42,820 nt of DNA, from assembly GCA_949296475.1 (NCBI GenBank), contig CASFOK010000015.1, positions 1-42,820 of the forward strand, given 5' to 3'. Source of the stretch: an uncultured Pseudomonadota bacterium (lineage in GTDB: Bacteria > Pseudomonadota > Alphaproteobacteria > Rs-D84). The notes under the pieces are model-generated. The model was not told the origin of the DNA and searched no databases. It saw nothing but the letters and a program-made list of their open reading frames with translations. Below, one piece after another: positions 1 to 42,820 of this stretch (positions are counted from its first letter, which is position 1; each line of letters starts with the position of its first letter). The translations under genes and the position numbers were made by a program.

Positions 1-696
1 CCGATTTATATCAAATGTTTTTGTTCCTGGTGTTTTTAATTTCCCTTCTGCATCAATCCATATATCTGTGCGACTACCTGCAACTTTTGAAATTTTATCA
101 AGGTTTTGTACCACATTTTCTGGTGACAGGCCACCTGCATAACCTTGTGGATGTTTCTCAAATAAAGGTGCGCGCCAGTTCTTTGTCAGTTTGCCCGCAC
201 CACCTGATGTGTCATATAATAACGAGAAGTTTGCGGCGTTTTTATCAAGCCTTTGTATTCTGTGGTATTCAGATGCTCCATATTGAAAAATAAATTCACG
301 ATTAGGAGAATTTTTCATTAATTTACCAATGTTTTCTGTTTTAAATAATTTTGTTTTACTGCCGTGTATATTTATTTGCCAACGGCGAATCGCGGGCATA
401 CCATCTTCACGAAGTAAAAAGAAAAAGTCTATTAATTCCGGTGCTAGATTTCCCTGACATAATTTGTCGCACCAGTCTAAGTTTACGTGCACGGCAAGAT
501 TTGGTGCTGTGGGCATGGATAAAGATTCTTTCAAAAGTGTTTCAAACCACTTGCGTCTGGGCATATCAAAAGACATTTTTGATGGATGTGCTTGTACGGC
601 TATTTCTACATTTGGTGCAATTTTCGATATTTTTAAAATATCTTCAACAGGTGTATCTTCGCGTGGGTCAGAGCAGGTTATATAACGTAATTTCAT
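1..696 (-). CDS. TrpF-like TIM-barrel protein, partial (C-terminus beyond left edge)
   Basis: An open frame of 232 codons runs without a stop from an ATG at 696 to the window edge. The start is preceded by AAGGAA at a normal distance and lies 2 bp after the rlmN stop, so the gene is probably the last visible member of the lptG-lptD-surA-rlmN operon. The N-terminus (MKLRYITCSDPRE) and alternating hydrophobic strands suggest a TIM barrel. The segment around residues 190-200 (YAGGLSPENV) followed by a WIDAEG strand resembles the phosphate-binding end of phosphoribosylanthranilate isomerases. No other tryptophan gene is nearby, so a role in tryptophan synthesis is not supported; a related sugar-phosphate or isomerase-like activity is equally possible. 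The fold is a moderate-confidence call and the substrate is unknown. Confidence 0.6.
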   Translation of the reverse strand, partial: MKLRYITCSDPREDTPVEDILKISKIAPNVEIAVQAHPSKMSFDMPRRKWFETLLKESLSMPTAPNLAVHVNLDWCDKLCQGNLAPELIDFFFLLREDGMPAIRRWQINIHGSKTKLFKTENIGKLMKNSPNREFIFQYGASEYHRIQRLDKNAANFSLLYDTSGGAGKLTKNWRAPLFEKHPQGYAGGLSPENVVQNLDKISKVAGSRTDIWIDAEGKLKTPGTKTFDINR

Positions 697-698
697 AT

Positions 699-1799
699 TT
701 ATTCCTTTTTGTTGTTCAGACGCAATTGCCCACAAGCACTCCCTATATCCTGCCCGCGTTCGCGTCTTATTCTGGTGTGAATTTTATTTTTTATCAAAAT
801 ATCTTGGAATCTATGAACCGCATTTCCCGAAGGTGATGCAAAATCACGTTCATCAACGGCGTTCCAAGGAATTAAGTTTACCATACAATTTTTGCCTTTT
901 AATAAATCAGACAACTTTTCTGCATATTCCGGCGTGCAGTTAAAGAGTTCTGTTTCGCCTTCTGCATTTTTTTTACCAAGTAATATATATTCAATCATTA
1001 ACTGGCGATTATGCAAGTTTGAAAATTCAAAGGCGGCATCCAATACTTCGGATAGTTTGTATTTGTTATTAATCGGCATAATCTGACTGCGTAATTCGTC
1101 TGTTGGTGCATGCAGGGATATTGCAAGGTTTATCGGTCTGCCCCAAGCAGTTAAATCTTTAATTCCAGGTACGATTCCGCAAGTAGAAACCGTTATCTTG
1201 CGCCAGCCTATACCCATGTCTTTATTTGCGCGTTCTATAAAACCAATAACATTTTCTGTGTTTTGCAAAGGTTCCCCCGTTCCCATAACAACAATATGAG
1301 ACACATCGCCATTATTAGCGTCACCATTTGGATGTATATGTTTGTCAGAAAATTTGTCTGAGCGCAGTTCCCATTGTGCGACCAGAATCTGAGAGAAAAT
1401 TTCGTTTATCGTCAAATTTCTTTTCAAACCTAACAAGGTACTTGCGCAGAACTTGCAACCCATTGCGCATCCCGCCTGAGAGCTTACGCATACACTGTTG
1501 CCATAGCTGGTTCGCATTAAAACACATTCTATTTGTTCACAATCGTGTAATTCTAATAAGAATTTAGTTGTCTGACCATCGGACGATTCTAATTTTTTTA
1601 CAATTTTTACCGGCAGCGTCTGAGCAGATTCGTCTAAATCATGACGTAATTTTTCCGGCAAGTTTTTCATAGATTCAAAGTCTGGTGCGCCACGTAATAG
1701 CCATTCACGAATTTGCTTTGCACGAAACTTTGGTTGACCTAACTTTTGAATAAAATCCGTTAATTCTGCATCTGAAAAATTAAATAATATCGGCTTCAT
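699..1799 (-). CDS. rlmN: 23S rRNA/tRNA adenine-C2 methyltransferase RlmN
   Basis: This 366-residue radical-SAM enzyme methylates C2 of A2503 in 23S rRNA and A37 in some tRNAs. The cluster-binding motif C-x3-C-x2-C is visible in GCAMGCKFCAS, followed by the glycine-rich SAM-binding segment (VVMGTGEP) and the RlmN-typical SLHAPTDELRSQIMP stretch. A C-terminal cysteine (SACGQL) matches the resolving cysteine used in the dual-Cys mechanism. Length is normal for the family. Its ATG overlaps the surA-like stop by the ATGA arrangement, which implies translational coupling in the lptG-lptD-surA operon. Confidence 0.95.
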   Translation of the reverse strand: MKPILFNFSDAELTDFIQKLGQPKFRAKQIREWLLRGAPDFESMKNLPEKLRHDLDESAQTLPVKIVKKLESSDGQTTKFLLELHDCEQIECVLMRTSYGNSVCVSSQAGCAMGCKFCASTLLGLKRNLTINEIFSQILVAQWELRSDKFSDKHIHPNGDANNGDVSHIVVMGTGEPLQNTENVIGFIERANKDMGIGWRKITVSTCGIVPGIKDLTAWGRPINLAISLHAPTDELRSQIMPINNKYKLSEVLDAAFEFSNLHNRQLMIEYILLGKKNAEGETELFNCTPEYAEKLSDLLKGKNCMVNLIPWNAVDERDFASPSGNAVHRFQDILIKNKIHTRIRRERGQDIGSACGQLRLNNKKE

Positions 1800-2617
1800 A
1801 ATTTATACCTGTCGTCATTTATCACGATAACAGCCTTGCGTCGCAGTTGCTTTAATTGTTGGTCTGCGACGAACATTGCTTGCTTGTACATTGCGTTTTG
1901 TTTGATTATATCGTCCAGTTTACCGTATTCAGATGTTTTCTTTGAACTACATACCAACAGAACTGATTTATCTACAACCGGTGACCATGTTAATTTAGGC
2001 AGATTAACAACGCGTTCACGAATGTCTGCCGACAACTCATATTGCAGGGCAGTAAACTTTTGTGGGGCCCCGCCTAAATCTTCGGCAATTTTTATTGCGT
2101 CGTCGCAGTTTTTAGGTTTGGTTAGTTTTGTTGCTACTTCTGCTGGAACGTCAACAAGTCTGATAATAGTCATTTCTATGGGCAGACCGTGTTCTTTTGC
2201 CAATTCGGCCTTTTCCGATGCAATTTCTTCTTTTGATACTTCTATTGTGGGCAAAACTGTTCTTGCAACTATTATTTGCCATGCAATTTCTGCTTTTAAT
2301 GCGGAACGGGCCATTGCTTTTTCTGACGCTGATAATTCGCCCAAATTCATTTTCTTTAATTCTTTTTCAACGTCTTTATCATCAGGCACCGCGCCAAAAT
2401 TAGACGCGTAGGCAAGTTTTACATTGTCATCTATTATGTTTTGCAATGCTTGCCTACGATTGTCCGTAGACGTTTGTCCTTGGCGCGACATAAGTGTTGT
2501 ACGTGCGGTAATGTCTGTGTCTGTTATAGGTTCGCCATTAACACTGGCTACGACGCTGGCACCAAAAGCAGGTAACATAAACAAACAAAACGTCATTATA
2601 AAAAATATTTTTTTCAT
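1796..2617 (-). CDS. surA: SurA-like periplasmic chaperone with degenerate C-terminal domain
   Basis: The 273-residue product has a signal peptide (MKKIFFIMTFCLFMLPAFGA) followed by a SurA N-terminal motif, VASVNGEPITDTDI, and a helical region of about 100 residues. In this family the protein escorts outer-membrane proteins, including LptD, through the periplasm. Position directly after lptD matches the common lptD-surA order. The C-terminal part is short and lacks clear parvulin signatures; it keeps only a vague GGAPQKFTAL-like segment, so isomerase activity is doubtful. A canonical SurA is about 400-430 residues with two parvulin domains. Start supported by AAGGAAAGAG just upstream. Confidence 0.75.
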   Translation of the reverse strand: MKKIFFIMTFCLFMLPAFGASVVASVNGEPITDTDITARTTLMSRQGQTSTDNRRQALQNIIDDNVKLAYASNFGAVPDDKDVEKELKKMNLGELSASEKAMARSALKAEIAWQIIVARTVLPTIEVSKEEIASEKAELAKEHGLPIEMTIIRLVDVPAEVATKLTKPKNCDDAIKIAEDLGGAPQKFTALQYELSADIRERVVNLPKLTWSPVVDKSVLLVCSSKKTSEYGKLDDIIKQNAMYKQAMFVADQQLKQLRRKAVIVINDDRYKL

Positions 2618-2628
2618 CTCTCTTTCCT

Positions 2629-4644
2629 TTAATATCTTTGACCATCAATGCTCATACCAAATCGGAATTGAAACGTTGTTGTACCGACATAGTCTTCTTT
2701 TATTGCGTTATCACGACGATACTCCAAAGACAAGTAGTAACAAGGGTGGGTATAAAATATACCGCCTGTATGTCTTTGGAATTGTTCATATGTGACATTG
2801 TATATTGAATTAAAGCGTAAAGACCAACGATTTGTCAATTGGATACCAAACCCACCGGCAATTTCGTTAATGTTGTCCCCAATTGTATACGCATCAATGA
2901 ATTGTTGTGACCATATATGACCGATATTTATAAAATTCCTGGGTGTACCAATAACAGCATTTGTTTCAATATGGTTTAAAGACAAGTCAGATTGAGATAA
3001 TCTGAATCTGCTGGATAGGTCAATCCACTTCATATTGTCGTATTCAATGCGACCGACATAATCAGATGCACCGTTATGAAATCCACTGTTAGGGTCTGTT
3101 GCTGCGCGGTCTTTGAAATCGTACGTCTGACCTAGAAATACTTCAAATGTTTGCCCGTCTTCGTTATTAAACGCCGCCCAACGCATACCATAGTCTGCAT
3201 ATGTTCCGTTTTCCCACAGGTCTAACCCTGCAAATCTGTTGTTTGAGAACAGTGTTGTATCAGACAACAAAGCACCTGCAGAATCGCTGTTAAGACCGAA
3301 TTGGTCTTCGTCGGTTTGACGCATAACGGTCAGTCTTGCGCGTGGCTCTAATATCTGTGTCCATGTGCTTGTCGGTTTGAATAGCGGCAGTCCCCATTCA
3401 ACATATCCACTGGGCAAAAATCTATCTTTTAAACCTGAAAAACTTTCATAATCAATCATCTCTGTGTTATTAAAGTTATATATATCGTATCTGGCTGATA
3501 AACTGGCGGTAAGTCGGTTGCCGCCCCATAATGTCCAAGGTGATGTTATTCTTGCATCGCCAATCAATCGTTGAGACGCGGTTCCGTCACCAGATATACC
3601 CAGAATGTCTGTGCTGAACGTTGCATAAGTTTCTTTAAATATAGGTGCTGTTTGATAAACACCGCGAATGTTTGGTAAAATATTACCTGACGGTGTAGAA
3701 TAATTGCCCCTTGTACTACGCAGTTCTTGGAATATATGTGTATCTGCAACAATATAACTGGATTGACCGAACAGTTCCAAGGTTGCCCCAGAATCCAAGT
3801 ATGGTTGGTCGTCATAAAAACCGTACTTTTGTAAATACGTCTTGTCTGATGCCCTTTCTATAAATACAGTTGCACGTGCGTATTCGCCCAGTTCTATAAC
3901 ATCATTGTTAAATATGTGCCAACGGTTTTCACCTTCACGATTATGGGTAAATGAACCGTGCGTTCTGTATTCAGAATGTGGCATATTTAACCTGTGTTCT
4001 AATTTGAATAATGGGTTTTCTTTGGTTAAATAAGACGTTGTAAATGTTATATCGTGCGTATCTGATATCGCGATATACAAAGGTATGTTGATTTGTGTAC
4101 CCATGTTATTGGTGGATTCAAAGTCGGGCGTTAAAAATCCGGTTTTATGCTTTATACCAGGGTCGGGCATCTCAAAAAAAGGCAGCCAAAATACAGGAAT
4201 GTCATAAGTCCACAATACAGGACTGTAAAAACGTAACATTCTGTCGTCCATATCGTGCACGATTTTTTTTGTAGAAATCTTCCATGCGTCTCCATATGCG
4301 TCACAGTCATCACAGGCTGTAAAGGTGGCTTGGTATGCGATTGTATCTGGGCCTTCGCGGGTTATTTTATCTGATTCAATATATACATGGTTACCTAGCC
4401 ACAGTTTTATATCATCACCCGATAAACTTTCGCCGTTTTCAGATAAATAAGAATCAGTTAATGTCATTCTCTGACCAGATTGATTAACTATTTCCGTTTC
4501 GCCAGATGTTTTGATTGTTTTGTTCTGTACGTCATATTCTATTTTATCTGCGTTTATTGTTTTAGGCGTGTTGACATCAATTGACGCACTGTAAGCCGGC
4601 GCGGTAAACAAGCATAAAATTAAAAATAGGTTTATTTTCTTCAT
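2629..4644 (-). CDS. lptD: LPS-assembly outer-membrane protein LptD
   Basis: The 671-residue protein has a signal peptide (MKKINLFLILCLFTAPAYSA), an OstA/LptA-like N-terminal domain (about residues 25-130) and a large C-terminal beta barrel. It inserts lipopolysaccharide into the outer leaflet together with LptE. A conserved cysteine pair is seen at FTACDDCDAYGDAWKI between the two domains, and a single Cys near the C-terminus (HPCYYLSLEY) could take part in the inter-domain disulfides the family needs. Its ATG overlaps the lptG stop (ATGA), giving the coupled order lptG-lptD-surA. It is somewhat shorter than the roughly 780 residues of the E. coli protein. Confidence 0.93.
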   Translation of the reverse strand: MKKINLFLILCLFTAPAYSASIDVNTPKTINADKIEYDVQNKTIKTSGETEIVNQSGQRMTLTDSYLSENGESLSGDDIKLWLGNHVYIESDKITREGPDTIAYQATFTACDDCDAYGDAWKISTKKIVHDMDDRMLRFYSPVLWTYDIPVFWLPFFEMPDPGIKHKTGFLTPDFESTNNMGTQINIPLYIAISDTHDITFTTSYLTKENPLFKLEHRLNMPHSEYRTHGSFTHNREGENRWHIFNNDVIELGEYARATVFIERASDKTYLQKYGFYDDQPYLDSGATLELFGQSSYIVADTHIFQELRSTRGNYSTPSGNILPNIRGVYQTAPIFKETYATFSTDILGISGDGTASQRLIGDARITSPWTLWGGNRLTASLSARYDIYNFNNTEMIDYESFSGLKDRFLPSGYVEWGLPLFKPTSTWTQILEPRARLTVMRQTDEDQFGLNSDSAGALLSDTTLFSNNRFAGLDLWENGTYADYGMRWAAFNNEDGQTFEVFLGQTYDFKDRAATDPNSGFHNGASDYVGRIEYDNMKWIDLSSRFRLSQSDLSLNHIETNAVIGTPRNFINIGHIWSQQFIDAYTIGDNINEIAGGFGIQLTNRWSLRFNSIYNVTYEQFQRHTGGIFYTHPCYYLSLEYRRDNAIKEDYVGTTTFQFRFGMSIDGQRY

Positions 4645-5699
4645 TTTTTACATAATACAAATAATATACCGACCAACGCAACAATCAATGCCAGCGCCAA
4701 TAATATAAGTTCTGTTAAACTGCCAATCATATTAGATGCAGACATAAAGATTGACATGGCAATTGCCATACATGCAACTGCGAAAGCGGGGGCAAAACTA
4801 GCACGGCGTCTTAATAAAGATGTGCGTAACAGTATAGTCAAGCATATTGCGGCCAACATAAGATTCATAATCGGACCCAAGAACCTGCTGCTTAATTCTG
4901 ACAAAATCATTTTATGTTGTTTTTCTGAAGGGGCGTCCAATACTGAATTTATCAAGGTTAACGTTGGTACGCGTCTGACTTTGAAAATGTTGCTCTCATC
5001 TTTATCTGAAACGTTTAGGTCCATATCAAAACTATCAAATGTACCGGTCGTCATTGTGTCGCCATTTGTTTGTAGCGCACCGTTTGTCATAACGATGGAT
5101 AGACCGCGCGTCGTTGATACCAGTTTACCCTTTTCTGCAAATATGGTAATAGATGTTTTTTTATCGCGCATATCAGACAGCATTACTTGTGACAAGTCAT
5201 GCCCGGATACTTTGTCTACGTATACAACCAAACCGTCGGTTAGTTGCGTAAATGCAGATTCTTGCAGTTTTAAATGAGCCAATCCATAACGCAGGTTCCA
5301 TTGCGTGCTGTAAAATTGTGATTGCGTCATCGGAACCAGCCACAGGTTTAACAACAGATGCAGTGCTGTTAAAATACCGGCCATAATTAAGGCAGGCTTT
5401 GCAATTTGACGTGGAGATAATCCAGACGCCATCATAACCGTAATTTCATTATCTGCAATCAGTTTATTATATACGAAAATTATCGCGATAAAAGTTACAA
5501 AAGGTATTATTATGGATACTATAAAAGGTATCATCAGCATGGTTAATCCGATAAAACTTGATAATTCAATGCCGTAATTAAGCAACAATTTCATTGTGGA
5601 CATTATTTGTAACATCCACGCTAAACCAGTCAGTACCAACAGTAACATGATGAACACTGCGATTAATTGTCGCGTAAAATACCTGTCTAATATTTTCAT
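4641..5699 (-). CDS. lptG: LPS export permease LptG (LptF/LptG family)
   Basis: From the ATG at 5699 the product is 352 residues, beginning MKILDRYFTRQ, a typical N-terminus of the YjgP/YjgQ permeases. It has three N-terminal membrane helices, a periplasmic beta-jellyroll domain (about 130-260) and three C-terminal helices. It works with LptB2 to lift LPS from the inner membrane. The symbol is chosen because lptG commonly precedes lptD; no partner lptF is visible here. A longer reading from 5735 is rejected because it would begin inside the -35 element of a near-consensus promoter. That promoter's -10 ends 7 nt before this ATG and no clear Shine-Dalgarno is present, so the mRNA may be leaderless. 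Confidence 0.9.
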   Translation of the reverse strand: MKILDRYFTRQLIAVFIMLLLVLTGLAWMLQIMSTMKLLLNYGIELSSFIGLTMLMIPFIVSIIIPFVTFIAIIFVYNKLIADNEITVMMASGLSPRQIAKPALIMAGILTALHLLLNLWLVPMTQSQFYSTQWNLRYGLAHLKLQESAFTQLTDGLVVYVDKVSGHDLSQVMLSDMRDKKTSITIFAEKGKLVSTTRGLSIVMTNGALQTNGDTMTTGTFDSFDMDLNVSDKDESNIFKVRRVPTLTLINSVLDAPSEKQHKMILSELSSRFLGPIMNLMLAAICLTILLRTSLLRRRASFAPAFAVACMAIAMSIFMSASNMIGSLTELILLALALIVALVGILFVLCKK

Positions 5700-5706
5700 A
5701 ATTTCC

Positions 5707-5735
5707 AGTATAAAGCCCAAAATACCCACCGTCAA
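5707..5735 (-). promoter_or_regulatory. Sigma-70-type promoter of lptG
   Basis: On the minus strand, TTGACG (5735-5730) and TATACT (5712-5707) are separated by 17 bp. Only 7 nt (GGAAATT) separate the -10 from the lptG ATG, so transcription should begin at or within a base or two of the start codon. Confidence 0.8.
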
Positions 5736-5785
5736 ATATATTTACAACAGGCAAAATGTTTTTTCTGGCGGAATAAAGATTTTTC

Positions 5786-5820
5786 TTGCGATTTGTCGAT
5801 TCGTTGTTATAATGTATAAT
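5786..5820 (+). promoter_or_regulatory. Promoter of nusA-infB
   Basis: TTGCGA (5786-5791) and TATAAT (5808-5813) are 16 bp apart; a second TATAAT overlaps at 5815-5820. They lie about 80-90 bp ahead of nusA and upstream of a strong hairpin, so the mRNA carries a structured leader. Confidence 0.7.
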
Positions 5821-5837
5821 GTTCTTAAAAGTTTTTT

Positions 5838-5865
5838 AAGAGCGGGGTTGAAAAACCCCGCTCTT
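5838..5865 (+). promoter_or_regulatory. Perfect 12-bp hairpin with GAAA loop in the nusA leader
   Basis: AAGAGCGGGGTT (5838-5849) pairs exactly with AACCCCGCTCTT (5854-5865) around a GAAA tetraloop. Only TTC follows, so it is a poor intrinsic terminator. Placed between the promoter and the nusA Shine-Dalgarno, it could be an attenuator, an RNase site or a NusA-responsive element. Function is inferred. Confidence 0.75.
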
Positions 5866-5897
5866 TCAATAAAATATAACCAAACAAGGAGAATACG

Positions 5898-7439
5898 ATG
5901 TCTTTTGTTTCTATGCCGCGTCAGGATTTATTGTTGGCGATTGATTCTTTGGCACAAGAAAAACAAATTGATCGCGATATTGTGGTTGCTTCGTTAGAGG
6001 CGGCAATTGCAAAAATCGCTAAACATAAATATGGCGAAGAATTCAACATTGTTGCTGAAATTGACCGTAAAAACGGTGCGATACATGTAAAAAGATTATT
6101 TGAAGTTATTGAATCGCCGGAATCAAAGGGCGATGATTATGACGCAAACACAATGTTGACCGTGGCACAGGCAAAGAAATACGCTTCTGATCCCAAGGTT
6201 GGCGATTTTGTAGAAGACCAGTTACCAGAACCAGAATTTGGTCGCATGGCGTTTCAAACGGCGCGTCAGATTATGACCGCGCGCGTTCGCGATGCTGAAA
6301 AAGGTCGTCAATATGAAGAATTCAAAGATAATATCGGCGATATTGTCAGCGGCGTGGTAAAACGTATTGAATTCGGAAACGTTTTCGTAGATATTAACGG
6401 TAAAGCCGAGGGATATATAAAAAGTACAGAATTAATACCTGGTGAAAGATTGGCTGTCGGCGATCGCGTTCGCGCATTAATTATGGACGTTGCGCGTTCT
6501 AATACTGGTCCTCAGATTTTCTTGACGCGTACACATCCTATGTTTATGGAAAAGTTGTTCGTTCAAGAAGTGCCCGAAATTTATGAAGGTATTATTAAAA
6601 TTAAATCGGTTGCACGTGCACCAGGCAGTCACGCTAAAATCGCGGTAGAAACCCAAGACCCGTCTATTGACGCTGTTGGAATGACTGTCGGTATCAAAGG
6701 TACCAGAATTCAACCGGTTATAAATGAATGTCACGGCGAAAAAATAGACGTTATTCTTTATTCAGAAGACCCGGCTGTGTTTATTGTTAATGCAATGCAA
6801 CCCGCAAAAGTTGCAAAAATAATTGTGGACGAAGATACGCGTAGCGCAGCGGTTGTTGTAAATGAAGACCAGCAGTCTTTGGCGATTGGGCGTCGTGGTC
6901 AGAACGTTCGTTTGGCGTCGCAATTAACAGGTTGGAATATTGACGTTATGAACGAGACAGAAGAACAGGAACGTCGCGCAAAAGAAGTCAAAGAAAAAAC
7001 AGACTTGTTCATACGTGGCCTAGACGTTGATGAAATGTTGGCGCACTTGCTGATTACAGAAGGTTTCAGAACGATTGAAGAAATTGCGTTCGTAGACGTT
7101 TCTGAACTGGAAAGCATAGAAGGCTTTAACGCCGAATTAGCGGCCGAATTGCAAGATCGCGCAAAGAAATATTTAACAAAGCAGGAACAAGATTATAAAG
7201 ACGAAGGTCATAAACTGGGTATGTCCGATGATTTATTAAACTTTGACTTTATAAAACGACCTGTAATAATGCAATTAGGTAATGCAGGCATAAAGTCCTT
7301 GGATGATTTGGCCGATTTATCAACCGATGAATTGGTAGAAATCTTGGGCGAAGATACGATGAGTGCACGTCTTGCCGGTCGGGTTATCATGAAGGCGCGT
7401 GAATTGGCGTATGGCATAACCCAAGGGGACGAGGAATAA
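5898..7439 (+). CDS. nusA: Transcription termination/antitermination factor NusA
   Basis: The 513-residue protein binds RNA polymerase and nascent RNA and modulates pausing, termination and rRNA antitermination. Visible parts are the N-terminal polymerase-binding domain (1-130), an S1 domain (about 138-200, VVKRIEFGNVFVDINGKAEG), two KH domains (about 225-350, with GTRIQPVINE and GRRGQNVRLA) and two C-terminal helix-hairpin-helix repeats, as in many alphaproteobacteria. The ATG at 5898 follows AAGGAGA. It is cotranscribed with infB, but rimP (usually upstream) and the ylxR gene (usually between nusA and infB) are missing here. Confidence 0.96.
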   Translation: MSFVSMPRQDLLLAIDSLAQEKQIDRDIVVASLEAAIAKIAKHKYGEEFNIVAEIDRKNGAIHVKRLFEVIESPESKGDDYDANTMLTVAQAKKYASDPKVGDFVEDQLPEPEFGRMAFQTARQIMTARVRDAEKGRQYEEFKDNIGDIVSGVVKRIEFGNVFVDINGKAEGYIKSTELIPGERLAVGDRVRALIMDVARSNTGPQIFLTRTHPMFMEKLFVQEVPEIYEGIIKIKSVARAPGSHAKIAVETQDPSIDAVGMTVGIKGTRIQPVINECHGEKIDVILYSEDPAVFIVNAMQPAKVAKIIVDEDTRSAAVVVNEDQQSLAIGRRGQNVRLASQLTGWNIDVMNETEEQERRAKEVKEKTDLFIRGLDVDEMLAHLLITEGFRTIEEIAFVDVSELESIEGFNAELAAELQDRAKKYLTKQEQDYKDEGHKLGMSDDLLNFDFIKRPVIMQLGNAGIKSLDDLADLSTDELVEILGEDTMSARLAGRVIMKARELAYGITQGDEE

Positions 7440-7451
7440 ATTTAATTTGAC

Positions 7452-7474
7452 GCTGTGGGGGACAGCCCCACAGC
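7452..7474 (+). promoter_or_regulatory. Hairpin between nusA and infB
   Basis: GCTGTGGGG (7452-7460) pairs with CCCCACAGC (7466-7474) around a five-base loop. There is no U tract, so it is not a standard terminator. The infB Shine-Dalgarno (AAAGGGTGA) begins about 8 nt later. It may be a processing or translational-control element. Confidence 0.7.
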
Positions 7475-7492
7475 ACAGATAAAGGGTGAATT

Positions 7493-9904
7493 ATGGCGAC
7501 TTTAACACTTGGAAAATCAGTAACGGTTGGTGCGGTTCAAAGTAAAAAGGGGGATGCTGTTTTTGTAGAACGGCGTCGTCGCGTTGTTGCACCCGGAAGT
7601 AAAGAATTACGGGATGAACCTGTTACCCCTGCTGTACCACGTAATGCTGCGGATGAAAAGTTGCGTGCCGTGTTAGAGGCGGCCCGTGCGCGCGAAGAAG
7701 AAAGAAAAAAACGCGAAGCCGAAGAATTGGCGCAACGCGCTGCACGCGAAGCAGAAATTGAACGTGAAAATCGCGAATACGAACAAGTGAAAGAACAACT
7801 GGCGGCCCGTGAAACAAATGCCCCCGTTGTTGATGTAACAGAAAATGTCGGTCTTGAAACAAAAGTTACAGAAGAGGTAAACAAAAAAGCGAACGCACAA
7901 TTTGAAAGTCGTCAAAATTCATCCAGAAACAAATTTTCTAGGGATGATGAAGATATTCGCCCGTCAAAGTTTAATAATTATAAAAAAGACTTTAAAAAGT
8001 CCGGAAAGATTTCTTTACATGACATTGTTATCGGCGAAGGCGATGACGAAGACGAAATTGGCATTCGCGGTGCAAACAGACGTCGGTCCGAGGCTTCTTT
8101 GAAAAGGTTTCGTGAAAAAGCCAGGACTGTATTTTCTGCACCACAAAAAGTAGAGCATGTTGTTACATTAGGCGATACCATTACCGTAAAAGATTTGGCC
8201 GCTGCAATGGCGGAAAAAGTTGGTAACGTAATCAAAAAACTGATGGAAATGGGTATGATGGCATCGCAGAATCAATCTATTGATGCCGATACCGCGGAAT
8301 TGATTGCAGGTGAATTCGGGGCCAAGGTAAAACGCGTTGATGTGAAGCCTTATGCCGAACAATTGGAGCGTCAGCCTGATCCACAGCATTTACAACCGCG
8401 TGCACCTGTTGTTACGGTTGTAGGGCACGTTGACCATGGTAAAACATCGTTACTGGATGCTTTTCGTAATGCAAACGTTGCAGCGCGTGAAGCGGGTGGA
8501 ATAACGCAACATGTTTCTGCGTACGAGGTAAAGACGAAATCGGGTGCGATGATAACGTTCTTGGATACGCCTGGACATGAAACATTTACAGCAATGCGTG
8601 CGCGTGGAGCCCAGATGGCAGATATCGTGGTGCTGGTTGTTGCAGCCAACGATTCTATTATGCCCCAGACAATAGAGGCGATTAATCATATTCGTGCCGC
8701 AAAAGTACCCTTTATCGTGGCTATTAATAAAATAGATTTACCAGAGGCGAACCCGCAACGTGTAAAAACCGACTTGTTACAAAAAGAAGTGCAAGTGGAA
8801 GACATGGGTGGCGACATTCAGTGCGTAGAAATATCTGCCACTAAAAAAATCGGTTTGGACAAATTAGAAGAAGCAATTTTATTGCAGGCAGAGTTAATGG
8901 ATTTAAAGGCGGATCCCGATATGCCTGCTGTTGCATACGTGGTAGAAGCAAAAATGGAAAAAGGTTTGGGCGCTGTTGCAACTGTTTTAATAAGACAGGG
9001 GACTTTATCCATTGGTGACATATTCGTCGTTGGCGAGACTTTTGGGCGTGTACGCGGGTTGATTAATTCCGCCGGTGAACGTGTTAAATCTGTTAAACCT
9101 GGACAACCTGCTGTTGTATTAGGTTTGACGTCTGTTCCAAGCGCAGGTGACGATTTGCACGTTATGGAAACGGATGCCCAAGCGCGCGAGGTCGCAGCAT
9201 ATCGTGCACAAAAAGCAAAAGACAAGGCGAACGCTGTTAAACGTTCATCATTGGAAGAATTATTTGCGAAACGTGACGCGAACAAAAAATTGATATTGTC
9301 GGTTGTATTGCGTGCAGATGTGCAAGGCAGTGTAGAAGCGATTAATGATATGCTGAAAGATATCAATACCGATAAAGTAGGGGTAGAGGTTTTGTCTTCC
9401 GGCGTCGGTCAGATTACCGAAGGGGATATTCGTTTGGCTGCTGCGTCTGGTGCGGTCATAATTGCATTTAACGTTCGTGCAGACAGCATGGTGCGTGACA
9501 TGGCGCGTTCCAACGGCGTAGACATTCGTTATCATAGCGTCGTGTATCGTATAACAGACGAAATAAAAGAAATCTTGTCTGGAAAACTGGCGCCAGAAAG
9601 AAAAGAAAACTTTATCGGTTATGCCGATGTCATCGCGTTGTTTACAGTTGGTAAAGGAATACGCGTTGCGGGATGCCGTGTATCCGAAGGCGTTATAAAG
9701 AAAGATGCATTTGTTCGTTTGTTGCGTAATAATGTCGTTATCTATGACGGTAAAATAGGCGAATTGCGCCGTGAAAAGAACGAGGTAAAAGAAGTATCTG
9801 GTTCCGGCGTTGAATTCGGTATGTCTTTTGATAAGTATAATGATTTAAAAGAAGGCGACCGCGTAGAGTGTTACGAAGTGCAAGAAATCAAGGCTCAATT
9901 ATAA
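7493..9904 (+). CDS. infB: Translation initiation factor IF-2
   Basis: This 803-residue GTPase delivers initiator tRNA to the 30S subunit and promotes subunit joining. A short basic N-terminus is followed by a charged, Arg/Glu-rich helical linker (about 45-210), an IF2 N-terminal subdomain (about 220-275) and the G domain: G1 GHVDHGKT near 310, G3 DTPGHE near 357 and G4 NKID near 411. Domains II to IV follow and the C-terminus ends in the typical EVQEIKAQL. Start supported by AAAGGGTGA. The usual downstream genes rbfA, truB and rpsO are absent; a terminator and convergent der follow. Confidence 0.97.
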
Positions 9905-9909
9905 TAAAA

Positions 9910-9937
9910 AATAACCCGTGCTTGAAGACGGGTTATT
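9910..9937. terminator. Intrinsic terminator between convergent infB and der
   Basis: AATAACCCGT (9910-9919) pairs with ACGGGTTATT (9928-9937) around an 8-nt loop. Flanking A/T-rich sequence allows it to serve infB, and possibly der from the other side. Confidence 0.75.
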
Positions 9938-9966
9938 CTGTGTCGGTATGAGATTGATAATTGCTA

Positions 9967-11295
9967 TCAATCGTATGGATTATTATCTTTTTTATACTCT
10001 ATTGCAATAGGTAAGTGTTCCCAATGCAGCGCATTCGCTAAACCGCGTCGCAGGTATCGCGTATAAGATTCCGGTATGTCTGACGCCCCGCCTACATTGA
10101 TTGTGATTTTCATTGGATGTCGTCCTGTTTGACGCGCAAATTTTATTTTCATCGGGCGTTTTAGTCTGGACATTGGTGGTTGCCTATCGGCGACCAGTTT
10201 TTCAATGATTTTATTTATTAAACTGGTTGGCGCATCGCTGTTTGAAATGTCGTATTGTTCATATACGCGACGGAACATATTTCTGACCCCGCTGCCAGTT
10301 TCCGCAGAAATTGCAAAAATCAAAGGTTTTATAATTTGATGAAATGAATTTGTAAATTGGTGTTTTAATTTTAACAGTTTTTCATCACGTTCTGATTGTT
10401 CTATCAGGTCCCATTTGTTTAAAGCAACGCATAATATTTTGCCGGCATCGTATACGCGCGCGGCGATTCCCAATGCTTGATTTTCAATGTTTTTTGTTGC
10501 ATCAACTACTAAAATAACGATGTCGGATTTTTCAATGGCGTCCAAAGATTTTAATGCTGACAAAGTTTCTACATCGTCTTTGATGCCTGCTTTGCGTCGC
10601 AATCCTGCTGTGTCCATCAAGATTATATTTCTGCCGTAAAATTGCGTTGGGATTTTTACTGTGTCTCTTGTGATTCCAGGAGCGTCCATAACGATTTGTC
10701 GTTTTTCACCCAGTACATAATTGACCAAAGTGGATTTACCGACATTTGGCTGACCGAGAATTGCAACTTTTATTTTTTGTTGATTTTCTGGGGCGGGTGT
10801 ACTGATTGAATCGCCTGCTTTATTATCTACGAATTCATATATTTTATCAAAGCCTGTTTTATGCTCGGCCGAGATTAACACGGGTTCACCAAAGCCAAGT
10901 TTATAAAATTCGTGTATATTAGACAGTCTTTTTTCAGATTCCGCCTTGTTTATTAATAACATTACAGGGGCTTTTGTCTTTCTGCGTACTAATTTAGCCC
11001 AATCAAGGTCTTCGTTTGTCAGACCTGTACGACCGTCTACGACAAACAAGACGATGTCGGAATTTGTGATTGCGTTTATCGCCATATTCGTAGAATCCAG
11101 CCCGATTCCAGATTTCGTATTTTCCAATCCTGCCGTATCAAATATTTGATATGGTCTGTCACGCATAGTGCCAGAAATAGTATCACGCGTTACCCCTGGT
11201 CTGTCGTGTACCAAAGCGTCACGTGTACCCGTTAATCCATTGAACAGTGTTGATTTTCCTGTATTAGGGCGACCTGCGATAGTTATTTTTAACAT
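9967..11295 (-). CDS. der: Ribosome-assembly GTPase Der (EngA)
   Basis: The protein carries two tandem GTPase domains, the hallmark of Der, needed for 50S maturation. The first P-loop is GRPNTGKST near the N-terminus, the second GQPNVGKST near residue 180; NKAE and NKWD are the G4 motifs and DTAGL occurs in both G3 sites. A KH-like C-terminal domain ends the protein. The start at 11295 (MLKITIAGRPN, 442 residues) is chosen because it has GGA about 9 nt upstream and sits downstream of the promoter at 11320-11347; an ATG at 11307 is the alternative. A start at 11331 would lie upstream of the -10 element. Its neighbourhood with YfgM- and BamB-like genes matches the known yfgM-bamB-der cluster. 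Confidence 0.95.
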   Translation of the reverse strand: MLKITIAGRPNTGKSTLFNGLTGTRDALVHDRPGVTRDTISGTMRDRPYQIFDTAGLENTKSGIGLDSTNMAINAITNSDIVLFVVDGRTGLTNEDLDWAKLVRRKTKAPVMLLINKAESEKRLSNIHEFYKLGFGEPVLISAEHKTGFDKIYEFVDNKAGDSISTPAPENQQKIKVAILGQPNVGKSTLVNYVLGEKRQIVMDAPGITRDTVKIPTQFYGRNIILMDTAGLRRKAGIKDDVETLSALKSLDAIEKSDIVILVVDATKNIENQALGIAARVYDAGKILCVALNKWDLIEQSERDEKLLKLKHQFTNSFHQIIKPLIFAISAETGSGVRNMFRRVYEQYDISNSDAPTSLINKIIEKLVADRQPPMSRLKRPMKIKFARQTGRHPMKITINVGGASDIPESYTRYLRRGLANALHWEHLPIAIEYKKDNNPYD

Positions 11296-11319
11296 TACTT
11301 TTTCCATTGATTTTTTTTT

Positions 11320-11347
11320 ATTATAAAGCAAAAATATAAATAATCAA
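11320..11347 (-). promoter_or_regulatory. Promoter of der
   Basis: On the minus strand TTGATT (11347-11342) and TATAAT (11325-11320) are 16 bp apart. The predicted transcript starts near 11313, just ahead of the two plausible der start codons. Confidence 0.6.
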
Positions 11348-11362
11348 ATAGGGACATAGATT

Positions 11363-11956
11363 ATGAAAAGAATAAAAAATGCTTTTAAACATATAAAAAA
11401 CATTTTAATAAACCCAAAGTTGTATTTTACAAAAATAGTTGCCGACGGAAACATGGACGAGTCTATGTTAAAGGCTTTTATATACGGCTTGTTGGGTGGA
11501 TGTTTGGTTTTGTTGTTACGTCTAATCGGCGGGGCGACAATAACCATCAGCGCTGTATTTTCAGCGGTTATAATTGTACCGGTATTGGCGGTTGCCTTGT
11601 TGTTTGTTATGGGCGGCTTGTTAATGTTAGTGTCTGAAATTACGGGCGGTGAACGAGATTGGGAAATCGCGATAAAAGGGCTTGCGTCGGTTTTCTTTAT
11701 TTATCCGGTTATATTGGTATTGAATGCTTTGGCCTTTAATTGTACATCTATGTGGGTTATAAGTTTATTGGTTGATGCGTATGTTTTGTTCTTGTTTTAT
11801 AATATTGCTGTTTATTGTATGCGCGGTAAAAAGTTGAGCGTAATAATTGTTATTGGCATATTTGCTGTGTTTTTAATAACTGTTTATGCGACAGATTATC
11901 GTATCGGTTGGTTTATGCTAAAAAACACCAGCGCTACGTTGGCATGTTTGTTATAA
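11363..11956 (+). CDS. Yip1-like integral membrane protein
   Basis: The 197-residue product starts with a basic amphipathic stretch containing an INPKLYFTKI segment, which resembles the start of Yip1/YckC-like domains. About five hydrophobic helices follow (roughly 40-65, 70-95, 112-132, 135-155 and 160-178). Yip1-family proteins in bacteria have no settled function. It is transcribed divergently from der, starts after AGGGAC, and is followed by a bidirectional terminator. It is inserted between der and the bamB-like gene, which are usually adjacent. Confidence 0.6.
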   Translation: MKRIKNAFKHIKNILINPKLYFTKIVADGNMDESMLKAFIYGLLGGCLVLLLRLIGGATITISAVFSAVIIVPVLAVALLFVMGGLLMLVSEITGGERDWEIAIKGLASVFFIYPVILVLNALAFNCTSMWVISLLVDAYVLFLFYNIAVYCMRGKKLSVIIVIGIFAVFLITVYATDYRIGWFMLKNTSATLACLL

Positions 11957-11983
11957 AATAGTGGCTTTTTATATGATGATATA

Positions 11984-12003
11984 AAACCCGCAGGTGCGGG
12001 TTT
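11984..12003. terminator. Bidirectional intrinsic terminator
   Basis: AAACCCGC (11984-11991) and GCGGGTTT (11996-12003) flank an AGGT loop, with T-rich sequence after it on the plus strand and A-rich sequence before it. It separates the Yip1-like gene from the convergent BamB-like gene. Confidence 0.8.
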
Positions 12004-12005
12004 AT

Positions 12006-12734
12006 TTATTTTATTATGTTACCGTTTTCTGCGTTTATTTTTTGCTTGTGTACGGTAATTACTTTATCTTTATACACGGGTTTAGATTGTTTAGATACTT
12101 CCGTGCGCCAATATACAGCACCATCCTTGTTTCTGATTGCGTATAGATGATTGTCAGTTGAAACGACAAAAGAAACATTATCCGTTATCGTAAAAGGTAC
12201 CGCAACGCCGATAGGTAAACACCAACGTTTATCACCTGAATAAGCATTTATTTTGCAAAAAGCGTCACCCAGACCGCCCGCATAAACGTCGTTACCTTGG
12301 ACGACAATCGGCGCGATAATGTCCACTATGGATGCGCCACCGGTCATATTGCTGGTACGATATATATCTGATATCCATGATATTTTTTTTGTTTTTGGGT
12401 TTATTTTTATTAATTCACCCGTGGTTAATCCGGCATATACGTAACCTTTATCGCATACGGGTTGTTGCGAACTTTTTACAGAATTATTAGTAGGAAACCC
12501 GCTGAATATTTTTTTATCGCCGTCCCATATAACATTCGTAGAATCTTGGGTATATGGACAGTCTTCTGATGTTGTAACAGATATGTTTTCCGGTAAATTT
12601 TGGATACTTTCGTTTAAAACGTTTATATCCGATTCATTAAAGATGGCGGTCCTGGTTCCCGGTAATATCGGGTCATGTTCAGAACACGCGCAAAGACCGA
12701 TTAAGCAAGCAATGAAAGCGACGTTTTTTCGCAT
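12006..12734 (-). CDS. bamB: Short BamB-like PQQ-repeat lipoprotein
   Basis: The 242-residue product has a lipoprotein signal peptide ending in the lipobox LCAC (Cys17). Later segments are PQQ-type beta-propeller blades: GYVYAGLTTGELIKINPKTK, a DVYAGGLGDAFCKINAYSGDKRW blade and a HLYAIRNKDGAVYWRTEV blade. BamB is the propeller lipoprotein of the outer-membrane protein insertion machine. The order YfgM-like, BamB-like, then der downstream matches E. coli yfgM-bamB-der. Typical BamB is about 390-450 residues with eight blades, so this one is little more than half length, yet it ends at a normal stop just before a terminator. The start follows AAGGATT. It could instead be a distinct small PQQ protein. 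Confidence 0.7.
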   Translation of the reverse strand: MRKNVAFIACLIGLCACSEHDPILPGTRTAIFNESDINVLNESIQNLPENISVTTSEDCPYTQDSTNVIWDGDKKIFSGFPTNNSVKSSQQPVCDKGYVYAGLTTGELIKINPKTKKISWISDIYRTSNMTGGASIVDIIAPIVVQGNDVYAGGLGDAFCKINAYSGDKRWCLPIGVAVPFTITDNVSFVVSTDNHLYAIRNKDGAVYWRTEVSKQSKPVYKDKVITVHKQKINAENGNIIK

Positions 12735-12746
12735 GGTTATGAATCC

Positions 12747-13397
12747 TTATCTTAATGATTGTGCAGAAGCGGATATAACGGCAGGTGCCGAATCATCATT
12801 GATTATTTTATCTAGCCATTTATTTGCATTTTCTCTGTCACCAGCACTGATATATTTCTGTGCGATTGTTAGTCTGCTGGTGTAATAAAAAGGAGATTTT
12901 TTCGTGTTTAAAGGTTCCAGATAATCTTCTACTTGTTGCGGTGTCATATCGTCGCCTTTTATGCCGATTATATGAATGCGTGCTAAATCTCTGAAATCGT
13001 GTGTATGACCGTCTTGGGCCAACTTTTCCAGTTTTTTAATATCGTTGTCTATTAAATACGCTTGAAAAAGTGCCAAGTCTGCAGTTGCGCCGGATGTATC
13101 TTCTGATAACGCGGCCAAAGCATTTGCGTCAACAGATGACACGGCGGTCTCATAAGTTGTGGCGACCGCGTTTTTGTTGTTATTGTGCACGCGTACACCG
13201 ATTTGGATGGCCGTTACTATAATCAATATCCCCAAAGCACCGGCAATTAAATGACGATAGTATTTCTTTACAAAAGCGTGAGTTTTTTCGTTGTTAACTT
13301 CTTCCCATACTTCGCGATAAAGCGCGTCTTCGGCGTATTCTTCGCGGGACTTTTTCTTTGGTTTCATGTTTTTATTTCTTTCCAAAATAGATGCCAT
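12747..13397 (-). CDS. YfgM-like membrane-anchored periplasmic protein
   Basis: The 216-residue product has a cytoplasmic N-terminus, one membrane helix at about residues 50-70 (HLIAGALGILIIVTAIQIGV) and a helical periplasmic domain. This is the layout of YfgM, a TPR-like ancillary factor of the Sec translocon and periplasmic chaperones. The conserved pattern LALFQAYLID and DLARIHIIGI fits the family. The start at 13397 is backed by AGGAGA. It lies 12 bp upstream of the BamB-like gene in one operon. It diverges from rpoH across about 67 bp. Confidence 0.78.
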   Translation of the reverse strand: MASILERNKNMKPKKKSREEYAEDALYREVWEEVNNEKTHAFVKKYYRHLIAGALGILIIVTAIQIGVRVHNNNKNAVATTYETAVSSVDANALAALSEDTSGATADLALFQAYLIDNDIKKLEKLAQDGHTHDFRDLARIHIIGIKGDDMTPQQVEDYLEPLNTKKSPFYYTSRLTIAQKYISAGDRENANKWLDKIINDDSAPAVISASAQSLR

Positions 13398-13427
13398 GGA
13401 AAAATCTCCTGTGTTTGTATTGGTACC

Positions 13428-13455
13428 TTGATAAATCTTATTTTATTGGTATACT
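13428..13455 (+). promoter_or_regulatory. Promoter of rpoH with -10 close to the start codon
   Basis: TTGATA (13428-13433) and TATACT (13450-13455) are 16 bp apart. The rpoH ATG begins 9 nt after the -10 hexamer and no Shine-Dalgarno lies between, so the transcript is predicted to be leaderless or nearly so. Confidence 0.7.
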
Positions 13456-13464
13456 ATAAAAGTT

Positions 13465-14376
13465 ATGAAAAAGCAAATCAAGAACGCTTTACCAGTTGTA
13501 CAAAATCAAAATCTTGTCGTTGCGCATAATGTCAACGAAGATGCTGGCTTGTCGCAATACATCCAAGAAATACAAAAATTCCCAATTTTAACCGCCGAAG
13601 AGGAATATGAATATGCAAACAAGTGGGTTAAAAACCAAGACGCCATTGCTGCAGAGAAGTTGCTGGCCAGTCATCTACGGTTGGTTGTATCTGTGGCTTA
13701 TGATTTTAGGAATTACGGCATTCCTGTATCGGAATTGATTGCCAGCGGAAATATGGGGTTAATGCAGGCGTTACAAAAGTTTGATCCCGAAAAGGGGTTT
13801 CGTTTTTCTACGTATGCGATGTTTTGGATAAAGGCAGAGATGTACGAAACGATTTTAAATAATTGGTCTATTGTTAAAATTGGCACTTCTGCGAATCAGA
13901 AAAGGGTATTTTTTAATTTGTCGCGTGCGAAACGGGCCTTGGGCATAATGGATAAAAATCTGTCAGAAGAACAAACGCGACAAATAGCAGATTATTTGAA
14001 CGTTCCAGAAAATGACGTTAAACGTATGTCAACGCGTATATCCGCCCGTGACGTTTCTTTGAACGCGCCTATGCATTCGGATTCTGAAATGCATGACGTG
14101 CTGTCTAATATGCCCGACGAAAAGGTCGGGATAGAGGATACCATAGAACAGATGCAATTGCGTCACCGTGGTTTTGAACTGCTGAAAAAGCATCTTGCAA
14201 AATTGCCGGAAAGGGACAGGGAAATACTAAAAGCGCGACGATTATCAGACCCTGCGGTAACGCTTGAATCTTTGTCACAAAAGTATGGGATATCGCGTGA
14301 AAGGGTAAGACAGATAGAAGAGCGGGCTTTTAACAAACTAAAAAGTGAAATATTAAAAGAAACCCAGGGAAGTTGA
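13465..14376 (+). CDS. rpoH: RNA polymerase heat-shock sigma factor RpoH (sigma-32)
   Basis: The 303-residue protein has sigma-70 regions 1.2 to 4.2. Region 2 (about 65-130) contains LRLVVSVAYDFRNYG and FSTYAMFWIKAEM. Residues 144-157 (NQKRVFFNLSRAKR) match the RpoH box that separates sigma-32 from RpoD and FliA. Region 4.2 holds the helix-turn-helix SLSQKYGISRERVRQIEERA. It should direct transcription of chaperone and protease genes. The ATG is 9 nt from a good -10 with no ribosome-binding site, unlike the porin gene 4 bp downstream. Confidence 0.93.
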   Translation: MKKQIKNALPVVQNQNLVVAHNVNEDAGLSQYIQEIQKFPILTAEEEYEYANKWVKNQDAIAAEKLLASHLRLVVSVAYDFRNYGIPVSELIASGNMGLMQALQKFDPEKGFRFSTYAMFWIKAEMYETILNNWSIVKIGTSANQKRVFFNLSRAKRALGIMDKNLSEEQTRQIADYLNVPENDVKRMSTRISARDVSLNAPMHSDSEMHDVLSNMPDEKVGIEDTIEQMQLRHRGFELLKKHLAKLPERDREILKARRLSDPAVTLESLSQKYGISRERVRQIEERAFNKLKSEILKETQGS

Positions 14377-14380
14377 TAAA

Positions 14381-15418
14381 ATGAGTCTTTCTTACAGGTA
14401 TGGTATAAAAGTCTGTGCTGCGTCCGTAATCGTGTTGGCGGCCACTACGTCTGCGCATGCAATTCAATACAATAACGGCAGATTCGCTTTGAAATTAAAT
14501 GGTTATGCTACTGGTGGGGTATTAGAGCAAAAATTAAATACCACAGATGTTATTGGTGACTGGCGTTTGCGTACGCAAATGAATTATGCAGTTGCATCCG
14601 GGCAAACGTTAGGTTTGGTTTACGCGATAGATGCGGCGGCAATTGATGAAGATAAATTTATGAGAGAAGCGTTTGGCTTATGGGAACACAAGAATTATGG
14701 TCGCATAGAATTGGGATTTACCGATTCTGTTGCACGTAAGTTAGGGGTTGGCTTGCCTGATGTTGGTGGGTTGCGTGTAAATGATAAGCCGTTGTTTTAC
14801 AAAGTGATTGAACCCGATGGTCCCGTAATTTCTGATACGACGATTACAACTGGGCGCAGTGCTTTGCGTACAAATATTGTATCTGTTCCAAAGCGTGGCA
14901 TACAATATGGTTTATCTGTTGCGGGGATAACAGATGATTATGATTATGCGATAGATGCAGCGTTAAAAATTAGACAACCGGACGGCAAGATAAAAACGGC
15001 TTTTTCATTTGGGGCTTCTTTTATGGACAAGCCTGACAATTATCGGACAGATTCGTTTTCACCGCTTGTAACGGCGGATTGGCGTGCGCAATTATCTGGC
15101 GGAATGAATTTGCAGTACAACAGTTGGGTATGGGGTGCGTCCGCACGGTTGATTTATGATGAAAAACCGATTGGACCTGTTTCAGATGGTTTGGCATTGG
15201 GAACGGGCGTCAGTTACGATATATTAAATTACAGTATATCGCTGACTTATATTTTTTCTGATACGGGCGTATGGAATCGCGACGTGAAGGATTATATGGA
15301 CCACACGGCAGTTGCTTCATTTAGATATAAATATAGTCAATACATAGATGGTTGGGTGTCGCTTGGTATAACGACAGAAACGCCCTTTGTATCTGTTGGG
15401 TTACGTTTAGTGTTTTAA
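14381..15418 (+). CDS. Porin-like outer-membrane beta-barrel protein
   Basis: The 345-residue product has a signal peptide with AHA cleavage site at about residue 27. It continues with amphipathic beta strands resembling Gram-negative general porins (FALKLNGYATGG at the start, GRIELGFTDS in the first third) and ends in phenylalanine (VGLRLVF), the usual sorting signal for the Bam machine. It begins 4 bp after the rpoH stop, preceded by GGGAAG, so it is likely cotranscribed with the heat-shock sigma gene. The channel specificity cannot be read from the sequence. A terminator follows at once. Confidence 0.72.
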   Translation: MSLSYRYGIKVCAASVIVLAATTSAHAIQYNNGRFALKLNGYATGGVLEQKLNTTDVIGDWRLRTQMNYAVASGQTLGLVYAIDAAAIDEDKFMREAFGLWEHKNYGRIELGFTDSVARKLGVGLPDVGGLRVNDKPLFYKVIEPDGPVISDTTITTGRSALRTNIVSVPKRGIQYGLSVAGITDDYDYAIDAALKIRQPDGKIKTAFSFGASFMDKPDNYRTDSFSPLVTADWRAQLSGGMNLQYNSWVWGASARLIYDEKPIGPVSDGLALGTGVSYDILNYSISLTYIFSDTGVWNRDVKDYMDHTAVASFRYKYSQYIDGWVSLGITTETPFVSVGLRLVF

Positions 15419-15443
15419 AAAACCCGCTTTTGCGGGTTTTTTT
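15417..15443. terminator. Bidirectional intrinsic terminator
   Basis: An 11-bp stem (15417-15427 with 15432-15442) holding ACCCGC/GCGGGT is flanked by A and T runs. It serves both the porin-like gene and the converging TPR gene, whose stop codon overlaps its T tract. Confidence 0.9.
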
Positions 15444-16437
15444 ATTTAACGCCTGCCAGCAGTTTTTCAATTCTTTCAACACTGGCTTTATCCATTAAGG
15501 CAGAAGCAATCATATAGGCAGATTGCAAATCATTTCGTGCCGCTTCTTTATCGTTCAGTTTTACGTTTAAGGCGGCCGATTTTTCAAAGTACGACATTGC
15601 TTGGCTGGACAATAACTCTCTATCTGCTGCGGTAGTTACGCCTTCTATTTGTTCGGATATGACGCGAATTGCGCTGGCGTAATCGTTAATCGCTTTGACA
15701 TAGTTGTTTTTTGCTGTATAAGCCTCGGCCCGTTCGGCGTATACAGACGCGCTGACTTTACCGTCTTGTCTTGCCAAAGAGTTTGTATAATCTGCTATTG
15801 CACCGTCCCAGTTTTTAAGCCACAAGTTTAATTGACCGCGTTTTGCATATAAATCACGCAGTTGTAATATTGCGCTTGGTTTTTCTGTTTGTGCCGCCAA
15901 AGCGTTGTTTATGTCGCTTAGCGCGGTTTCATAATCTTCTAAACGCATATTTAATAGTGCCCTGTCATAATATGCGACTGCGTTTAAATTATCTTGTTCA
16001 ATAACCGTATTAAAGTCAATCAGCGCCTGTCTGTAATTGCCAAGTTGCATATATGCTTCCCCGCGCAGAATATAGGTGTTATCATCTTTGTTTCCGGCTT
16101 CAATTGCAGCGTTCAGGTCTGTAATCGCTTCTTCTACGTTACCAGCCAGTAATTTAGTTTTCCCGGATTCGTAATAATCGTTTGCTTGTAATAAGGTCTC
16201 TTCTGTTATTTCAGGGGTTTGTGGTGTATTCGTCGGCGTCAAAGAAGAATGACTGCGCCCTAAAATATAAAAAGTTGCCGCAATAAAGAATAAAATTATG
16301 AACCAATAAACATAAATTGAAAAAGACCAATTTTGATTTTGTGCTTTTTTTAAACTTTGCGCTTCGTTTACTTTCTTTCCAACGATGGTATTGTTTTTCA
16401 ATTGCGCGTTTTTTTGTTTAGAGACATTTTTTTTCAT
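15442..16437 (-). CDS. Membrane-anchored TPR protein
   Basis: The product (331 residues from the ATG at 16437) has a basic, Lys/Asn-rich cytoplasmic tail, one membrane helix (about residues 40-60, YVYWFIILFFIAATFYIL) and five or so tetratricopeptide repeats, for example the NYRQALIDFNTVIEQ and DYETALSDINNALAAQ repeats. TPR domains act as protein-protein scaffolds; the partner is unknown. The chosen start has GGAAGGGAG 7 nt upstream; the upstream in-frame ATG at 16455 overlaps that site. It follows the RluB-like gene by 30 bp in an apparent three-gene operon with rsmE. Confidence 0.75.
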   Translation of the reverse strand: MKKNVSKQKNAQLKNNTIVGKKVNEAQSLKKAQNQNWSFSIYVYWFIILFFIAATFYILGRSHSSLTPTNTPQTPEITEETLLQANDYYESGKTKLLAGNVEEAITDLNAAIEAGNKDDNTYILRGEAYMQLGNYRQALIDFNTVIEQDNLNAVAYYDRALLNMRLEDYETALSDINNALAAQTEKPSAILQLRDLYAKRGQLNLWLKNWDGAIADYTNSLARQDGKVSASVYAERAEAYTAKNNYVKAINDYASAIRVISEQIEGVTTAADRELLSSQAMSYFEKSAALNVKLNDKEAARNDLQSAYMIASALMDKASVERIEKLLAGVK

Positions 16438-16467
16438 AATAAAACTCCCTTCCATTTATAAAGAATA

Positions 16468-17169
16468 TTAAAGAGATTTTATCATTGCGTCAATTGTTTT
16501 CTGTGAAATTTGTTTTATTTTTCCAACTGGCAAGTTATCCAACGATATCGGACCGAAAGAAACACGATGCAGTTTCCTGACAGGACAGCCACAAGCGCGC
16601 AAAACGATTCTTATTTCGTTTTTTTTACCCTCGGTAACTTCTACCCTTAAAATATTGTTGCCCAGAACGTCTATTTTCATAGGCCTGTAGGTTGTACCGT
16701 CAATAGTTATTCCTTGGCGGGCTTTTTCCAGTCCGTTTAAGTTTATTGCGTTTACCGTTGCGATGTATACACGCGGAATTTGTGACGAAGGCATGGTCAG
16801 TTTACGCGCCAGTTCCCCATCGTTTGTAAGTAACAATAATCCCGTTGTTTTATAATCAAGACGACCAATGTATTTTAAGTTTTTATATTCTTTTGGCAAG
16901 CAATCGTATATTGTTCGCCTGCCGGCTGTATCGTGGGCGGTCGTCATGACGTTCAAGGGTTTATGAAATGCGTATAACTTTGTTTCTTGTCGTTTACTAA
17001 GTATTTTTCCGTTTATTTTTACTTCGTCTTCATCGTCATTTATGAAAAATACAGGTGTATCAATGATTTTATTGTTAACAGCAACGGCCCCGTCAGCAAT
17101 TAGTTCTTCGGCGCCACGTCGTGACGATATTCCTGCGTCTGCAATAAATTTAGCAATACGTATTTTCAT
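16468..17169 (-). CDS. RsuA/RluB/RluE-family pseudouridine synthase
   Basis: The 233-residue enzyme isomerises uridine in rRNA. An S4 RNA-binding domain (residues 1-60, AKFIADAGISSRRGAEELI) precedes the catalytic domain with the motif GRLDYKTTGLLLLTNDG, in which the Asp is the nucleophile. KPLNVMTT and the LRVEVTEGKKNEIR segment are family features; the closest relative by look is RluB (23S U2605). Its ATG overlaps the rsmE stop (ATGA), so the two rRNA-modification genes are translationally coupled. Confidence 0.88.
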   Translation of the reverse strand: MKIRIAKFIADAGISSRRGAEELIADGAVAVNNKIIDTPVFFINDDEDEVKINGKILSKRQETKLYAFHKPLNVMTTAHDTAGRRTIYDCLPKEYKNLKYIGRLDYKTTGLLLLTNDGELARKLTMPSSQIPRVYIATVNAINLNGLEKARQGITIDGTTYRPMKIDVLGNNILRVEVTEGKKNEIRIVLRACGCPVRKLHRVSFGPISLDNLPVGKIKQISQKTIDAMIKSL

Positions 17170-17822
17170 TCTGTTACCCGGCTTATTGCGACTGGTGCTG
17201 CTACTTCTGCCCGAAGAATCGTTTCCCCTAAGTTTAAACTTTGCGCGCCGGCGTTATCCAGTGCGGTAAACTCGGCGTCGGAAAATCCGCCTTCGGGTCC
17301 GATAAGTATCTTTTTTGCGCCGCGCGCGGTTTTATCTGATGTCTTCCCGTATGCCGCCCGCTCGTCCGCAAAGACCATATCAGTTAAATCTATATCAGAA
17401 AATTTTTTTATTTCTAGCAATTTCGGAATGCTGTTCCTGGTTGATTGTTCCGATGCTTCTATTATGATTTTACGCATACGTTCCCAATTTATATTCTTGG
17501 TCACGGTCCTGTCTGTTATGACGGGTTGCAGATAGCCAACGCCCATTTGGGTTGCCATATTCAGCATATCGTCCAATTTTTTTATCGGTGCAAAATACAG
17601 CGTTATATCATTAGATGGGTCTTTGTGTTCTGTTGCTTCGCCGATAATAATGGTTTTCCCATCTTCGGAAAGTGTGGCAGAATATTCCGTTCCATTATTA
17701 AAGCACAAGCAATCGTTCCTGCGCATTACGTGTCTTAAATAATGGGTTATGTTTTTGTCTGCCTGGATATGTAGTCCAGTGTATAAATCTTGATCAATGA
17801 ATATGCGTGGGATATTTTTCAC
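17166..17822 (-). CDS. rsmE: 16S rRNA m3U1498 methyltransferase RsmE
   Basis: The enzyme belongs to the SPOUT class and methylates N3 of U1498 in 16S rRNA. Family signatures are RIFID near the N-terminus, the PUA-like domain, GVGYLQPVITDRT and the knot region with LIGPEGGFSDAEF and LGETILRAEVA. The start is placed at a GTG at 17822 (218 residues) because AGGAAA lies about 10 nt upstream and RsmE proteins begin close to RIF. An ATG at 17939 would add about 39 unrelated residues and overlap the opposite virD4-like gene. It is the first gene of the rsmE-rluB-TPR operon. Confidence 0.87.
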   Translation of the reverse strand: MKNIPRIFIDQDLYTGLHIQADKNITHYLRHVMRRNDCLCFNNGTEYSATLSEDGKTIIIGEATEHKDPSNDITLYFAPIKKLDDMLNMATQMGVGYLQPVITDRTVTKNINWERMRKIIIEASEQSTRNSIPKLLEIKKFSDIDLTDMVFADERAAYGKTSDKTARGAKKILIGPEGGFSDAEFTALDNAGAQSLNLGETILRAEVAAPVAISRVTE

Positions 17823-17861
17823 TAATTTTGCATTTCCTGATTTATAATTAATTATTTTTCT

Positions 17862-17869
17862 GATATAAT
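17862..17869 (+). promoter_or_regulatory. Extended -10 element of the virD4-like gene
   Basis: TGaTATAAT (TATAAT at 17864-17869) forms an extended -10 element; no good -35 is visible. The ATG begins 8 nt downstream with no Shine-Dalgarno between. Confidence 0.55.
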
Positions 17870-17877
17870 ATAACACA

Positions 17878-20097
17878 ATGGTTGAAAAGTTCAAGATTTT
17901 ATCAGCAGGAGGAGATTCCAAGGGCCTGAATATATTCAAGTCCAGTGCTTATAACGAGCATCAGCGCAAACCGATGGCGCAGGTTTTTTGGTCTTTGCGT
18001 TGGGCTGTCGGTATATGGCTTGCATGTGCGCTGGCTTTTGGTTTGTCTTTTATAATAGAGCATTTATGGCGATACGGTTTTTCCGTGGCCAGTGCTAAGT
18101 GGACATGGTTATATTTGCAAAATATGTTATATAGTGGCGGTTTGTCAGTATTGGCAGAGGTTCCTGCGTGGGTTAATCGCTCCGTTATGCGTACTGACAT
18201 TGCGTGCATAACACCGCTTATACCGATAATTGCGTATTATTTAATGGCGGATAGTAATTTGGTAAAAGAATTTAATCCATACGGCAACGATAAGTTTTCA
18301 GAAAAGTCTTCTAACAAGGCAACCAAGGAAGATATTGAAAAAATGGGATTATTAAATGGATTTATGATGGTTTTGGGTTATTTCAAGAAAAAGCCATTGA
18401 TGATGAACGAATGCTTGTCTGCGCTGTGTGTTGCGCCCCCGGGGACCGGTAAAACCCAAGGTGTTGTTGTGCCTACTATTTTTGAGTGTAATGGCGTTTC
18501 AATGATTATAAACGACCCAAAGCCGGAATTGAAACAGATTACTTCTGCATATCGTTCAACTGTTGGTCCAGTTTTTATAATGAACTGGGCGGGGCAGGAC
18601 GATCCAGAACGTGGCATATATTATCCGTCATGGAATCCGTTGTCGCCTGAACATGTTCCTTTTGAGACCGAGCAACGCGATTTATATATTGATTCAATTT
18701 GTAATGTATTGGTACCAGATGTTGCATCGTCTTCTGCAGATCCGCACTGGACGATATCTGGGCGCGCAGGATTGTCTGGGTTGATTCAATTTATTGTTTC
18801 AAAGGTTGAACGTGCGCGTGCGGACGATTATTTTTATTCTCGTCTAACATCTGGTACTTTTGATGGGGAAGATGCGGCTGTATTATCTGATTACTATTTA
18901 TCTATGATGAATGACCCGAACGCATTTGCCGCGCAGGCTTTGTTGCAAAAGGGCGAACTAAATGCGATGAATTATGTGCATATAGGGACTTGGGATAAGA
19001 TACCGCCTGCATGGGTCGGGAAAGAGGCATCTTTGTCAATGATACTAGATTGGTTAAATGCCAGTCAGATTAGTATTGCGCAAGAAATGGAAGAACGTCG
19101 TCGTCAAGGTGACCAGATGGTTATGATGGCAGACCCGATGAAAGACTTGTTCCAGGCCGCGGTAGACGAAGCACGTTTATATTCGTATGCACATCGTGCT
19201 GTCTTAGAATTAACGCAACTGGCGAACACGCCTGATAAAGAACGTGGTTCTATATTGTCCACCATAATGGCGGGGTTGGGTATATTCCGTAATGCCGCTG
19301 TTCGTAACAGAACAAGTCATTCGGATTTTCATTTTGAAGATTTGCGCGGGTTGCGTGATCCGCGTGACGGCAAGATAAAACCTGTTACTGTTTATTTATC
19401 AATAAATATGGTTGACGCACAGGCGTTAAATCCGATTACCGGTATATTTATTGAATTAATGACGAATTTCTTGTTGGCGAATGCACCAGAGCAATATCGC
19501 AACGGTCAAAGATTAGGACCTTATCCTGTGTTGTTTGTTTTAGACGAAATGCCCAAGATGCAAAAATTGCAGGCAGTTATCCAAGGTCCAGACCTTGGAC
19601 GTGGTCAAAAAGTTTCTTATTTGATTATCGGACAGGATTTGCATCAGATTGCGGAAAAATATGGTAATGACGCTGCTGCAACGATTATATCTACAACAGC
19701 GGCAAAGATTGTATTGCGTCAAAACGACCCCGATACAGCAAAACGTTTTTCTGAAATGATGGGGTATAAAATGAAATTAAAAACCGTCAAGGGGGCTGAT
19801 GGAAAAGAAAAAGAAGAAACCAGCGAAGAATTGCTGTATACGCCGATGGATATTATGAAGTTAGATGATAAAAAGCAGTTGGTAATATTCCAAGGTTGGT
19901 ACCATAGACCCATAGAGGCTGATAAACAAATGGCGTTTAACGACACCAGACTTGCTGGTTATATGGCCATGGGTGAATGTAGTCCGTTACCAGAGTTTTT
20001 AATACCTTCACATCATGCTGCACTGGGGTATACGGGAACGCCGCGCATTTATATCCCGCAAACGAAAGAGACAAAAATCCTGCAACCAATCAAGTAA
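17878..20097 (+). CDS. VirD4/TraG-type type IV secretion coupling ATPase
   Basis: The 739-residue protein has two or three N-terminal membrane helices (about 40-62, 75-100, 108-123) and a large cytoplasmic ATPase domain. Walker A is at residues 187-194 (PPGTGKTQ) and Walker B at VLFVLDEMPK with D556/E557. The segments WNPLSPEH, DPHWTISGRAG and IIGQDLHQIAEKYG with TAKRFSEMMG are typical of TraG/VirD4 proteins. These hexameric ATPases hand substrates to a type IV secretion channel. No virB, tra or dot gene lies next to it, so it is an orphan here. An AGGAGGAGA at 17908 lies inside the coding region and has no start codon after it, so ATG 17878 is kept. Confidence 0.88.
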   Translation: MVEKFKILSAGGDSKGLNIFKSSAYNEHQRKPMAQVFWSLRWAVGIWLACALAFGLSFIIEHLWRYGFSVASAKWTWLYLQNMLYSGGLSVLAEVPAWVNRSVMRTDIACITPLIPIIAYYLMADSNLVKEFNPYGNDKFSEKSSNKATKEDIEKMGLLNGFMMVLGYFKKKPLMMNECLSALCVAPPGTGKTQGVVVPTIFECNGVSMIINDPKPELKQITSAYRSTVGPVFIMNWAGQDDPERGIYYPSWNPLSPEHVPFETEQRDLYIDSICNVLVPDVASSSADPHWTISGRAGLSGLIQFIVSKVERARADDYFYSRLTSGTFDGEDAAVLSDYYLSMMNDPNAFAAQALLQKGELNAMNYVHIGTWDKIPPAWVGKEASLSMILDWLNASQISIAQEMEERRRQGDQMVMMADPMKDLFQAAVDEARLYSYAHRAVLELTQLANTPDKERGSILSTIMAGLGIFRNAAVRNRTSHSDFHFEDLRGLRDPRDGKIKPVTVYLSINMVDAQALNPITGIFIELMTNFLLANAPEQYRNGQRLGPYPVLFVLDEMPKMQKLQAVIQGPDLGRGQKVSYLIIGQDLHQIAEKYGNDAAATIISTTAAKIVLRQNDPDTAKRFSEMMGYKMKLKTVKGADGKEKEETSEELLYTPMDIMKLDDKKQLVIFQGWYHRPIEADKQMAFNDTRLAGYMAMGECSPLPEFLIPSHHAALGYTGTPRIYIPQTKETKILQPIK

Positions 20098-20103
20098 GCA
20101 ATG

Positions 20104-20132
20104 TTGACCTTTGGTTAAAGGGTGTTTATACT
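20104..20132 (+). promoter_or_regulatory. Strong promoter of the COG3014-like/lpoB operon
   Basis: TTGACC (20104-20109) and TATACT (20127-20132) are separated by 17 bp. The first in-frame ATG (20139) begins 6 nt after the -10, at the expected transcription start, so the mRNA is predicted to be leaderless. Confidence 0.8.
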
Positions 20133-20138
20133 GTGTGT

Positions 20139-21401
20139 ATGCGCAAAATATTTTATTTTTTATTGCACATATTCATATTAATTGGCTGTGCCCAAAATAT
20201 GCAACAACGTTTAGATAACGTTCGTCAGGGATTTTTTGCAAATGATTTTGTTGGCGCCGCCCAAGAATTTTCCGGTGATTCTGATTTTTCTGATATGGAT
20301 AATTTGGAATTATTAATTACCAGTGACGCGCTGTTTCATTCAAACGATTTTGCGGCAAGTGACGCCGGATATGAAGAATTTAACCATAGAAATATAGACT
20401 TAACTGGTGGCAGTCTGGGGCGCGAAGCGACTGCGTTAATTGCGGGTAATATGGCGAACGAATATCGCCCCTATATGATGGACTCGTTGTTTGTGTCGTA
20501 TTATCAGTTATGGGCGGCGTTGGCGCAATCAAGATTTGACGATGCGCGCGTTATCATAAATCAATCTTATGCGCGTCAGCAGAATATGTCACGCGAATAT
20601 GCAGATTTGATAGAGGAAAGTCAGCAAAGTTATGCAGAAAATCCAGATTTAGTTACACAGATTCAAAATAGTAATTCTAATTGGTTGGCGTTTAGGGATA
20701 TTATGAATCCCGCGTTAACTTATCTTGCAGGCATTTACTTTTTGAATATGGGCGATTTTTCAGACGCGACAACGTATTTGAAACGCGCTGATGGTATGGT
20801 CCCTGGTAACAGTTTCGTTAAGCAAGATTTGCAAAGCGCCGAACAAGGCAAAATACCATCAAATGTTGTCTGGGTGTTTATAGAAGATAGTTTTGCGCCA
20901 AAATTACAAGAAGAAAGAATAAACATACCAATGGTTACGGGCAATGGCATAAGTATTGTGCCGATTGCTATATCTGAACCTGTGTTCTTTGATAGTGTTG
21001 TGTCTGTTGACGGTGCCCAAGAACTGGCAAATGTAGATGCTTTATTTATGACGGAATACGGACAATATAGGATAAATGAGGCTCTGCGGGCGTGGGCGTC
21101 TGCGACTTCGCGCGCTGTATTACAGTCGGCAATGTATAATTCAAACAGTCAATATGCGTCCTTGATGGGTTTGTCGTCTACTTTGTTTTCAGTTGCTACA
21201 ACTAATGCAGAGGTTCGTACATGGGCGACTTTACCTAAAAACATTTATTTATTAAGAACGCAAAAAAACAAAAGTGGCTTGATTGAGTTGCGTTCAAATG
21301 GTAATCTGATTGCAGAGATACCAGTGCCAGATGGTAATGTTTTGGTATATGTCAGATTTGGTAATAGCGCTTATGATACCAAGGTTATAAAAATAAAATA
21401 A
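20139..21401 (+). CDS. COG3014-like lipoprotein
   Basis: The 420-residue product has a lipoprotein signal with Cys17 (FILIGCAQ). The mature part is helical and TPR-like: the VSYYQLWAALAQSRFDDARVI region and the DIMNPALTYLAGIYFLNMGDF segment resemble stacked helix pairs. A C-terminal beta-rich region (about 240-420) follows. The layout recalls COG3014 lipoproteins, which are often encoded next to lpoB, as here (12 bp upstream). That family is uncharacterised, but the pairing suggests a role in peptidoglycan synthesis. Start at 20139 is preferred to a GTG at 20133 that overlaps the promoter region. Confidence 0.65.
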   Translation: MRKIFYFLLHIFILIGCAQNMQQRLDNVRQGFFANDFVGAAQEFSGDSDFSDMDNLELLITSDALFHSNDFAASDAGYEEFNHRNIDLTGGSLGREATALIAGNMANEYRPYMMDSLFVSYYQLWAALAQSRFDDARVIINQSYARQQNMSREYADLIEESQQSYAENPDLVTQIQNSNSNWLAFRDIMNPALTYLAGIYFLNMGDFSDATTYLKRADGMVPGNSFVKQDLQSAEQGKIPSNVVWVFIEDSFAPKLQEERINIPMVTGNGISIVPIAISEPVFFDSVVSVDGAQELANVDALFMTEYGQYRINEALRAWASATSRAVLQSAMYNSNSQYASLMGLSSTLFSVATTNAEVRTWATLPKNIYLLRTQKNKSGLIELRSNGNLIAEIPVPDGNVLVYVRFGNSAYDTKVIKIK

Positions 21402-21413
21402 AAAGGGGGATAT

Positions 21414-22154
21414 ATGAAAAAAATTTTACCTGTTGCACTTTGTGTGACTTTGTGTGCTTGCGGTGGAACGCGCGTCGTTGACTTGGACAATGAACGCGAA
21501 GTGGCCAGCATGCAAAATGTTATGGAACTAGAATATCGTGATTGGACTGATACCGCAGAAACTATGACGAAATCAATGATAAACAGCGGTGCTTTTACAA
21601 AAATCAAAGACCCTGTTATTGCCATTGGAAACATAGAAAACGATACCATGCAACGATTTGATACAGATATTTTGACTAAGAAAATTCGTACTACATTGGT
21701 AATTTCTGGAACCGCACAGGTTACAACGGCGTTTCAAAATAAGAAGACTACGGATACTGGGTATGTGCCTGTATCTGCCAGGGTAGATTCTGCAAAGGTT
21801 GGACCGTACGGCGCATCTGTATCATCTGCCAAGGCGGACGGATTCGTTGCTGTTGAGTATGAAAAAAATGTAAGTGAAGACGAAACAACGCATCAGGTAC
21901 GTGATACTCGTGGTAACCCCGAATATGACGCGTCTACGATTGTAGGGCAGGGAACTTTGGTTGCGCCTAATTTATCGTTGTCTGGTAAAATGATACAAAG
22001 AAATATAAAGTTGCAGTCGGGGTGGTTTTCAAACGTAGATACCCGCGTAGAATATTATCTGCAATTGACATTGACTGATATAAAGACAGGATTATCTGTT
22101 TGGGAAGACGAACAGCCTATTGTAAAAGAAGGCGATCATGCGCCAACTTGGTAA
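21414..22154 (+). CDS. lpoB: LpoB-like penicillin-binding-protein activator lipoprotein
   Basis: The 246-residue lipoprotein has lipobox LCAC (Cys16). LpoB proteins reach through the periplasm to stimulate a class A penicillin-binding protein. Family features are visible: a DPVIAIGNIENDT strand, the LSLSGKMIQRNI segment and a C-terminal YYLQLTLTDIKTGLSVWE strand. The central VSARVDSAKVGPYGASVSSA region is an extra disordered-looking insert. GGGGGA precedes the ATG. It ends an operon with the COG3014-like gene, and a terminator begins at its stop codon. Confidence 0.82.
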   Translation: MKKILPVALCVTLCACGGTRVVDLDNEREVASMQNVMELEYRDWTDTAETMTKSMINSGAFTKIKDPVIAIGNIENDTMQRFDTDILTKKIRTTLVISGTAQVTTAFQNKKTTDTGYVPVSARVDSAKVGPYGASVSSAKADGFVAVEYEKNVSEDETTHQVRDTRGNPEYDASTIVGQGTLVAPNLSLSGKMIQRNIKLQSGWFSNVDTRVEYYLQLTLTDIKTGLSVWEDEQPIVKEGDHAPTW

Positions 22155-22181
22155 AAAAAACGCCCAAACGGGCGTTTTTTT
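22154..22181. terminator. Bidirectional intrinsic terminator (lpoB/fabZ)
   Basis: CGCCC (22161-22165) and GGGCG (22170-22174) surround AAAC, extended by A7/T7 pairing. The same core sequence recurs at 37110-37123. It lies between converging lpoB and fabZ. Confidence 0.9.
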
Positions 22182-22617
22182 ATTCTTTGTTAGGATCAAT
22201 AATTGCGGTAAATGTTGCCTCGGCTACCTTTTTACCACCGACCATTGCGATACCGTGAAATTTATAAAGTCTCATTTTTGACATTACTAATTCAACGTGT
22301 AGTTCCAAAACGTCACCCGGCATTACCATATGTGAAAATTTGATTTTTTCCATCGTGGTAAAATAACCAAGTGTTTTGCCGCCCGTAATTCCCATATTAG
22401 ATAAAGCGATGAAGCAAGCAGTTTGTGCCAATGCCTCTATTTGTAGCACACCCGGCATAATCGGTTTGCCTGGAAAGTGACCGCTGCACCAGAATTCATC
22501 GTCGCGAACATATTTTATGCCGACGCCACTGGTTTCGTTATACTCACGAATTTCATCTACTAAGCGCATTGCACCACGATGTGGAATAACGTTTTCAATG
22601 CCTTTTGCGTCTATCAT
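22180..22617 (-). CDS. fabZ: 3-hydroxyacyl-ACP dehydratase FabZ
   Basis: The 145-residue hotdog-fold enzyme dehydrates 3-hydroxyacyl-ACP in fatty-acid elongation and balances flux with lipid A synthesis. The catalytic His is in HRGAMRLVDE near residue 14, and the catalytic Glu lies in GHFPGKPIMPGVLQIEALAQ, the family signature. AGGAGA precedes the ATG. It follows lpxD by 10 bp, the usual lpxD-fabZ pairing; lpxA, commonly next, is absent and a convergent terminator follows. Confidence 0.95.
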   Translation of the reverse strand: MIDAKGIENVIPHRGAMRLVDEIREYNETSGVGIKYVRDDEFWCSGHFPGKPIMPGVLQIEALAQTACFIALSNMGITGGKTLGYFTTMEKIKFSHMVMPGDVLELHVELVMSKMRLYKFHGIAMVGGKKVAEATFTAIIDPNKE

Positions 22618-22627
22618 TTTTTGTCTC

Positions 22628-23671
22628 CTACCCTTTTAGTTGCTTTTTTATCCATGCATAGTGGCGCATAAATTCTGTTCCTGGGCCTGCTGGGTATCCC
22701 ATATGTTTCTGACCAGCCGGAACGTTTCTGAACACGCCGCTGTGGGCGCCAATTTCTGCATCATCACCAATCTTGACACCATTTGCAATTCCAACCTGAC
22801 CTGCTAACAGTGCGCGGTCGCCGACAACAACGCCACCCGCCAAACCAACGCCGGATGCCAAGAAGCATTCACATCCTATTACTACGCCATGTGCGATTTG
22901 GCACAAGTTATCAATTTTTGTGCCGTCGCCAATGGTTGTATCTGTCATTGCACCGCGATCAATGCAAGTATTTGCACCAACCGAAACCCTGTTGCCGATA
23001 ACCACGCGACCAACGTGCGGTATAAAAATATTATGTCCGTTTTGACGCGTGTATCCAAAGCCATCTTTACCTATGACCGCACCGGCGTTGATGACACATT
23101 CTGAACCAATCGTTGCATTTTCAATATGTGCACCAGTTTGTACGATTGTACCTTTCCCGATGGTTACATTTCGTCCGATAAAAGCGCCCGGGTAAATTTT
23201 TACATCTTCTTCAATGACGGCGCCGCGTTCAATCGTTGCGTACTGCCCAACATATACGCTTTTCTTTTTTCTAAAGAACACGCCACGTTCAACAGTTGCA
23301 CGTTTACTAATACCATAACGTGGCTTTTCGCGATATATTTCGCCCAAGATTTTTACAATATTCCCACGCGGAGTATTTGTTATTAATAAAGTCGCGCCTT
23401 TTGGGGCGTTTTCTATTTGCTCTGGTTGCACAAGTATGACGCTGGCGCGCGTGTTTCTAAGTACCTCTATGGGCAAGATTTTAAATGCGCTGCTATTCTG
23501 TTCAGTAGAATAAAATGCCAACTGTCCAGGTTTTGCGTCTGCAATTGGGGCAACGCCACAAACCTGTGTGTCGGGGTCACCTTGTAATTCAAGACCGAAT
23601 TTCTCGGCCAACTGTCCGGCTGTTGTTTTAGTGGCGGCCGGTGCCAATAAAGATTTTATTTTGTTTAACAT
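22628..23671 (-). CDS. lpxD: UDP-3-O-acyl-glucosamine N-acyltransferase LpxD
   Basis: The 347-residue enzyme adds the N-linked 3-hydroxyacyl chain in lipid A synthesis. The N-terminal uridine-binding domain (residues about 15-110) is followed by a left-handed beta helix of hexapeptide repeats (GRNVTIGKGTIVQTGAHIEN and similar). The catalytic His is in QIAHGVVIG. Length is normal. A terminator isolates it from ompH, and a TATAAT ends 6 nt before the ATG with no Shine-Dalgarno, so it probably has its own, leaderless, transcript with fabZ. Confidence 0.95.
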   Translation of the reverse strand: MLNKIKSLLAPAATKTTAGQLAEKFGLELQGDPDTQVCGVAPIADAKPGQLAFYSTEQNSSAFKILPIEVLRNTRASVILVQPEQIENAPKGATLLITNTPRGNIVKILGEIYREKPRYGISKRATVERGVFFRKKKSVYVGQYATIERGAVIEEDVKIYPGAFIGRNVTIGKGTIVQTGAHIENATIGSECVINAGAVIGKDGFGYTRQNGHNIFIPHVGRVVIGNRVSVGANTCIDRGAMTDTTIGDGTKIDNLCQIAHGVVIGCECFLASGVGLAGGVVVGDRALLAGQVGIANGVKIGDDAEIGAHSGVFRNVPAGQKHMGYPAGPGTEFMRHYAWIKKQLKG

Positions 23672-23677
23672 GTCGCG

Positions 23678-23683
23678 ATTATA
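23678..23683 (-). promoter_or_regulatory. -10 element of lpxD-fabZ
   Basis: TATAAT on the minus strand ends 6 nt before the lpxD ATG. A -35 is weak (TTTTAA at 16 bp). Together with the upstream ompH terminator this implies a separate promoter. Confidence 0.55.
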
Positions 23684-23717
23684 GCCGATATTTTTAAAAT
23701 TAAAAGTAGAATATTAA

Positions 23718-23744
23718 AAAAAACCGCCAAAGCGGCGGTTTTTT
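23718..23744 (-). terminator. Intrinsic terminator after ompH
   Basis: CCGCC/GGCGG with flanking A/T runs gives an 11-bp stem (23718-23728 with 23734-23744) and an AAAGC loop. On the minus strand the stem is followed by T-rich sequence. It lies between ompH and lpxD. Confidence 0.88.
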
Positions 23745-23753
23745 AATTTTATC

Positions 23754-24416
23754 TTAGAAACCTTTTGGAGTTTCCATTTTTACGTTAGATACTTTTTTAT
23801 TCAATGCAGAAATAACTTCGTTTGTTATATCCAATTTTTCTGCATCTTTGCCGGTACGCGCGAAACGACCGTCAATTACCAAAGACAAGTTCTTTTTTTC
23901 AATTACACCCGTGATAATTGGGTCCAGGTGCTTTTCTTGTACTTCGTTTAACGCTTTCTGGAAAGACATTTCTATGCTTTGTGCGCGTTCTGTTAAGTCG
24001 CGCTGCAGTTCTGTTACGCGGTTTTGATAGTCAACAACGCGACGTTGTAACGCATCACGAGACAATACGTCTTGTGATTTTTCAATTTCTGCTTTTTCTT
24101 TTTCTAGTTCTTTTTGTTTGCTTTCTAATTCTTTCCGTAATTTATTCTCATAAGATTCTTTTTGTTTGCGCAAGTCTTGCAATGCATTTGCTTCGTTTTG
24201 AATCGCGTCCATACGGATTACCGCGATACGTAAATTTGCCGCGCTTTCAGCATCTGCGGTTACGACTTCCAGTGCTTCGTCAACAGACGCGCCGCCACCG
24301 TTACGTAAAGCACTGATACCCCATGCACCTAACGCTGCAACAGCGACAACTATGGCCACGATTATGCCTGTTTTTGTATATTTTTTTATTGCTGTATTAT
24401 CTGTTTTTTGAACCAT
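23754..24416 (-). CDS. OmpH/Skp-family periplasmic chaperone
   Basis: The 220-residue product fits Skp (OmpH): a short beta strand (LRIAVIRMDAIQNEA) then a long charged coiled coil (about 75-150, rich in Lys/Glu/Gln) and a final strand with LSLVIDGRFAR. Skp trimers hold unfolded outer-membrane proteins. The usual cleavable signal is replaced by a Lys-rich tail and an apparent membrane anchor (residues about 17-37, TGIIVAIVVAVAALGAWGIS) with no obvious cleavage site, so it may stay attached to the inner membrane. AAGGGG precedes the ATG, and a TATACT lies about 36 bp upstream. It precedes lpxD-fabZ, a classic order. Confidence 0.8.
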   Translation of the reverse strand: MVQKTDNTAIKKYTKTGIIVAIVVAVAALGAWGISALRNGGGASVDEALEVVTADAESAANLRIAVIRMDAIQNEANALQDLRKQKESYENKLRKELESKQKELEKEKAEIEKSQDVLSRDALQRRVVDYQNRVTELQRDLTERAQSIEMSFQKALNEVQEKHLDPIITGVIEKKNLSLVIDGRFARTGKDAEKLDITNEVISALNKKVSNVKMETPKGF

Positions 24417-24493
24417 ATTTTTCCCCTTTTTTATATGTTATGCAAAAAGTATAGCAGTAATTTTTTTAAATGAAAAGAGAAAGTTATCCCCAC

Positions 24494-25174
24494 TTATCTA
24501 GCGGGTGCCAAGCGAATTTCAACGCGGCGGTTTGTTAGTCGTCCTATGTCGTCTTGGGCGGCTATTGGTCGCGTAGAGCCACGCCCGACAATGAACATTC
24601 TGGTTGTATTTATTCCGTGCTGAGAAAAATACACCCCGACACGCTGCGCCATATCCAGTGACAGGGCGTTCGCACCTTGTGTATTTTTCATTGCGTCTGT
24701 ATATCCGGCAATTTCTATGAAGGTAGCATTATATTTACGTAAAATCTTTGCAATGGTATTTAATGTATCGGCGCCTGTTTCAGAAATGTCGGCTACATTT
24801 AGTTCCATTATCGCATCACGAACAAGAATTATTACTACGTCGGTACCGGCCCTTTGTACAGATATGCCTGGTTTGCGTAACGAGTCGTACAATTCGTATT
24901 CTAAGTTGGACATGTAATTAATACTAATGGAATTATCGTTTGTAATTTTATCGCCATATTCTAATTTTGCCGGCGCATTTTCACCGGTTACAAGTTTGCC
25001 CCCGCTGCCCAGATAAACAGGTCTTTTTGCAACGCGTGACATTTCTGTCATGTCTGTAAAACTTGCGCCCATTAAATATGTTGACCAAGTTGTTCTATCT
25101 GGACTGTGGTATTGGGCGCAACTGGTTATAAAACCCGCTGATGCTAACAGTAAAAAGCATTTTTTTATTGTCAT
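24494..25174 (-). CDS. OmpA-domain lipoprotein
   Basis: The 226-residue product has a lipobox (FITSC, Cys19), an unrecognised segment of about 100 residues, and a C-terminal OmpA/MotB peptidoglycan-binding domain (about 115-225): IEIAGYTD, LSLDMAQRVGVYFSQHGI, GRGSTRPIA and NRRVEIRL are the conserved blocks. It anchors something to peptidoglycan from the outer membrane. Its ATG overlaps the pilin stop (TAATG), placing it third in dnaX-pilin-lipoprotein. Pal, or a secretion-linked lipoprotein such as DotK/IcmN, are both possible; the pilin neighbour makes an appendage link attractive but unproven. Confidence 0.8.
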   Translation of the reverse strand: MTIKKCFLLLASAGFITSCAQYHSPDRTTWSTYLMGASFTDMTEMSRVAKRPVYLGSGGKLVTGENAPAKLEYGDKITNDNSISINYMSNLEYELYDSLRKPGISVQRAGTDVVIILVRDAIMELNVADISETGADTLNTIAKILRKYNATFIEIAGYTDAMKNTQGANALSLDMAQRVGVYFSQHGINTTRMFIVGRGSTRPIAAQDDIGRLTNRRVEIRLAPAR

Positions 25175-25632
25175 TATTCTATTACAAAAGAAATTTCATT
25201 TGTATTTGTTGAAAAGCAATCGGTATTAATATCTTTGTCAAACCCATTTACCAATAGTTTAGTTGCCCATGTAGGTGTTGACGCTATAAAATACTGGCAT
25301 TCGCTTTTACTTAATTGAGTAAGGTTGATAGTAAAACCTTTGCCGTCATCTGTCGGTTTAACAGACCAGTCTGAACCACCAATAGGCGCACGATTGGATT
25401 TTAGTGCACCGGCAGATATCAGATAATCAACAGACAAGCCCGTATAATCGCCGCGCATTTCCATTAAAAGTTTTGTGTTTTTTACAATTTGCTCCATTTC
25501 CATAGAAGCAATTTTGCGCATTTGGTTATTTCTGATTACGTTATATACGCCAATTGCACCGGCACTCATTATACCGGCAATGGCCAATACACCAAGTATC
25601 TCTATTAAAGAACGGCCTGATTCTTGTTTCAT
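25174..25632 (-). CDS. Type IVb (PilS-like) pilin
   Basis: The 152-residue product has a short leader ending at Gly6, then a class III prepilin N-terminus: residue +1 is Arg, Glu is at +5 (RSLIEILGVLAIAG). The rest matches type IVb/PilS pilins: LSVDYLISAGALKS followed by a beta-rich head with Cys residues in SECQYFI and DCFSTN, which could form the C-terminal disulfide. Start supported by AAGGAAAAC. It is 14 bp downstream of dnaX. PilS pilins build the thin pilus of IncI plasmids. No prepilin peptidase or assembly ATPase is visible here. Confidence 0.8.
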   Translation of the reverse strand: MKQESGRSLIEILGVLAIAGIMSAGAIGVYNVIRNNQMRKIASMEMEQIVKNTKLLMEMRGDYTGLSVDYLISAGALKSNRAPIGGSDWSVKPTDDGKGFTINLTQLSKSECQYFIASTPTWATKLLVNGFDKDINTDCFSTNTNEISFVIE

Positions 25633-25646
25633 ATGTTTTCCTTATT

Positions 25647-27185
25647 TTATTTAGATACACCGACAATTTCTGCGTCTGAAAAAAGACTCATTGCGCTGGC
25701 GACCAATGGGTCTGATTCCAGTTCTTCTTGCTTTTTTTCTGTGACTGTTTGCGTATGTTGCGATTCAGTTGCGCGTTCCAGCGCCCAAGAGTGTCCGGTT
25801 TTTTCAGATAACCATACAGATAATTTGTGGGCAAATTCTGCGTCGGTTCCCCTGTCAAAATATTTTATTTTACCGTCTGAAAAATCAACTATTTCTATAT
25901 TGCTGCTGTAGTAAGAATACAACAAGATTTCTTTAGATTTTTGTAAAGCATTTGCAAGTTCCGTTGCGGACGTTATATGTTCTTGTTGTTTTTCTTGTTG
26001 TTGCGGTTGTTTTTCCGGTTTTGGTTGTGTGTTTTGATTATTTTGTTGTTGTTTTAAAATTTCTGTAACCGAAGGCATATCTGCAATATGCATTAATCTT
26101 ATTACCAGCATATCAAAACATTGCTTTTGGTTGCCGGCAGATTGCATTTCTTGTACAGACGCAACCATGACCTGCCAAATACGTGATAATGTGTTTAACG
26201 AGATGCGGTTGTTTATGGCGCGAATTTGTTCGCGTTGATCCGCAGTATAAGGTGAATTAACTGTTTCTCCGGCGTGTAAAGCAGGATGCATGCGCGTTGC
26301 CCAATGAGTCCATTCCATCATGTCGTTTAACAGCATTGATAAATCTGCACCGTTGTTATAAATTTCATCAACTTTATTCAACGCTTTTGCTGTGTCGCCA
26401 GACAGCAATATGTTCATAAAGTCAACGACAACGCCACGGTCTGCGCGCTTTAACATATCCAACACAGATTGTTCATCCACCTTGCCGCCCGTTTGTGCGA
26501 TTGCTTGGTCTAATAAAGAAAGACCGTCACGTACGGAACCGTCTGCTGCGCGTGCCAACAATTCATTTGCAGCATCAGACAATTCAATGTTTTCTTGTTG
26601 CGCAATCCACGCAAAGTGTTTTTTTAATGTATCAACAGGGACGCGAACCAAATCAAATCTTTGGCAACGCGACAAAATTGTAACGGGAACTTTGCGAATT
26701 TCTGTTGTTGCCAAGATGAATATTACATGTGCTGGTGGTTCTTCCAAGGTTTTAAGCAGTGCATTAAATGCACTTGTTGAAAGCATATGTACTTCGTCAA
26801 TAATGTATACCTTGTATCTGCCGTTCGTAGGTCTGTATTGTGCCGCGTCTAAAATGTCGCGCATATTATCAACGCCAGTATGCGAAGCAGCGTCTATTTC
26901 AAGAACGTCAATATGTTGTCCAGCTGCAATTGCACGACAATTTTCGCATTTGCCGCATGGCGTTGCAGTTGGGCCGTCAGACGATAAACAGTTTAACGCC
27001 TTGGCCAATATTCTGGCGGTACTGGTCTTTCCTGTTCCGCGGATGCCCGTAAAAATATAAGCGTGCGCAATGCGCCCCGTGTTAATTGCCGTGGTTAGTG
27101 TTTTTACTAAAACATCTTGCCCGATAAGAGATTGAAAATCTTGACTGCGGTATTTTCGCGCTAAAACTGTGTAATTACTGCTCAT
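25647..27185 (-). CDS. dnaX: DNA polymerase III subunit tau/gamma (DnaX)
   Basis: The 512-residue clamp-loader ATPase has Walker A GIRGTGKTST near residue 50, a zinc module (Cys in CLSSDGPTATPCGKCENC), Walker B DEVHML and the SRC motif (ILSRCQRF). After the three clamp-loader domains comes a Gln-rich linker (about 380-410) and a C-terminal tau-like tail. The protein is shorter than E. coli tau. No A-AAA-AAG slippage site for a gamma form was seen in the linker. Start has AAGGAAG 9 nt upstream and a promoter TTGAAA-16-TATGCT. Confidence 0.95.
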   Translation of the reverse strand: MSSNYTVLARKYRSQDFQSLIGQDVLVKTLTTAINTGRIAHAYIFTGIRGTGKTSTARILAKALNCLSSDGPTATPCGKCENCRAIAAGQHIDVLEIDAASHTGVDNMRDILDAAQYRPTNGRYKVYIIDEVHMLSTSAFNALLKTLEEPPAHVIFILATTEIRKVPVTILSRCQRFDLVRVPVDTLKKHFAWIAQQENIELSDAANELLARAADGSVRDGLSLLDQAIAQTGGKVDEQSVLDMLKRADRGVVVDFMNILLSGDTAKALNKVDEIYNNGADLSMLLNDMMEWTHWATRMHPALHAGETVNSPYTADQREQIRAINNRISLNTLSRIWQVMVASVQEMQSAGNQKQCFDMLVIRLMHIADMPSVTEILKQQQNNQNTQPKPEKQPQQQEKQQEHITSATELANALQKSKEILLYSYYSSNIEIVDFSDGKIKYFDRGTDAEFAHKLSVWLSEKTGHSWALERATESQHTQTVTEKKQEELESDPLVASAMSLFSDAEIVGVSK

Positions 27186-27206
27186 GCTTAAACTTCCTTT
27201 GTGAAA

Positions 27207-27234
27207 AGCATAGCAAAACGCCAGTAAATTTCAA
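27207..27234 (-). promoter_or_regulatory. Promoter of dnaX-pilin-lipoprotein operon
   Basis: On the minus strand TTGAAA (27234-27229) and TATGCT (27212-27207) are 16 bp apart; the mRNA has a short leader with AAGGAAG before the dnaX ATG. Confidence 0.65.
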
Positions 27235-27260
27235 CAATTAAAGTGCGAATAAAACCGTTT

Positions 27261-27578
27261 TTATTTCAAGTCTGTAATAAAATCAGGAAAAGAGTTTTCT
27301 TCGTCTTCTGTTACGTCAATGTTTTCATTAGAGTCAACGTTGTCCATAGATTCTTCTGTCGCAACGGATTTATCTTTTGGGTCGCGCGTAGAATCTATTT
27401 TGCCCTGTTCTTCGTTAACAATGCGGCCATAATGTTCTGCCGTTTGCATTAAACGTTCGCGTTCAATTTCATCGGTCGTTTGACGCGCTTGGTCCATGTA
27501 TTGTTTTCTTTTTTGACGCCACTTGTGGCAACGCTGAATCATCAGCCCAACAGACGATTGATTTTTTTTACTTTGCAT
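27261..27578 (-). CDS. DUF4167-like small protein
   Basis: The 105-residue product has a basic N-terminal half containing the DUF4167 pattern: RKQYMDQARQTTDEIERERLMQTAEHYGRIV, a paired helix whose last helix (AEHY.RI) is the conserved core. The C-terminal half is acidic and probably disordered. The family is found mainly in Alphaproteobacteria and its function is not established; its basic N-terminus suggests nucleic-acid binding. Members often carry a longer Arg-rich N-terminal region. A weak AAAGAAAG site precedes the ATG. It lies 76 bp upstream of dnaX, which has its own promoter. Confidence 0.7.
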   Translation of the reverse strand: MQSKKNQSSVGLMIQRCHKWRQKRKQYMDQARQTTDEIERERLMQTAEHYGRIVNEEQGKIDSTRDPKDKSVATEESMDNVDSNENIDVTEDEENSFPDFITDLK

Positions 27579-27608
27579 GTTCTTTCTTTTAATAGGAAAT
27601 TTATTTTT

Positions 27609-27628
27609 ATAACGATTTTTATCGTTAT
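27609..27628. repeat. Perfect inverted repeat in the DUF4167/pilV-like intergenic region
   Basis: ATAACGAT (27609-27616) and ATCGTTAT (27621-27628) are separated by TTTT. It lies 31 bp upstream of the DUF4167 ATG and about 95 bp upstream of the divergent pilin gene, so it may be an operator or a leader hairpin. Confidence 0.6.
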
Positions 27629-27669
27629 CGTTTATCCATGATTTAAATAATAAAACATCTTAAAACTGA

Positions 27670-27698
27670 TTGCAATATTTTTTTTCAATTGCTATTCT
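27670..27698 (+). promoter_or_regulatory. Promoter of the PilV-like operon
   Basis: TTGCAA (27670-27675) and TATTCT (27693-27698) are 17 bp apart, just upstream of the TTG start codon at 27723 and its Shine-Dalgarno (AGGTAGGAGA). Confidence 0.6.
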
Positions 27699-27722
27699 TA
27701 CCAACAAGGTAGGAGATATATT

Positions 27723-29081
27723 TTGCAAGGCCAAAAAGGAAATTTTTTATTACAAGCGTTATTGGCACTGGCCTTGATTTTCGCATTTCTTCCATTTTTT
27801 GCACAGCAGTTAGCCGGTCGCGACATTGACGCGCAAATGTATTCTTCCACGCGAAAGGTAGAAGTTGCACAAACTGCCGCCAGAATTTTTATTCGTGAAC
27901 AAGCAAACAATTTGCCATATGAAACAACGGTTGTTTCTGGTAACGCGTTTGCAGATTTGTTAGAACCTTATGGTTTGCCGCTGGGGTTTGTGGCGCGTAC
28001 CGCTTTCGGTCAAGATATTGCGTTGGTTATAAGCAAGTCGGGCACGGAAGTTAATGCTTTTTTACGTTTGTCCGGTGGAAATTTGTCTGGGTTGCAATTG
28101 GCGGAATTAGCGCGTCGTATCGGTTTTTATGCAACGACGAATGGTAATAACGAGATAATTGTAGGGTTGGCCCTGGACGAGTTTTATTCAGACGTTGTAA
28201 AAAGAAACGAAACTAATTTAGATAACGGTGCTTTTTTAACAGATTTAGATATGGGGGGATTCAGTTTAAATAATGCCGGCAGCGTATTCGCACGTCGCGG
28301 TGAAATTGAAACGGGGCAGTTTAATACTTTGACGATATTCGGTATAGAAAACGGTCGCAAGGTTAGAAATTCTATAGAATTTATGGCGGCAGAAAAAGCG
28401 ATATTTCAAAGTCCTTCTGGTGGGGCTGCTTTATCGTTAACGCGCGGTTCGTTGTATGCGGAAACGGTTAACGCAAAAACTATTTCTAATTTTGGAGATG
28501 CCGGGAATTTTACGGCGAATTCTGCGGCCGTGTATGAGTTTGCGATGTCCGCTGGTCGTACGGGATTTTATGGACCGACGTCTTGGTATGTCGGCGGTGA
28601 CGTTATCACAGATAATATAAATTTTAGCGTTGAAAGGTTGGAATTAAACTCTTTCTTGAACGCGTCTAGGGGGCAAGACGTTTATCTTTATACGGATGAT
28701 TTTTCATACAGCGTACGCAGCGGTATAGAAACGGGTACGATACTGGCATCAAATATAACCTTGCGTGATCAGACGTCCAGTGCATTGAACGAAGGTGAAA
28801 GTGGCAGTGTCGTGTTGGATATAAGACCTGCCGGAACGTCTCTGCTGCCGGATGCACTGGTTGATTCTGTTGATAACAGTGTGTTTAAAATATTAGACAA
28901 GCCGACAAGTGACAGTTCAAAAACAGTTGATTGTCGTTCTATTGTTACGAAATTGGGGGGGCAATATAATCAAAAATCTTTGTCGCAGTATATAATTTGT
29001 CAGTATGTTTTTTGGCAAAGACTAGAAAAAAGAATTGATGCAAAACAATGTTTGTTAGAGGGAAACAGTGGCTGTATATAA
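27723..29081 (+). CDS. PilV-like minor pilin 1
   Basis: A TTG start with AGGTAGGAGA upstream gives 452 residues. The N-terminus is prepilin-like: basic leader ending in Gly6 then NFLLQALLALALIFAF; the +5 residue is Gln rather than Glu. The head (about 45-170) follows the PilV pattern (QTAARIFIREQA, PYGLPLGFVARTAFGQDIAL). At residues 174-184 the motif DLDMGGFSLNN matches the IDMGGNNLNN-like junction of PilV shufflon proteins, after which the sequence becomes repetitive beta-solenoid-like. The tail has two Cys pairs. It is the first of three tandem paralogues; no Rci recombinase or inverted shufflon repeat is visible. Confidence 0.72.
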   Translation: MQGQKGNFLLQALLALALIFAFLPFFAQQLAGRDIDAQMYSSTRKVEVAQTAARIFIREQANNLPYETTVVSGNAFADLLEPYGLPLGFVARTAFGQDIALVISKSGTEVNAFLRLSGGNLSGLQLAELARRIGFYATTNGNNEIIVGLALDEFYSDVVKRNETNLDNGAFLTDLDMGGFSLNNAGSVFARRGEIETGQFNTLTIFGIENGRKVRNSIEFMAAEKAIFQSPSGGAALSLTRGSLYAETVNAKTISNFGDAGNFTANSAAVYEFAMSAGRTGFYGPTSWYVGGDVITDNINFSVERLELNSFLNASRGQDVYLYTDDFSYSVRSGIETGTILASNITLRDQTSSALNEGESGSVVLDIRPAGTSLLPDALVDSVDNSVFKILDKPTSDSSKTVDCRSIVTKLGGQYNQKSLSQYIICQYVFWQRLEKRIDAKQCLLEGNSGCI

Positions 29082-30270
29082 AAAGAAATTTTTTGATGAT
29101 TCTTGCAGTGGGGCCAGCATGCTAGAAGTTATATTGGCTATGGCAATTGTTGCCATGGCAACGCCGTTTTTATACAGTCAAATTTCTGATACTAACAGTA
29201 CATTGCGTGACATTGCCAAGGCAAAAGAAATCATTGATTTGCGTGGGCCCGTATTAAATTACGTAAGGTTAAATCAAGGAAAATGGCCCGATGTGGCACA
29301 AATTAAATTGTCAGACGATGAATTGGATAATATTTCAACCTTGCCTGATTACGGGTTTATAGATAAATACGTTGTAAACGGTGCAACAATAACAGATGTG
29401 TATTTAGCATTTGAACTGGATGAAAGTCAATTAAAAACGTCAAAAATTGCAAAGCACATAGGCATGGACGCGGCCGTTGTCAGTCAAGATGGTATTGCAT
29501 ATGGTGATTCTTGGGCGGTATCGGCGCCTGACTTTAAGACAGGTAATCTTATATATCGTATATCTCGTGATGTGAACGGCGAAGATAAATCAAAGTATTT
29601 ACATCGTACCGCAACAGGTGAAGAAAAATTAAATATGATGTTACGAGATTTAAATATGGGCGGTAAAAACATATACAATGTGGGTGAAATATTTGCAAAG
29701 TCTGCCGATGTAAGAAATGTGGCAACTTCTTTCATAGAAACGGGCAGTTTATTATCTGATACAATTTATTTTTCATCTGGGGCTACATTAAGCGGAGATT
29801 CGGCGGCGTTTAAAAATATACGCGTATCCGGTGATGTTTCTGGTTTTAGAAATATTTATGCAGATAAATTAAACGGTGATAAATACACAACAAACGGTCG
29901 GGTCATTACAGACAGGGCAACGATTCTGGATTCAGTTAATATTTCAAATAATTTGACCTTAAAGTCCGATACGTCGCGTACCATTGGCAGTTTTATCGGT
30001 GTTTCTGCGCATTCTTTGAATACATCGTATATATCTGCCGAAGAAATTACTTTTTATGAAAATTTTGGTTTGACGATATCTGGCGAATTATTGGTGTCAA
30101 CTACGCCGCCATTGAAAATAGGCAGTTGGTCTTGGCCGTCTTATACGCCACCCAGATTTGCGATTTTAAATTTTACAAGGGCGACAATACCTGCTGTACC
30201 AAACATAAGCGGATTTGGTGTCATAATGTCTGACGGGTGGCAAAGCGCAATGCCAAAGGAAGTTAAATGA
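29068..30270 (+). CDS. PilV-like minor pilin 2
   Basis: A GTG start preceded by GAGGG gives 400 residues and overlaps the previous gene by 14 bp. The leader is longer (cleavage after Gly15 likely), then ASMLEVILAMAIVAMATP with the canonical Glu at +5. The head (about 40-190) is followed by RDLNMGGKNIYN at 193-204, the same junction motif as in paralogue 1, then AKSADVRNV-type repetitive strands rich in Ser/Thr/Asp. Related in layout to PilV of IncI plasmids, whose tip domain recognises recipient cells; here the tail is unlike the other two copies. Confidence 0.72.
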   Translation: MAVYKKKFFDDSCSGASMLEVILAMAIVAMATPFLYSQISDTNSTLRDIAKAKEIIDLRGPVLNYVRLNQGKWPDVAQIKLSDDELDNISTLPDYGFIDKYVVNGATITDVYLAFELDESQLKTSKIAKHIGMDAAVVSQDGIAYGDSWAVSAPDFKTGNLIYRISRDVNGEDKSKYLHRTATGEEKLNMMLRDLNMGGKNIYNVGEIFAKSADVRNVATSFIETGSLLSDTIYFSSGATLSGDSAAFKNIRVSGDVSGFRNIYADKLNGDKYTTNGRVITDRATILDSVNISNNLTLKSDTSRTIGSFIGVSAHSLNTSYISAEEITFYENFGLTISGELLVSTTPPLKIGSWSWPSYTPPRFAILNFTRATIPAVPNISGFGVIMSDGWQSAMPKEVK

Positions 30271-31583
30271 TGTATAACGTACGTTTGTTCGCTAGTAAAA
30301 AACAACAGCGTGGCAGTATGCTGGTTGAACTGCTGATGAGTGTGGCGTTGGCCGCCATAGTTATGCCATTTATTTTCAAATATCAAAAAGATGCGATAGT
30401 GAGGGCTGAAAACATCGCCGTAACACGTCAGATGGAAAACGTGCAAAGTGCGCTTGAAAGGTATATCGTTGATAACCGTGAAGAGTTATTAAAAACGGTC
30501 GGAAAAAATATAACGCGCGTAAATTTTGCGGATTTGGTTGATTACGGTATTTCAGAGGATTTGGTCGCTGAATATGGCAAAGATTATCAATTAAGGGTTT
30601 TAAAGTCTAACGATGCAAACAATCAGTCTACGTTACAAGGTGTGGTTGTTTTTTCGTCCGAAGATATTTCACCGCTACGAACCCGTGAAATCGTTGCGAT
30701 GGGTGGCGATTCTATGGGAATCATAGAGGGGAATCGTGCGTATGGTACTTTTGGTGCTTGGCGGGCTGATACGGTTGATTTAGGCGTAAATATACAAGAC
30801 GGTATTGTCGGCACAACATCCGTCAATCGTGATAGCGCGTTGTACTTATGGCGCGTTCCGTCTGATAACGCGTCAGATGCAACAATGTTATCCGGGTTAA
30901 ATTTGGGCGGTCATAATATAGATAACGTTGCGTTTTTAAATGTCACATCTGCTCAGTTTGATGAAAATTTAGTTATGGGGGCGACCGTTGCCAAGGAAGC
31001 GATTTTTCAAAATTTAACCACCTTGGATCAAAGTTTTGAGGCGATAAACGCAACCGTGTCTGGTATTTTGTCTGCAGATTCCAGAACTATGGAAGTTTCC
31101 GGTAATTTCAACCTGGCGGATACCGCAAAATTTACAAGTTTTACTGTTGGTGACTTATGGGTGACAAATATGACGTTGTCTGGATTGTCTATAACCGCAG
31201 AAAACGAGGTTTCTGTGTTAAAAGTTAACAGAAGTATTGATATGACGTCTGGGTGGATTGATGCCATGTATGTTACAGTTGGGTTTACGGGTTCAATTAC
31301 GCCGCGATTAGTCGTTTATAATAGAATAGAAGACTCGGTTAACCCGAATTATTATTGGGACGTCGGTACTGGCGTTGCGAATTTTCAAGACATTTCTTTT
31401 GAAAACCTTAACAGGATGGCGATTGATGCGGTGTACGTTGAAAACGGCGGTAACACAGAAGCCGGTAAAATTTTTGGTGCTGTATCTGCGAATATGAACG
31501 CTACGGCGTCTGATTATATGAATGCGATACAAGAAATACAAAATAAAGTTACAGCAAAATATAGATTGTTGAATTTGGAGTAA
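30267..31583 (+). CDS. PilV-like minor pilin 3
   Basis: The 438-residue product overlaps the previous gene by ATGA and has AAGGAAG upstream. The leader ends at Gly16 and the +5 residue is Glu (SMLVELLMSVALAAIVMP). The head (about 45-205) is followed by LNLGGHNIDN at 211-220, equivalent to the junction motif of its two neighbours, then a long tail of short beta strands (FQNLTTL, VSGNFNLAD) and a helical end with MNAIQEIQNKV. The three genes form one translationally coupled unit, so different tip adhesins would be made together rather than switched. Confidence 0.72.
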   Translation: MMYNVRLFASKKQQRGSMLVELLMSVALAAIVMPFIFKYQKDAIVRAENIAVTRQMENVQSALERYIVDNREELLKTVGKNITRVNFADLVDYGISEDLVAEYGKDYQLRVLKSNDANNQSTLQGVVVFSSEDISPLRTREIVAMGGDSMGIIEGNRAYGTFGAWRADTVDLGVNIQDGIVGTTSVNRDSALYLWRVPSDNASDATMLSGLNLGGHNIDNVAFLNVTSAQFDENLVMGATVAKEAIFQNLTTLDQSFEAINATVSGILSADSRTMEVSGNFNLADTAKFTSFTVGDLWVTNMTLSGLSITAENEVSVLKVNRSIDMTSGWIDAMYVTVGFTGSITPRLVVYNRIEDSVNPNYYWDVGTGVANFQDISFENLNRMAIDAVYVENGGNTEAGKIFGAVSANMNATASDYMNAIQEIQNKVTAKYRLLNLE

Positions 31584-31591
31584 AATGTGTT

Positions 31592-32113
31592 ATGAATCGT
31601 CATATGAAAACAGTTTGTGATTTTTGTAAAACAGAATATACGCTGGACGCTGTTCCAAAAACGCCCGTAAAGTGCGCCGTCTGCGGTAACACATGGGTCG
31701 TGCAGCCACCTGTTCGTCGTAATTCTATATTGTTGTTCATTGCAGCGTTATGTGCGTTACTGTCTGCGGTGGTGTTTGCTGTTGTTGCAATCAGTCAACA
31801 TCAGATAAAGGTAATACGCGAAAAGCCTTTGGTCGCAGAAATACAATCTATTGATACGATTACAGACGACAACGGCGTTCCGCATTTTATTGTTGCCGGT
31901 AATGTAAAGAATCGGTCAGAACAAATATACGGTGTTCCTGGTTTGATTATTATTTCTTATGGGGAAGACGACAAGATTATTGACAGGCAGAAATTTTTAC
32001 CTTCTGCCACGCTGTTAGATGCCGGGGCAGAGACAAAGTTTTTACACGTTTTATCTGTACCTACACAAGACGTCAAAAAAATATCCGTTGATTTAGAAAA
32101 AGTAGGAGATTGA
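31592..32113 (+). CDS. Zinc-ribbon/DUF3426 membrane protein
   Basis: The 173-residue product begins with an MJ0042-type zinc ribbon (C-x2-C and C-x2-C: VCDFCKTEY and KCAVCGNTW), then a membrane helix (about 45-68) and an extracytoplasmic beta-sandwich-like domain (about 80-170, VAGNVKNRSEQIYGVPGLIIISY) typical of DUF3426. The function of these proteins is unknown. It starts 8 bp after the last pilin gene, so it appears to belong to the same operon. A second in-frame ATG at 31604 is an alternative start. Confidence 0.75.
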   Translation: MNRHMKTVCDFCKTEYTLDAVPKTPVKCAVCGNTWVVQPPVRRNSILLFIAALCALLSAVVFAVVAISQHQIKVIREKPLVAEIQSIDTITDDNGVPHFIVAGNVKNRSEQIYGVPGLIIISYGEDDKIIDRQKFLPSATLLDAGAETKFLHVLSVPTQDVKKISVDLEKVGD

Positions 32114-32115
32114 AA

Positions 32116-32592
32116 ATGAAGCGGTTATGTTATGGGTTACTTGCGTGCTTATTAGTTTTACCTTTTGCTGTACGTGCCGAAGAATCAGAAGAGCAGCCTG
32201 TCACCCCGCGCATCAGTATTTTTTCTACCAGCACGGATTGGCAGGGGTTAACCGGTTTAATTTACCACGAATATCATGGCAAGTTCGTTCCGTTGGCAAG
32301 CATGATTGGCAAAGGGTTGGTTTTATATTACCTTGACGGTTTTCCTTGCTATGGATTGGGCGAAGGTGTTCGTATTTGGTTAGGTCCGAATAATAAGCAC
32401 GACGGTGAACTAAGAATAGCGTGCTTGTACCCGCCAAAAGAAATTAATTTTACGTGGCGTAATGCAACGCGTGACGCTGACCAGGCGCAAAGCACGGGGA
32501 TATTAACTTGCCCGGTTGAGTCTGATGGACGCGAATTAACGATAAGTTTATCAAAGTGCACCAAGGGACCAGATTGGGACGAATATAAGTAG
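32116..32592 (+). CDS. Unrecognised small secreted protein
   Basis: From the ATG at 32116 (AGGAGA 8 nt upstream) the product is 158 residues. A signal peptide (MKRLCYGLLACLLVLPFAVRA) with a likely cleavage after ARA-like VRA is followed by a soluble domain with four Cys (DGFPCYG, LRIACLYP, GILTCPVE, LSKCTKG), probably two disulfides. No family is recognised. It overlaps neither neighbour and is in line with the pilin operon and the rluD-like gene. A TTG at 32110 is rejected because the Shine-Dalgarno overlaps it. Confidence 0.6.
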   Translation: MKRLCYGLLACLLVLPFAVRAEESEEQPVTPRISIFSTSTDWQGLTGLIYHEYHGKFVPLASMIGKGLVLYYLDGFPCYGLGEGVRIWLGPNNKHDGELRIACLYPPKEINFTWRNATRDADQAQSTGILTCPVESDGRELTISLSKCTKGPDWDEYK

Positions 32593-32599
32593 TTTTCTG

Positions 32600-33559
32600 A
32601 TGAATGAATCGCGTATTTTTGAAGTTTCTGATACAGACATAGGTTTACGTATAGATAAGTTCTTGGTCTGTCAAATGCCGGAATTTTCGCGCAGCGAGAT
32701 TCAGGGCTTTGGTGTTTTGTTAAACGATAAGCCGGTAAAGTTTTCACAAAAGTTAAGACGTGGTGATGTGGTGTCGGTTACCGTTCCTGTTCGTCAGACA
32801 GACGTTGCGGCAGATAATATATCGTCGGATTTTGCGCTGGATATTTTATACGAAGACGCGGATATTATCGTGATTAATAAGCCGCGTGGTGTTGTTATGT
32901 ATCCGTCTGCCGGGAATAAAAGCGGAACGTTGGTACAAAATATCTTGGCGCACACGCACTTGTCGGCTCTTGGGGGGGCAACGCGTCCGGGCGTTGTGCA
33001 TCGTTTGGACAAAGATACCAGCGGTGTAATGGTTTTTGCGAAATCTGACAGGGCGTTTCGCGGCTTGGTAAACATTTTTTCAACACACGATTTAACGCGT
33101 AAGTATATGGCGTTTGTATGGGGGGTGCCTAATTGGGAAAGTGCGGATATTACGGGAAATATAGCGCGTTCTTCTAGGAATCGTCAAAAGATGACGATGG
33201 TCAAGACTGGGGGAAAGCCCGCGCATACCCAGGTCGTTGTATCAGAAACGTGGTCGCGTGCGGGGATTTCTTTATTTAGATGCAATTTATTGACCGGGCG
33301 TACGCATCAGATTCGCGTTCATTTATCAGTTCACGGCTTTCCAGTATTGTGTGATCCTGTATACGGTCGCGGCGGTAATCGCCTGGGCAGTGTAAAGGAC
33401 AGCGATTTGTTAGATTTTTTTAAAAATCATTCTGGGCAAATGTTACATGCCGAGGTTTTAGATTTTTTACACCCTGTAACAGGGCAACAGATGCATTTTA
33501 AGGCGCGCATGCCCGATGATATGCAAGAATTAAAGTGCATATTGGATGAAATCGGTTAG
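32600..33559 (+). CDS. RluC/RluD-family pseudouridine synthase
   Basis: The 319-residue enzyme has an N-terminal S4 domain (about 15-65) and a catalytic domain with HRLDKDTSGVMVFAKS, in which the Asp attacks the uracil. Other family blocks are IVINKPRGVVMYPS and LLTGRTHQIRVHLSVHG. RluD (23S U1911/1915/1917) and RluC (U955/2504/2580) cannot be told apart with confidence by eye. No Shine-Dalgarno is seen; the start lies 7 nt after the previous stop, so it may rely on coupling. Confidence 0.9.
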   Translation: MNESRIFEVSDTDIGLRIDKFLVCQMPEFSRSEIQGFGVLLNDKPVKFSQKLRRGDVVSVTVPVRQTDVAADNISSDFALDILYEDADIIVINKPRGVVMYPSAGNKSGTLVQNILAHTHLSALGGATRPGVVHRLDKDTSGVMVFAKSDRAFRGLVNIFSTHDLTRKYMAFVWGVPNWESADITGNIARSSRNRQKMTMVKTGGKPAHTQVVVSETWSRAGISLFRCNLLTGRTHQIRVHLSVHGFPVLCDPVYGRGGNRLGSVKDSDLLDFFKNHSGQMLHAEVLDFLHPVTGQQMHFKARMPDDMQELKCILDEIG

Positions 33560-33668
33560 TGTTCACCGATAAATTTGCCCCAAAAATAACATTTTGTTTT
33601 CCTATATTTTTTCTTTATCAAAAGATGTTTTTGTGTTATAATTAGACAATAAGTATGGAGTGAGTCTA

Positions 33669-36600
33669 ATGAATCTTTTGAAAAAAACAATTGGTTTTAT
33701 GGCTGTTTTTGGCGTTGTTCCGGCATCTTTTGCTTTGACGGCGCGTCCTAGTGTGGTAGGTACCGCAACATCGCGTATACCGACGATGGCGACATATATT
33801 ACTGGTACTACGACCACGACGACGAACACAACTTTATTGGCAAATGCCGATTGTATAGAGGCTTACACCAGTTGCTTAAAAGGCGGTGACGTTTGCGGTG
33901 CGAATTTTGAAGAATGTACTAATAACACGTTATTTTTCTCTAAGCGTCCATTATGTACCAGTACGTTGATGCAGTGTGAAAACACGGGGGTCAGTTCGTT
34001 GTTTGGTACCAGTAATCAGGCGGCATTTGCAAACAAAGACGCAAACGGTGAATACATTTATCCGACCCCAGGCAGTGTTTTAGGTCAGTTGATTGAGGCT
34101 GCTTCTATCAGCAATCGTTACGATACCAGCGACTGCGTTAAAAGATATACGAATTGCTTAAAGAAAGAAGATGTTTGCGGAACAGACTTTGAATTATGTA
34201 CAAGTAATACGGAATTCAAAAAGCAAAAGTTGTTCTGTGAATCTACATTGGCGCGTTGTCAGGACGAAGGCGTTACGGAATTATTTGGTTCTACGAACAA
34301 AACGGCGAACCCGACCAGTAACAGTCGCGTTGGTATTATGATTTCCGAAGGGGCGGCGTTGGCTGCGGTAAACGCTGTATCTACTTGTTACAAGGTTGTT
34401 GACCAATGTTTCTTGAACGCTTGTGCGTCTAATCCTTATAAATGTAAAGAAGGCAGCACCCAAGAAATCATTAAATATGCTGATAACGCCAGCAATACTG
34501 ACGGCACAACGGTAACAACGGGCGTAACAGATTTCATTCAAACAACGATTAATCGTAGCGAGGTATCAGGTTTCTTGAAGAACGCGTGTTTGGATACAAT
34601 CGGTGCGAATAAATATTGTTATGCGACATTCTTGGGTAACGGTGTAATGCCAACGAATTCGCAATTAAACGACGAAGATAATAAAAACGACATTTATTCC
34701 GAGGCTTATTCGTCACGTATGAACGACGCGATGCGTTCCAAGATTGATGACTTGATTACCCAGTTTGATAAAAAGGTCAAAGAACGTTGTTCAGAAACAA
34801 TCGTATCTTGCGCAATGCGTACATGTGGCGAAGGCAGCGGCGCGGCATGCTATGCATCTGCATTTAACAGCGCAAATAAAATAAAAGGCGTTACAAATCC
34901 GTCTACGATGGAAGGCATAAAGGTTGGGTGTGAAGCGGTCATTAATAATGATACCGCATGTCAATATGCAACGGCGACATTTGATAACACAACGGGTGCG
35001 TTGATATTTGAAGACAACAGTTTGTTTGATAAATTATTTACAGCGCCCGATGATGTAGATGTGACTAATCCTGATCCGGTTGGTGCGGTGGCGACTTTGA
35101 ATTCTCGGTTGGCGACGTCATATAATCAGGCGGCATTAGATCAGATGAAAAAGCAATGCGAAGCGGTCGCAACCAGTTGTGTAAAATCAATGTGTGGCAC
35201 GGATTATCAGAATTGTTATCGTAACCGTACAGATGTGGTGTCAACGTTAACGAATACAGGTAATAACAAGTTTGATAAAAGTATGAACAAGGTTGGTGGC
35301 GTTTTGGATCATACGATTGTCTTGGGCTTGTGCTTGAATTCGGTCAAGAATAACAGTGCATGTGAAGAACATATCAAGGCGGAAATTGCACGTAACAAGG
35401 CAGATTCTTCATATACTGCTAATTCTTGGGGTGCGGGCATTACAGATACGCGTACTGGTTGGTTAGATGCCGGTAATTATGGAATTACGACCGAAGTGCA
35501 AGATATTGACGCGGACGGCAACCTGCTTTGCACGACGGCGCAAGACGGTGACGGCAGTGCGGGTCGTTGTGATGACCCCAGTGGTATGTACATCTATCCA
35601 AAGATGGTGTCACAGACAACATACGCGCAAAACCTGGCAGAAAGACAAGTGTTCCGTGACTTAATTTCGGACCTGGAAATGGAGGCACAGGCACAATATA
35701 ACGCAAAATTAACATATCAACAAAATATGTGTATGTCTATGAACGAAGGCGGAGTCATTGGTAATAAAGATACGGGCAGTGCATATATGTGGGTAAAGTT
35801 AAGAAATAACAAAATCCCATCGGATTATAGTACAATGGGATTGGCAGAAAATGACTTTACCGCCAGTAACGATTTGTATGGTTCGTTCTGTCGTGTTCGT
35901 GTGACATTGCAGTCAGAGGATACGAATATACAAAACTTGTTAAAAACTGGTAAATTCACAACTGCATATTTTGCAACGGGTGATACGTTTACCTGCGGCA
36001 GTTGGATTGGTACAAACGAACTGGAAGCCATTGCGAACAAGATTGCAGAGGAATCTGTTGCGGACAAGGCAGAGGCTCAAAAACGTACACGTACATGGTT
36101 GACGGTATTAGGTACGTTGGGTTCTGGTATTGGTGGCGGTTATTTAACAGATTCATTGCAAGACGGTGATTTCTTGGGTGGTTTGTTGGGAACAAATAAC
36201 AAGAAAGATGACGACAGTGATATACTGGATAAATACACCAAGGCATTGAATGCATATGTCGCGGACAGCAATCCTACAACAGCGCAAATGTATGGTGAAA
36301 CTATGATTAGTTTGGCAAATCAGGCGGAGGTAGATGCAGCGAATATAACCGCAGCACGTAATGCGTTAAACAACACCCTTGGAATATCACAAGCGGCGCC
36401 AGTTGTTCAAAGCACAAAGCCCGTGTACTCATATTCAGACTACCAGACGGCGTATAATTTATTTAAAGGTAGTTCAGAATATAATACTTTTGTCTCCTCA
36501 GGTCAAAAAATGATAGATATAGCCAAGTTTTATAGTGTTAATACAGACTCTGTGTCAAAGGCGTTCATGGCGGCCGCCACAGATTTGTTGGCTTGGGATA

Positions 36601-37103
36601 CTTGTTTGATGCTACAAAATAATAATGGTTGTATGACAGAAAATAATAAGTTTTATGATAGTAGTGATGAAGCAGAAAAACAGTTTTCTAACTTAGGTAA
36701 CATTGTACAAGTTGCTGCGAATATGTCTTCAAATGTTAGCACGCCGGCTGTGACGAATAATACAGCAACAGTTGCCCAGAACAAGTCAGCAGCAAACGCT
36801 ACATTTACAAGTTTGAAAACCGCTGTTGAGTTTGCTTTAGATAAAAAGGGTGACAGTGAAGATGAAAGTAAGGCAAAACGGACACGTTCTGTGGTTAATT
36901 TGGTGGGTGCGGCCGCTACAGCAACTGCGGGCGGTATCATCATCAACAGATTAACGAATGATATACAACAAACCAGTCTGGATGCTGATAAAAAGGCCGC
37001 CTATACCGAATGGATGAATAATGTCGGCAGTAAAATCCATTGCTACATAGGGGCTGAGTACGCAGGTGACTATGGCAATAGAATAAGTGTATCTATTGAA
37101 TAA
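33669..37103 (+). CDS. Large cysteine-module exported protein, unrecognised
   Basis: The 1144-residue product has a signal peptide (MNLLKKTIGFMAVFGVVPASFA). Two matching repeats (residues 61-117 and 155-211) each hold six Cys with identical spacing, x6-x6-x6-x12-x6. Three later modules follow C-x6-C-x4-C-x6/7-C, starting near residues 240, 374 and 497. Two hydrophobic Gly/Ala-rich helices (LTVLGTLGSGIGGGYL near 815 and VVNLVGAAATATAGGIII near 1080) may be membrane-active. The ATG at 33669 has GGAGTGAG upstream and a TATAAT about 30 bp before. No known family is recognised; a surface or secreted structural protein is the likeliest role. Confidence 0.7.
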   Translation: MNLLKKTIGFMAVFGVVPASFALTARPSVVGTATSRIPTMATYITGTTTTTTNTTLLANADCIEAYTSCLKGGDVCGANFEECTNNTLFFSKRPLCTSTLMQCENTGVSSLFGTSNQAAFANKDANGEYIYPTPGSVLGQLIEAASISNRYDTSDCVKRYTNCLKKEDVCGTDFELCTSNTEFKKQKLFCESTLARCQDEGVTELFGSTNKTANPTSNSRVGIMISEGAALAAVNAVSTCYKVVDQCFLNACASNPYKCKEGSTQEIIKYADNASNTDGTTVTTGVTDFIQTTINRSEVSGFLKNACLDTIGANKYCYATFLGNGVMPTNSQLNDEDNKNDIYSEAYSSRMNDAMRSKIDDLITQFDKKVKERCSETIVSCAMRTCGEGSGAACYASAFNSANKIKGVTNPSTMEGIKVGCEAVINNDTACQYATATFDNTTGALIFEDNSLFDKLFTAPDDVDVTNPDPVGAVATLNSRLATSYNQAALDQMKKQCEAVATSCVKSMCGTDYQNCYRNRTDVVSTLTNTGNNKFDKSMNKVGGVLDHTIVLGLCLNSVKNNSACEEHIKAEIARNKADSSYTANSWGAGITDTRTGWLDAGNYGITTEVQDIDADGNLLCTTAQDGDGSAGRCDDPSGMYIYPKMVSQTTYAQNLAERQVFRDLISDLEMEAQAQYNAKLTYQQNMCMSMNEGGVIGNKDTGSAYMWVKLRNNKIPSDYSTMGLAENDFTASNDLYGSFCRVRVTLQSEDTNIQNLLKTGKFTTAYFATGDTFTCGSWIGTNELEAIANKIAEESVADKAEAQKRTRTWLTVLGTLGSGIGGGYLTDSLQDGDFLGGLLGTNNKKDDDSDILDKYTKALNAYVADSNPTTAQMYGETMISLANQAEVDAANITAARNALNNTLGISQAAPVVQSTKPVYSYSDYQTAYNLFKGSSEYNTFVSSGQKMIDIAKFYSVNTDSVSKAFMAAATDLLAWDTCLMLQNNNGCMTENNKFYDSSDEAEKQFSNLGNIVQVAANMSSNVSTPAVTNNTATVAQNKSAANATFTSLKTAVEFALDKKGDSEDESKAKRTRSVVNLVGAAATATAGGIIINRLTNDIQQTSLDADKKAAYTEWMNNVGSKIHCYIGAEYAGDYGNRISVSIE

Positions 37104-37104
37104 T

Positions 37105-37130
37105 AAAAACGCCCAAACGGGCGTTTTTTT
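37105..37130 (+). terminator. Intrinsic terminator after the 1144-residue gene
   Basis: CGCCC/GGGCG around AAAC with A5/T7 flanks; the core is identical to the terminator after lpoB. It separates this gene from the next one, which has its own promoter. Confidence 0.9.
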
Positions 37131-37162
37131 ATTTTCTTATTTTTTATTTTTATACGTGATTT

Positions 37163-37191
37163 TTGTCTTTTCACATGACATTTTTTATGTT
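37163..37191 (+). promoter_or_regulatory. Promoter of the second cysteine-module gene
   Basis: TTGTCT (37163-37168) and TATGTT (37186-37191) are 17 bp apart and lie 19 bp upstream of the ATG at 37211. Its position also rules out the longer reading frame from 37163. Confidence 0.6.
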
Positions 37192-37210
37192 AAAATTAAA
37201 CCCAAGAGAG

Positions 37211-39004
37211 ATGATAAACAATATATCAAGATTTTTATGCGTTGCATTGGCATTGATATCTGTCAATGCATATTCTGCACCGGTTGCCACAACCGCGGGC
37301 AGTAATTTGACCGCGTATAATCCTGCATTTGGTTCTAATAACAATAACGCATGGAATTCTTTGACGAACGTTCGTTCCATGGGTGATAGCGGGAACGTCG
37401 TTGACAACAGTGCACCTGTCGCAGATTTTGGTAATTGCAACGCCTTGATTTTGCGTTGCGTGCAACCAAAGTGCGCAACAGGCGGTTGTACGACGCTGGA
37501 CATCGCGCGTCCGATTGTCGCCGGCTGTGTAGAGGATAATCAGGTTTGTAAGCAATACGGAAACACTTTGATAGATACGCTTGCCGCGCAGGTGGTTGCT
37601 AATACCTTGGCAAAGTCTAATCAACAGGCCACCGCCGCGCAAAATAACGCTATGCAGGCAGAAATGCAGGCCGCTGCACAGGCTGCCGCGCAACAAAGCG
37701 CACAGCAAATACAAGCAATGCAGGAACAAATGCAGGCAATGCAAGAACAAATGGCGCAACAAAACGCCGAAACGGCTGCAATGTTACAAGAGGCTTTATC
37801 AGCGCAACAGCAATCTGCATCGTCTGTTCAGGCGCCAAGTGTTTCAAATACAACGGCTGCAACCGCATCGGACGGCGATTCTGTTAGTGCGGGTTTAACA
37901 GCCGCGCAACAGATTGCGGCCGCATCGGGCGTATCGGCGGATGTTTTGGCGCGCGAACAAATTGCTGGTCAGATATTATCGCAAATAGAAAATGCAGAGG
38001 TTTCTTTGAAGGAACTGCGCGCAACGTTGAACGATGTGTATAATTATGCGGGTTGTGATTCTTCGGGGAATAATTGTACCGGGCCAAAACGTGTAAAAAC
38101 ATTTAAAGAAAAGGCCATGAACTTTTTTGAGCCGTATAATAACGTTTTGGACGAGTTGTATGAAGGCTTGATACTGGCACAATCTGTTGGTGTTGATATT
38201 ACGGATATTTATATGATGCTGAACGGTACCTGTAACGTTTGGGGAAAGTACGTATGTGGTCCTGGTCAGGTTATGCATTATACAACATCAAACTGTATTC
38301 AGGGTGTATCCATTCCTGGTGATGGGTTATTGGGTGGCGCAAAATGTACTGTTGGTCAGGTTGTACCGATGTCAGATGGTGGGTGTCAGTTAATACAAAT
38401 GCTGACTAATAATGAAGATGTTCAAAAGACTTGGTTGTATCCAGAAGTTGAACCGGCAGACAACAAAGCAACAGTTCGTGTTGGTTGTGCGTCCGAGTCG
38501 TTGGATAATTCATCCTTGTTCAGTAATCGCAAAAAGCAGGCGTCTATTGATATAGAAACCCTGCAAAGAATTATTGAGCAAGATGCGCCTGCTTCTTACG
38601 GAAACACATTTGCTAGTGGTGCTAAACCGAATCCTGATGGTATCAAGTTTTGTGCTGTCGGGGCAGAAGGTTATGCAGATTTACAGAAAATAGTTTCATT
38701 AAAACAGTTGCCCGATGTTGTTTGTGTATCAGATAATGCCTTGAATACGTATATTAATCAATCCAAAATAACACCAATTGTAAATACAGATAATTTTGCT
38801 GTTAATAATATTATACTGCAGTGTCGTAACAAATACACAGCTGATAGTACAAATTTCAATATGGAAGAGTGTTTATGTACAACATCTAGTACAGCAAATA
38901 TGATGTCGGATGTATGGTGGTATTGGAAAGATAAAGCTTGTGTATGTACCGATACAGATTATGAATTTGATACTGGTACACTAACTTGTAAGAAAAAAAA
39001 GTAA
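37211..39004 (+). CDS. Second cysteine-module exported protein with Gln-rich coiled coil
   Basis: From the ATG at 37211 (AAGAGAG directly upstream) the product is 597 residues with a signal peptide ending NAYSA. A C-x6-C-x4-C-x4-C module at residues 76-93 resembles the modules of the preceding protein. A Gln/Ala/Met-rich coiled coil (about 140-215, with the tandem AMQEQMQAMQEQM) follows, then a Ser/Thr linker, a helical region and a cysteine-rich C-terminal half. No family is recognised. It directly abuts the next gene (TAA then ATG), so the two are cotranscribed and may form a complex. Confidence 0.65.
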   Translation: MINNISRFLCVALALISVNAYSAPVATTAGSNLTAYNPAFGSNNNNAWNSLTNVRSMGDSGNVVDNSAPVADFGNCNALILRCVQPKCATGGCTTLDIARPIVAGCVEDNQVCKQYGNTLIDTLAAQVVANTLAKSNQQATAAQNNAMQAEMQAAAQAAAQQSAQQIQAMQEQMQAMQEQMAQQNAETAAMLQEALSAQQQSASSVQAPSVSNTTAATASDGDSVSAGLTAAQQIAAASGVSADVLAREQIAGQILSQIENAEVSLKELRATLNDVYNYAGCDSSGNNCTGPKRVKTFKEKAMNFFEPYNNVLDELYEGLILAQSVGVDITDIYMMLNGTCNVWGKYVCGPGQVMHYTTSNCIQGVSIPGDGLLGGAKCTVGQVVPMSDGGCQLIQMLTNNEDVQKTWLYPEVEPADNKATVRVGCASESLDNSSLFSNRKKQASIDIETLQRIIEQDAPASYGNTFASGAKPNPDGIKFCAVGAEGYADLQKIVSLKQLPDVVCVSDNALNTYINQSKITPIVNTDNFAVNNIILQCRNKYTADSTNFNMEECLCTTSSTANMMSDVWWYWKDKACVCTDTDYEFDTGTLTCKKKK

Positions 39005-39793
39005 ATGAAAAACAATAAAAAAGATTTTATTAAAAGTTTTTCTCTGTATCCCTTGCTGTTTGGGCTTGTTTGTTGTTTTGGCTTGTCCGATGTTGCTGGG
39101 GCGGCATCAAATAACGGTTGTGGTATAGAAAAAAATAACAGGATTAATCCAGAAATTGCATTATGCAGCACACATGTGTATAACAGAGGCGAGACAACCA
39201 ATCCAACAGATGAAGCAAATAAGCAGGTAATGCGAGATGTCATCGCACTAAAAACAACTGTAATTACACAGCAATTAGAACAGCAGTACGATTTCTTGGA
39301 AGCAACTGTAAAGCGCTTAAAAACACAACTACAAAAAGCCGTCTTAACAACAAAGTTAGAGGCGTCAGGCGCATCGTCCGGTTCTTCTTCTGGGGGTAGT
39401 GGCGGAATCAGCACAAAAGGCGTTGCTGGTGCAGAAAATTGCCGCACAGGTTATACTTCTGATGTTATGAATTGTTTATCACGTAATCTGGATAGAACTT
39501 TATCAGCAATTAACAATTCTGACATTGGTGCCGCAAAACAGCAGATTCAAATAGATTTGGAAACTATGCGTTTATATGATAATTTAACACCAAAAGAGCT
39601 AACAACAAAAGATAATACACACTCTTCTGTTAGTGATGCATTTAAGACTGCATATGATGAATGTACCGAAGCAGGCTCAAATCGTCAAAAATTAAATCTT
39701 TGTATTGATTATATGCGTGTTGTGGTTACACGTAATTTAGAAAACTTGCAAAGACAGAATACTTCTTATGGATATAATCAAATGAGATGGTAA
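39005..39793 (+). CDS. Unrecognised exported protein with N-terminal coiled coil
   Basis: The 262-residue product has a signal-like N-terminus (LLFGLVCCFGLSDVAGA), a coiled coil (about 75-120, VITQQLEQQYDFLEATVKRLKTQLQKAV), a Gly/Ser linker (GSSSGGSGG) and a helical C-terminal domain with four Cys. It starts on the base after the preceding stop. Its function is unknown; its coupling with the coiled-coil partner upstream suggests they act together. Confidence 0.6.
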   Translation: MKNNKKDFIKSFSLYPLLFGLVCCFGLSDVAGAASNNGCGIEKNNRINPEIALCSTHVYNRGETTNPTDEANKQVMRDVIALKTTVITQQLEQQYDFLEATVKRLKTQLQKAVLTTKLEASGASSGSSSGGSGGISTKGVAGAENCRTGYTSDVMNCLSRNLDRTLSAINNSDIGAAKQQIQIDLETMRLYDNLTPKELTTKDNTHSSVSDAFKTAYDECTEAGSNRQKLNLCIDYMRVVVTRNLENLQRQNTSYGYNQMRW

Positions 39794-39800
39794 ATAAAAC

Positions 39801-39826
39801 AGCCATTTTACGTAATGGCTTTTTTA
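39801..39826 (+). terminator. Intrinsic terminator
   Basis: AGCCATT (39801-39807) and AATGGCT (39814-39820) enclose six bases and are followed by a run of T. It closes the two-gene operon from 37211. Confidence 0.85.
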
Positions 39827-39850
39827 TTTTTATGGTGTTTTTATCGTTAT

Positions 39851-39882
39851 AAAAAAATCCCTGCACGTGCGGGGATTTTTTT
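39851..39882 (-). terminator. Intrinsic terminator of the 39.9-kb gene
   Basis: ATCCCTGC and GCGGGGAT (one G-U pair) enclose ACGT and are flanked by A7 and T7, so it works on the minus strand just after the 39891 stop, and could also back up the plus-strand terminator. Confidence 0.85.
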
Positions 39883-39890
39883 GTATATTT

Positions 39891-41087
39891 TTATGGACAC
39901 AGTGCCAACTGATTTAATACGTTCTGTACATCGTTATTTACAGATACTGTTATTTCGCGCTGCAAGCCGTCTGTATACGTGTAATTAAACTGATAATCCT
40001 TGAATTCAGGCATCGCCTTGTATACGTCTTTGAACGGGGCCAGCATCGCTTCAAACCATTGACGACCACGACACAGACATCCGTTTCTGACGTCTGCAAC
40101 AACGCGCGCTGTTGCAGTGTTTGGATATTTGGCGTCAAGGTCTTTGTCTGTCATCATTAAACAACGTGCCCCCAGACCGTAAAAGTTCGCGTCATCTGAC
40201 AAGAATTTATATACCAATCCATCTGTTGCGCCGGCTTGCTTTAAAGAATACGCCATGCCGTCTGTGCAACAGGCGTTTGCAGAACCCATAAGTAACTTGT
40301 ATCTTTCCAACAGCGGTGCCGAAACGGCCGCGTTCGCTGTTATGTCTGGATTGCACTGTGCCGCACTTATAAATTCTGCGATTTTTTCCGTGCGAATTTT
40401 TGGACTGCGCGGTGAAACAGTTTCACGGACGATTGGCTTTCTGCGCCATATTTCGCACTCTGTTTCCGTTTCAAATGGGCAACCGTCGTAACTATAAAAG
40501 GTTGTTGTTATAACCTCGCTTAAATCCTGGGCGACATATTCAGGACGCGGCGCAGGAAAATCGTCAGTCCATAAATTGTCAGCTGGCTTTTGCGGCGTTA
40601 ATAATTCCTCTACCCGTGCACGTGTCGCTGCGGCGTCCGCCATGTTTTGGTTATACAAGTCAATGACGTCTATTTCACCCGATTCGCGCACATATATTTC
40701 AGGCATCGGTTCCAAGAACCAGTCGGAAAAATCTTTTTGCTTATAACTAGATATTGAATCGTCCCAGATTGGTACGCCGTCGCGCCAATCAACAGTCTTG
40801 TCAAAACCACGTTGCTTATACTGACCGTTTGTGCCGTCCCACAGCGGCGCACGTGTGTCTGTCGGAACCGGCTTAATAGACAGCATCTTGACCTGACGCA
40901 TTGGGATTTGTTGCGCATAAATACACTCAACAGTGGCACAATTATCTGACGCCACAGGTTTGGCTGTCTCTGTCGTTTCTGTCTTTACAGTCGGATAACA
41001 ATCGCTGCCAGTGCACTCAGATGCCAAAACGTTGTTCGCACCACATAAACACAACAGCGATGAAAAAATTAAAATTCTGTTTTTCAT
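39891..41087 (-). CDS. Unrecognised exported protein with duplicated WD-like motif
   Basis: From the ATG at 41087 the product is 398 residues with a signal peptide ending NVLA. The N-terminal third has a duplicated motif, APLWDGTNGQYKQRGFDK and VPIWDDSISSYKQKDFSDW, about 25 residues apart. The C-terminal half (about 240-398) is a helical cysteine-containing domain with NACCTDGMAYSLKQAG and NGCLCRGRQWFEAM. No known family is recognised. A longer reading to 41165 adds 26 residues ahead of the signal peptide and is less likely. The extended -10 TGaTATTAT ends 7 nt before the ATG and no Shine-Dalgarno is present. Confidence 0.65.
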   Translation of the reverse strand: MKNRILIFSSLLCLCGANNVLASECTGSDCYPTVKTETTETAKPVASDNCATVECIYAQQIPMRQVKMLSIKPVPTDTRAPLWDGTNGQYKQRGFDKTVDWRDGVPIWDDSISSYKQKDFSDWFLEPMPEIYVRESGEIDVIDLYNQNMADAAATRARVEELLTPQKPADNLWTDDFPAPRPEYVAQDLSEVITTTFYSYDGCPFETETECEIWRRKPIVRETVSPRSPKIRTEKIAEFISAAQCNPDITANAAVSAPLLERYKLLMGSANACCTDGMAYSLKQAGATDGLVYKFLSDDANFYGLGARCLMMTDKDLDAKYPNTATARVVADVRNGCLCRGRQWFEAMLAPFKDVYKAMPEFKDYQFNYTYTDGLQREITVSVNNDVQNVLNQLALCP

Positions 41088-41094
41088 ACTTTGA

Positions 41095-41103
41095 ATAATA
41101 TCA
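41095..41103 (-). promoter_or_regulatory. Extended -10 element of the 39.9-kb gene
   Basis: TGaTATTAT on the minus strand (hexamer 41100-41095) ends 7 nt before the ATG. The -35 is poor. The transcript is predicted to be leaderless. Confidence 0.5.
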
Positions 41104-41146
41104 CAAAAAACACACATTTTGAACACAATTTTAAATAGTTTTTTTG

Positions 41147-41176
41147 TTGAGAAGTTTTTTAACAATTTGCTATGAT
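41147..41176 (+). promoter_or_regulatory. Promoter of the beta-barrel gene
   Basis: TTGAGA (41147-41152) and TATGAT (41171-41176) are 18 bp apart. The leader of about 30 nt carries a clear Shine-Dalgarno (GGAGA) before the ATG at 41209, in contrast to the opposite gene. Confidence 0.65.
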
Positions 41177-41208
41177 AATATTCAGAAGAAGGTTAAACGG
41201 AGAATAAG

Positions 41209-42141
41209 ATGAAAAAAATATCTATTTTTATGTTGTCTGCTTTACTGGCTGTGCCAGGGTTTGCACAGGAAGCGTCGTTGGCAGAAGAAAATATTGCAAG
41301 CGATAACAACAGTGTTGCAACTGTTGCGTCAGATAATACGGCAGATGTTAAAACGGAAAATAAGACCGAAGTTAATCCTGATATAAAATTTCCTCATGGT
41401 TTACAACTGGGCGTTGGGGTGTCGGCGACAAGCGGTTTGAACGGTTTCGTAGGTTATGCAAATAAAAATTTCGATTCGTTCTGGTGGAAACGTTTCGGCG
41501 TTCGTTTGGATTTTGCCACGACCGCACCTTTGAAATCTGCCATTAATTCAGGCATAGATTCTATTATGGGTGATGAAGGTATTGAAATGGGCGACGGTCT
41601 TAGAATAAAAGACGGCTCTATCAAAGCGCAACATTTTGCGGCGATGCTTGATTTTTACCCGTTTGGGAAGACGTGGTTTCTTGGTGGGCTTCGTTTAACC
41701 GGTGGATATTATTTTGGTGAATTAGATTTGCGCGCCAACCTGGCGGGTACGATAAACGATTTACCAGATGCGGAATTCGCGTTTGAATTAGAAGGTATAA
41801 ACTATAAATACGTTGGTAATGAAATTCATGGCACCGCAAAAGCGGACTGGAATTATCGCGGACCGTATTTGGGTACGGGATTTGACTTGGGCTTATTTGC
41901 GGGCTTTAAGATTTATCTTGATGCCGGCGTTGTATTTACTAATAAGACAGCGCAACTGGGGCTGGATTTACCGACGAACAATTTGCAGAAATGGAACGGC
42001 AGTTCTTGGCAGAATGTTGATTTAAGCGGCATAAAAGAATTTGAACAGGCAAAGCATGATGCGCTGGCAGATGCCCAAGATGAATTAGATAAGTTAAAGT
42101 TCTATCCGATGGTAAAGATTGGTTTTATGTATCGGTTTTAA
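41209..42141 (+). CDS. Outer-membrane beta-barrel protein
   Basis: The 310-residue product has a signal peptide ending GFAQ, an acidic Asn/Thr-rich linker (about 20-60) and a barrel of alternating strands (GLQLGVGVSATSGLNGFVGY, TWFLGGLRLTGGYYFGELDL, YLGTGFDLGLFAGFKIYLDAG). It ends MVKIGFMYRF with the C-terminal Phe required for Bam-mediated insertion. A loop of Asp/Ala/Lys-rich helix (about 275-295) precedes the last strand. The substrate is unknown. It has a good promoter and Shine-Dalgarno and its own terminator. Confidence 0.7.
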   Translation: MKKISIFMLSALLAVPGFAQEASLAEENIASDNNSVATVASDNTADVKTENKTEVNPDIKFPHGLQLGVGVSATSGLNGFVGYANKNFDSFWWKRFGVRLDFATTAPLKSAINSGIDSIMGDEGIEMGDGLRIKDGSIKAQHFAAMLDFYPFGKTWFLGGLRLTGGYYFGELDLRANLAGTINDLPDAEFAFELEGINYKYVGNEIHGTAKADWNYRGPYLGTGFDLGLFAGFKIYLDAGVVFTNKTAQLGLDLPTNNLQKWNGSSWQNVDLSGIKEFEQAKHDALADAQDELDKLKFYPMVKIGFMYRF

Positions 42142-42168
42142 TGTCGCGTAGACGAATCGTTAAAATCA

Positions 42169-42196
42169 GGGCGCCGAATCGGCGTCCTTTTTTGTT
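42169..42196 (+). terminator. Intrinsic terminator
   Basis: GGGCGCCG (42169-42176) and CGGCGTCC (42180-42187) pair with one G-U around AAT, followed by a T run. It protects the rRNA promoter region from read-through. Confidence 0.85.
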
Positions 42197-42316
42197 TTAC
42201 GAAGCAAAAAGTGTGATATTACGAATCGTTTTTTTTGTACATAAAATAAAACGTAAAAAAAACTCCAAAATAAAAAACGGCGGATTTCTGGGATTTTTTG
42301 TTTTTTTATAAATATT

Positions 42317-42369
42317 TGAAAATTATTTTTGAAAAAATGCTTGACTTTTTTTGAAATTGCGCACATACT
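42317..42369 (+). promoter_or_regulatory. rRNA operon promoter with UP element
   Basis: TTGACT (42341-42346) and CATACT (42364-42369) are 17 bp apart; a GC-rich discriminator (ATGCGGG) follows, as in stringently controlled rRNA promoters. Bases 42319-42335 match every specified position of the E. coli UP-element consensus AAAWWTWTTTTnnnAAA, placed within a base of the usual distance from the -35. Confidence 0.85.
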
Positions 42370-42375
42370 ATGCGG

Positions 42376-42728
42376 GCTTTCAAGTTGGGAACAAATCAAA
42401 AAAGAATCTCAACCCCTGAAATTCTGCGGTTAACGGAACGGACCATAAGAATAGGGTTCCATTAATTACGCAAACATTGTGAATAAAAGCAGCTCATCAA
42501 AAGATTTTTGAATAATTCAAGAATCTGTTCAAGAAGAGATATGCAGACAGTTGAATTTGGAATATCCAAACTTTGACTAAGTCAAATGTGCATATCCTAG
42601 ACAGGTAGTAGGTTTACAATAAGTAGAACCTCGTTAAAAACTTGTCTTGCGAATATATATATGTAAAGACGAACTGATTAAAGTCAGCTTTGTTTAATAT
42701 GCACAGGACTTAACTACAGGTTTTTTAG
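42376..42728 (+). other. Structured leader of the rRNA operon
   Basis: About 350 nt between the promoter and the 16S start hold no credible gene. Several hairpins are visible. GATATGCA (42538-42545) pairs with TGCATATC (42589-42596) and encloses two small hairpins (42556-42570 and 42572-42586). A second stem, 42600-42606 with 42640-42646, encloses AGGTT/AACCT. A boxA-type antitermination signal could not be identified with confidence. Confidence 0.65.
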
Positions 42729-42820
42729 AACTTGAGAGTTTGATCCTGGCTCAGAACGAACGCTGGCGGCAGGTCTTAGGCATGCAAGTCGAACGGGTGA
42801 AGCAGGGCTTGCCCTGTGGA
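42729..42820 (+). rRNA. rrs: 16S ribosomal RNA, 5' end (truncated by window edge)
   Basis: The sequence AGAGTTTGATCCTGGCTCAG (42735-42754) is the universal 16S 5' signature, followed by ACGAACGCTGGCGGCAGG and CATGCAAGTCGAACG. The start near 42729 is set by comparison with known 16S 5' ends and may be off by a few bases. The AACTTGAGAG 5' end is common in Alphaproteobacteria. Confidence 0.97.

Follow-up and report, generated by a model that had tools for sequence, protein, structure and literature searches.

Here we describe three overlapping genes (hereafter A, B and C) encoding PilV-like minor pilins that, on balance, probably form one hetero-oligomeric tip of a chromosomal type IVb pilus resembling those of plasmids R64 and TP114. 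The genes lie in a stretch of 42,820 nucleotides (the window), which is contig 15 of an 882-kb genome. The closest named relatives of the host are Candidatus Enterousia, which belongs to the reduced-genome alphaproteobacterial order Rs-D84 (PMC12306168).

All three genes are on the forward strand. A occupies 27723..29081 (452 amino acids, TTG start), B 29068..30270 (400 amino acids, GTG start) and C 30267..31583 (438 amino acids, ATG start). A and B overlap by 14 nt, B and C by 4 nt (ATGA). A Shine-Dalgarno sequence, AGGAG, lies upstream of A (27711..27715), and Shine-Dalgarno-like stretches precede B (AGAGGGA, within A; 29057..29063) and C (AAGGAAG, within B; 30256..30262), all on the forward strand. 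The view of the first-pass annotation is borne out in that the genes are chromosomal, fixed and translationally coupled, and in that leader, type IV pilin head and junction are present in each. Each protein begins with a short leader with Gly at −1, followed by a hydrophobic helix (α1) with a Pro at about position 18 of the mature sequence. The A leader is MQGQKG, and mature A starts NFLLQ, with Gln at +5; the B and C leaders end at CSG and QRG, and the mature proteins start ASMLE and SMLVE, both with Glu at +5. The type IV prepilin hallmarks (leader Gly, hydrophobic α1 and Glu at +5) are thus present in all three, except for the Glu in A.

The head ends at a junction motif, located exactly at the residues that the annotation had given: DLDMGGFSLNN in A (residues 174–184; 28242..28274), DLNMGGKNIYN in B (residues 194–204; 29647..29679) and LNLGGHNIDN in C (residues 211–220, preceded by G; 30897..30926), again on the forward strand. 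Among 6000 shuffled sequences of the A, B and C proteins, none had the junction pattern. At the corresponding position, an L[DN][ML]-type motif recurs in each gene's genus orthologues and in most order-level orthologues. Beyond the junction, the forward strand encodes the tails of A (residues 185–452; 28275..29078), B (residues 205–400; 29680..30267) and C (residues 221–438; 30927..31580). The A tail has no recognised domain and terminates in a predicted helix and a conserved Cys.

Profile comparison identifies the heads and junctions of A, B and C as homologous to PilV of plasmid R64. Against a set of R64 PilV and seven further PilV proteins, hhalign gave probabilities of 93–98% for the genus-level heads and 99% or more for the order-level families, in each case across the entire head and junction; the PilS control reached ≤41%. 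An HMM of the heads built from Rs-D84 proteins only, with PilV left out, matched R64 PilV with an E value of 2.5e-20 (residues 32–239; about 70 sequences searched), and the profile also matched geopilin, a type IV pilin of solved structure, in its N-terminal region (E 1.8e-5). The PilV-like character that had been proposed for heads and junctions is thereby upheld. By the annotation's own criterion the proposal would have been refuted had the heads matched neither PilV nor any type IV pilin family, which was not the case.

The usual family models fail to detect A, B and C. The Pfam model Shufflon_N (PF04917) covers residues 33–361 of R64 PilV (621 bits), whereas it had no match among the window proteins or in the rest of the genome. 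Pfam N_methyl matched the trio below its cut-off only, and searches of the trio proteins with Pfam, NCBIfam and PHROGs returned no significant family. Hence, of the proposed comparison with the shufflon/PilV family, the profile–profile and HMM matches stand, but PF04917 does not recognise the trio; judged from these searches, the PilV assignment holds as homology and not as membership of the Pfam model. The annotation had also placed the PilV junction directly before the shufflon-exchanged tip, which needs correction. In R64 PilV the motif occupies residues 214–223 and the constant region continues to about residue 361, so the motif marks the junction of head and stalk and not the edge of the exchanged tip.

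AlphaFold models were made of A and C. The A head (residues 31–150) has a pLDDT of about 75–89; the C head was modelled less well. Using VIA-align, residues 30–152 of A gave Z scores of 10.0 with PilA1, 8.6 with PilW and 8.2 with TcpA, the next unrelated row scoring 4.2, and the A head is thus predicted to have a type IV pilin fold. A Foldseek search of the whole A model against the PDB yielded nothing significant. Structure prediction, as the annotation had suggested, therefore recovered the pilin fold for the A head, whereas the tails reached a pLDDT of only about 30 as monomers. Such low values would be compatible with intertwined multimers, yet are not evidence for them.

The genome encodes what family matches identify as a pilus machine of the R64/TP114 type IVb kind, dispersed on the chromosome, in agreement with the chromosomal pilus that had been proposed. 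It comprises PilQ and PilR (one T2SSF protein adjoining one assembly ATPase), PilP (35.8 bits; cut-off 34.65), PilO (26.9 bits; cut-off 26.7), a lipoprotein-type secretin in the PilN role, one prepilin peptidase and PilS-like pilins. The full R64-type set (PilN, O, P, Q, R, S and prepilin peptidase) was thus found, with PilO, PilP and PilS near their cut-offs. One PilS-like pilin is encoded inside the window (25174..25632, reverse strand, 152 amino acids; PilS 20.2 bits, just below the cut-off of 22). Its gene is a conserved neighbour of the trio in the genus, and it is probably the major pilin of the trio's pilus. No PilT-type retraction ATPase was identified in the genome; the other T2SSE match is VirB11-like.

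Several further genes were noted in the genome. The PilS-like pilin gene abuts a gene for an OmpA-like lipoprotein weakly similar to IcmN/DotK (window 24494–25632, reverse strand). A VirD4-like coupling protein (window 17878–20097) and the VirB11-like ATPase, encoded elsewhere in the genome (L120:8081–9076), apparently belong, from their sequences, to a chromosomal Vir-type secretion system. Large Cys-rich predicted secreted proteins are encoded downstream of the trio (window 33660–39793) and also directly beside the prepilin peptidase gene (L118:8636–15718); they are possibly pilus-linked cargo or surface proteins.

There is no recombinase gene in the window, and the three tyrosine recombinases of the genome are on other contigs, consistent with the earlier statement that Rci is missing. 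No shufflon-like repeats were found, and the tails are fixed between species. A shufflon remnant was rejected on these three grounds.

The tails appear unrelated to each other, as had been noted: hhalign detected no homology among the A, B and C tails and PilV tails. It also found no relation of tails between families of Rs-D84, leaving a conserved C-terminal element that had been suggested by eye unsupported, and the A, B and C tails showed no sequence homology to solved structures. Within the genus, mean pairwise identity is nearly the same for tail and head (.57 and.58 in A,.55 and.58 in B,.53 and.59 in C), and dN/dS is about 0.03–0.2 across heads and tails where synonymous changes are unsaturated. 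Given these values, which led us to reject diversifying selection on the tails within the genus, the tails are fixed, constrained parts and not variable adhesins. Synonymous divergence along the trio relative to the closest relative (L125) varies from 0.25 to 1.1, which suggests homologous recombination between strains.

A strict tandem spacing rule describes 72 of the 74 complete loci in the species collection; one exception has slightly wider spacing and the other is cut by a contig edge. B or C is missing only at loci that end at a contig edge. The head HMM matches 109 of 114 genomes and 14 of 15 genera of the order, typically in three to five stretches. Absences in G082, G045, G064 and G883 were not counted as trio loss, because the expected stretch in G082, the one checked, is masked as N. 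G877 has neither the trio nor a T2SSF protein, a possible co-loss. In other families of the order the trio stays together amid different gene surroundings. In a maximum-likelihood tree of the heads, A, B and C form one clade each (support 87/71, 96/90 and 96/84, respectively; that for A as a single clade is moderate), so the triplication is older than Rs-D84; C lies on the PilV side of the tree. Each of the three is also kept as a one-to-one lineage across the genus. The survey of related genomes that the annotation had called for thus revealed a trio number conserved across the order, but tails that have not diversified among members of the genus.

Among the matching genomes beyond the order, the majority have one PilV-like gene, often a long one. 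Other arrangements were also seen. G576 (L251:5058–10073) carries another tandem array of three genes for prepilins with PilV-like heads (659, 426 and 578 amino acids); in the head tree, two of these proteins group together, on long branches, outside the A, B and C clades. G541 (L252:5809–8883) and G645 (L253:3490–6390) encode single giant PilV-like proteins (1024 and 966 amino acids) with tail-fibre-like repeats after the junction. In another alphaproteobacterial family, G126 and G632 (L255, L257–L266) each have several unlinked genes for proteins of about 580–780 amino acids in which a PilV-like head is followed by tails that differ widely: some end in a C-type-lectin-like block (WTTD...WLG...ALCGP), others in glycine-rich domains. 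These two genomes look more like carriers of many tip adhesins at once than the window trio does.

The mature +5 residue differs within the trio: in the genus it is Gln in 41 of 41 A proteins and Glu in 37 of 37 B and 37 of 38 C proteins (the remaining one being Asp). A also has Gln5 at four other loci in this family and at four in a second one; elsewhere A has Glu. This A-specific loss of Glu5 suggests unequal roles in the trio. The Glu5Gln variant of Vibrio cholerae TcpB is still able to initiate pili, but functions linked to retraction fail (PMC5207764). A Glu5-less subunit would thus be expected at the very tip, although the TcpB analogy is loose because no retraction ATPase was identified here.

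Co-variation of divergence was computed across 63 loci, with correction for DnaX and RluD. Tails correlate with tails across genes (.416) more than heads with tails within a gene (.225); the bootstrapped difference is.18 (95% interval.105–.266). The correlation with PilS is higher for heads (.346) than for tails (.190; the difference has an interval of.042–.244). Both contrasts exceed all 150 random column partitions, while that of tails with heads across genes is barely above the null maximum (.134 versus.130). The pattern is in keeping with contacts of heads with one another and with PilS, and of tails with one another, although shared selection (for example, by the same host surface) instead of contact could produce it.

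From these observations we infer a physical hetero-complex, its location at the tip and an order of insertion. A, B and C would derive from an ancient triplication and now be non-interchangeable subunits of a hetero-oligomeric tip, probably 1:1:1, inserted once, at the start of assembly, as a cap. Through its α1 helix, each head would dock on the two others and on the upper end of the PilS filament, and past the LDMGG junction the three tails would pack or twist into a single spike that contacts a surface or carries cargo. A, which departs from the canonical Glu5, would initiate assembly, being inserted first and ending up outermost at the tip, with B and C docking beneath it via Glu5. The stricter form of this proposal, in which the heterotrimer is obligate and its three PilV paralogues had already diverged when Rs-D84 radiated, with A as Glu5-less initiator, seems to us evenly poised between right and wrong.

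The first-pass annotation had instead read the trio as several tip adhesins carried at once. In such a scheme, A, B and C would be independent PilV-like adhesins for different ligands, with their own homo-oligomeric tips on different pili or on one pilus. The tails do lack detectable mutual homology, with CofB and TcpB the tip is a homotrimer built from one kind of minor pilin (PMC9565799), and plasmid PilV tails select recipients (PMC9045228). However, exactly three genes are retained in fixed order in genomes of 0.7–1.1 Mb, the tails co-vary mutually more than with their own heads, Glu5 is lost specifically from A, and the tails, which show no diversification within the genus, are as conserved there as the heads, under purifying selection and in three one-to-one lineages. 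We therefore regard independent adhesins as a serious but rather unlikely explanation, and the composite tip as the likelier of the two; the one-to-one retention of the trio, as seen in sequence comparison, is more readily explained by subunits of one complex than by alternative adhesins.

More doubtful still is that the trio comprises assembly-priming or accessory minor pilins at the tip or in the shaft, with tails that serve pilus-dependent secretion, DNA uptake or envelope passage and not surface adhesion; for such a role speak the secreted proteins carried by the TcpB and CofB tips (PMC9565799) and the large Cys-rich protein genes adjoining the trio and the prepilin peptidase. That the genes are redundant, decaying duplicates, or what is left of an earlier shufflon in fixed form, as the tandem arrangement and PilV homology might suggest, can practically be dismissed, since the low dN/dS throughout heads and tails already contradicts it, as do the three clades maintained across the order and the lack of recombination sites and of an adjacent recombinase.

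If the composite tip exists, it would represent an evolutionary path along which a single PilV-type tip, switchable or homotrimeric, gave way to three paralogues that are fixed and specialised. The genome also reveals a complete type IVb pilus in a reduced-genome gut order; in a recent survey, type IV pili are mentioned for a different lineage alone, not for Rs-D84 (PMC12306168). If the trio forms the tip of these uncultured bacteria's pilus, the only one found in them, it would be a good candidate for how they attach to a host, to a partner or to other bacterial cells. Tad and type IVa-like pili include examples of hetero-tips (PMC12075869). None is described for PilV-, CofB- or TcpB-type pili in the literature cited here. 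Type II secretion systems also have a hetero-tip of minor pseudopilins (GspI-J-K), in which GspK lacks Glu5.

The trio shares with PilV of the thin type IVb pili of IncI plasmids (R64, TP114) a homologous head, an LDMGGNN-type junction, a prepilin leader and the same type of machinery. By contrast, those plasmids have one switchable PilV (PMC9045228), whereas here three separate chromosomal genes are fixed, with no shufflon or Rci and with tails unrelated in sequence to the PilV stalk or tip. Like CofB, TcpB and LngB, the trio proteins are large minor pilins with a pilin head and a C-terminal extension (β-rich in those proteins; modelled at a pLDDT of about 30 in the trio), in systems with no identified retraction ATPase. 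No sequence match of the trio to CofB or TcpB was found, and these known type IVb pilus proteins are products of single genes that form homotrimers (PMC9565799, PMC5207764), unlike the three paralogues here. Myxococcus KilLMN, Streptococcus sanguinis PilABC and GspI-J-K resemble the trio as three minor pilins encoded together and proposed to form a single tip. Those, however, belong to Tad, type IVa-like or type II secretion systems and have unrelated extensions, whereas the trio consists of PilV-type paralogues and belongs to an R64-like type IVb pilus.
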